Both the position numbers and the translations under genes were made by a program. A stretch of DNA of 37,456 nt from an uncultured Lactobacillus sp. (GTDB lineage: Bacteria > Bacillota > Bacilli > Lactobacillales > Lactobacillaceae): positions 1-37,456 of the forward strand of contig NZ_CANBCQ010000028.1 of the NCBI RefSeq assembly GCF_947367125.1, in the 5' to 3' direction. Position 1 is the stretch's first letter, and each line of letters starts with the position of its first letter. Of this stretch, positions 1 through 37,456 are shown piece by piece. Under the pieces are notes generated by a model. That model was not told the DNA's origin. It was given only the letters and a program-made list of their open reading frames with translations, and did no database searches.

Positions 1-74
<74 letters not shown>

Positions 75-76
75 TT

Positions 77-166
77 GGAGACATACTCAAGTGGCTGAAG
101 AGGCGCCCCTGCTAAGGGTGTAGATCGGGTTATTCCGGTGCGAGGGTTCGAATCTCTCTGTCTCCG
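77..166 (+). tRNA. tRNA-Ser (GCT)
   Basis: Acceptor stem GGAGACA/TGTCTCC, anticodon loop CTGCTAA (GCT at 111-113), a long variable arm as expected for serine, and T-loop TTCGAAT. It is the last host gene before the phage integrase. Tyrosine-recombinase phages often use tRNA 3' ends as attB, so attL probably lies between about 140 and 262. The core cannot be fixed because attR is not in the window. Confidence 0.93.
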
Positions 167-188
167 TATTATACATTTTAGAGTAGCT

Positions 189-216
189 AAGAACCGCGTG
201 GTTATGCGGTTCTTTT
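189..216 (+). terminator. Rho-independent terminator after the tRNA pair
   Basis: Perfect 9-bp stem AAGAACCGC (189-197) / GCGGTTCTT (206-214) with an 8-nt loop and a following T-rich stretch. It ends the tRNA transcript and lies 45 bases before the 3' end of the convergent integrase gene. Confidence 0.8.
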
Positions 217-261
217 GCTTTACTCTCATTTTTTGATAGAAATTTGATAGAAAAAGCCTTT

Positions 262-1392
262 TTAAAAAAGCCCATTAATATCTTTACGAATTTCTTCCTC
301 ACCATTTTTGGTTGTGTGAGTATAAGTACCTAGCGTTAAATCTAGACTCTTATGTCCAAGCACATTTTTAACATCTACCATATTCCAACAATTATCATTA
401 GCAATTGTAGCCAAACTATGACGCAATCCATGAACCGTAATCTTTTTAAGATTTGGGTTCTTTTCGTAAATTTGCTTTTTCCACTTGTCAGCCTTACTAG
501 AGCGGTAATAGTCGCCCTTAGTATTGTGAAAGACAAGTGGGTTTAGATCTTTACGACAGTGAAGTGAAGCATCATATACTAAGTCTGACATAGGTACAAC
601 GCGGCTTTCATTACCTTTAGGGATTTGTGTGCCATAATCGTTTGTTTCTATTTCGCCGTTATCCTTAATTTTGAGCTTGTAAGCCGTTGTTCGATTAATG
701 TGTATGATTTTATGTTTGTAATCGAAATCCGACCAGTGGAGGGCAATAGCCTCGCTCTTGCGGATTCCTGTAGTTGCCAGGATCAAAAAGTAGAAGTAAA
801 CTTGATCACTTATTCCCTTAGCAGTATCTAAGAAAGCCTTTAACTCATCAAGTGTGTAGAAATTATGTGATGTATCACGTCCTTTAACCGCTGACTTTTT
901 AGGCAAAAGAGAAGAGCGGGCAGGATTGCGATTAATCAATTCAATATCAACCGCATACTCTAATAATTTATGTAGATAGTTGAAAACGGTGCGATATCTT
1001 TTGTACTTTTCAGCTAAAGAATAGAAATAGTCTGAAATGGTTTTAGTGGTTAAAGCATCTACATAAGAATCACCAAACACAGGCTTGATATGCAGATTGT
1101 ACAGTTCATAAGTTTTTTGAGCTGTAGAAGGCTTTACGTCTAAAACGTAGCGTTTAAACCATTCATTTCAGAGCTGATCTACTGTATATTGCTTCTGCTT
1201 TACAAAATCTTGAGGATTGGTTGCGGCTAGTTGCTTATATACAGCATCAGCCTCTTCATAGCTCTTAAAGCCACGGCGAAAAGTTTGTACTTTTTGGCCA
1301 TTCTTTTGACCTAAATAGATGTAAAACATATAACGCTTTTTACCGCTTTTAAGCTTGTACGGCTTAATTGCAGTGTTTTTTCTTTTTGGCAT
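262..1392 (-). pseudogene. int: Phage tyrosine-recombinase integrase, interrupted by in-frame TGA
   Basis: Site-specific recombinase for prophage integration and excision. Reading on the minus strand from ATG at 1392 (strong AAAGGAGGTGAT site 8 nt upstream), codon 75 is TGA (1170-1168). The same frame then continues without further stops to TAA at 262, which would give about 376 residues, normal for this family. Before the stop is an AP2-like arm-binding domain (basic, GKKRYMFYIYLGQKNG). After it come the SAM-like core-binding domain and a complete catalytic domain: Arg in TGIRKSEA, the HGLRH box, and LGHKSLDLTLGTYTH with the nucleophilic Tyr. A fragment could restart at GTG 1080 (MFGDSYVD), but it would lack arm binding and part of core binding. 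Either the prophage cannot excise, or the stop is a base error; all other catalytic residues are intact. Confidence 0.9.
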
Positions 1393-1443
1393 TTATATCA
1401 CCTCCTTTCAAAGATACATATGTTCTTTGAACCGCTAAATATA

Positions 1444-1473
1444 AACCCGTCTGCTCAATAGAGTGGGCGGGTT
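1444..1473 (-). terminator. Hairpin after the DUF4428/SHOCT gene
   Basis: Stem AACCCG (1444-1449) / CGGGTT (1468-1473), extended by T·G and C-G pairs, sits 5 bases beyond the stop of the minus-strand gene ending at 1479. The best T-run (TTTTTT, 1475-1480) follows the hairpin on the plus strand; the minus-strand tail is only TATATTT. It may work in both directions. It would separate the repressor operon from the integrase, which has its own strong ribosome site. Confidence 0.45.
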
Positions 1474-1478
1474 ATTTT

Positions 1479-2714
1479 TTACAATCCTAATAATTGCTTC
1501 TTTTTAGCTGAAAATTCATCTTGCGTGATTATTCCATCGTCTGCTAGTTTTTTGTATTTTCGTATTTCATCTGCTGTGCTATTTACTTTAGCTTGATTAC
1601 TAGACGAAATAGTGGTGTTAGCTAAACTCTGATTTTTAGCAATAATTGCATCAAGCAATGATATTAATCCATTCACGTCAGAAATAATTGATCTAGCAGT
1701 GAAGCTGTTAGACTTTATTTCATCGATTTTCCTTATAAAAACAATCTCAAAATTGTCCCCATTTTTTAGATTTACAATTATTCCAAGATGATCAATATAG
1801 TCTGTTTGTTTGCCACCAGTAGTTGCACCGACAATCACCCCAACTCCACCAGCTAAAGCACCACCAACCAATGCACGTGTAATACCATGTTTTTTGGTTT
1901 CATTATGTCCTTGCTGGTTAATTCTGTATGAAATGATATCGCTGTAATTGTAAAATTCAGGATCAAAAAGGAAGGACTTTTTCTTTAAAATCTGGCGTCT
2001 TGTATCATCAAAAAGATACTTTCCAAATTTAGCTGAACATTCTTGTTGAAAAATAGGTAATAATTCCTCATATTTCTTATTAAGAGCTGCAGCTTTAGCT
2101 TGCTCTTCAGCAACTTTTTGGTCTTTAATTTTTCCTTGCTCTAATTTATCTTTTCCTTTTTCCTTGGCTTGTTTATCATTTTCCCAAAAGTGTTTGACAT
2201 ATCCATATTTAATTTTTACATCATCCAAAGCGTCAGGATTATTAATAAGTTTTTGACATTCTGCTGTTGAAATAGTTTCTATGTATTCACTCATTTTTCT
2301 TTCGCTTACGTGACTAGAAAAATGATATTTTTGCCAACAGTTACCACATAAAAAACCATCTTTCAAATCAAATTCTTGATCCCAAAACCCAATTTTCGAA
2401 CCACAGTTAAAGCATATTTTTTCCATCTTAGTTTGCTTATTATGTTTTTTAGCAGCTTTGGCATTAATTTTTGCAATATTTTGCTTTTTTATAATATCTG
2501 GAAAAGTATCACCGTTTGCTATAAATTCTTTTAATTCACTAATTGTATGTTTATCAGCCCAATTGATCGCTTTTAAAGTTGGAACATCAGAACCTGCTTT
2601 CTTAGCAAAACCATATTTTTTAATTTCTTTACTGCAAATTCTTCCATCTTTAAATATTAGATCTTGATCTAAAAAACCAATTTTTGATCCACAAATAGCA
2701 CATTCTTTAGTCAT
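1479..2714 (-). CDS. Double DUF4428-type zinc-ribbon protein with C-terminal SHOCT domain
   Basis: Protein of 411 residues in the lysogeny operon. Two similar N-terminal modules are visible: residues ~4-36 (CAICGSKIG...DGRICSKE) and ~101-133 (CFNCGSKIGFWDQE...LCGNCW). The second has the full CxxC...CxxC set; the first has lost the last cysteine. A charged helical linker follows, then a glycine-zipper-like hydrophobic stretch (VGGALAGGVGVIVGA, ~281-295), a beta-rich domain, and a C-terminal SHOCT-like helix pair (YKKLADDGIITQDEFSAKKKQLLGL region). SHOCT domains are short oligomerisation modules. The function is unknown. Its place between repressor and integrase is where temperate phages often carry lysogenic-conversion or superinfection-exclusion genes; applying that here is inference. 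It starts 3 bases after the metallopeptidase stop, so it is probably co-transcribed. Confidence 0.85.
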   Translation of the reverse strand: MTKECAICGSKIGFLDQDLIFKDGRICSKEIKKYGFAKKAGSDVPTLKAINWADKHTISELKEFIANGDTFPDIIKKQNIAKINAKAAKKHNKQTKMEKICFNCGSKIGFWDQEFDLKDGFLCGNCWQKYHFSSHVSERKMSEYIETISTAECQKLINNPDALDDVKIKYGYVKHFWENDKQAKEKGKDKLEQGKIKDQKVAEEQAKAAALNKKYEELLPIFQQECSAKFGKYLFDDTRRQILKKKSFLFDPEFYNYSDIISYRINQQGHNETKKHGITRALVGGALAGGVGVIVGATTGGKQTDYIDHLGIIVNLKNGDNFEIVFIRKIDEIKSNSFTARSIISDVNGLISLLDAIIAKNQSLANTTISSSNQAKVNSTADEIRKYKKLADDGIITQDEFSAKKKQLLGL

Positions 2715-2717
2715 TAT

Positions 2718-3119
2718 TTATTCAACCCCATATTTCAGTAACTCTTCTTGCACTAAATAATAATTATCAGTACCAATGTATTTTGCTAAATTCAGCCAGT
2801 TGGCACTTGCTACATCATTGCCCAGATCAATGTACTTTTTTATTTGTTCATGGACTACAAAGTTTTTTGCACCACTCTCACAGCATATGCGAGTTATAGG
2901 ATTGTCTTTGTAGTCTTTTTGCGCATCATCATCGGCTTCAGCATGACCAAGCTCATGTAAGATAACCCTTTCAGTTTCTTCATCTGATAGGCCATCTTTA
3001 ACAAAGACAAAGTCAGGACAAGGATCAGGCATGTGGACTATATAGCCTTCACTCTCTATGTCCTTATATACGAGCTTCAAATGATGGTCTTTAAGTAAAT
3101 CTTTTATACGATCACTCAT
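2718..3119 (-). CDS. ImmA/IrrE-family metallopeptidase
   Basis: 133 residues with the zinc-protease signature HELGHAE at about residues 50-56. In this family (ImmA of ICEBs1, and many phage homologues) the peptidase cleaves the neighbouring CI-like repressor to trigger induction. It follows the repressor gene by 11 bases in the same operon, with a good AAGGTGA ribosome site. It is at the short end for the family and consists mostly of the catalytic domain, so its target is very likely the adjacent 115-residue repressor. Confidence 0.88.
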   Translation of the reverse strand: MSDRIKDLLKDHHLKLVYKDIESEGYIVHMPDPCPDFVFVKDGLSDEETERVILHELGHAEADDDAQKDYKDNPITRICCESGAKNFVVHEQIKKYIDLGNDVASANWLNLAKYIGTDNYYLVQEELLKYGVE

Positions 3120-3130
3120 AACGATTCACC

Positions 3131-3478
3131 TTACTCTTTGCCTTGAAAATATCCTTTTAAGTAAGACTTGATAATTTCACGGTCATGATCGGTCATAGGC
3201 TTACCGTCGTAGGAGTGGGCGTTGTCCAAAAGAGCATCTAAGTCTGCGTCAGAAAAGTCAGTAGATGATGAAGGATTATCTGTTTTTCCCATTAGGTAGT
3301 CGTTTGTAACATTGAATAATTTAGACATTTCGGAGATGGTTTCTATATCTGGCTCACGATTGCCATATTCATAGTTTGCATAGGTAGTTAATGGTAAATG
3401 CAGAATCTTTGCAGTATATGTTTTGGTCCAGCCAGCCTTTTTCCTTTCGCTCTCAAGGCGATTACTAAAAGTGCTCAT
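3131..3478 (-). CDS. CI-like repressor, XRE-family HTH
   Basis: 115 residues. The N-terminal HTH_3/XRE domain (~6-62) contains KTYTAKILHLPLTTYANYEY, followed by the typical NVTNDYLMGKTD end of the domain. The C-terminal part is short and acidic, without a LexA-type serine protease domain, so inactivation must come from elsewhere, most simply the ImmA-like protein encoded next. Divergent from the Cro-like gene, with operators in the shared intergenic region. It is probably the lysogeny repressor that also controls its own promoter. Confidence 0.88.
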   Translation of the reverse strand: MSTFSNRLESERKKAGWTKTYTAKILHLPLTTYANYEYGNREPDIETISEMSKLFNVTNDYLMGKTDNPSSSTDFSDADLDALLDNAHSYDGKPMTDHDREIIKSYLKGYFQGKE

Positions 3479-3514
3479 AAGTACCTCACTTTCTGTTTTT
3501 CCTTATTTGAGTAC

Positions 3515-3543
3515 ATTGTAAAGCTATATTTTCGTTTTGAAAA
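3515..3543 (-). promoter_or_regulatory. Candidate leftward (repressor) promoter
   Basis: On the minus strand, TTTTCA (3543-3538) and TACAAT (3520-3515) are separated by 17 nt, about 37 nt upstream of the repressor start. The -35 is weak and lies inside the left arm of the 24-bp palindrome at 3535-3558, so an operator-bound protein would block it. Confidence 0.5.
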
Positions 3544-3558
3544 TATTTCTTTTCAAAA
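3535..3558. promoter_or_regulatory. Palindromic operator candidate
   Basis: Perfect 9-bp inverted repeat TTTTGAAAA / TTTTCAAAA with a 6-nt spacer (TATTTC), centred between the two divergent promoters. A dimeric HTH repressor site is expected here. Confidence 0.65.
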
Positions 3559-3636
3559 TGTGAAGAAAAATGTTGACTTTCTCAAAATGGGTAGTATGAT
3601 AGTAAATGTAATCAAGTTACACAAATTGAGAAGAAA
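3554..3636 (+). promoter_or_regulatory. Operator repeats around the rightward promoter
   Basis: Two near-identical 15-mers, CAAAATGTGAAGAAA (3554-3568) and CAAATTGAGAAGAAA (3622-3636), flank the rightward promoter. An inverted TTCTCAA core (3579-3585) lies in the promoter spacer. A third copy is at 3867-3881. The spacing and reuse suggest binding sites for the CI-like or Cro-like protein. Confidence 0.5.
3573..3600 (+). promoter_or_regulatory. Rightward early (PR-like) promoter
   Basis: TTGACT (3573-3578), 16-nt spacer, TATGAT (3595-3600): a near-consensus sigma-A promoter about 50 nt upstream of the Cro-like ATG, overlapping the TTCTCAA operator core. Confidence 0.75.
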
Positions 3637-3649
3637 TGGAGGGGTGCAA

Positions 3650-3859
3650 ATGGTGACAGTTTTAAAGTCAGATGCTAGAGAACTGGCAAGAGACTATCTC
3701 CAGAAACACGGAATTAAGCAAAGGTTTGTTGCTGAAAAAATGGGGATTAGTGAACCTACTCTGAGTGGACGACTAAATGGACGCTCCAAGTTCGATGCTG
3801 ACTTTGCAATTGCGTTTTCAAAAACGTTGGGTATTTCACCTGATATTTTTTTGAAGTAA
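3650..3859 (+). CDS. Cro-like XRE regulator
   Basis: 69 residues and little more than one helix-turn-helix: QRFVAEKMGISEPTLSGRLN (~24-43) followed by the XRE C-terminal pattern ALGISPD-like (TLGISPDIFLK). First gene of the rightward early transcript. ATG 3650 is chosen because GGAGGGG lies just upstream; the open frame extends further 5' but without a start or ribosome site in a sensible place. Probable role: shut off the repressor and tune the early promoter. Confidence 0.85.
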   Translation: MVTVLKSDARELARDYLQKHGIKQRFVAEKMGISEPTLSGRLNGRSKFDADFAIAFSKTLGISPDIFLK

Positions 3860-3866
3860 AGTTATT

Positions 3867-3881
3867 CAAAATGAGAAGAAA
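3867..3881 (+). promoter_or_regulatory. Third copy of the 15-bp operator motif
   Basis: CAAAATGAGAAGAAA lies between the Cro-like gene and the antirepressor and runs directly into the antirepressor ribosome site (AAAGGAG, ends 3885). A regulator bound here would act downstream of PR; the position is unusual for a simple CI/Cro switch. Confidence 0.4.
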
Positions 3882-3890
3882 GGAGAAAGC

Positions 3891-4793
3891 ATGAGTAAAC
3901 TTCAATCATTTAATTTTGAGAATCAACAAGTAAGAACTTTATCTATTGATGATCAAGCTTACTTTGTTGGAAAAGATGTAGCTAGGATTCTCGGATATGT
4001 AAATACAAGAAAAGCTATTCAAGATCATGTTGACCGAGAGGATAAAAAAGATGGGGTAACGATTCGGGACTCCATAGGTAGAAATCAAGCTGCAGTAGTA
4101 GTCAACGAATCGGGCTTATACAGTCTGATCCTGTCTAGCAAAATGCCAAATGCCAAGAAGTTCAAGCATTGGGTAACTAGTGAAGTTCTTCCAACTATCC
4201 GCAAGCATGGTGCTTACATGACTGATGAAAAGATTGAGGAAGTACTAACCGACCCTGACACAATCATCAAGCTTGCTACTCAGTTGAAAGATGAGCGCGA
4301 ACAAAGATTAATTGAGCAGCAGCTGAGAAAGGATGCTGAAAGCCAAGTTCATGAAATGAAGCCCAAAGCCTTGTTTGCTGATTCGGTAGCAACCAGCAAA
4401 TCAACCATTTTAATTGGTGAATTGGCTAAAATCCTGAGAGGTAACAGCGTAGACATTGGAGCAACACGACTATTCAAGTGGATGCGTGCGAATGGCTACT
4501 TGATCAGCCGCAAGGGCAGCGATTGGAACATGCCAACACAGAGAGCTATGAATTTAGGCTTGTTCAAGATTAAAGAAACGACCATCAACCACTCGAATGG
4601 CTCTACTTCAATTAGTAAGACCCCTAAAGTGACTGGAAAAGGTCAGCAGTACTTTATTAACAAGTTTTTGAAAGAAAAGAAAAAGTCACAATCCGTAAAG
4701 ATTGTGACTGGTGAGAATGGAATTAAGGCTGAGGACCAAAATGGCAATATCATTGGCACAATTAATCCGGATGGGTCTGGATACATCGCATAA
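3891..4793 (+). CDS. Phage antirepressor, BRO-N plus KilAC/ANT
   Basis: 300 residues. The N-terminal BRO-N domain (~1-110) has AYFVGKDVARILGYVNTRKA and GLYSLILSSKMPNAKKFKHW. The C-terminal ANT/KilAC DNA-binding domain (~155-255) has STILIGELAKILRG...ATRLFKWMRANGYL. Such proteins counteract the CI repressor or regulate early genes. A short repeat-like tail follows (IVTGENGIKAEDQNGNIIGT). Strong ribosome site AAAGGAG. Second gene of the early operon. Confidence 0.92.
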   Translation: MSKLQSFNFENQQVRTLSIDDQAYFVGKDVARILGYVNTRKAIQDHVDREDKKDGVTIRDSIGRNQAAVVVNESGLYSLILSSKMPNAKKFKHWVTSEVLPTIRKHGAYMTDEKIEEVLTDPDTIIKLATQLKDEREQRLIEQQLRKDAESQVHEMKPKALFADSVATSKSTILIGELAKILRGNSVDIGATRLFKWMRANGYLISRKGSDWNMPTQRAMNLGLFKIKETTINHSNGSTSISKTPKVTGKGQQYFINKFLKEKKKSQSVKIVTGENGIKAEDQNGNIIGTINPDGSGYIA

Positions 4794-4849
4794 ATAGAAA
4801 ATGCGTTAGACATTAATTTGGATGATCTAAGAGATAGGAGGTGATAGCT

Positions 4850-5164
4850 ATGGATGACCTACAGCGCGGTATTTATCGCATGGTAGTGAAAGAAGTAGCA
4901 AGGACAGAGCCCAAACGTAAAGAAAATTTTCTTAGCAAAAAAGATGCTGAAAAGTTGATCAAGAAGTACACAAAAAGATATGTGCTTCAAGAGTACCTGA
5001 ATGCTACTGAAGCTGCCGATGTTTTAGGTATGAGCTTAACAACCTTTTGGCGATTTAGACAAGAGCATAACGTTCCTGTTCATGTAATTGATGGCGTTAA
5101 GCGATACAAAAAGTCGGAATTGATTAAGTGTGTAGAAGATAACAGCGTACGAGGGTACGCATAG
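4850..5164 (+). CDS. Small HTH protein, excisionase/DUF771-like
   Basis: 104 residues. The C-terminal half (~43-95) has a MerR/excisionase-type winged helix: LNATEAADVLGMSLTTFWRF then a basic RYKKSELIKC strand-helix. The start is ATG 4850, 7-8 nt after AGGAGG; an in-frame GTG at 4841 overlaps that site and is unlikely. By fold and early position it could be a directionality factor for the integrase or an early regulator; the sequence does not decide. Confidence 0.7.
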   Translation: MDDLQRGIYRMVVKEVARTEPKRKENFLSKKDAEKLIKKYTKRYVLQEYLNATEAADVLGMSLTTFWRFRQEHNVPVHVIDGVKRYKKSELIKCVEDNSVRGYA

Positions 5165-5173
5165 GAGGATATT

Positions 5174-5416
5174 ATGCCAGATTTGGGAAATAGCAAGCTT
5201 GATCATGTATTGAGTTATATCTGCAAAGGATTTGAAAAAGTGCTGGAGTTCTGCGCCATTGCATTTTTACCAGTAGCTGTCATAGAGCAGTTATGTATCT
5301 ACGGTGTAACCCATGCAGACCAAGTTATTTCACTGTTAGTTGTGCTTATGCTGATTCTTTCAGCATTTGCAGTGAGAGAAATTAAGAAATTAAGAGAAAA
5401 GAAAGAGGATTTATGA
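5174..5416 (+). CDS. Small membrane protein, two predicted helices
   Basis: 80 residues. Two hydrophobic segments, roughly 24-42 (VLEFCAIAFLPVAVIEQLCI) and 52-67 (VISLLVVLMLILSAFAV), then a charged tail REIKKLREKKEDL. Ribosome site GGAGGATATT before ATG. Its TGA overlaps the ATG of the next small membrane gene. Family not recognised. Confidence 0.7.
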   Translation: MPDLGNSKLDHVLSYICKGFEKVLEFCAIAFLPVAVIEQLCIYGVTHADQVISLLVVLMLILSAFAVREIKKLREKKEDL

Positions 5417-5553
5417 GGCTATGGCACAAGTTTATCAACCATATATGGGCTATCAACGAGCCGGTAAGTTTAGCGAGCGCCAGCTTATCCTTGTTGCTCA
5501 CAGTAACGCTATTAGCGCTCTTAGTGGTGCTAGTTTTGCGGAACTGCCAGTAA
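5413..5553 (+). CDS. 46-residue single-helix membrane protein
   Basis: Starts with ATGA overlap on the preceding stop, which suggests translational coupling, with GAGGAT just upstream. Protein: an amphipathic start (MRLWHKFINHIWAINEP) then one strong transmembrane segment (SLSLLLTVTLLALLVVLVL) and a short RNCQ end. A competing frame from ATG 5421 to 5597 (58 residues, MAQVYQPYMGYQ...) overlaps it entirely. The membrane frame is preferred for the coupling and the clean helix. Together with the gene before, it may form a two-component small membrane system. Confidence 0.5.
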   Translation: MRLWHKFINHIWAINEPVSLASASLSLLLTVTLLALLVVLVLRNCQ

Positions 5554-5582
5554 ATGTAAAGGAATTTTTAGGCATAAAAAAA

Positions 5583-5613
5583 GCACTCATTAGTTAAAAG
5601 ACCTAGTGAGTGC
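5583..5613. other. Strong intergenic hairpin
   Basis: 11-bp stem GCACTCATTAG (5583-5593) / CTAGTGAGTGC (5603-5613) with one G·U and a 9-nt loop. On the plus strand no T-run follows. On the minus strand the hairpin is followed by GCTTTTTTTATG-like sequence, the form of a terminator for leftward transcripts, although no leftward gene lies to its right. Confidence 0.6.
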
Positions 5614-5646
5614 AAACAAAAATCAAACTAAGGAGATTATAACACA

Positions 5647-6027
5647 ATGCTTCAATCACAAGAACAGATTAATGAAATTAACCGCCAAAAAGAAATACGA
5701 AAACTTGAGATACAAGCAGAAAATGACCCCGATACATTAGTTGTTCAGTTGCCTGATGGCCGTGAAGCCTTAATTGGTGATTCTGCTGATGACTTTGAAA
5801 ATGGCTATAAATCTGCTGCAGATTTTATTCAAGGACGCTTAAATCACTATAAAGGGGATTTAAATAAGTTAGCAAATGAAATGGGCTATAGCGGAATAGC
5901 ACCATACCCTGATCATTTTGACTTTGTTTTGGATCTTAACAATTACAGCAACGGTCTTTTAGAGCTTATAAAAGATTGTGAACACTATAATTGTGAGACC
6001 TTAACTAGTTATTTAGGTATTGATTAA
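5647..6027 (+). CDS. Hypothetical early phage protein
   Basis: 126 residues, no recognised family. Charged N-terminal helix (EQINEINRQKEIRKLEIQAE), then a short beta segment (DTLVVQLPDGREALIGD) and a mostly helical acidic remainder. First gene after the 5583-5613 hairpin, with a clear AAGGAGATT ribosome site; starts the recombination/replication cluster. Confidence 0.65.
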   Translation: MLQSQEQINEINRQKEIRKLEIQAENDPDTLVVQLPDGREALIGDSADDFENGYKSAADFIQGRLNHYKGDLNKLANEMGYSGIAPYPDHFDFVLDLNNYSNGLLELIKDCEHYNCETLTSYLGID

Positions 6028-6041
6028 GGAGGCAATTACTA

Positions 6042-6293
6042 ATGAATGATGCTCAAAAATGGCTAGATCAAATTATTGCCGATATTCCTTTTATTGAAAA
6101 AGAAATGTATGACGACACTAAAACACTAGGCAAATACGGAAAAGCTAAAAAATACGCTAGAAGCTATAAACATGATTTTGGTGGCGACTATAGCGCAACC
6201 CCCGAAGAAATTATGCAAGCAGCATTTAACACAATGATTGAAAAAGTAGTTTCTAAGCTTAATGAAGATTCAGACAATGCGGAGATCAAATAA
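6042..6293 (+). CDS. Hypothetical small protein upstream of Sak
   Basis: 83 residues, helical, acidic ends with a Lys/Tyr-rich middle (KYGKAKKYARSYKHDF). GGAGGCAATT ribosome site. Sits 2 bases before the annealing-protein gene, so it is probably co-translated with it. No family recognised. Confidence 0.65.
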   Translation: MNDAQKWLDQIIADIPFIEKEMYDDTKTLGKYGKAKKYARSYKHDFGGDYSATPEEIMQAAFNTMIEKVVSKLNEDSDNAEIK

Positions 6294-6295
6294 TT

Positions 6296-7012
6296 ATGAC
6301 TGAAGAAAAGAAACAACAAACCAGTGAAGAATTAAAAAAGAGCATTTATTCAACTCTATCCAAGATTGATGTAAGTCACTTAATTGACAAAAAAATGGGG
6401 CTTAACTATTTAAGCTGGGCTAAGGCTTGGGGCTTAGTTAAGAGTATTTATCCTGATGCTGACAAGGAAATTACAGAATACCCGGAATACTTACCAAGTC
6501 AAAATGGCTGGGTAGCAACCGGCCGAACCGTTGATTACAGATTGACTATAGCTGGATGTGAAGTTGAAGCAAGTGTGATCATTGAAGGTCAAAAGTTCAG
6601 CTCACAACTTTATGTAATGGATAATCACAACAAAACAGTTATGAAACCTAACTACAGTCAAATTAATAAAACTCAAATGAGAGCGCTAGTTAAGGCGTTA
6701 GCATTTGCCGGATTAGGTCTGAATGTTTACGCAGGTGAAGACTTACCAAGTGAGAAAGATGAGACACCTACTAAAATTTCAAAAGCGCAGCTAATGAAGA
6801 AAAAAATTGCGAGTGCGCAGCGTTTTGAAGTTCAGTACGGCGGAGGCAAAGAAAAATTAGTTGATGTTGTTAGCTGGGAAAAATCAGGTGACAAACAAGC
6901 TCACATGTTTATTGAAACGTGGACTAAGAGAGACCCTAAGAACTTAGCAGCTTATGAATTTATTGAGGCTAATGGGCTTTACACAGTGAAAGAAGAAAAG
7001 AAAGAGGCGTAG
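6296..7012 (+). CDS. Sak-type single-strand annealing protein (DUF1071)
   Basis: 238 residues. The central region (~25-155) has the DUF1071/Sak pattern: GLNYLSWAKAWGLVKSIYPD, the beta-strand VDYRLTIAGCEVEASVII, and INKTQMRALVKALAFAGLGL before an acidic linker. These Rad52-superfamily proteins anneal complementary single strands in phage recombination. The C-terminal third is lysine-rich and variable, as usual. No separate SSB gene is evident nearby, which is noteworthy because annealing proteins usually work with one. Confidence 0.85.
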   Translation: MTEEKKQQTSEELKKSIYSTLSKIDVSHLIDKKMGLNYLSWAKAWGLVKSIYPDADKEITEYPEYLPSQNGWVATGRTVDYRLTIAGCEVEASVIIEGQKFSSQLYVMDNHNKTVMKPNYSQINKTQMRALVKALAFAGLGLNVYAGEDLPSEKDETPTKISKAQLMKKKIASAQRFEVQYGGGKEKLVDVVSWEKSGDKQAHMFIETWTKRDPKNLAAYEFIEANGLYTVKEEKKEA

Positions 7013-7014
7013 GA

Positions 7015-7824
7015 ATGGAAGAGTTTAAAGGAACGAAAGCATTTCTAATGATTCCCGTTGGCGTAGCAAGAGACCAGGAATTATTAGATAAGCCTAAAGC
7101 AATATTGCTAATGGGTGAAATACTTTCAATGCTAAACGTAACCGGTGAGTTCTTTATGAGTAACACTGAAATAGCTAAAAGATTGAATGCTACTAACAGA
7201 TCAGTGCAGAACTATCTTACATTGCTTGAAAATAAAGGGCTTATCAAGCGCGTAAATATTTATGCTGACAAAGAACACAAAATAATTAAAGGACGAAAAA
7301 TTACAGCCGGAAGCACCCTGGTGAAATGTATTTCACTAGGGTGGGGAAACAAAATTCATGAGGGTGGGGAAACAGATTTCACCCCCCTGGTGAAACAGGA
7401 TTCACCTAAATATAACAATATAAAAGAACAGAATAATAGAACAAATAATATAAATAAAGGCTCGGCTAAAAAAGCCGAACCCGATAATATTCCTTATCAA
7501 GAAATACTTGATTATTTAAATTCAAAAACTAAAGCCCACTATAAAGCAAGTAGCGCAGTAAATCAACGCTTAATTAGGGCAAGATTTAAAGACGGCTATT
7601 CACTTCAAGACTTTAAAACAGTTATCGACAACAAGGCTTTTGAATGGCAACACACTGATATGTGGAAGTATATGAGACCATCAACCTTGTTTAGTCCGTC
7701 TCATTTTGATGACTATCTAAATGCTAATAACTTAGATAAGCATAAAGATAAACCTACTAGCGGTGGCTATGACAGCACTCAAGTAGATCTAAGTGACGTT
7801 AATGATGATGATTTACCGTTTTAG
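7015..7824 (+). CDS. Phage replication initiator (N-terminal wHTH, C-terminal Phg_2220-like domain)
   Basis: 269 residues. N-terminal winged-helix (~20-85: MSNTEIAKRLNATNRSVQNY) as in lambda O / DnaD-type initiators. A low-complexity linker (~100-155) is encoded by the iteron-like DNA at 7316-7460. The C-terminal domain (~160-250: YLNSKTKAHYK, RARFKDGYSLQDF, YMRPSTLFSPSHFDDYLN) matches the conserved phage replication C-terminal domain. It ends DVNDDDLPF, the acidic-hydrophobic tip typical of single-strand binding proteins. Expected to bind its own gene's repeats, melt the AT-rich flank and recruit the DnaC-like loader encoded next. Confidence 0.85.
   Translation: MEEFKGTKAFLMIPVGVARDQELLDKPKAILLMGEILSMLNVTGEFFMSNTEIAKRLNATNRSVQNYLTLLENKGLIKRVNIYADKEHKIIKGRKITAGSTLVKCISLGWGNKIHEGGETDFTPLVKQDSPKYNNIKEQNNRTNNINKGSAKKAEPDNIPYQEILDYLNSKTKAHYKASSAVNQRLIRARFKDGYSLQDFKTVIDNKAFEWQHTDMWKYMRPSTLFSPSHFDDYLNANNLDKHKDKPTSGGYDSTQVDLSDVNDDDLPF
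7316..7460. other. Candidate phage replication origin inside the initiator gene
   Basis: Dense symmetric repeats. A 26-bp near-palindrome at 7316-7341 has core GTGAAA-TGTA-TTTCAC. Two exact 12-bp copies of GGGTGGGGAAAC lie at 7339-7350 and 7362-7373. TTTCACC (7377-7383) / GGTGAAA (7389-7395) follows, the latter also pairing with TTCACC (7401-7406). Directly downstream is an almost pure A/T stretch with few Gs (about 7405-7460), suitable for unwinding. This matches the lambda-O arrangement, where the origin lies in the linker-coding part of the initiator gene. Confidence 0.7.
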
Positions 7825-7836
7825 GAGTCATTCAGC

Positions 7837-7899
7837 ATGAAAAATAGGATTAAAGAACTACGCCAAAAAAATAACCTAACTCTTAGAGAAGAACATTGA
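7837..7899 (+). pseudogene. Truncated XRE-type HTH gene remnant (20 residues)
   Basis: Good ribosome site (TTAGGAG) and ATG, but only MKNRIKELRQKNNLTLREEH before TGA. This is exactly how many XRE regulators begin (first helix and start of the second); the rest of the HTH domain is missing and the loader gene begins almost at once. Most simply a deletion scar; alternatively a short leader peptide for the next gene. Confidence 0.5.
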
Positions 7900-7916
7900 T
7901 GATGAAGGTGGTAAAG

Positions 7917-8729
7917 ATGCAAAGCGTTAAAGACTTTGAAAAAAGAGTAAAAGTTGCTGGATTGAGTTTTGTGGTGAAAAAGTCTGACAAGATTTGCCCT
8001 ATTCATAAGACACCAATGGTGTATACAGACAAGTCACCTCAACCATTCTGCATTAAATGTCAACGTGAAGCAGTTGGAAAAGAGAAAAGAGAACTTGATC
8101 GTACTAATTATGTGCAAGTTATCAGGAAGGATTTAAGACAGCTTAGTTTAGTCGATGATCCTAAAGAGTATAGTTACACGTTTGATAACTTTAAAGCCCC
8201 TAGTGGCTCAAAAGAAGCTCAAATGAAAGACATTGCACGCAAGCTAGCTGGTGAGTACTACAAGGATCGCAATTTGAACTTCAATACGATTTTGTACGGG
8301 ACACCTGGGCAAGGCAAAACACATTTAGCTATGGCTATGCTAAGTGCCGTTAATGATTTCAGCAACCCACCGCAACGATGCTTATTTGTAAATGTAACTA
8401 GCCTATTTCTGGCAATTAGATCAAGTTTCGATAATCCAATGGAAAAATGGACTGAACAGTTTGCGGTACATGCTCTATCTAATGCTGATCTTTTAGTAAT
8501 TGATGACTTAGGGAGTGAATCAGTCATGAGTACTAAAGGTGAAGCAAGCCAGTTTGTCCAACGTGTGCTTTATCAAGTCACTAACAGGCAGAAGCGGATC
8601 ATCATTACAACCAATCTAACAATGAGTGAGCTAAGACAAGCCTACAATGCAAAGCTTGTTAGCCGTTTGCTAGCTGGCTCAAAGGGCAAGCAATTAGATT
8701 TTAGTGGTATTCAAGATAAGAGGTATTAG
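7917..8729 (+). CDS. DnaC-like AAA+ helicase loader
   Basis: About 270 residues. N-terminal zinc-binding pair CPIH...CIKC (~25-50). AAA+ domain with Walker A GTPGQGKTH (~129), Walker B LLVIDDLGSE, sensor I IIITTNLT and the arginine-finger region KLVSRLLAGSKG. Loads the host replicative helicase onto the phage origin. The start is placed at ATG 7917, five nucleotides after GGTGG, rather than the ATGs at 7896/7899 that overlap the upstream remnant. Follows the initiator gene, the usual initiator-loader pair. Confidence 0.9.
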   Translation: MQSVKDFEKRVKVAGLSFVVKKSDKICPIHKTPMVYTDKSPQPFCIKCQREAVGKEKRELDRTNYVQVIRKDLRQLSLVDDPKEYSYTFDNFKAPSGSKEAQMKDIARKLAGEYYKDRNLNFNTILYGTPGQGKTHLAMAMLSAVNDFSNPPQRCLFVNVTSLFLAIRSSFDNPMEKWTEQFAVHALSNADLLVIDDLGSESVMSTKGEASQFVQRVLYQVTNRQKRIIITTNLTMSELRQAYNAKLVSRLLAGSKGKQLDFSGIQDKRY

Positions 8730-8732
8730 AAA

Positions 8733-9077
8733 ATGAACAAAGAAAATTGGTCAAAAGGAATTAGACCAGGAAGTATTGTTAGGCTCCGAATGAAGGGCAC
8801 ACCTTTGCCTTCAAATGAAAGCGAAGATGATGTGGATTGCCATCTAGTTATCATTGATACAGAAGATGTAGATGTTGATAACTACATTGTTGGTACTTAT
8901 AACGATGGCCTTTATTCATTGGTCAGTATAACAGGAGGCGATACTATAGCAGTCGCTGGGACAATTGAAGATCTGATAGATGTAGCACAGATAAATTATC
9001 ATTCCGATATTGAATTAGTAAATAAGTGGTTTGATTTGAATTGCTTTCTTTCAAATTTTTATGGGATTGATATTTAG
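8733..9077 (+). CDS. Hypothetical acidic phage protein
   Basis: 114 residues, acidic, probably beta-rich at the N-terminus (GSIVRLRMKG, CHLVIIDTEDVDVDNYIVGTY) and helical at the C-terminus. The opening IRPGSIVRLRMKGTP resembles the MazF/PemK-like or SH3-like barrel start, but the toxin-type catalytic residues cannot be confirmed. Three bases after the loader gene. Confidence 0.6.
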   Translation: MNKENWSKGIRPGSIVRLRMKGTPLPSNESEDDVDCHLVIIDTEDVDVDNYIVGTYNDGLYSLVSITGGDTIAVAGTIEDLIDVAQINYHSDIELVNKWFDLNCFLSNFYGIDI

Positions 9078-9095
9078 AAAAGGAATAAAGGCAAA

Positions 9096-9320
9096 ATGGA
9101 CAAGATTAAAGACTATGACTATTTAGATGCTTTGAGCCAAGTAACGTTTAAGCTCAATGAAATTGAAAAAGTAGGACTTTTAAAAGAAGACATGAAATCT
9201 TCAACTTATTCAAAGATTGAAGAGGCTAGACGCAAGATTATTGATGCAAGTTATGAGCTTGAGCTAGAAAATATGGGATCAGGTGTGAATGAAAAGAGGA
9301 GAAATAGGTGCGATCTTTAA
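9096..9320 (+). CDS. Hypothetical small helical protein
   Basis: 74 residues, helical and charged (FKLNEIEKVGLLKEDMKSS, KIEEARRKIIDASYELELE). AAAGGAATAAAGG ribosome site. Its last 32 bases overlap the start of the next short gene, whose ribosome-binding purines lie inside it. No family recognised. Confidence 0.6.
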   Translation: MDKIKDYDYLDALSQVTFKLNEIEKVGLLKEDMKSSTYSKIEEARRKIIDASYELELENMGSGVNEKRRNRCDL

Positions 9321-9444
9321 AAATTACGAGGAATTCAAAACCAAAGAGATTCAAGAAATTGAAAAAAGAAAGACGGATCAAATTTTAGATGAAATTGGTG
9401 GCTTAACCGAGTTGCTTAGAAACAACGGAGATATTCCGTTTTAG
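9289..9444 (+). CDS. 51-residue protein with SSB-like C-terminal tip
   Basis: Starts at ATG 9289, overlapping the previous gene by 32 bases, and ends NNGDIPF. A helical charged body (KTKEIQEIEKRKTDQILDEI) precedes the tip. The end resembles the SSB C-terminal peptide (acidic then IPF) that docks onto replication and repair proteins. No OB-fold is present, so it is not an SSB itself. DNA around its stop (CCGTTTTAGGAG) repeats exactly that at the end of the initiator gene. Confidence 0.5.
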   Translation: MKRGEIGAIFKNYEEFKTKEIQEIEKRKTDQILDEIGGLTELLRNNGDIPF

Positions 9445-9454
9445 GAGCTAAAAG

Positions 9455-9646
9455 ATGAAAAATTCAAAGTATTGGCATGATGAGCCAGTTTTCCAAAATA
9501 GGACACCAGAATATTTCTATGGCTATAAATGCCCTTATTGTGGTGCTAAGTTAAAGCCAATTGATGAAATTACGCTCCTTTGTAACACATGCAATAGGTT
9601 TTGGTTTTTCCACCATTTGCAAGAAAAGGGAACAGAAGACTGGTAA
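9455..9646 (+). CDS. Small zinc-ribbon protein
   Basis: 63 residues with CPYC (~26-29) and CNTC (~43-46), the two knuckles of a zinc ribbon, followed by aromatic FWFFHHL. Typical of small phage DNA-binding or adaptor proteins. TTAGGAG ribosome site 7 nt before ATG. Function unknown. Confidence 0.7.
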   Translation: MKNSKYWHDEPVFQNRTPEYFYGYKCPYCGAKLKPIDEITLLCNTCNRFWFFHHLQEKGTEDW

Positions 9647-9666
9647 AAGTAAAAGGAGTTAAAGAA

Positions 9667-9696
9667 ATGACAGATAAAGAAAAAAGTAATGATTGA
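9667..9696 (+). other. Nine-codon mini-ORF with strong ribosome site
   Basis: AAAAGGAG precedes ATG, then MTDKEKSND and TGA. Probably the stub of a deleted gene or a leader for the next gene, whose ribosome site begins within its stop region. Weakly supported as a functional gene. Confidence 0.25.
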
Positions 9697-9709
9697 GGGG
9701 TGAAGATTT

Positions 9710-9979
9710 ATGAAAAGTAAAGAAGAAAAGCGTAAAGAACTAGTTGATCAGCTAAATAAGGAACTGAAAGAAATTGATGATAATTATAACGTAGTGAAGG
9801 GCATTGCATCTCCTGACGTAACTTACATTCATTATGATGCCCGACCTTATTGCGAATTATATCCTAACGGCAACATTAATTTTCATGGCGTTTACGACAG
9901 TGTAAAGCAAATTGCTAAAATTATGAAAATAATTTCATGTTTTTCATGTAAATTGAAGCGTTTAAAGGAGGAAAACTAA
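9710..9979 (+). CDS. Hypothetical phage protein
   Basis: 89 residues. Very charged N-terminal helix (KSKEEKRKELVDQLNKELKE), a tyrosine-rich middle (YIHYDARPYCELYPNG), and a C-terminal CFSCKLKR. GAGGGGTG ribosome site. Not assigned to a family; the short early-phage operon context suggests an accessory replication-stage protein. Confidence 0.6.
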   Translation: MKSKEEKRKELVDQLNKELKEIDDNYNVVKGIASPDVTYIHYDARPYCELYPNGNINFHGVYDSVKQIAKIMKIISCFSCKLKRLKEEN

Positions 9980-9985
9980 TGGTAA

Positions 9986-10162
9986 ATGCTACATAAAGGC
10001 GATAAATATAGAGACGTTGACGGTACTATATTTCAGGTATTTAGTGCCATGGATGACACTTATACTTACTATTTCATTGCTAACTTGAAGCAAAGCGTCG
10101 TAATTAGAATGCAACCGAAAAATGCTGTTGCATTTCTAAACGGTATGGAGAAGGTGAATTAA
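9986..10162 (+). CDS. 58-residue hypothetical protein
   Basis: Starts at ATG 9986 (MLHKGDKYRDVDGTIFQVF) and looks beta-rich, SH3-like in pattern. The best ribosome site (AAAGGAGG, 9964-9971) is ideally spaced for another ATG at 9979, which gives only MVNAT and stops inside this gene. Either this start is used with long spacing, or a one-base change has displaced the original start. Its TAA overlaps the next ATG. Confidence 0.5.
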   Translation: MLHKGDKYRDVDGTIFQVFSAMDDTYTYYFIANLKQSVVIRMQPKNAVAFLNGMEKVN

Positions 10163-10311
10163 TGAGTGACTATTCAGTGATATTGCTATCAGGAATAATT
10201 TTCTGGATTGTTGCCAGCTGTGGTGATAGCAGGAACTCAACGGTAAATACAGTAATTTTTGGTATATCAACCGTCTTAATGATATTTCTAAGATTACTAA
10301 AAGTGATTTAG
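10162..10311 (+). CDS. 49-residue membrane protein
   Basis: TAATG overlap with the previous gene. Two hydrophobic segments (SVILLSGIIFWIVASC, ~5-20, and VIFGISTVLMIFLRLL, ~31-46) with a polar turn GDSRNSTVNT between. AAGGTG ribosome site. Family not recognised; possibly a small membrane effector. Confidence 0.5.
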   Translation: MSDYSVILLSGIIFWIVASCGDSRNSTVNTVIFGISTVLMIFLRLLKVI

Positions 10312-10327
10312 AGGGGAATTGTGGCGA

Positions 10328-10798
10328 ATGGAACGTAAGGACGTAAATGTTTTTCTTAGAAAAGATTTCTGGGGCTATATGTATGAGGGAGGTATCCATC
10401 CTGGTCAACTGACTGGAGCTAGTTTGGATTTAGCCCCTTCGGGGCATAGTAATACCAACACAACTGAAAAGTCCTATGTGGAGACAATGAGCAAGGCAGA
10501 GAGAGCCCAATACTTAGCATTGACAGTGCTAGTAGCGATTAAGGATTGCACTAACTTTGAGTACCACGGCAAACATAGAGCGATCCTTGAAGCCTACTAC
10601 ATTGAAAATCTGAATAACCAACAAGCACGGATGAAAGTTGGTATGACTGAAGGCGAATATAAGACATCAAAGAAGGGTGCATTAAAGGAGTTCATCAAAC
10701 GCTATGATTACTGGCGGGACGCACGCGATTGTCCTGAGCTACCGGCACTTTTCTACCCTCAGAAACCCAAAAAGTTACCAAAAAACGCCCAGAAATAA
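10328..10798 (+). CDS. ArpU-family late transcription regulator
   Basis: 156 residues from ATG 10328; a TTG at 10319 is too close to GAGGGG to be a good start. The C-terminal two thirds match the ArpU/sigma-like family: MSKAERAQYLALTVLVAIKD, then RAILEAYYIENLNNQQARMK and a final helix GALKEFIKRYDYWRDA. ArpU-type proteins control late gene expression and close the early region in many Firmicutes phages. Directly upstream of the structured-RNA region, so it may drive that RNA and/or the packaging operon. Confidence 0.82.
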   Translation: MERKDVNVFLRKDFWGYMYEGGIHPGQLTGASLDLAPSGHSNTNTTEKSYVETMSKAERAQYLALTVLVAIKDCTNFEYHGKHRAILEAYYIENLNNQQARMKVGMTEGEYKTSKKGALKEFIKRYDYWRDARDCPELPALFYPQKPKKLPKNAQK

Positions 10799-10902
10799 AC
10801 CACTTTTCGCCCAAAATTAACCCAAAGTTCGACCACTATTCAACCATGAAAGTAGGTATATTGGTATTGTTGAAAATTTAGGAAAAGCACGAGACCTAGT
10901 TT

Positions 10903-10931
10903 TTGACACGACGTGAATACTAAAGTTCATT
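10903..10931 (+). promoter_or_regulatory. Candidate promoter for the large RNA
   Basis: A consensus TTGACA at 10903-10908, then 17 nt, then TTCATT (10926-10931), a poor -10 that might need an activator such as the ArpU-type protein. Initiation about 7 nt downstream would put the RNA 5' end near 10938, at ACCTCCTT. Confidence 0.35.
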
Positions 10932-10937
10932 AATTAA

Positions 10938-11598
10938 ACCTCCTTTCAGTGTATAGAACAGAATCGTGAAAACTCTAACGAGTAAAAAGACACGTCCGAC
11001 TATTGCAGTTTCGGTGGTGTTGGTGTAAGTCCAACCACGATTCATAGGCTCTCAAGTTGGGAGTCAATTAACAATTCTTATATTTCTTTATTATTTAAAA
11101 ATTGTTGTCTGATAGTGAAGCGGCGTGGAAAACCGCAAATCTACGCTTTATACAGAGATATAGCAGTTCGCTCTACTATGTCTCTTAGCTTGCGAAGACC
11201 CAAGGAAAACGGCGAGCAAGCACGTAAACATTGCTTGTCACCTGTGGCTGTCCTACAGGTGACGTTTATGGGCTAGATGGTACTACATGTTTTCGTCGTC
11301 TTGACATGTAGGTAAGGTTCGATTCCTTGCTGGCTCTTTGATCCTTTCAGGATCACGTGTGGAGTGCGTCAGGGACTTGCTACCATTGTTTTAATTATTA
11401 CTTTTCATTTGACACATCTATGAGTACAGCCGGTAGCAATGCAAGTTTCGAGGCTTGCAGCATTCTTAGAGCAGGCGGAAACTGCTCATTGCTAGTTTGG
11501 AGCACGGTAGATCTCTTTTTTATTAAGCTTGAAAATCTTGCAAGGAAATATATCGTCCATGTTGGACACGTGCGAGGTTCGATTCCTCAACTAGCATT
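10938..11598 (+). ncRNA. Candidate giant structured RNA, GOLLD/ROOL-like
   Basis: The 815-base stretch between ArpU and the ASCH gene has no credible protein gene but many strong stems. GAATCGTG (10961) / CACGATTC (11036) is stacked on GTTGG-TGTAAGT-CCAAC. GGCTCTC/GGGAGTC is at 11047-11065; AACAATT/AATTGTT at 11070-11106; GAGATATAG/CTATGTCTC at about 11154-11183. GTCACCTGT/ACAGGTGAC lies at 11237-11263, CTACATG/CATGTAG at 11283-11311, GATCC/GGATC at 11340-11354, TTGCTACC/GGTAGCAA at 11377-11439, GCAAG/CTTGC at 11441-11458, GAGCAG/CTGCTC at 11469-11487 and GCTAGTT/AACTAGC at 11491-11595. Two GGTTCGATTCC T-arm mimics are included. Size, prophage position and tRNA-like parts resemble the GOLLD and ROOL classes of giant RNAs known from Lactobacillales phages; I cannot assign the class by eye. 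Exact ends are inferred. Confidence 0.65.
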
Positions 11599-11613
11599 AA
11601 GGAGGTAAATTTA

Positions 11614-12015
11614 ATGAAAGCTTTATCCGTGCGTGGCGATTATATTATGGACATGATTGCTGGCAACAAGAAAATTGAGTACCGAACGTGGTCTACTAAG
11701 TATCGTGGACCACTGCTGATGTGTTCAACCACTAAAAAGGTGGCTGGATCAGCTCCTGGATATGCTACATGTGTAGTTAATCTAAAGAGCATTGAGTATG
11801 TAGACTTTGATGAATGCTATTACTGGCACATTGAGCTTCTGGACGTGATTAAGCCTATCCACGTAAAAGGACAGCTTAAGTTGTTCAACGTTGCTGACGA
11901 GCTTATTAAGCCTATCAGCAAAGAAGAGTTTGATAAGGAAGTTGCACCACTAATCTACCAACCTAAGAGAAAAAAGAAACGAAAAAGAATTGAAATTAAT
12001 GGAGTTTTGCATTAA
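11614..12015 (+). CDS. ASCH-domain protein
   Basis: 133 residues. Residues ~1-110 have the ASCH pattern: MKALSVRGDYIMDMIAGNKKIEYRT region, YRGPLLMCST, GYATCVVNLKSIEYVD and a WHIELLDVIKPI strand. The tail is strongly basic (PKRKKKRKRIEI). ASCH domains have a PUA-like beta barrel and are thought to bind RNA; some hydrolyse N4-acetylcytidine. It follows the structured RNA by about 15 bases. Its ribosome site AAGGAGGT (11599-11606) is exactly complementary to the RNA's proposed first 8 nt, so the RNA could control it. Binding of the protein to that RNA is a plausible inference. Confidence 0.8.
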   Translation: MKALSVRGDYIMDMIAGNKKIEYRTWSTKYRGPLLMCSTTKKVAGSAPGYATCVVNLKSIEYVDFDECYYWHIELLDVIKPIHVKGQLKLFNVADELIKPISKEEFDKEVAPLIYQPKRKKKRKRIEINGVLH

Positions 12016-12030
12016 GCATTACTCCTTTTT
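12001..12030 (+). terminator. Terminator overlapping the end of the ASCH gene
   Basis: GGAGTTTTGC (12001-12010) pairs with GCATTACTCC (12016-12025), with two T-T mismatches and loop ATTAA containing the TAA stop; TTTTTG follows. It would end the RNA-ASCH transcription unit ahead of the PP-loop genes, at least in part. Confidence 0.6.
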
Positions 12031-12044
12031 GTTTGGTGAGAATT

Positions 12045-12191
12045 ATGTATAAGACAAAAAGATTCGGTTTGGTTAGTTCTAAGACAGAAAATCAGATACT
12101 AGCCGAGCTTGAAAGAGATTTATCTAAAGAAAGAAGGACCAAGCGTGAGTCTACTGGACGTAATCAAGACACAAAGCCAGATAACCGATAG
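12045..12191 (+). CDS. Possible 48-residue basic protein
   Basis: ATG with GGTGAG upstream. Protein polar and basic (MYKTKRFGLVSSKTENQILA, then ERRTKRESTGRNQDTKPDNR). It overlaps the PP-loop gene start in another frame. Could be real and coupled to that gene or a chance frame; no family recognised. Confidence 0.35.
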   Translation: MYKTKRFGLVSSKTENQILAELERDLSKERRTKRESTGRNQDTKPDNR

Positions 12192-12810
12192 CGTGCTTGT
12201 TTCCTTCAGCATGGGTAAAGACAGCATTGTAACGTTGGACTTGTGCATGAAATATTTTAAGCATGTCCAACCGTTCTTTATGTACTTAGTACCTGGATTG
12301 CAGTTTCAAGATGAGGCGTTAGCAAAGTATGAGAAACACTACGGTGTAGAAATCATTGAAGTGCCTCACTTTGAGGATGCCGATTTTTACCGTTACGGCT
12401 CATTCAGAGACGCTGACTATAGTGTTCCAAGAGTGAAAATTAGAGCTATCTATGAAGCTCTGAGACAAGATACGGGCATTTATTGGATAGCAGGCGGTGA
12501 AAAGATTAACGATTCAATCGTAAGAAGAGCGATGCTGAAACATTCCGGGTCGATTGATGAAAAAAGGGGTCGGTTTTACCCGGTCATGTATTGGACTGAT
12601 AAAGAAATCAAGCAGTACATGAAGATGAACCACCTGTTCTATCCGAAATTCAACCAAGAATTAGGATTTAGCTTTCATAGTTTAGCTGGTAAAGAGTTAT
12701 CAGCAATTAAAAAGATTTATCCAGCTGATTATCGGAGAATTTTGAAGTTTTTTCCTGAAGCTGAAGCTGGAGGTCTACAGTATGAGACGTACAAAAGAGG
12801 TGAAAAATAG
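12145..12810 (+). CDS. PP-loop ATPase, PAPS-reductase-like
   Basis: 221 residues from GTG 12145, which has AAGAAGGA 6 nt upstream; TTG at 12109 would add 12 residues but has a poor site. The PP-loop motif SFSMGKDS (~19-26) binds ATP alpha-phosphates in adenylation chemistry; later hallmarks are YWIAGGEKINDSIVRRAM and PVMYWTDKEIKQYM. The catalytic C-terminal cysteine motif of true PAPS reductases is absent, so sulfate assimilation is unlikely. Phage relatives are typically paired with a ParB-like protein near the terminase, as here (13857-14606). A role in nucleic-acid modification is possible but unproven. Confidence 0.8.
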   Translation: MSLLDVIKTQSQITDSVLVSFSMGKDSIVTLDLCMKYFKHVQPFFMYLVPGLQFQDEALAKYEKHYGVEIIEVPHFEDADFYRYGSFRDADYSVPRVKIRAIYEALRQDTGIYWIAGGEKINDSIVRRAMLKHSGSIDEKRGRFYPVMYWTDKEIKQYMKMNHLFYPKFNQELGFSFHSLAGKELSAIKKIYPADYRRILKFFPEAEAGGLQYETYKRGEK

Positions 12811-13217
12811 TGGTTAGATCGAATGGCATGCGCTATGCGACTGATGGCAAGCACCCATGGTGGACTACCACGTGGGAAAGAGCCGAAAAAAGACGGCAAA
12901 GTGGATTTGATGCTGATTGGAAAAATTTTGGCAGTCACTCTGACATTGCACGATTCGAAAGGAAAAATCAGCAAAATAGTGAAAAGATTTTTACAGCAAT
13001 TGCTGATCGTGTTAGAAAACAGCATCCTGGAATGAAGAAAATTAAAGCTCGATTATATGCTCGTCATAGTGATCTTCAAGGGCGTAAATTTCAGCGCTTA
13101 AAAGATCAAGGACTTGGTGCTGAGCAAATTGCTAAAAGGCTTGGATATGATATGAAAACAGGCCAATTTAAGGCATCTAGTGGACATTCGGGGGGGATAG
13201 CAATCTACTATGGCTAG
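12810..13217 (+). CDS. Basic accessory protein A, tail ...KASSGHSGG + IAIYYG
   Basis: 135 residues, very basic, from GTG overlapping the previous stop (AAGAGGTG upstream). N-terminal half rich in Arg/Trp (HPWWTTTWERAEKRR). C-terminal half contains an HTH-like stretch FQRLKDQGLGAEQIAKRLGY. The end reads KASSGHSGGIAIYYG. A run of seven Gs (13190-13196) precedes the last residues; with six Gs the frame would stop right after SSGHSGG, giving the same type of tail as three neighbouring proteins. Function unknown. Confidence 0.65.
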   Translation: MVRSNGMRYATDGKHPWWTTTWERAEKRRQSGFDADWKNFGSHSDIARFERKNQQNSEKIFTAIADRVRKQHPGMKKIKARLYARHSDLQGRKFQRLKDQGLGAEQIAKRLGYDMKTGQFKASSGHSGGIAIYYG

Positions 13218-13518
13218 AGGTATTAAGTCTGTTATGCGACAAGCTAATAGACTGGCTAAAGGTATGAATAACGGCGAAACTAAGATTATTTCAGGTTCAA
13301 AAATTAATGGAGCTAATGCTGTAGTTTATAAAGCAAGAAATGGCATGGTCAATTTAGTTGGTGTCAGCTATGAAAAGGGCATTGCGAGATTTTTCTCTGA
13401 TGGTTCATCACATACTATTGGAAATAGTGCAAATAGAACTTATGGGAAGGCTAGAGGATTAATTTTTAGTGGCGGCGCTAAGTTCAAGCGCGGTTCTACC
13501 GGTAGTAAAGGAGGTTAA
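13210..13518 (+). CDS. Basic accessory protein B, tail RGSTGSKGG
   Basis: 102 residues, Gly/Arg/Lys-rich. Starts MARGIKSVMRQANRLAKGMN; the middle has strand-like segments (ANAVVYKARNGMVNLVGV, GIARFFSDGSSHTIG). It ends FKRGSTGSKGG. Overlaps protein A by 8 bases. The codons for its tail also form the AAAGGAGG ribosome site of the next gene. High charge suggests nucleic-acid binding; no family recognised. Confidence 0.65.
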   Translation: MARGIKSVMRQANRLAKGMNNGETKIISGSKINGANAVVYKARNGMVNLVGVSYEKGIARFFSDGSSHTIGNSANRTYGKARGLIFSGGAKFKRGSTGSKGG

Positions 13519-13520
13519 AC

Positions 13521-13703
13521 ATGGAATACGTTAAGTGTGGTCATGGTAAATGGCGTGCAAGGTTTTACTTAATTTTTGATTCAAACGGCTTGGCACTTGT
13601 TGACCTTCTTCAAAATAAAAAATGTGTTTATGGAATTATCGATAAAGAAGGTAATACCGGAATAAAAGAGTTCCCTTTGGAGGGTGAACATGAAATACGT
13701 TAA
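13521..13703 (+). CDS. Small protein with YVKCGHGKW start
   Basis: 60 residues. MEYVKCGHGKW is nearly repeated at the start of the next gene (MKYVKFGHGKW), so the two 5' ends are probably a duplication. The remainder (YLIFDSNGLALVDLLQNKKCVYGII) looks beta-rich. Strong ribosome site AAAGGAGG. Its last 14 bases overlap the next gene. Function unknown. Confidence 0.55.
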   Translation: MEYVKCGHGKWRARFYLIFDSNGLALVDLLQNKKCVYGIIDKEGNTGIKEFPLEGEHEIR

Positions 13704-13986
13704 ATTTGGACATGGCAAGTGGATCTCTGAAGAAGCAATTAAAAAGATCAGAAAAATGGCTATCCAAGGAGTACCTATAGGGAGACCATCAAAAGAGTCT
13801 TTAAGAAGACCATTAAAAGAGCCTTTGAGAAGGAATCCAGCAGAGGAGCAACGAAAGTGGATAAAAAAGCAAATTTACGGTCAAGAAATCTTCAATCCTT
13901 CGAGTTTGGCAAGATCAAGCGCTCACAAATCAAGTTCGCCGATTACAATCCAAGAATCATTGATGAATCTAACCAAAAGAAGTTAA
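13690..13986 (+). CDS. Small protein with YVKFGHGKW start, long out-of-frame overlap with ParB-like gene
   Basis: 98 residues from ATG 13690 (GGAGG 6 nt before). After KYVKFGHGKW come a helix (SEEAIKKIRKMAIQG) and a basic 8-residue tandem repeat, PSKESLRR-PLKEPLRR. The last ~43 residues are encoded in the DNA of the ParB-like gene in another frame and look like ordinary out-of-frame sequence, so the ancestral protein probably ended near 13860 and lost its stop. Function unknown. Confidence 0.5.
   Translation: MKYVKFGHGKWISEEAIKKIRKMAIQGVPIGRPSKESLRRPLKEPLRRNPAEEQRKWIKKQIYGQEIFNPSSLARSSAHKSSSPITIQESLMNLTKRS
13786..13833 (+). repeat. 24-bp tandem duplication
   Basis: Two adjacent units, 13786-13809 and 13810-13833, differing at only a few bases (both read CCAT-AAAAGAG-CTTT-AGAAG). 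They encode PSKESLRR and PLKEPLRR. A recent in-frame slippage duplication. Confidence 0.75.
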
Positions 13987-14606
13987 TCAAGGCAATTCGT
14001 GAGAATGGATTAATTGAGCCGCTGGTATGGAACAAGCGTACAGGTGTCTTAGTGGGCGGACATCAGCGTTTAACTGCAGCTGACAAGATTTACCGTAAGA
14101 AAGATTACGAAGTACCAGTAGCAATTATTGACGTTGACGAGAAAACAGAAAAGAAGCTAAATGTCCAGTTAAACAACCCATCTATGCAAGGCGATTGGGA
14201 CTTAGATGAATTAGCAAAGTTATCTGATGATGTCTCATTTGAGGACATGGGATTCAATAAAGCAGATATTGATTTCATGTTTGACGGTGAACTTGACTTT
14301 GACGGTAAAGAAAAAGAAGAACTTCAACCGTCAAAGAAAGAAACGCCATACGATGATGAAGTTGAGGACGAAAAGGATAAACTAGCTGGGCTTGCTGAAT
14401 TTAACGAAAAGAAAGCCGATTTTAGACATAAAGACAAGGACACGACAATCATTAATTTTTATACCAAGGTTGTATTCCCATCTAATGAGGCTAAAGAAGA
14501 ATTTTATAAAAAGGCAAGTATTCCAGCTAATGAAGAGTTCGTTACATTTGATCAGCTGAAAAGAGGTTTTAATAAAATGTTTGAAGAGGGTGAATTAAAT
14601 GGCTAG
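13857..14606 (+). CDS. ParB-like N-terminal domain protein
   Basis: 249 residues from GTG (GAGGAG 8 nt upstream). ParB/Srx-like domain at ~20-110: IKFADYNPRIIDESNQKKLI, ENGLIEPLVWNKRTGVLVGG, then the signature GGHQRLTAA, and VPVAIIDVDE. A long acidic region follows (DELDFDGKEKEEL and onward) and a small C-terminal domain. ParB-like domains bind nucleotides and some act as nucleases. Stand-alone phage versions occur with PP-loop/PAPS-reductase proteins, as in IbrA/IbrB pairs. Here the PP-loop partner is about 1 kb upstream, separated by small basic genes. Overlaps basic protein C by 8 bases. Confidence 0.82.
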   Translation: MDKKANLRSRNLQSFEFGKIKRSQIKFADYNPRIIDESNQKKLIKAIRENGLIEPLVWNKRTGVLVGGHQRLTAADKIYRKKDYEVPVAIIDVDEKTEKKLNVQLNNPSMQGDWDLDELAKLSDDVSFEDMGFNKADIDFMFDGELDFDGKEKEELQPSKKETPYDDEVEDEKDKLAGLAEFNEKKADFRHKDKDTTIINFYTKVVFPSNEAKEEFYKKASIPANEEFVTFDQLKRGFNKMFEEGELNG

Positions 14607-14889
14607 AGGATTACCACCAGGTATAAAAATAGCCCGCGGCTCTAATGGACAAATTGAAAATACTAGAACGAAAACAGCCTGGCATGGTGCACGTGCTTCT
14701 ATCGTACACGCTAAAGGCTCAAATAGAATTAGAGTGTATGGTTTAAGTAAAGGATCAGCATTAAGAAGAATTAAAAACAGAGCTAGAGGTATGTCAATTA
14801 GTACTAACTACAAGAGAAACGGACGCGATGCGTCTGTTTTTGTTTTAGGTAAAACTAAGAGAGCATCAACTGGCAGGTCAAGTGGATAG
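14599..14889 (+). CDS. Basic accessory protein C, tail RASTGRSSG
   Basis: 96 residues, strongly basic. Starts MARGLPPGIKIARGSNG; the middle has RIRVYGLSKGSALRRIKNRA, and it ends KTKRASTGRSSG. Shares the MARG start and the tail pattern with protein B and the tail with protein D. Ribosome site GAGGGTG; overlaps the end of the ParB-like gene. No recognised family; nucleic-acid binding is suggested only by charge. Confidence 0.65.
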   Translation: MARGLPPGIKIARGSNGQIENTRTKTAWHGARASIVHAKGSNRIRVYGLSKGSALRRIKNRARGMSISTNYKRNGRDASVFVLGKTKRASTGRSSG

Positions 14890-14900
14890 AGGTGAGTTAA

Positions 14901-15176
14901 GTGGCAAGGCAGTTAGATTTATTTAGTGCAAGCAGAACAACGGCATACGAAAATACTCATCAACGTATTCAACGAAGATTGAGAACAACCGGCCAAGGTA
15001 ACAAAAGAGTTGAACGGCTGGTAAATCGTAGAGGTATGCAAAGTATGAGAGCTAACAAAAGAGCGTTAGCAAATGGCGGTAAGCATGCTGGTGTTATGAG
15101 AGCTAATTTTGGTGGTAAGACATTTAGATTAGTTAGAGGCGGTCAAAGAGCTTCTTCAGGAAGTAGGGGTGGATAA
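14901..15176 (+). CDS. Basic accessory protein D, tail RASSGSRGG
   Basis: 91 residues from GTG (AGAGGTGA upstream). Very basic: HQRIQRRLRTTGQGNKRVER, MRANKRALANGGKH, then FGGKTFRLVRGGQRASSGSRGG-type end. Starts MARQLDLFSAS; the QLDLF stretch resembles a clamp-binding motif (QxxLF), which could be chance. Last gene before the terminase pair; the fourth member of the tail-sharing group. Confidence 0.65.
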   Translation: MARQLDLFSASRTTAYENTHQRIQRRLRTTGQGNKRVERLVNRRGMQSMRANKRALANGGKHAGVMRANFGGKTFRLVRGGQRASSGSRGG

Positions 15177-15193
15177 ATTGTGAGGTGGATTAG

Positions 15194-15868
15194 ATGGCTA
15201 AAGCAAAATGGGAAAAGTGGCTAAAGCCTGAAAATCTCACTTTACTTCAAGGCTGGGCTAGAGATGGTCTTACAAATGATCAGATAGCCAAGAAAATGGG
15301 CATAGTGCGTTCTACGCTCCAATCATGGATAAAGACACATGAAGACATTTCAAACGCCCTAAAAAAGGGTAAAGAGGTCGTTGATGCTGAAATTGAAAAC
15401 AGCTTGATCTCAACGATGAAAAAGCACACTGTTACCACGACTACTTATAAGATGGTCAAAAAAGATGAATTCAATTTGAAAGCGGAACGCGCAAAGTTTG
15501 CTAATATCTATAAGTTAGATCACCCCGAAGCTTCAAAACAAGAAATTTTGATTGCTACGGCTGCTAATGTTGAGGTTTACGAAAAGATACCAATTAGCAA
15601 AACAGTAACCGAGGTAGACCCTAACGTTTCAGCTGCTATTTTTTGGCTTAAAAACCGCAGACCTGATAAGTTCAGAGACCAAACGTTCCAGAAACTTAAT
15701 GAAGCCAACGCGCGCAAGGCTATCGCTGACGCTGGCATCAGTGAAGCGCAACTTAAGTCACTTAAGGAAGAAGACAATCCAAGCAATCGCACGGTTATTG
15801 TTGATGATGTAGCAAAGATGAAGGAGCTGAGAGACCACGAAAACAGTACAGATAACGAAGGAGATTAA
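15194..15868 (+). CDS. Terminase small subunit
   Basis: 224 residues. N-terminal HTH (~20-55: GWARDGLTNDQIAKKMGIVR, STLQSWIKTHEDI) recognises the packaging site. The central helical oligomerisation region is followed by AAIFWLKNRRPDKFRD, a hallmark of these small subunits, and an acidic C-terminal tail. Works with the large subunit encoded immediately downstream; the expected cos/pac site is not identifiable by eye. Confidence 0.88.
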   Translation: MAKAKWEKWLKPENLTLLQGWARDGLTNDQIAKKMGIVRSTLQSWIKTHEDISNALKKGKEVVDAEIENSLISTMKKHTVTTTTYKMVKKDEFNLKAERAKFANIYKLDHPEASKQEILIATAANVEVYEKIPISKTVTEVDPNVSAAIFWLKNRRPDKFRDQTFQKLNEANARKAIADAGISEAQLKSLKEEDNPSNRTVIVDDVAKMKELRDHENSTDNEGD

Positions 15869-15884
15869 TCCGCACTTTTATGAT

Positions 15885-17141
15885 ATGTGGACTACTGACA
15901 AGCCTTATATCGTTTGCAAAGGTGGGCGTGGCTCTTTTAAGTCCAGTGTTATATCACTCAAATTAGTAACAATGATGATGAAATACATCTCACAGGGTAA
16001 GAAAGTGAATGTAATTTGTATTCGTGAGAATCAGCAATACTTACGTGACTCTGTTTATAATCAAATTCTTTGGGCAATGAACATTTTAGACGTTGAATCT
16101 GAGTTCAGAACTAGAGTCAGTCCTATGATTATTCAGCATATTAGAACAGGCTCTACATTCTACTTTTATGGTGCTAATGATCCAGCAAAGCTGAAATCAA
16201 ACATTGTAGATGATGTTATAGCCGTATGGTTTGAAGAATTTGCTAACCTTAAGGGCGTTGAAGTATTTGATCAATCAGTACCTACGTTTATTAGACAAAA
16301 GCCGGATTTTGTAGATCAAGTCAAGGTCTTTATTAGTTATAACCCACCAAGAAATCCATATGCGTGGGTAAACGAGTGGGTAACTCAAAGAGAAACTGAT
16401 AAAGATTATTTTGTTGATTCGAGTACTTACCTTGATGATGAATTAGGATTTACCACTAAACAGCAATTAGACCTAATTGAGACGTATAAAAAGAACGACC
16501 CCGACTATTACCGTTGGCTGTATTTAGGCGAGGCTGTCGGGCTTGGTACGCAAGTTTATAACATGAAATTGTTTAAAGTTGTGGATCACATTCCTAATGA
16601 TGAATACATTACTGAGATTTTTTACGGCATGGATACTGGTTTTATGGTGTCTGCTACAGCTTGTGTAGCGTGTGCATTTACCAATAAATACAACGTTTAT
16701 GTTTTAGATACGTTCTATTACGACCCTACTAAGTACGAGCGTAAATTATCAGCATCAGAACAAGCGGAACGAGTACACGATTTTATCAATCAGATAACTG
16801 ATAAATACGGTGTTTTGCCTTATAACCAAACTATTGATTCTGCTGACGGTGGTATTTATACGCAGTATTGGCAAATGTACAATGTGCAATGGTCAAAGGT
16901 TCACAAATTAGGTGAAGCTGAAATGATTGACCGTGTTCAGGATTTAGCCGCACAAGGGCGTTTGTATGTTTTGAAAACACCAGGCAACGATATTTTCTTA
17001 GACGAACACAAAAAATATCAGTGGGACCCAGCTACCGTTAATAGCGACAATCCACGTGTCATTAAGGAATACGACCATAGTTGTGACGCTTTAAAGTATG
17101 GTGTGCTAGATAATGAACAACTACTCGGTTTGTCCGTATAG
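15885..17141 (+). CDS. Terminase large subunit (PBSX type); true start probably further upstream
   Basis: 418 residues from the first ATG. ATPase: Walker A GGRGSFKSS (~14-22), Walker B VIAVWFEEF. Nuclease acidic residues in GMDTGFMV, TIDSADGG and DHSCDALKYG. Packages DNA into proheads. The same frame continues upstream to 15831 with typical family residues (KEINPHFYD directly before MW), but contains no ATG, GTG or TTG before a TGA at 15828. The only good ribosome site (AAGGAG, 15858-15863) is 21 nt from ATG 15885. The start has been lost, is a rare codon, or depends on coupling with the small subunit. Confidence 0.92.
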   Translation: MWTTDKPYIVCKGGRGSFKSSVISLKLVTMMMKYISQGKKVNVICIRENQQYLRDSVYNQILWAMNILDVESEFRTRVSPMIIQHIRTGSTFYFYGANDPAKLKSNIVDDVIAVWFEEFANLKGVEVFDQSVPTFIRQKPDFVDQVKVFISYNPPRNPYAWVNEWVTQRETDKDYFVDSSTYLDDELGFTTKQQLDLIETYKKNDPDYYRWLYLGEAVGLGTQVYNMKLFKVVDHIPNDEYITEIFYGMDTGFMVSATACVACAFTNKYNVYVLDTFYYDPTKYERKLSASEQAERVHDFINQITDKYGVLPYNQTIDSADGGIYTQYWQMYNVQWSKVHKLGEAEMIDRVQDLAAQGRLYVLKTPGNDIFLDEHKKYQWDPATVNSDNPRVIKEYDHSCDALKYGVLDNEQLLGLSV

Positions 17142-17152
17142 GCGGTGATTAT

Positions 17153-18778
17153 ATGAGTATATGGGCTAAAATTAAACAGTTTTTTCGTAGAGGAGGTGCA
17201 AAACTAGGCATGGCAGATTACAAAACGTTAAGAGCGATTACCGATGACCCACGTATTAAGGTGCCTGCTGAAGAGTACGATCGTATTCGCAAGGCAAAGA
17301 ATTACTATCAAGATGACTTGCCACAAGTTAAGTACTATGCGATGGGTAACGAGCATAAGCGCAAACTTAATTCGATTAATGTCACTAAGATGGCATCAAG
17401 GCGGCTTGCATCCCTTATCTTTAATGAGCAATGTTCTATCAAAGTCGATGACAGCACACTTCAGGACCTGCTAGGCACCATTTTTAAGCGTGAAAATTTT
17501 TATACCACGTTTGAAACGGAACTAGAAAAATGGATTGCATTAGGCTCTGGTGGTATCCGACCTTATGTTGAAGATGACAAAGTAAAACTTAGTTATGCTG
17601 ACGCTGACGATATTTACCCACTTAATTCAAACACAACCAAGGTGGATGAAATTGCATTGTCCAGACGAATTAGAAAAATTGAAAACAACGAAGCTGTTTA
17701 CTATACCTTGCTAGAGTTTCATCAGTGGGGCAGTAGCAAAGAAGTAGATGCTGACGGCAATGTTTACCGACCTTACACAATCACAAACGAGCTTTATAGA
17801 TCTGGTGATTCGAACAATATCGGCGAGCTTGTACCACTTAATTCAATTGATGAATATGCTGACTTGCAACCACAATCGACTTTTCAGCATTTAGAAAAGC
17901 CACTTTTTGCCTTTTACCGTAATGCAGGAGCGAACAACAAGAGCCTAGCTAGTCCATTAGGTCTAGGCTTGTGCGACAACTATTGGCACACGGTAGACGA
18001 CATCAACGCCACACATGATGGCTTTGCATGGGACGTTAAGACAGGCTACAGGCGTATCACAATTCCGGAGACGTGGGTAAGACGTCAAACGCAGATCAAC
18101 GGCAAACCGATTCCTGAAGGTTCACAGATGTACTGGGACCCTGACGATGCTGTATTTGTGCCAATTAACGCCCGTAATGATGACTCTAGCACCTTTAAAG
18201 ACTTAGCAATCCAAATCAGGACGGAGCAGTATACGGCTTCAATGGATTTCTTCTTGCATGAGTTTGAGAATGAAATCGGATTGAGCCAAGGCACCTTTAC
18301 CACTTCGCCTAGTGGCGTGCAGACCGCAACTGAAGTGGTAACCAACAACTCAATGACTTATCAGACGAGATCATCATATTTGACGCAAGTTGAAAAGATG
18401 ATTGACCAGCTGGTATATGCGATTGCTGAACTACTTCAAACGCCTGATGTGTGGAGTGACAGACAGGCTCGATGGTCTGGTGACATCGATAAGCTGACAA
18501 TCACGCCTGACTTCAACGATGGCGTGTTTGTCGATCAAGAAGCCCAACGTCAAAGTGATTTACAAGCCGTGCAAGCTGGAATTTTGCCTAAAAAGCAGTT
18601 CTTGATGAGAAACTACAATCTTGATGAAAATACAGCTGATCAATGGTTAAGTGAGATTCAAGACGAGCAATCACCAGAGCCGCCAGAACAAGAAATGTCA
18701 ATGTTCCCTAGTGAGGGTGGTGTAGCAAGTGACAGATCAAGAGATAACACAAGCTCAAATGATGGAGAAGGCAAGTAA
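17153..18778 (+). CDS. Portal protein (A118/SPP1 gp6-like)
   Basis: 541 residues, normal for the family. Hallmarks: ITDDPRIKVPAEEYDRIRKA near the N-terminus, KMASRRLASLIFNEQC, and the conserved SQGTFTTSPSGVQTATEV block in the C-terminal half. Forms the dodecameric DNA entry ring. Its 3' end overlaps the minor capsid gene by 50 bases. Confidence 0.92.
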   Translation: MSIWAKIKQFFRRGGAKLGMADYKTLRAITDDPRIKVPAEEYDRIRKAKNYYQDDLPQVKYYAMGNEHKRKLNSINVTKMASRRLASLIFNEQCSIKVDDSTLQDLLGTIFKRENFYTTFETELEKWIALGSGGIRPYVEDDKVKLSYADADDIYPLNSNTTKVDEIALSRRIRKIENNEAVYYTLLEFHQWGSSKEVDADGNVYRPYTITNELYRSGDSNNIGELVPLNSIDEYADLQPQSTFQHLEKPLFAFYRNAGANNKSLASPLGLGLCDNYWHTVDDINATHDGFAWDVKTGYRRITIPETWVRRQTQINGKPIPEGSQMYWDPDDAVFVPINARNDDSSTFKDLAIQIRTEQYTASMDFFLHEFENEIGLSQGTFTTSPSGVQTATEVVTNNSMTYQTRSSYLTQVEKMIDQLVYAIAELLQTPDVWSDRQARWSGDIDKLTITPDFNDGVFVDQEAQRQSDLQAVQAGILPKKQFLMRNYNLDENTADQWLSEIQDEQSPEPPEQEMSMFPSEGGVASDRSRDNTSSNDGEGK

Positions 18779-19895
18779 TATTGCTGACTACTACGCTTAT
18801 ACAGAACAGCAAATGTTCTATATTTTGATTGATTCATTTAAAAAGACACGTCCAGAGCTAGTAAATGCTGAAAAAGACCCACAAAAGATAATGGAGTGGC
18901 GTTTAAAGGCATTATCAGAGCTAGGCGGATTAACTGACAAGGTAGTTAACTTAATCAGTCGCTCTAGCGGCTATTCTAGGCGTGCAATTTATGACTTAAT
19001 CGAAAAAGATGGGCTAAAAGTTACTAAGCAACTAAATCGTAAACTTGCTAGAACGCTAAAAAAGCCCGTTCACGATGTTTCTTTACAGTCTAGGGCAATT
19101 ATCAATAGTTACGTTAATCAGACAATGAGAGGTGTTAATAATTACGTTAATCAAACGTTGTTAACTCGTAACTATGGTCAAAATGCAGCTGCTAAAACCT
19201 ATCAAGACATCATTAATAAAACTGTTAACGATGTAATTGTAGGTAAAAAGACACCTCAAAGAGCGCTAATGGACAATATTTATTCATGGCGTGATAAAGG
19301 TATGAGTTCAGCATTAATTGACAAAGCAGGTCATGAATGGAGCCTTGAGGGCTACACACGTACAGTGATTCAGTCAACCACTTCACGTGTTTGCAATGAT
19401 TTGCGTATTAATTCAATGCAAGAATTCGATTCCGTACTTTGTGTTATGAGTTCACACCCCGCAGCCCGTCCAGCATGTGCACCGATTCAAGGCAAAGTGG
19501 TGTGTATTGTGCCGACTAGTGACCCTAGATATAAGAAGGAATATCCGAGCATTTATGACTATGGTTACGGCACACCGGCTGGCACTCAAGGCGTTAATTG
19601 CGGTCATGCTCTTTGGACTTATGTTGAAGGCGTATCACATAACTACCAAAAGCAGTACGATCCTAAAGAAGCTGTAGCAAAAATGAAAATACAGCAGAAA
19701 CAACGCTATTATGAACGCAGTGTACGTAAAAGTAAGCGCAAACTAGAGCTAGCTAAGCGTGCTGGGGATGCTGACGGAATAAGTAAGTATTCTGCTGGCG
19801 TTCGTGGCTATCAAGCTAAACTAAGAAAAATTGTTAAGGAACACGACTTCTTAGCAAGACAATATTCAAGAGAACAGATAGCAAAGGAGAACTAA
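18729..19895 (+). CDS. Phage minor capsid protein (MuF/min_cap2-like)
   Basis: 388 residues from GTG 18729, with GAGGGTGG 8 nt upstream inside the portal gene. Helical N-terminal two thirds, then the MuF-type end: HPAARPACAPIQGKVVCIV, YDYGYGTPAGTQGVNCGHAL with paired Cys/His, and a long basic helical tail. Associates with the portal and may be ejected with DNA. Confidence 0.85.
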   Translation: MTDQEITQAQMMEKASNIADYYAYTEQQMFYILIDSFKKTRPELVNAEKDPQKIMEWRLKALSELGGLTDKVVNLISRSSGYSRRAIYDLIEKDGLKVTKQLNRKLARTLKKPVHDVSLQSRAIINSYVNQTMRGVNNYVNQTLLTRNYGQNAAAKTYQDIINKTVNDVIVGKKTPQRALMDNIYSWRDKGMSSALIDKAGHEWSLEGYTRTVIQSTTSRVCNDLRINSMQEFDSVLCVMSSHPAARPACAPIQGKVVCIVPTSDPRYKKEYPSIYDYGYGTPAGTQGVNCGHALWTYVEGVSHNYQKQYDPKEAVAKMKIQQKQRYYERSVRKSKRKLELAKRAGDADGISKYSAGVRGYQAKLRKIVKEHDFLARQYSREQIAKEN

Positions 19896-20117
19896 ATGGC
19901 ATTTTATCAAGCTAAACCTAAAGATCAAGTTATTAAGAAACTAAAAGAAGAACAAAATATACTCAATAATAAGATTTTTGATATTGATAGTATCTTTTCA
20001 AACGATACAGACATTTCAAAGAAACAACTGGGATACATGGAGGTTCAAAGAGACATCATGGAATCACTTGTTACAATACTTGATTTACGAATTGAAGATT
20101 TAGATCAAGAAAAGTAA
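19896..20117 (+). CDS. Hypothetical small coiled-coil head-region protein
   Basis: 73 residues, helical (VIKKLKEEQNILNNKIFDID, KQLGYMEVQRDIMESLVTIL). Starts immediately after the minor capsid stop with AAAGGAG upstream. Not assigned; a minor head or scaffold-interacting protein is possible from position only. Confidence 0.6.
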   Translation: MAFYQAKPKDQVIKKLKEEQNILNNKIFDIDSIFSNDTDISKKQLGYMEVQRDIMESLVTILDLRIEDLDQEK

Positions 20118-20129
20118 TCAATCGACCCG

Positions 20130-20156
20130 AGTAAGTCTTAAAACTGCTTATTTTTT
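20130..20156 (+). terminator. Weak terminator candidate before the scaffold gene
   Basis: AGTAAG (20130-20135) / CTTATT (20147-20152), with one G·U pair, followed by further T residues. A second hairpin, CGTGGT-CGT-ACCACG (20167-20181), without a T-run, follows. Together they could partly insulate or adjust expression of the scaffold and capsid genes. Confidence 0.35.
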
Positions 20157-20207
20157 ATGCTCTTATCGTGGTCGTACCACGTATAAATTAAACGTTAGGA
20201 GAAAAAT

Positions 20208-20828
20208 ATGGAACGTGAATTTTTAGAAAAACAGGGCTTGAATGCTGATCAAGTAAAGGCTGTCATGACTCAATATGGTAAAGACGTTAGTGAATTAAAA
20301 AGTAAGGCTTCTAAAGCTGATAACTTTGAAACTCAAATTGGCGATCTTAAAGACCAACTGAAAGACCGTGACAAGCAATTGACTGACCTGGGCAAGCAAG
20401 CCGGCGACAATGACGCTTTAAAAGCCCAAATTGCTGAATTGAAGGACGCTAACAAGCAAACTCAGAAGGATTATGAAGCTAAATTAGCAAAACAGAACCG
20501 TGATTTTGCTGTTTCTACTGCACTCGGTAAAGCTGGTGCAATTGAAAATAAGGCGGTCTTACCATTTATTGACATGGACAAGGTCTCTGTTGACAACAAC
20601 GGCAACCTGCTAGGCTTTGAAGACCAATTGGAAGCCGCTAAAAAGGATCATTCATTCCTGTTCAAGCAGGAAGAAAAGAAAACAGAATCAAAGCCCACGC
20701 CGCATATTGTGTCTAGTGGCAACAATGATTCAGATGTTGAAAAGAAGCCATCTGAAATGAGTCTTGACGAACAAACCGCGTTGTATCGTAAAGACCCTGA
20801 CAGATGGGCACAATTATTTAATAGATAG
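20208..20828 (+). CDS. Capsid scaffolding protein (GP20 family)
   Basis: 206 residues, predominantly coiled coil (QIGDLKDQLKDRDKQLTDLG, DALKAQIAELKDANKQTQKD), then the conserved ALGKAGAIENKAVLPFIDMDKV block of phage GP20 scaffolds and a C-terminal LYRKDPDRWAQLF that contacts the coat protein. Immediately precedes the major capsid gene. Confidence 0.9.
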   Translation: MEREFLEKQGLNADQVKAVMTQYGKDVSELKSKASKADNFETQIGDLKDQLKDRDKQLTDLGKQAGDNDALKAQIAELKDANKQTQKDYEAKLAKQNRDFAVSTALGKAGAIENKAVLPFIDMDKVSVDNNGNLLGFEDQLEAAKKDHSFLFKQEEKKTESKPTPHIVSSGNNDSDVEKKPSEMSLDEQTALYRKDPDRWAQLFNR

Positions 20829-20837
20829 GAGTTTTAA

Positions 20838-21905
20838 ATGGCTGAAACACATTTAAAAGATATGATTATTCCCACCGTCTTTGGCAACTGGGTACAAAAT
20901 CTTTCTGAAAAGACCAATAATTTTATCAAATCAGGTATTATGACCGCCGATTCAGATTTAGGTGGACGTTTAAATCAACCTGGTACCAAGATCACTATTC
21001 CATATATCAACGACTTAGACGGTACGCCAAACAATTGGACCGACGATGCTGACATTCCTGTAGACAACCTTACTTCAGGTTCACAAGTTGGTATGAAGTT
21101 CTACCAAAACAAGGCTTTCGGTGAAACTGATCTTTCACGGCTTATGACCGGTGCGCCAATTCAACAACAAATCGCTTCAAGATTTGCTAATTTCTGGAAT
21201 ACTAGTGATCAAGTTATGCTGTTTGCAGTCCTTAAAGGCATGTTCCAAGTCGATGACATTGCTAATTCAAAGGTGCTCGACTTAACAGTGCAATCACCAA
21301 CTGACGCTAATTTCAGTGCTAAGGGATTTATTGCAGCACTTTCACTCATGGGCGATCAACCAGAAAATATTTTGAGTGCTATTGCAGTTAACTCAACTAC
21401 CTATGCGATGATGAAGTCACAAAATTTGATTGATACTATTCAGCCTTCAAACGGTGCTACTCCAATCAACGTCTATAATGGCAAGCAAGTAGTTATTGAT
21501 GACGATATTCCTGTAAACGATGATGGCACTTCTGTAGCATATCTGTTCGGTAACGGTGCCATTAGATACTCAACTTCAATGTATGGCACTCAAGTAGTAG
21601 ATGAGCCACTTAAGCAAGGTGGACGTGAATCCGTTGTACAAAAGCGCGTCGGCTGTATTCACCCTGCTGGTATGTCAATTGAACCATCATTTGTACCAAC
21701 AAAGGAAAACTTCCCAACACCTGAAGACTTTTCTAAGAAAGAAGCTTGGACAATGCCTAAGGATGTTGACGTTAAGAAGGTCCATTTGGTTGAGTACAAG
21801 TTCAAACTTGATCCATTCTTTGTCTTAAAGCAAAAGTCTCAAAAGGCCGTTGACAAGGCAAAGCAAAATGCTGATCAAGGCACTGACAAGGGTCAAGGCA
21901 AGTAG
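20838..21905 (+). CDS. Major capsid protein
   Basis: 355 residues, HK97-fold coat type by position and pattern: IPTVFGNWVQNLSEKTNNFI, the IPYINDLDGTPNNWTDD beta region, MKFYQNKAFGETDLSRLMTG and INVYNGKQVVIDDDIPV. The C-terminal ~30 residues are Lys/Gln-rich (KAVDKAKQNADQGTDKGQGK), an extension that may be disordered or surface exposed. Strong TAGGAG site. Confidence 0.9.
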   Translation: MAETHLKDMIIPTVFGNWVQNLSEKTNNFIKSGIMTADSDLGGRLNQPGTKITIPYINDLDGTPNNWTDDADIPVDNLTSGSQVGMKFYQNKAFGETDLSRLMTGAPIQQQIASRFANFWNTSDQVMLFAVLKGMFQVDDIANSKVLDLTVQSPTDANFSAKGFIAALSLMGDQPENILSAIAVNSTTYAMMKSQNLIDTIQPSNGATPINVYNGKQVVIDDDIPVNDDGTSVAYLFGNGAIRYSTSMYGTQVVDEPLKQGGRESVVQKRVGCIHPAGMSIEPSFVPTKENFPTPEDFSKKEAWTMPKDVDVKKVHLVEYKFKLDPFFVLKQKSQKAVDKAKQNADQGTDKGQGK

Positions 21906-21920
21906 TTAGGAGGCTAGATT

Positions 21921-22313
21921 ATGACACCGCTGTTAGATTTTAAGACGTATCAAGGCCTAGGCGGCACGGCACCAGAGGATAAATTTGCTAAGTTGGAGCG
22001 AGATGCGGAAGACCTGATTAATCCAAGAACGAATTTTTATTACTTGTCTCATTCAATTGACACTGACACAGACAAGGAAAGGGTTCGCCTATTTAGAAAG
22101 GCCCTGACCCTGCAAATTAATTACTCTAATGATGTTGGTGCGTCTACGCCTTATGAAATGTCTGACAAAGACGTTAAGAGTGTTTCTGTTGACGGTACAA
22201 CCGTAACAAAAGGCACCACACCAACTAATTTTGTCACTAACGGTGTCTATAATCTTGCTAACGACTATTTATATAGGGCTGGCTTGCTCTATCGAGGTGT
22301 TCCTTATGCTTAG
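21921..22313 (+). CDS. Head-tail connector protein (gp15-like)
   Basis: 130 residues, helical, with the connector pattern FKTYQGLGG...FAKLERDAEDLINPRTNFYY and a C-terminal VYNLANDYLYRAGLLYRG. Placed directly after the coat gene as expected for adaptor proteins that extend the portal. Overlaps the next gene by 8 bases. Confidence 0.8.
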   Translation: MTPLLDFKTYQGLGGTAPEDKFAKLERDAEDLINPRTNFYYLSHSIDTDTDKERVRLFRKALTLQINYSNDVGASTPYEMSDKDVKSVSVDGTTVTKGTTPTNFVTNGVYNLANDYLYRAGLLYRGVPYA

Positions 22314-22656
22314 ACCACCTAAATTAATGTTTCAGGATTCAATCATTCTTAAACATGCTGCAGTTGATCAAGATGACCCTTACGGTGAAGGCGGTACAGT
22401 TAGCGAGACTACGATTAATAACGTTAGATTTAGCCTTAGAACCGTCTACAGTGGTTCAAACAATGACCGTGAAGTGGTAGCAAATGCCACAATTGTGGTC
22501 ATGTCTACGTACTCGGAGCCGTTCTATGAATTCACGGAGCAAAATCAGGGCGACAAAATTGTTTTTAATGGCCATGAATACACGATTAAGACAATTAACC
22601 GTGACATCGAGCCTTTTACTAATCAGGTCTATCAATATAGATTGTGGGTGATCTGA
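22306..22656 (+). CDS. Head completion / minor capsid protein 1 (Minor_capsid_1-like)
   Basis: 116 residues from ATG 22306, chosen because GAGGTG lies 6 nt upstream; the open frame begins earlier inside the connector gene. Beta-rich: NVRFSLRTVYSGSNNDREVV, ATIVVMSTYSEPF, GDKIVFNGHEYTIKTINRDI. Stopper-type protein of the head-tail joint. Confidence 0.75.
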   Translation: MLRPPKLMFQDSIILKHAAVDQDDPYGEGGTVSETTINNVRFSLRTVYSGSNNDREVVANATIVVMSTYSEPFYEFTEQNQGDKIVFNGHEYTIKTINRDIEPFTNQVYQYRLWVI

Positions 22657-23045
22657 TGGGTGTAAAAGTTCATGCAGATTTATCAGGCTTAAACCGTAAA
22701 CTAAGCGCTGAGAGCCTAAAAAGAGCACGTAAGTTAATGGCTAATGATGCACTTCAAGCAATGAATAAATATGTGCCTAGTTCATCACAGGGCAACGATG
22801 AAAGCGGCTCAACTCTTAGAGGAATGTCAAGCGTTGCTGAAGATGGCTCAAGTGTTATGTACCGCGCAATTTATGCAAGGGCGCAATTTTACGGTTTTAT
22901 TACCAATAAGTACGGTGGTCCCTTTAGAATTCACAATTACACTACTCCTGGCACGTCTAGGCGGTGGGATTTACGGCTAAAAGGCCATAAAGAAGACATG
23001 AATCATGTCAAAGAAGCTTTTGTGAAAGGATTGGACCTGAAGTAA
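22656..23045 (+). CDS. Minor capsid protein 2 (tail-joining)
   Basis: 129 residues from ATG 22656, which overlaps the previous TGA; an in-frame GTG at 22644 is less likely. VKVHADLSGLNRKLSAESLK at the start and the GRAQFYGF-like YARAQFYGFITNKYGGPF / SRRWDLRLKG block match the Minor_capsid_2 family near head-tail joins. Confidence 0.75.
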   Translation: MGVKVHADLSGLNRKLSAESLKRARKLMANDALQAMNKYVPSSSQGNDESGSTLRGMSSVAEDGSSVMYRAIYARAQFYGFITNKYGGPFRIHNYTTPGTSRRWDLRLKGHKEDMNHVKEAFVKGLDLK

Positions 23046-23479
23046 TGCTAGTAAATGATTTACAAGAAGCGTTGGTCAATAACATCAATCGCCGAATTGA
23101 TTCGGGCTTTTTTACCTACAATAAGGATCATGTGCTGATCAAGTATCTTGATAAAGATGATGTAGTTGGTCTAGTGCCTAATCCAGGTAGCCACATGGTC
23201 AGTATGGACATGGCTGGTGAAGAGTACTGGCAATACAATTACTCAATTACTATGCGGACTAAATCAAGAGCTGAAGCACATAATCGGTTATTTGAGTTAA
23301 GTCAGTATTTACAATTGCTGAATCAAACAAAAGATTTAATTAGTAAAAATGGCTCGTGGGTATTTGATCAAATTGAGGTACCTAACGAACCAGCAGAAAT
23401 TCAAGAAGATTTACAAGGAACAGTTACGTATTCAATGGACGTGGCTGTTTTTATTTACAAACAAAGAGGAGTTTTTTAA
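23045..23479 (+). CDS. Minor capsid protein 3 / tail terminator-like
   Basis: 144 residues, TAATG overlap with the gene before. Pattern fits the Minor_capsid_3/tail-completion group: INRRIDSGFF, GSHMVSMDMAGEEYWQYNYS, HNRLFELSQYLQLL, and the final beta-strand MDVAVFIYKQRG. Expected to cap the tail tube at the head-proximal end. Confidence 0.75.
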   Translation: MLVNDLQEALVNNINRRIDSGFFTYNKDHVLIKYLDKDDVVGLVPNPGSHMVSMDMAGEEYWQYNYSITMRTKSRAEAHNRLFELSQYLQLLNQTKDLISKNGSWVFDQIEVPNEPAEIQEDLQGTVTYSMDVAVFIYKQRGVF

Positions 23480-24196
23480 ATGGCAGAAGTACAAACTAAA
23501 TTCATGCCTGGTACTAAGGCAGACAATACAGGTTTTCCAGAAAACTTTGTCAATCGTATTTTTATCGATACTAAGCCAAACGTAGATAATGCAGGCGATG
23601 TTGACTTAGACGATGTAACTAATGGCTCATGGGCTTGGGTAGCCTCAGGTATCACTAGTCAAACACCAAGTGCCAACGAAACAACCACTAATGACGCATA
23701 TTACGATGGTGGCGGCTTTACTGATACCGACGTTACCGGTAAACAAATTCAAATTGCTATTTCAGGTAATCGCAAAGTTGGTGATCCAGCACAAGACTTT
23801 GTAGAAAAGTTGTTCTTTAAGTTTGGCACATCTGTTAAGACCCGTGTTATTTGGATTAAGAACAATTTACCAATTATTGCGCGTTGTACTATTTCAAACA
23901 TTGTTCCTACTGGTGGTAACGCCAATGCAAAACAAACTTTCAGTTTCAACATTGACTTTAACGGTCGGCCAAAGATCTTTAATGGTCAATTAACTATGAC
24001 TGCAACCAGTGTAGCAAAGATCTATAGCGCTTTTGTTGATTCTTCAAAGAAGGCGGCTAATGATGATGACCTTGTTCCAGCTGTAATTGTTGAAGAAACA
24101 ACTACTACTAATACTCAAGCGGGCAATACTACCCCTCAAGGTGGTACTCCAGCCGCAAATGCTAGCGGTTCAGATAACAAGAATAAGCAAGCTTAG
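23480..24196 (+). CDS. Major tail (tube) protein
   Basis: 238 residues. Beta-sandwich core with NGSWAWVASGITSQTPSANE, QIQIAISGNRKVGDPAQDFV and IARCTISNIVPTGGNANAKQ. The C-terminal ~45 residues are a Thr/Asn/Ala-rich low-complexity tail (TTTTNTQAGNTTPQGGTPAA), possibly surface exposed on the tube. Hexamerises around the tape measure. Confidence 0.85.
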   Translation: MAEVQTKFMPGTKADNTGFPENFVNRIFIDTKPNVDNAGDVDLDDVTNGSWAWVASGITSQTPSANETTTNDAYYDGGGFTDTDVTGKQIQIAISGNRKVGDPAQDFVEKLFFKFGTSVKTRVIWIKNNLPIIARCTISNIVPTGGNANAKQTFSFNIDFNGRPKIFNGQLTMTATSVAKIYSAFVDSSKKAANDDDLVPAVIVEETTTTNTQAGNTTPQGGTPAANASGSDNKNKQA

Positions 24197-24206
24197 GAGG
24201 CACTAA

Positions 24207-24641
24207 ATGAGTGTAATTGAATTAGATGGCTTAAAGAATTTTAATAATGTACGTGAAATTAAGCTCCCAGGTATCGAAAAGACCTGGAAAATCAAGTTTG
24301 ACGATAACTACCGTGTTCAATCTAGCTTAATCGCTAGTCAAGTGGACAAGCTTTACCAAGAACAAGCATCTGACGACTATGAAGAAGAATTGCTTGATTT
24401 AGCACCAGCAGAACGCCGCAAACGTCTTACTAGTGATTTAAACAAGTTCAAGAAAGCCTGTATAGATGGCTTAAGTGCTTTGCTACAAGATGATGATGCA
24501 GGTGAAGAAATCTATAAGGCTATGGGCAATTCAACCGAAATTTGTGCGCAAATCATCGGTAAGATTAACCAAACTGCTGACAAGGTGCTTAATGTAGCTA
24601 AGGATGAAGCCGCAACTGAAAAGTACGATACAGAAAGATAG
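24207..24641 (+). CDS. Tail assembly chaperone (gpG-like)
   Basis: 144 residues, acidic and helical, beginning with a short beta region (NVREIKLPGIEKTWKIKFDD). Standard slot between tube protein and tape measure. It ends TAG, directly followed by TGA, and the next gene starts 9 bases later in the same frame, so no -1 frameshift fusion is apparent. Confidence 0.75.
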   Translation: MSVIELDGLKNFNNVREIKLPGIEKTWKIKFDDNYRVQSSLIASQVDKLYQEQASDDYEEELLDLAPAERRKRLTSDLNKFKKACIDGLSALLQDDDAGEEIYKAMGNSTEICAQIIGKINQTADKVLNVAKDEAATEKYDTER

Positions 24642-24650
24642 TGACTGATT

Positions 24651-25298
24651 ATGCTAAGTCTTACTCATAGTCCTACAACACAATTCGCGTGGAATGGGAA
24701 AATTTATGATATTGACCTAGCTTTTGACACTGTTTTGCTTTATCTGCAAATGCAAGAAGACAAGGACCTTAGCCCATTTCAGAAATGGCGGCAATCCTGC
24801 AAACTGTTTTTCAACAAAAATCAGGATTTACCAGATGATCCGCAATTTTATACCAAGGCTTTTGATGTGATTTCAAAGATCATCACTGATCAACCTTATG
24901 GGCTTAAAGAGCCAGATAAAAACGATGAAAGGGGCGTAGAAGCTACTAAGCAATTCGACTATGTGAGGGATGCTGGTGCTATCTACGCCTCTTTTTTTGA
25001 TCAATATGGAATAGATCTTAATAAAGAGCGTGGGAAGATGCACTGGACCACTTTTAAAGCCTTATTTGATGGCTTAGGTCCTAAGACATACTTTCAACGT
25101 ATTCTTGCTATTAGACGTGAGGATCCTAGCAAGATTGAGGATCCTGCAGCTAAACAAGAACTACTTGATGCTCAAAACTATTACGCTGTTGACGGTTCTA
25201 AGACTGAAGAAGAACTAGAACGGCAAGCCCTCAACAGTAGTAGCTTATCTAGCATGTTCGATTCGTTATTAGATCAAGCAAGGAAAGGAGGTAACTAA
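24651..25298 (+). CDS. Gp15-family tail assembly protein
   Basis: 215 residues. N-terminal pattern of Bacteriophage Gp15: NGKIYDIDLAFDTVLLYLQM, FQKWRQSCKLFF; then FDYVRDAGAIYASFFDQYGI and KMHWTTFKALFDGLG. Plays the second-chaperone role for the tape measure. Weak ribosome site, so probably coupled to the preceding gene. Overlaps the tape measure ATG by 1 base. Confidence 0.82.
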   Translation: MLSLTHSPTTQFAWNGKIYDIDLAFDTVLLYLQMQEDKDLSPFQKWRQSCKLFFNKNQDLPDDPQFYTKAFDVISKIITDQPYGLKEPDKNDERGVEATKQFDYVRDAGAIYASFFDQYGIDLNKERGKMHWTTFKALFDGLGPKTYFQRILAIRREDPSKIEDPAAKQELLDAQNYYAVDGSKTEEELERQALNSSSLSSMFDSLLDQARKGGN

Positions 25299-28200
25299 TG
25301 GCTGACGGTACAATTAAAATTGATATTGATATTCCTGTTAATAAGGTGAAGAGCGACTCACATGCGGTTAATGAAGAACTGGAACGTATCGGTAAAAATG
25401 CCGGTAAGGATATGGATAGCTCTTTTAAAAAGAATGCTGACAGTGTGAAACGTGAAGCTAAATCAACCGGTGAAAGCATTGATAAAAGTATTGGTAGGGA
25501 GCATAAAACCAAAATCAAGGTTGATAGTTCCGAGGCTAAAACTAAAATCAATGAAACTAAACGTGATTTAGATAAAATACCTAAAAAGCATGAAACCAAA
25601 GTAGATGCCGACGCTTCTCAATTCAACCGTAAAGTTGATGAAGCTAAGCACAAGACAAACGAATTACCAAAAAAACATAATACTGACATTGACGCTACCG
25701 ACCATACCGGCGGCGTTTTTACTAGAATTAAAAGTCATTTTGACGGTATTAATGAGCGTGGAGAAAAGACACATAGCCTTTTTAAGACAATCTTTTCAGC
25801 AAACGTCATTTCTAACGCCGCTACAAGTGCATTCGGTGATGTTAAGGGTGCTTTAGGCGGAATGTATCAAGAGGCTAAGCAATACGCTTTAGAGCAACAA
25901 ACCATGAACGCTACTTGGCTGACGCTGACCAACTCAGCTTCAAAGGGGCAAGCAATGGTTAAGCAGATCAATAACATGGCTGTTGCGGCGCAAAACAGTA
26001 CTGAAATGGTCGACCAGTTATCTCAGAAGTTCTATGCGATTAACAACAACGCCAAACAAACCGGGGAGTTAACCAAGTCTATCCTTACTTTGCAGGATGC
26101 TTTTGGTCAAACTGATGCGGCTGTGGAAAACTTCGGCACGCAGTTCAGTCAAATGATGGCCAACGGTAAAGTATCAGCACAAGACATGATGTCTATTGTT
26201 AATACCTTTCCTAAATTACGGCCTATGTTGCTGGATTATGAACGGCGCATTCACCACAGCAGTCATATGACTATGCAAGAAATGAACAAGATGATGTCTG
26301 ACGGGAAAATTAAGTCTCAGGACATGATTAATGTCGTTCTTGAAGCTGGTAAGAAGTTCAACAAGGCAACCGGCAACTTTACCAAGACTATTCCTGGTAT
26401 GACACGTGTTGTTAAATCTCAAATGCCGGTTTTGCTTGGTGCATTTACTAAGCCACTTGCAAAAATGGAAAGTCCTGTCTACGCGGCAGTTGCTAATTGG
26501 GTAAGTAGCAAAAAGACTAACAAAGAATTTCAAGCATTAGGTAAGACGGTATCAACCGGTATGAATAATGTCATGAAGGCATTTTCTGGCGGCAAAACCG
26601 TCAATGTTACTAAAGCTCTTGATAGTGCAATTAATGGCATTAATAGAGGCTTGAAAGGTGTGTTTGGCTGGATTAGTGGGCACGCTAAGGATTTAAAGAC
26701 TATTGCTTCAAGTGTTGCAAGTATTGGTGGTCAATTGGCTAAAGCGGTCTGGAAAGATTTTGCCTCAATTATCACTACTATTGGTAACATGTTCGGCATT
26801 ACTGCTAAAAATGGTAAAGCTTCTGGCGGTGCTATTCATGTTTTAGCAGAAGCCTTAAATTGGTTAGCAAAGCAAAAATGGGCTATTAAGACAATTGCAG
26901 CTTCTTTGGTTACTATAGCTACCATTAAGCGATTAGACCATGTGGCTGGTGGCTTATTTAAAATTTGTGAAAAAGGTTATAAAGCTTACAGAAACATCAA
27001 AGCTCTAAGAGCTGGTCTTAAAGGTGTTCAAGACGTTAAGGACTTTAGCAAGACTGAACAAGGCTTCGTAAGAATTGGTAGTGCCGCTCGCAGTGCTGCT
27101 AAATGGGTTCGCGGTTTATTCAGCGCTTCAAAAGGTGGCGCTGGTAAACTTACTGGCTTGCTTCAATCTGCTCATAGCGCTGGCGGCTTTAAGAACTTAA
27201 CTACAGCGGGCAAAATTGGCACTGGCTTAGCTGGTGCTGGTGTTGCTCTCGATGCTGGTTCACAGTTCCTGAGCGCATTTAAAGATCGTCATAATGCTGA
27301 CAAAAGAAGTCAAGACATTGGTAAAGGCATTGGCGCCGGTATCGGCGGTGGAATTGGCCTTTGGTTTGGTGGTCCTGCGGGGGCAGCTATTGGTGCTCAG
27401 ATCGGCAAGGTCGTTGGTGCCTGGGGTGGTAAAGCAGTTAATAGCTTTACTAAAGGCTGGCAAAGAAAAAAGCCACCAAAGAAATTCTGGTCCCTTGAGA
27501 ATCTTGGTTGGTCAACACATGACATGTTCAGTAAGATTGGCAAATGGGGTTCAGACGTTGGCAAAAACCTTGGTAAGGGTATCAGCAAATCAAAATCCTT
27601 TATCAAAAAGAATGGTAAGGAACTTGCGCTAACCTTTGTTAATCCGTGGGCTGGCGTTCCTGCCCTGATAGCGAAAAACAATCCTAAAGCACGACAAGCT
27701 GTAAATAAATTTGCTAAGAACATGCAAAACGGCTTTAAGAGCTTTGGCAAGTGGATGCACAATCTACCAGGTAACATGCATAAAGGCTGGAAGCAAGGCA
27801 TCGAAAAATCGCATAAGGTGATGTCAAAATTCTGGAAAGATACTGGCAAAGGCTGGAACAATTTCTGGAAAGGCGTTAATAGCAGTCGTTACGTTAAGGC
27901 ATTTAAAAAAGGTAAATTTTTTCAAACTGCTATAAAGGATATGAAGTCTCGCTGGAAGTCATTCAGCAAAGACTTCAGCAAGAAATGGAACTCAACTTGG
28001 AGAAGTGCTCAAAAACAAGGCACTAATTTCAAGAAAAAGTTTGGTAAAACGTGGAATTCTACTTGGAAAAGCGCAAGGTCTAAGTGGAATAGCTTCAAAA
28101 AGTTATTTAGCAAAGCTTGGTCAAATAATTGGAAAGCCATAAACTCCAATCGTTATGTTAGAGCTTTTAAGAAAGGTAAATTCTTCAGTACAGCTCTAAA

Positions 28201-31200
28201 GGACATGCGTTCACGTTGGAACTCATTTAAGGGCTGGCTGGGCAAAAATTGGAACAATTTCTGGAAGTCTACTAACAAATGGGCCAAGTCTTCATGGAAT
28301 GGGACAGTCAAAAACTGGAACTCCATGTGGAACTCAATTAATAAAGGCTGGAATAGCTTCAAAGGCACCATGAATAGTGCTTGGAAAAACTTCTGGGGTG
28401 GCCTTGCTTCAATAGTCAAAGGCTGGGGCAAGACTATCAAGGATGACTTTACTGGGACAATTAACAACGTCATCGGTGGCGTCAACGACGTTATTCATGC
28501 CTTAGGCGGCGGTAAAAAGACTATTGATTTCTTGCACTTCGCTTCAGGTACTGACTGGAAACACAAGTATCCTATTCCTGCTATCTTAAATGATGGCACT
28601 GACAGCCCGCAAACACACAATCGTGAATCAATCATTCATGCTAATGGTTGGTGGGAATTATTACCAGATAGAGCCAATCTCAAACGCTTTTTGCTACCTG
28701 GCGATGAGGTTGTAAATGCTAGTGATACAGCTAAGCTATTTGGTAAAGCTGTTCACTTTGCTAGTGGTTCATTACCTTACGGAATCAGCCTACCTAGCGT
28801 TAATTATTCTCAAGTTGAAGAAAAGGCACTCAAACGGCTTCAACATATCAATGAGGAGCATTTACAGCTAGCTAAGAAAGAAGCTCGCAGAAAGCAAGCT
28901 AGAGACCATAAGAAGGATAGTGAATCCAAGAAGAGCACTAAGAAACGGCCAAAGCACAAGAGTTTTACTGCTGACGTAAAAAAACGTCGGGGCACTATTC
29001 TGGTTGATACAGGCTTGCTTTATGATTCTAAAAAAGATACTGGTAAAGGCACCTACATAAACGAAAAGCTGTTCAAGCGTTTCATGTCTTACACTAAGGC
29101 TAAACCGATTAAAGTAAGCAAAAACAGCCGTATTCGTTACCATGATTTACCAACTAAACGACAAGGTAAATATTACCTAGTAGATTCAAAATGGCTCACA
29201 GGGGCTAAAAACAATACTGGTAAGCTTGAAAAACTGAATCGTGAAAGTTATCTAAAGCTTTTACAATTTACTAAAGCTGAACGTAAGTACAAGCTCCCTA
29301 AAAAGAAGCGTAAAGCTTCTTCCAGCCGTCGTAGAACGACAACTAGAAGAAGACAGTCATCAGGTTATTCGAGTAGGTCATACTCTACAAGGAGATACTC
29401 AACTAGAAGTTATTCAAGCGGCGGCTACTCACGTTCTGGTGCTTCGGTTGCGGCTAGTGTTAGTGGTCTTAAGAGCATTCAGGCTTTGTCTAAGGCATTA
29501 AAAGGACTCAAGGGCACTCACAAAGTCAAAGTAAAAGCATCAGCAAGTGGTAGCAAGTCGATTACTAAGCTGGCTAAAAGTATTAAAAAGGTAGCTGGCA
29601 AGCATAAGGTCAAATTGCAACTCACAGGTACTAAGACAGTATCTAAGCTAAGCAAGAATCTTAAAACACTTACTAGTCGTGTCAAGTCTAGTCGATCAGC
29701 TCTATCAAAGATTAGGACTAGCGCTAAACATGCTTCTAGCGGTCTTAAATCATTAGGAAGCCGTTCTAGCTCAACAGCTAAACGCATTAAGGCACTGTAC
29801 CAAACTACTAAGAAGTCTAAATTTGGTTCTGCAATCGCTAAGCAAGCTGAAAAGGCCGTTAAGTCTCTCGAAGGCAAGGGCAATTTTGCCAAAGCCTTTA
29901 AGAAATTGGCTAACGAGACTAAGAAAACTCTTAGCAAGATGAAGTCTGAAACCGAAAAGACTTTCAAAACTATGTGGAATACTTTAAAAAAGGATTCTTC
30001 AAATAGTGAAGGAAAAATTGACAGTGACTTAGGTAAATTTGGCAACAGATTTAAGCATCAATGGACCAGTATTCAAAGTGGTGTTAAATCAGCATTTAGC
30101 AGATTCTGGTCTTCGATGAAGAGAACTGCTAGAGACGGATTAAATGACGTTCTTGGTGTTCTTAACCAGGCTATTGGCAAGATTGATACTGTAGTAAGTC
30201 AATTCGGCGGTTCAAAGAACACTGTTCACAAAGTGGCAAGACTAGCAACGGGTACTGGTGCTTTAGGCGGTATTAGGCGACCAATTACGGCACCTACCTT
30301 AGCAATCCTTAATGACGGTAACGACAGCCCTGAAACTGGTAATAAAGAAGCTATTTGGGACAGAAACACAGGTGATGTTGAAGTCGTTCCTGGTAGATTT
30401 ACTCCTAGAATCCTTAAACCAGGTCAAGAAGTATTCAACGCAACCGAAACAGCTCTATTAGGCTATACACAGCCTCAGCATTTTGCAACAGGTACCGGTG
30501 CACTTAAAGAACTGTATCATATCGCTAAAAACAATTGGGAACACCCTCAAAAAACCGGACAAGCTCTATTTAGCTCTATAAATGGTCTTACTGGTGCAAT
30601 TAATCAGTTAGCCCAAGGAGCTAAAAAGAAGGGCGAAAATCAAGGCGTTAAATGGTGGTCACAACTGTGGAAAATGGTTGATGACAAGGTCAATGATGGC
30701 GCTGGAGATGTATCTGGATTACTTAAAGAAGCTATTAAGGTATCCAAGGGCAAGCCATATGTTTGGGGTGCTAAAGGACCTGACGCTTTTGACTGTTCAG
30801 GCTTGGTTGAATATACCGCTAGAAAACTTGGCATTAATTTATCCGCTCCTTCTGGCACTGAATATAGTCAAGTTGAACATATTCCTCGTTCAGAAGCGCG
30901 CATGAATGACTTGGTTTTTTACGGTTCTGGCGGTGGTGAACACGTAGGTATTGTTAGAGATAAAAATACTTATTGGTCAGCTCACTCACCGACATCACAC
31001 CCTAATATTGGCTATGACAGCATCGATGCTGCACCTGCACATCCAATTCTTTTCGGCCGTATTCGTGGTTATCATTCTAAGAACGATAAATCTGGTGACG
31101 TTAAGGCAAATACTAAGTTGCAAAAGCAGATTAAAGACCAAGTAGGTTCAGGGTTCTGGAAAACCATCCAGAAGATTGCTGACAAGTACGGCGATAATGG

Positions 31201-32050
31201 TATGGCAGCAGCATTTAAATTAGGCGGTTCAGTTGGAGCAAGAGCTAAAGCACTTGCAAAAGCAATTAAACAAGCCGTTCCAGGTGCTACTCGTAATGGA
31301 CTTGCTGGGATTATCGGCTCATGGGAATTTGAATCTGGCGGTTTAAATCCAGCCGCAGTGAATCCTAATGGTGGAGCTAGTGGGCTAGGGCAGTGGTTAG
31401 GCTCACGTTTAACTAATCTAAAGGCTTACGCTAGACGACACCATAAATCATGGACCGATCCAGCTACGCAAATTAATTTTGCAGTTAACGGTGATGGCTC
31501 AGACAGTGCAACTTTTAAGAGAATTGCTAGAGGCCATGGTTCACCAGGCGAATTAGCCAACGAATTTTCACAAGAATGGGAACGTGGTGGCTATGATGCT
31601 CAACACGTAGCCGCAGCTAAGCAAATCGTCGGCTGGTTAAAAGGCTATGCACGTGGTGGAATTGTATCTAAGCCTGAACTTGCTATGGTAGGTGAAGGTA
31701 ATGGACCAGAATCGATCATTCCATGGGATCCAGCACAAAGAAGCCGCGCTTTGGCTCTGATGCAGACAACTCTTGATAATTTCAAAGCTCAGGATGGCAA
31801 TGCGCAGAAATATCAAAATCAAGCTCAACAGGTTGTTGACTTAACCAAAACAAACGCTGAAATTCAAGCCATTAACGACAAGTTTGATGAAGCACTTGCG
31901 GCTTTAGGCATTCTTACGTCACAAGATGAAGTGATTCAAGTTAACAGCTATCTTGATAAGACTAAGATTACTGAGGCTATTTATCATGTCATGAAGCGGA
32001 TGAATATTAGATCTAATAGAAATTCGAGGTACAACATAAGTGGGCATTAA
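25298..32050 (+). CDS. Tape measure protein with NlpC/P60 and tail-lysozyme domains
   Basis: 2250 residues; sets tail length and helps penetrate the wall. Coiled-coil start, then the tape-measure domain (~140-400). A Gly-rich hydrophobic zone follows at ~675-711 (GAGIGGGIGLWFGG). Trp-rich repeats lie at ~860-1035, including a duplicated RY-AFKKGKFF block. Two copies of a ILNDG-DSP-T-N motif lie near ~1100 and ~1668, and a Ser/Arg/Tyr stretch at ~1341-1381. The NlpC/P60 peptidase (~1805-1930) has Cys in FDCSGLVEY (~1833) and His in GGEHVGIV (~1882). The lysozyme-like domain (~1985-2115) has GIIGSWEFESGGLNPAA and GLGQWLGSRL. C-terminal ARGGIVSKPELAMVGEGNGP is the usual tape-measure end. Strong AAAGGAGG site. 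Confidence 0.95.
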   Translation: MADGTIKIDIDIPVNKVKSDSHAVNEELERIGKNAGKDMDSSFKKNADSVKREAKSTGESIDKSIGREHKTKIKVDSSEAKTKINETKRDLDKIPKKHETKVDADASQFNRKVDEAKHKTNELPKKHNTDIDATDHTGGVFTRIKSHFDGINERGEKTHSLFKTIFSANVISNAATSAFGDVKGALGGMYQEAKQYALEQQTMNATWLTLTNSASKGQAMVKQINNMAVAAQNSTEMVDQLSQKFYAINNNAKQTGELTKSILTLQDAFGQTDAAVENFGTQFSQMMANGKVSAQDMMSIVNTFPKLRPMLLDYERRIHHSSHMTMQEMNKMMSDGKIKSQDMINVVLEAGKKFNKATGNFTKTIPGMTRVVKSQMPVLLGAFTKPLAKMESPVYAAVANWVSSKKTNKEFQALGKTVSTGMNNVMKAFSGGKTVNVTKALDSAINGINRGLKGVFGWISGHAKDLKTIASSVASIGGQLAKAVWKDFASIITTIGNMFGITAKNGKASGGAIHVLAEALNWLAKQKWAIKTIAASLVTIATIKRLDHVAGGLFKICEKGYKAYRNIKALRAGLKGVQDVKDFSKTEQGFVRIGSAARSAAKWVRGLFSASKGGAGKLTGLLQSAHSAGGFKNLTTAGKIGTGLAGAGVALDAGSQFLSAFKDRHNADKRSQDIGKGIGAGIGGGIGLWFGGPAGAAIGAQIGKVVGAWGGKAVNSFTKGWQRKKPPKKFWSLENLGWSTHDMFSKIGKWGSDVGKNLGKGISKSKSFIKKNGKELALTFVNPWAGVPALIAKNNPKARQAVNKFAKNMQNGFKSFGKWMHNLPGNMHKGWKQGIEKSHKVMSKFWKDTGKGWNNFWKGVNSSRYVKAFKKGKFFQTAIKDMKSRWKSFSKDFSKKWNSTWRSAQKQGTNFKKKFGKTWNSTWKSARSKWNSFKKLFSKAWSNNWKAINSNRYVRAFKKGKFFSTALKDMRSRWNSFKGWLGKNWNNFWKSTNKWAKSSWNGTVKNWNSMWNSINKGWNSFKGTMNSAWKNFWGGLASIVKGWGKTIKDDFTGTINNVIGGVNDVIHALGGGKKTIDFLHFASGTDWKHKYPIPAILNDGTDSPQTHNRESIIHANGWWELLPDRANLKRFLLPGDEVVNASDTAKLFGKAVHFASGSLPYGISLPSVNYSQVEEKALKRLQHINEEHLQLAKKEARRKQARDHKKDSESKKSTKKRPKHKSFTADVKKRRGTILVDTGLLYDSKKDTGKGTYINEKLFKRFMSYTKAKPIKVSKNSRIRYHDLPTKRQGKYYLVDSKWLTGAKNNTGKLEKLNRESYLKLLQFTKAERKYKLPKKKRKASSSRRRTTTRRRQSSGYSSRSYSTRRYSTRSYSSGGYSRSGASVAASVSGLKSIQALSKALKGLKGTHKVKVKASASGSKSITKLAKSIKKVAGKHKVKLQLTGTKTVSKLSKNLKTLTSRVKSSRSALSKIRTSAKHASSGLKSLGSRSSSTAKRIKALYQTTKKSKFGSAIAKQAEKAVKSLEGKGNFAKAFKKLANETKKTLSKMKSETEKTFKTMWNTLKKDSSNSEGKIDSDLGKFGNRFKHQWTSIQSGVKSAFSRFWSSMKRTARDGLNDVLGVLNQAIGKIDTVVSQFGGSKNTVHKVARLATGTGALGGIRRPITAPTLAILNDGNDSPETGNKEAIWDRNTGDVEVVPGRFTPRILKPGQEVFNATETALLGYTQPQHFATGTGALKELYHIAKNNWEHPQKTGQALFSSINGLTGAINQLAQGAKKKGENQGVKWWSQLWKMVDDKVNDGAGDVSGLLKEAIKVSKGKPYVWGAKGPDAFDCSGLVEYTARKLGINLSAPSGTEYSQVEHIPRSEARMNDLVFYGSGGGEHVGIVRDKNTYWSAHSPTSHPNIGYDSIDAAPAHPILFGRIRGYHSKNDKSGDVKANTKLQKQIKDQVGSGFWKTIQKIADKYGDNGMAAAFKLGGSVGARAKALAKAIKQAVPGATRNGLAGIIGSWEFESGGLNPAAVNPNGGASGLGQWLGSRLTNLKAYARRHHKSWTDPATQINFAVNGDGSDSATFKRIARGHGSPGELANEFSQEWERGGYDAQHVAAAKQIVGWLKGYARGGIVSKPELAMVGEGNGPESIIPWDPAQRSRALALMQTTLDNFKAQDGNAQKYQNQAQQVVDLTKTNAEIQAINDKFDEALAALGILTSQDEVIQVNSYLDKTKITEAIYHVMKRMNIRSNRNSRYNISGH
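27886..28223 (+). repeat. Internal duplication in the tape measure Trp-rich zone
   Basis: Encoded segments SSRYVKAFKKGKFFQTAIKD (27886 onward) and NSNRYVRAFKKGKFFSTALKD (28146 onward), each followed by M-SRW-SF, are about 260 bp apart. Between and after them run WNSTW/WKSA/WNSFK repeats. Length changes here would alter tail length. Confidence 0.7.
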
Positions 32051-32822
32051 TGATAATAGTGAGATTATTTTTCACAACCGAAGCTCAACTGACTTCGGTA
32101 TTAAAGTTTTATTTCCTTTCAATCCATTGGCACCAGCGCCTAAAAAGCAAATGATGTCAATTCCAGGGCGTTCAGGTGACTGGGCTACTAACGACAGTAC
32201 TTATAATTCGTCAGAAACGCCCGTAAATGTGGTCATTCATTTACCTAGAAGATACGAGGACTGGGAGCAACTGAAAAATGACATCGAAAATTGGCTATAT
32301 GGTGATGAAGACTGGCTGAGATTTAGCAGAAATTCTGATTACTTATATAGAGCTCAGATAGTTACTGCACCAACGTTTACGCCAGTGAATTTTGAAAGAA
32401 CAAATGCAACGTTTACCTTTCATTTTCAACCATATAAATATGACGTTGATTCCATTCATTGGCAGGATTTTCCCAGAAACGGTACTGTATACAATCGTGA
32501 GAATATTGACGTAAAGCCTGACTGGCATATCAATGGCAAGGGCAATTTTATGCTCAAGGTTAACGATGTACCGTATGAGTTTAATAACATTGATGGTGAC
32601 ATTTATTTAAAAGGCGACGAGGGAAATGCATATACCAACGATCCCACCGCCGCTTATTTGATCGATGGATTATTAAACGATCACATTCGATTAGCTAATA
32701 ATACTGCTCCTGTTTTGTATGCAGATGGTGATGGTAGCAATTCAATTTCAATTGAACCTATGGATGCTAATTCGACTTTGAACAAAGCTGAATTTATTCC
32801 TAGATGGAGGCGATTAATTTAA
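32040..32822 (+). CDS. Distal tail protein (Dit)
   Basis: 260 residues from GTG (GAGGT 9 nt upstream); a nearby ATG is out of frame. Pattern of the siphophage tail family: SSTDFGIKVLFPFNP, PGRSGDWATNDSTYNSSETP, LYRAQIVTAPTFTPVNFERT and TFTFHFQPYKY. Forms the hexameric hub at the tail tip that links tube, Tal and baseplate. Its stop overlaps the Tal start. Confidence 0.85.
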   Translation: MGINDNSEIIFHNRSSTDFGIKVLFPFNPLAPAPKKQMMSIPGRSGDWATNDSTYNSSETPVNVVIHLPRRYEDWEQLKNDIENWLYGDEDWLRFSRNSDYLYRAQIVTAPTFTPVNFERTNATFTFHFQPYKYDVDSIHWQDFPRNGTVYNRENIDVKPDWHINGKGNFMLKVNDVPYEFNNIDGDIYLKGDEGNAYTNDPTAAYLIDGLLNDHIRLANNTAPVLYADGDGSNSISIEPMDANSTLNKAEFIPRWRRLI

Positions 32823-35800
32823 TGGCTGATACGGCAACAACCGAAGACACTGGTTATGCTATTGGATTAGATGCTGAACAATCGCCTTATCAAGATGTCA
32901 TGCAATGTCCGATACTGATGGCTAACGCTGTAGATGATGCTAGTACACAAGGCGAGGCAGCACTATTTGATTATAGTGAGTGCAAAACTACTTGGAATGC
33001 TAATCAAATTCCTACATTACAGTTAACGTATCCAGAAGATGGTAAATTCATTAAGTTAATTCAGGTTGAAAAGGTTATAGTTGGTGATATTAACAGAATT
33101 TTGACTCACCAAAAATTTAGAATCAATGAAGTGCTTAGAAGCGATCAAAATATCGTAGTGAATGCTACGCATATTGTTGGTGAGTATTTGGTTAATAATC
33201 CTATTAAGGGATCAGAGCCAATTACAGGGGCTAATGTGACTGCTTCATGGTGCATTGGTGAAATACTAGGGCACCTAGCTAAACCAGTTCCAGAACTTAA
33301 CTATGACAGTAATGTAACTAAGGTAGCAAATGCTAACATCGATATTTCTAGTACAAATGCTTTAAACGCATTACTTGACGCTGATCAAATGGGTGATAAG
33401 CCAGGTAATTCAGTCCTCGCACAATATGGCGGGGACTTTTATTTTGACAATACCACCATCTATCATCGTGAAAATGCAGGCAAAGATAGGAATATTACCG
33501 TTAGATACGGTGAGAATATTCAGACATATTCTCAAGAAAAGACCATCAACGATATGTATGTTGGTATCTATGCTTTTGCTACATATAATCCAGGTCCTGC
33601 TCTTGCAACACTGAACAATGTTGATTGGAACGGTGTAGCTGACCTAACTGACTGGAATAGTGTTGCTACGGTTACTTATAACGCTAGAGGTGCTGTAGAC
33701 ATTTACAATGCACCTGTTAAAGGTGCTCAAGTGATTGGACAGCTAACAACTGGTACGCAGATTCAGCTTGGTAAACCTATTAATGATGGTCAAACCGTTT
33801 CTAGTTCGATTAAGGCTGGTGTTCAGCTTCAAGTTAATACTATGAATGGCGATCAATGGTATCCTTTAGCTTCTGGTGGTTGGATTGATGGTAGTTTTGT
33901 TAATTTTGATAAGACTGGTGACTATGTTGTTAATAATGTAGTTGGTCATATTCATACTGCAATTGATTCAGCAGGAAATCTGGTTAGATACCCTGTTAAT
34001 GGAACTGGTACGGTTTCATATACTGAGGGATATAAGAATATTCATGTTTATTACTCGCCTGATCAAGGCTCACAGCACTTCAGAGTTAAAGACAAGCACG
34101 GTAATGAAATTAAGATTCACAATGGCACCAAGCTTAAGTATGACTATGTAACAACTGATGAAAATGGTAAGACCTGGTATAGAATCGGACCTCACCAATG
34201 GGTTTATGGCGATCACCTGTCTACAAATAAAAACGGTGATGTTCAAGCCTACTCTTCACGGGGCTATGGTTTGGTTAAGAGTGGTGCAAAGAAATACGCT
34301 CTTAACAAGAAAACGGGCACGATGGAGGTGCAATATCATCACTTAAGCCTTACTGCTGCTAGAAAACAGCATAAGAAGAAATACATTTACAAGGGTAAGG
34401 GCAAAAAGAAACGTCCTGTCCGTAATCCAAATTATCAACGAGGTAAGGCAATTACCCAAAAGCACAAGTACTATAACCTTAATTATGGTCAGGTACGTGT
34501 TGGCGGCGTTCTTTATTACAAATTAAGTAATGGATCTTATGTAAAAGCTTCAGATATTGACAAGAAAGCAAGCAAAACTACTGTTCCTGAATCGCCTAGC
34601 AAAATTATCAGCAATATTAGCAAAAACCGCGGAAAGATCGAAATGTATTCAACCCCTTCAAAGGGTAGTGCGGCTAACTGGTCAATTCCTGCTAATATTG
34701 AGTTTGACATTTCTAAGAGTGCGCAGGGTGCAGACGGTAAAACATGGTATCAAGTTACCTATAAGGGTGTTACCGGTTGGATTCCAGCTGAGTACTGTAG
34801 TTCAAGCGGTAATAATGATTTAGAGCCACAAGTTCCAGATTCGAGTGCTAACTCGTACGATGAAAGCTCTGATGAAACTATAGCATCGCCTCAAGATCAA
34901 ACGGTACGTGTTGAATTAACCGATGATTTAGATAACGTGGTTAATGGTGTAATTTATCCAACAGGATTTAATAATTCACCTGAAAACGCACATATTATGA
35001 AGCTTGATCTATCTAACTGTATTAAACATGATGACCAAGACTTATCTGGGTTGCAAGACGATGGCACTTATAGAGCCACTGCTACTGATATTCAGCAATT
35101 GTATCAAGCGGCCGTTGGCTCACTAAAAGAATATCAAATTGGCGTTATTCCTATTAGTATGACTGTCAGCTATGCTGATTTAGATGGTAACAAAGCCGAC
35201 TTACTAGCTCTTAATATGTACGATACGGTAAATGTTGATTTTGCCCGTTTTGACAAGATTGAAAAAGGCAAGGTCAGTGGTACCGTTTGGCAGATGAAAG
35301 GGCAGGATTCATGTTATGAGTCAGTTACAATTGGTGATCCGCCTAAGTCTTATGAACACTTATTGCTTGAACAAGCCGATAAAAATGCGGCTAGTCAGGT
35401 AGCAAGTGCTACTGGTCATACACAAGGATTGCTAAGCAGGTATAAGAATATGCTTGCTCAAGAAGGCTCCAATCGTATGGCGGCTGAGCGCAAACTTATG
35501 GATGATCTAGGGCTGGTGCAGCATCAGGTTGATCAAAATGGACGAGACATAAAGACCAACCTGGTAAGCATAAAGACTTTTGAAAATCAGATGAATGAGA
35601 TTCAAAACTTTGCGGATGACATTACCAATTGGGTAAAAAATCCAGGCTCTGGAGTTATTCAAGCTAACCCAAATTGGCAAGAACCTGTTTCTTTATCTGC
35701 AAGAACTGGCAGTGGCGGACATATGTGGTTTTCTGGCAATGGCCTTATTTTTACTGATCCTGATGGTACAACCTTACGAGGTGGCTTGGATTCAGAAGGG

Positions 35801-36673
35801 CGCATGTATGCTGATGCAATTAAAGCCGGAACTATTGAAGCCGTCAATATAAAATCTTGTCTAGTGGAAAGCGCTCTTCAAATTGGTACTGAAGGTGGCT
35901 CGATGAATATTTACATTGGCACTAGAAACCCACGCAGTATTCTAAATCCACTAAATGGCGGTAATGTTATCTGGGCTATGTCCGATAGTTACCAGTCTAT
36001 GATGTCATCAGGTCAAATTGCTTTAACCAATGGTAATCTTTACACGAGATTACACCCGTCCGAAATCACAGTTAGTGATGATAAAAACCAGGTCCTTACG
36101 CAAAGAAATTTTGCAGGACATGCCTACTATAGAATTAAGTCATGGGTTCGTGCTTGGATTGCGGATTGGATTACTATTAAAGGAACTAAGCACTGGATTT
36201 GGAAAGGCTCAGACAAGGGCGTAAATAGAGGTAAATTGCGTAATCTTGCAGGGCAAGGACAAACAGACTATTCGTATTCACCAGGCAATGATGATGACTA
36301 TGGTTCAGAAGAGGCTGGTTCTTTAGATGGCGTTGATTTGGGTAGTTTAACGTTTGAGTCAGATCTTCAGGAAATGAATCAACAGTGGCAGAACACCTTT
36401 AACAACTTCCAAAATAGTTATCAAATTACTGTACCAACACCAAGCATTGATCTTGGTGGAGGAGTAACTATTAATCCAAGTGATTTGGACAGGACTAGTT
36501 CGACAGAAGGCATGCTCAATTATCATCAAGCTGTAAGAGTTGGACTAAGCAATGATGTGCATGGAAATTATCACGAAGCCCTCGGAACCATGATGGGCGG
36601 TAATGATGGTCATATGTATGTTATGAAAATTTACACAAAAACTGGCAAAAAGCACTGGTATAGAGCTGATTAA
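32822..36673 (+). CDS. Tail-associated protein (Tal, gp27/gp44-like) with inserted wall-binding modules
   Basis: 1283 residues from ATG 32822; ATG 32804 lies inside the end of dit and lacks a ribosome site. The N-terminal hub half (~1-270) and its C-terminal continuation (~685-845: NVVNGVIYPTGFNN, SMTVSYADLDGNKADLL) are split by about 400 residues of inserted modules. These are an SH3b-like repeat (~285-362), an SLAP/SH3-like block (~404-467: GKTWYRIGPHQWVYGDHLS), a very basic SLAP-like block (~510-582: KKKRPVRNPNYQ, YYKLSNGSYVKASDI) and another SH3b (~600-660: GKTWYQVTYKGVTGWIPAEY). A helical stretch and a beta/glycine-rich C-terminus follow. Expected at the tail tip, contacting the cell wall or S-layer. 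Confidence 0.85.
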   Translation: MADTATTEDTGYAIGLDAEQSPYQDVMQCPILMANAVDDASTQGEAALFDYSECKTTWNANQIPTLQLTYPEDGKFIKLIQVEKVIVGDINRILTHQKFRINEVLRSDQNIVVNATHIVGEYLVNNPIKGSEPITGANVTASWCIGEILGHLAKPVPELNYDSNVTKVANANIDISSTNALNALLDADQMGDKPGNSVLAQYGGDFYFDNTTIYHRENAGKDRNITVRYGENIQTYSQEKTINDMYVGIYAFATYNPGPALATLNNVDWNGVADLTDWNSVATVTYNARGAVDIYNAPVKGAQVIGQLTTGTQIQLGKPINDGQTVSSSIKAGVQLQVNTMNGDQWYPLASGGWIDGSFVNFDKTGDYVVNNVVGHIHTAIDSAGNLVRYPVNGTGTVSYTEGYKNIHVYYSPDQGSQHFRVKDKHGNEIKIHNGTKLKYDYVTTDENGKTWYRIGPHQWVYGDHLSTNKNGDVQAYSSRGYGLVKSGAKKYALNKKTGTMEVQYHHLSLTAARKQHKKKYIYKGKGKKKRPVRNPNYQRGKAITQKHKYYNLNYGQVRVGGVLYYKLSNGSYVKASDIDKKASKTTVPESPSKIISNISKNRGKIEMYSTPSKGSAANWSIPANIEFDISKSAQGADGKTWYQVTYKGVTGWIPAEYCSSSGNNDLEPQVPDSSANSYDESSDETIASPQDQTVRVELTDDLDNVVNGVIYPTGFNNSPENAHIMKLDLSNCIKHDDQDLSGLQDDGTYRATATDIQQLYQAAVGSLKEYQIGVIPISMTVSYADLDGNKADLLALNMYDTVNVDFARFDKIEKGKVSGTVWQMKGQDSCYESVTIGDPPKSYEHLLLEQADKNAASQVASATGHTQGLLSRYKNMLAQEGSNRMAAERKLMDDLGLVQHQVDQNGRDIKTNLVSIKTFENQMNEIQNFADDITNWVKNPGSGVIQANPNWQEPVSLSARTGSGGHMWFSGNGLIFTDPDGTTLRGGLDSEGRMYADAIKAGTIEAVNIKSCLVESALQIGTEGGSMNIYIGTRNPRSILNPLNGGNVIWAMSDSYQSMMSSGQIALTNGNLYTRLHPSEITVSDDKNQVLTQRNFAGHAYYRIKSWVRAWIADWITIKGTKHWIWKGSDKGVNRGKLRNLAGQGQTDYSYSPGNDDDYGSEEAGSLDGVDLGSLTFESDLQEMNQQWQNTFNNFQNSYQITVPTPSIDLGGGVTINPSDLDRTSSTEGMLNYHQAVRVGLSNDVHGNYHEALGTMMGGNDGHMYVMKIYTKTGKKHWYRAD

Positions 36674-36683
36674 GGAGGACTAT

Positions 36684-36914
36684 ATGAATCAAGATAAAGA
36701 TTTTGAATATACTCTTGCTGGCAATTTAGGCAATATGATTGGTCAGCAAGCTTTACAAATTGCACATTTGCAGATTGCGTTAAAGCGAAAAGATGAAGAA
36801 CTAGCACAAAAAGATAACCTGATTGCTGAATTAAAGCATCAAGTTGAATCATTGCAAAAGAGAGGTGGTGTAAATGGCGAACGACAAGCTGGTACTAAAC
36901 ATCAGCAAAATTAA
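36684..36914 (+). CDS. Small coiled-coil tail protein
   Basis: 76 residues. Heptad-like helix IAHLQIALKRKDEELAQKDN then IAELKHQVESLQK. AAGGAGG site. Similar short proteins precede BppU-type genes in related phages. Its last 41 bases overlap the next gene start in another frame. Confidence 0.65.
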   Translation: MNQDKDFEYTLAGNLGNMIGQQALQIAHLQIALKRKDEELAQKDNLIAELKHQVESLQKRGGVNGERQAGTKHQQN

Positions 36915-37456
36915 TATTTCACCCGATTCAACCAGGCTTAAGTATAGTCAGGATGAACGAGGAAAACAGGTTGATATAACTGTAATTGATAACGATGGTG
37001 TTACCGCTTATAACTTGACTGGTAAAAAAATCGTTTTTTCAGAAATTAAAGATGGTGGGAAAATTATCATTGATGATGAATCAACCCATTTCATTAGATC
37101 AGCTGACAACGATAAGATTGGAAAATTCACTTATATTTTCCCTGATCAAACTTATCAGCAATCAGGTGGAGCACGATTTGAATTTACAACCGATATAGAG
37201 CATGTTGATACAACAATTAACTTTGATATTTCGATTGTAAATTCTGCTCAACTTAAGCCTGACAATACTTCGTATGTAAGCTCTTTGATTGCATTAGAAG
37301 CCCACTATAGGGCAACCATTGCCAATACTGAAACTCAAACGCAAAACCTAATTAATAGCCTGACTGACAAGATCAATCAGGCTATTTCTAATGGACAAAA
37401 CGATATTGCAAATGAGTTAAGTGATGCAAGAACTAAGCTTCAAGCTATCCAAGACC
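36874..37456 (+). CDS. BppU-type baseplate upper protein, N-terminal part (runs off window)
   Basis: ATG 36874 with AGAGGTGG upstream; open to the window end, 194 residues visible. The N-terminal domain has the BppU pattern: QVDITVIDNDGVTAYNLTGK, IVFSEIKDGGKIIIDDES, GKFTYIFPDQTYQQSGGARF, EFTTDIEHVDTTINFDISIV. A helical segment follows (TETQTQNLINSLTDKINQAI). It anchors receptor-binding proteins to the baseplate. Confidence 0.85.
   Translation, partial: MANDKLVLNISKINISPDSTRLKYSQDERGKQVDITVIDNDGVTAYNLTGKKIVFSEIKDGGKIIIDDESTHFIRSADNDKIGKFTYIFPDQTYQQSGGARFEFTTDIEHVDTTINFDISIVNSAQLKPDNTSYVSSLIALEAHYRATIANTETQTQNLINSLTDKINQAISNGQNDIANELSDARTKLQAIQD

Follow-up and report, generated by a model that had tools for sequence, protein, structure and literature searches.

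The DNA analysed here, a 37,456-nucleotide contig of an uncultured Lactobacillus sp. (NZ_CANBCQ010000028.1; hereafter the window), appears to encode a large structured phage RNA that most likely belongs to a family different from GOLLD and ROOL, in a niche similar to theirs. We give about an even chance (roughly 0.5) to the reading that it represents a new family of late-operon leader RNAs, which would be transcribed under ArpU control and cut at tRNA-like modules, and whose core would act on tRNA or the translation machinery in a role like that of ROOL or GOLLD. The preliminary description of this DNA had proposed a giant RNA of the GOLLD/ROOL kind. The large structured phage RNA is upheld by covariation across relatives; membership of GOLLD or ROOL is not, since neither model matches. 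The Infernal check thus gave no GOLLD or ROOL match, and compensatory changes across relatives were nevertheless present.

Locus and coding potential

In the window, an ArpU-type gene is followed by the structured RNA, an ASCH gene and the terminase genes (Table 1). Genes for PAPS-reductase-like and ParB-like proteins, the small and large terminase subunits and the portal lie 3' of the ASCH gene, and the families of the flanking genes place the element in a phage. An ASCH gene, or a gene of the same phrog, is also found 3' of the RNA in the related loci L017, L010-L012 and L027, while another gene follows the RNA in L008. The structured, apparently non-coding stretch extends over about 10868-11600. 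Its limits had earlier been drawn at 10938 and 11598; a structured stretch of about 660 nt is indeed present there, and the start is corrected, the conserved leader beginning near 10868.

As had been claimed, the region appears to be free of credible protein frames. The sole open reading frame of at least 60 aa (11357-11608, 83 aa) lacks conservation at the protein level: relative to L010 it carries 11 substitutions, 9 non-synonymous and 2 synonymous by a simple count. Stops soon interrupt the frame in L008 and L027; L010 and L011 keep it open, and L017 does so for 45 codons. The fold of the ~660-nt stretch has a minimum free energy of -197.9, against a shuffle mean of -176.6 (z -3.47; 0 of 20 shuffles as good). 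Together, the open reading frame count and the fold energy support a structured non-coding stretch.

Table 1. Features of the RNA and its immediate surroundings, in window coordinates
Feature	Position	Strand	Basis and remarks
ArpU-type late transcription activator gene (phrog_248)	10319..10798	+	phrog_248, E 7.8e-20
~11-bp spaced ACCCAAAAA-like repeats, possible activator sites	10756..10850	+	by eye
TATATT, possible -10 of a late promoter	10857..10862	+	conserved with the following TGTYGAAAA in 6 aligned relatives
5' leader hairpin (TGTTGAAAA / TTTTTGACA)	10868..10908	+	pairs in window, L017, L008, L010, L027; strands hand-picked; no two-sided changes
ACCUCCUUU, anti-Shine-Dalgarno-like	10938..10946	+	complementary to ASCH ribosome-binding site at 11599-11606
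TLS1 core	10961..11043	+	covariation; model R1, 107.2 bits (window among the model's own sequences)
TLS1 closing stem	10961-68/11036-43	+	structure of MAFFT alignment A2, up to 8 bp
TLS1 D-like hairpin	10972-75/10980-83	+	4 bp
TLS1 middle arm	10996-11001/11007-14	+	near-invariant sequence
TLS1 T-like arm	11019-23/11031-35	+	5-bp stem, 7-nt loop, directly joined to closing stem
Hairpin H2	11047..11065	+	5/7 positions with two-sided change among group A/B; strands hand-picked
TLSx, acceptor plus T minihelix with T-loop-like tip	11154..11185	+	window, L017, L008; strands hand-picked
Probable kink-turn, GCUUGC-GAA-GA / GA-GCAAGC	11188..11221	+	sequence rule with 2-bp non-canonical stem
Hairpin H5	11237..11263	+	window, L017, L008; strands hand-picked
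TLS2: acceptor, long arm, T arm, no clear D arm; mascRNA-like	11270..11336	+	strict descriptor; alignment A4; 19.3 bits to RF01684, below gathering
GATCC/GGATC hairpin directly 3' of TLS2	11340..11354	+	in 6 aligned group A/B sequences; pairing checked in 5
TLS2b: closing stem, long arm, 8-nt T-like loop	11362..11465	+	window, L008, L010, L011; strands hand-picked
TLS3, tRNA-like module, sequence replaced among relatives	11490..11596	+	relaxed descriptor only; 17.5 bits to RF01852, below gathering
ASCH-domain protein gene, probably co-transcribed with the RNA	11614..12015	+	PF04266, E 2.7e-07

The TLS1 core

The family loci have in common a core of about 83 nt, TLS1, which is no tRNA by Rfam. 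Its structure was examined in alignment A2 (MAFFT, 10 sequences), from which L008, L010 and L011, all present in A1, were left out, the last two being misaligned; L012 is in none of the alignments. Pairing is maintained in 90.7% of 227 cells, and 13 of the 23 pairs show two-sided changes. Such changes occupy 37 cells versus 12.7 in shuffles, the covariation score was reached by 0 of 500 shuffles, and slid controls for the same structure were only 30.8-40.4% paired. The tally of further pair types does not favour the structure, as it was reached by 408 of 500 shuffles in A2 and by 28 of 500 in a 15-sequence set. RNAalifold applied to A2 recovered the four TLS1 helices of Table 1; its closing stem has 4 pairs, its middle arm is longer, and 9 of its 23 pairs are two-sided. 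The middle arm is invariant in A2, so the covariation counts say nothing on that arm; by eye, the middle arm of L026 has a different sequence and can still form a helix. In the 15-sequence set, the alignment of which was fitted to the model, 92.4% of 327 cells are paired and 15 of 23 pairs are two-sided, and L008, L026, L027, L042 and L043, members from later searches, keep the TLS1 pairing. The TLS1 of L010-L012 scores 30.7-31.9 bits with model R1.

tRNA-like modules and embedded tRNAs

Several tRNA-like modules accompany TLS1. They were sought with a strict descriptor, in which a 7-bp acceptor stem is joined to a 5-bp T stem bearing a tRNA-like 7-nt loop. The tRNA-like arms reported earlier are recovered in part: TLS1 and TLS2 were found by this descriptor, with 0 matches in 100 shuffles of the element, and TLS3 by a relaxed rule only, which gives many background matches on both strands. 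Elsewhere in the window the strict descriptor matched only the tRNA-Ser at 77-165 (+ strand), and nothing on the - strand. Among 15 elements, with L041 standing in for L027 and L018 left out, it found 25 modules, whereas 100 shuffles averaged 0.00-0.01 per element; the L008 and L005 elements had none of the 25. Across 15 longer loci, strict matches sit on tRNAs or within the module arrays. Six of the 25 modules are ARAGORN tRNA calls, and one more, TLS0 of L015, was called tRNA-Val. The modules frequently lack D or anticodon arms, and TLS2 of L008 consists of little beyond acceptor and T arm.

True tRNAs are also embedded in the RNA of many relatives. ARAGORN called them in 9 of the 16 family loci: tRNA-Tyr in L002, L019 and L042, tRNA-Arg in L003 and L018, tRNA-Met in L005, tRNA-Trp in L015 and L016, and a tRNA with no amino acid assigned in L009. 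It called none in the window, L008, L010, L026, L027 or the element of L017; L043 has a tRNA-Arg about 1.1 kb further on, beyond a terminator-like site.

TLS0, an upstream module that the window lacks, pairs in 99.2% of 126 cells in seven relatives, with 7 of 18 pairs two-sided; in shuffle controls its pair count was reached by 8 of 500 and its further pair types by 500 of 500. In L014 (702-2417), TLS0 and TLS1 are about 1.5 kb apart, apparently owing to an insertion within the RNA region. At the other end of the RNA, the sequence of TLS3 is wholly different in the window, L017 and L027, and hand-picked strands give an acceptor plus T arm each time; the L. helveticus phages (L010) carry a truncated TLS3. 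By alignment, TLS2b is not present in L017 or L027. Over all hand-picked helix strands 435 of 444 cells pair, a figure that is no test of structure since the strands were chosen by hand.

The stretch at 11188-11221 is a probable kink-turn, in which a 3-nt loop and tandem G-A pairs would separate two stems. The sequence rule with a 2-bp non-canonical stem is matched in 7 of 15 elements (window, L017, L008, L010, L009, L015 and L043), with a background of 5 matches in 73,342 bases; requiring a 3-bp non-canonical stem leaves 5 of 15 elements, the window not among them, versus 1 match in the same background. Near 10938, ACCTCCTTT is conserved in all 6 aligned group A/B sequences and retained in L008, and could pair with the ribosome-binding site of the ASCH gene. 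ACCUCCUUU, at the same place, resembles the tail of 16S rRNA; a longer 16S tail pattern is absent from the window's assembly.

Relatives in Lactobacillus and its phages

Sixteen family loci, including the window, were obtained when duplicates were merged and three L. helveticus phages were counted as one. These are the window, L002 (with L013 and L020), L003, L005 (with L014 and L021), L008, L009, L010 (with L011 and L012), L015, L016, L017, L018, L019, L026, L027 (with L041), L042 and L043. Where the host is known it is Lactobacillus, including L. gigeriorum and L. hamsteri; the remaining loci are partly IMG/VR contigs. A BLAST search of 50,697 phage records with the window element returned the L. 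helveticus phages CV244, CR191 and T280, with 31% query coverage in the 3' part, and these have the order activator, RNA, ASCH gene, methyltransferase, terminase. The L027 and L017 elements found the same three phages only, those of L009 and L016 found none, and that of L019 matched 16 records through its tRNA-Tyr part. A plasmid search gave no match.

At E <= 0.01, model R1 matched 14 of 75 genomes of the genus, seven with a TLS1 RNA and seven with an FMN riboswitch. The window's own genome holds a second, distinct copy of the family (G000:C1:69403-69487; L009, L052), with four strict tRNA-like modules besides TLS1. In wider searches, run with stricter filters that lose weak matches on genomes drawn from larger groups, FMN riboswitches were the sole additions by R1 in 397 genomes of the family, and model R2 found nothing new in 395 genomes of the order. 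Several candidates were discarded. L006 and L007 (BLAST identities of 86% over 35 nt and 91% over 32 nt) have no RNA core by eye. The R1 matches L037, L018:9663, L003:1315, L043:3869, L009:1971 and L015:2705 fall on ARAGORN tRNA or tRNA-like calls near the same cores; the L018:9663 and L003:1315 rows are in alignment A3 and were left out of A5. Weak R1 matches (L043:382, L013:411 and L018:9339; 17.5-19 bits) were not used. No description of the TLS1 RNA family was found among the matches listed in the open-access PMC literature, as represented by titles and the openings of abstracts.

Comparison with known RNA families

Over the whole window, Rfam 15 at gathering thresholds gave only two tRNAs, both at the window start. 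A cmscan of 10800-11700 with permissive filters and E <= 10 gave two matches only, both below gathering: mascRNA-menRNA (RF01684) at 11270-11336, at 19.3 bits against a family threshold of 42.5 that is therefore not reached, and tRNA-Sec (RF01852) at 11489-11597, at 17.5 bits against 47. Neither Rfam (RF00005, a full cloverleaf, gathering 29 bits) nor ARAGORN placed a tRNA inside 10938-11600. Unlike the MALAT1 mascRNA and the MEN beta tRNA-like RNA, the module matched here scores below gathering, belongs to a bacterial phage and stands in a row of several.

Within 10800-11700 there was likewise no match at E <= 10 to ROOL (RF03087, gathering 99.1 bits) or to GOLLD (RF02032, gathering 150 bits; a model with no positive control here), and ten relative loci had neither at E <= 0.5. 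The ROOL model test works, since a ROOL in the same genome (G000:C33:2419-3032) scored 153.8 bits, and at gathering that locus, L051, was the only one of 14 matched by ROOL. GOLLD gave 0 matches in 150 related genomes, among which there was no positive control. ROOL is a large phage RNA often near tRNA islands, according to passages of PMC12286853, and the ROOL of the window's genome also follows a phrog_248 gene and lies among tRNAs and tRNA-like modules. GOLLD, in the same passages, is phage-encoded, sometimes with tRNAs in its linker, and reportedly rises during lysis. ROOL differs in that its model spans 574 positions, against an 83-nt core with changeable modules here, and does not match; from GOLLD the window RNA is set apart by its lack of a match to the Rfam model, for which there was no positive control.

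Another likeness concerns the FMN riboswitch (RF00050). Ten R1 matches (L029-L035 and L038-L040) were rejected, all ten being FMN riboswitches that match the TLS1 model at full length with 27.4-31.7 bits. By eye, the order of hairpins, a CGGUGG motif and a T-loop arm are similar; the window TLS1, in contrast, has no FMN match at E <= 10. We take the likeness as a shared use of T-loop arms, and convergence is likely.

Activator, possible promoter and terminators

A phrog_248 gene lies directly upstream in 15 of 15 loci tested, the window included, and ends 98-289 nt before TLS1; in L014 (the same as L005) an ArpU-like gene precedes TLS0, by eye. A sigma-70 scan found no promoter at 10857..10862, which would fit an activator-dependent promoter. 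The repeats in the gap between activator gene and leader, which differ in each phage, are possible activator binding sites. In L010 (2340-2430), TCAACGA-like repeats with a spacing of ~11 bp were seen by eye in this gap.

The terminator earlier placed downstream of the RNA was not recovered: no + strand site was found at 10600-12200, and a second scan gave a T-arm hairpin only. Scans of the 16 loci placed a terminator 3' of the RNA in nine (L003, L005, L052, L015, L016, L018, L019, L008 and L043), and in L017, L010 and L027 one coincides with the ASCH gene end or closely follows it. No clear terminator was seen in the window, L002, L026 or L042 by scanning, partly by eye.

Proposed role and alternatives

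From where the RNA lies and from the character of the RinA/ArpU family, we suggest that ArpU activates this leader of the packaging operon at a late stage of the phage cycle. Host RNase P and 3' tRNA-processing enzymes would recognise and cut the acceptor/T-arm modules, a step proposed because of the acceptor/T design and the true tRNAs in the same RNA of relatives. Cutting would free the tRNAs where present and define where the core RNA ends, much in the way that the 3' end of MALAT1 is set by the tRNA-like mascRNA. The mature core, with TLS1 and the kink-turn, might then accumulate and act on tRNA or the translation machinery in late infection, filling the role that ROOL or GOLLD has in other phages. 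That the core acts on translation is our guess from the GOLLD analogy, passages of PMC12286853 stating that ribosomes bound GOLLD in pull-downs and that its expression went up during lysis.

Counted in favour of this late-leader reading are the covariation of TLS1 and TLS0, the strict modules, the embedded tRNAs, the upstream activator, the terminators, the second genome copy, the mascRNA-like match and the ROOL of the same genome after a phrog_248 gene. Counted against it are the lack of a tRNA in the window element, TLS2 and TLS3 scores below Rfam gathering, the further-pair-type shuffles, the TLS0 pair count reached by 8 of 500, the truncation of TLS3, the invariant middle arm, the presence of tRNAs in the flanks covered of only two of seven ROOL loci (L051 and L050; five without) and the want of a clear terminator in four loci. 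A bolder version, somewhat less likely than not, would see a class of giant phage RNAs in which tRNA-like modules are set, like Lego, on the TLS1 core: these RNAs would be driven by the late activator, would be cut out and capped by means of interchangeable tRNAs and tRNA mimics, and would stand in for ROOL and GOLLD in Lactobacillus phages.

Other explanations draw on the same observations. The RNA could act in cis as an attenuator or antitermination leader controlling read-through into the packaging genes, as its position between a probable late promoter and the terminase region and the terminator that follows it in 9 of 16 loci would allow; yet embedded true tRNAs suggest that the RNA is itself a product, and the order and number of modules vary, so that we think this unlikely. 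That very variability, as an arms race would give, together with several acceptor/T modules devoid of proper anticodon arms, would suit a decoy role towards tRNA-targeting host enzymes or defence nucleases, but TLS1, the most conserved part, is the least tRNA-like, and the idea seems rather improbable.

The missing D or anticodon arms may also be taken as signs of decay, in an array of phage tRNAs turning into pseudogenes within an RNA devoid of function; the truncated TLS3 of L010 and the modules to which ARAGORN assigns no amino acid point the same way. Against such decay stand the two-sided compensatory changes in TLS1 and TLS0 and the retention in 16 loci of TLS1, no tRNA by Rfam, while most else changes, and we regard it as very unlikely. 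Least of all do we favour a very divergent GOLLD or ROOL, with a core too far changed for the Rfam models to recognise. It has on its side the phage location, the similar size, the tRNAs embedded in relatives and, in passages of PMC12286853, the variable 5' region of GOLLD and a linker sometimes carrying tRNAs. However, neither the window at E <= 10 nor ten relatives at E <= 0.5 gave a match (the GOLLD model being without positive control), L051 alone of 14 loci matched ROOL at gathering, and what is conserved here is a cloverleaf-like core of 83 nt.

The functions of GOLLD, ROOL and similar large phage RNAs are described as poorly understood in passages of PMC12286853, which also count as ROOL the L. 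salivarius lncRNA that parts of PMC5643018 describe as very abundant and without clear phenotype. Another late-leader family with interchangeable tRNAs and tRNA-like modules points to a job in tRNA processing or translation late in infection, and its occurrence in the isolated L. helveticus phages CV244, CR191 and T280 should make expression and processing testable. According to parts of PMC10686824, CBASS senses a structured RNA derived from the terminase genes of staphylococcal phages, which gives a further motive for studying the function of late phage RNAs.

Neighbouring arrays in ROOL loci and other phages

In L051 (G000:C33, 1307-3690), ROOL follows the phrog_248 gene together with tRNA-Gln, tRNA-Asp, tRNA-Trp and tRNA-like modules, and the downstream genes were read as terminase subunits by eye. 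A module at 3463-3521 of this locus is a tRNA by Rfam (37.5 bits) and not by ARAGORN; by eye its anticodon arm is missing. L050 has acceptor plus T minihelices of 47-48 nt (1440-1487 and 2265-2311) near another ROOL RNA and four tRNAs.

A phage BLAST search with L018 gave 5 records, among them Lj928 and KC5a, matched in the stretch before the terminase genes. Both hold tRNA-like modules, though neither has a match to TLS1. Such arrays may therefore be wider than TLS1, as the array of Lj928 without a TLS1 match suggests. In Lj928 (NC_005354.1, 12774-13816; L056), an annotated activator gene is followed by about 1 kb with tRNA-Glu and tRNA-like minihelices, and the start of its leader is similar (ATTGTCGGAAAG).
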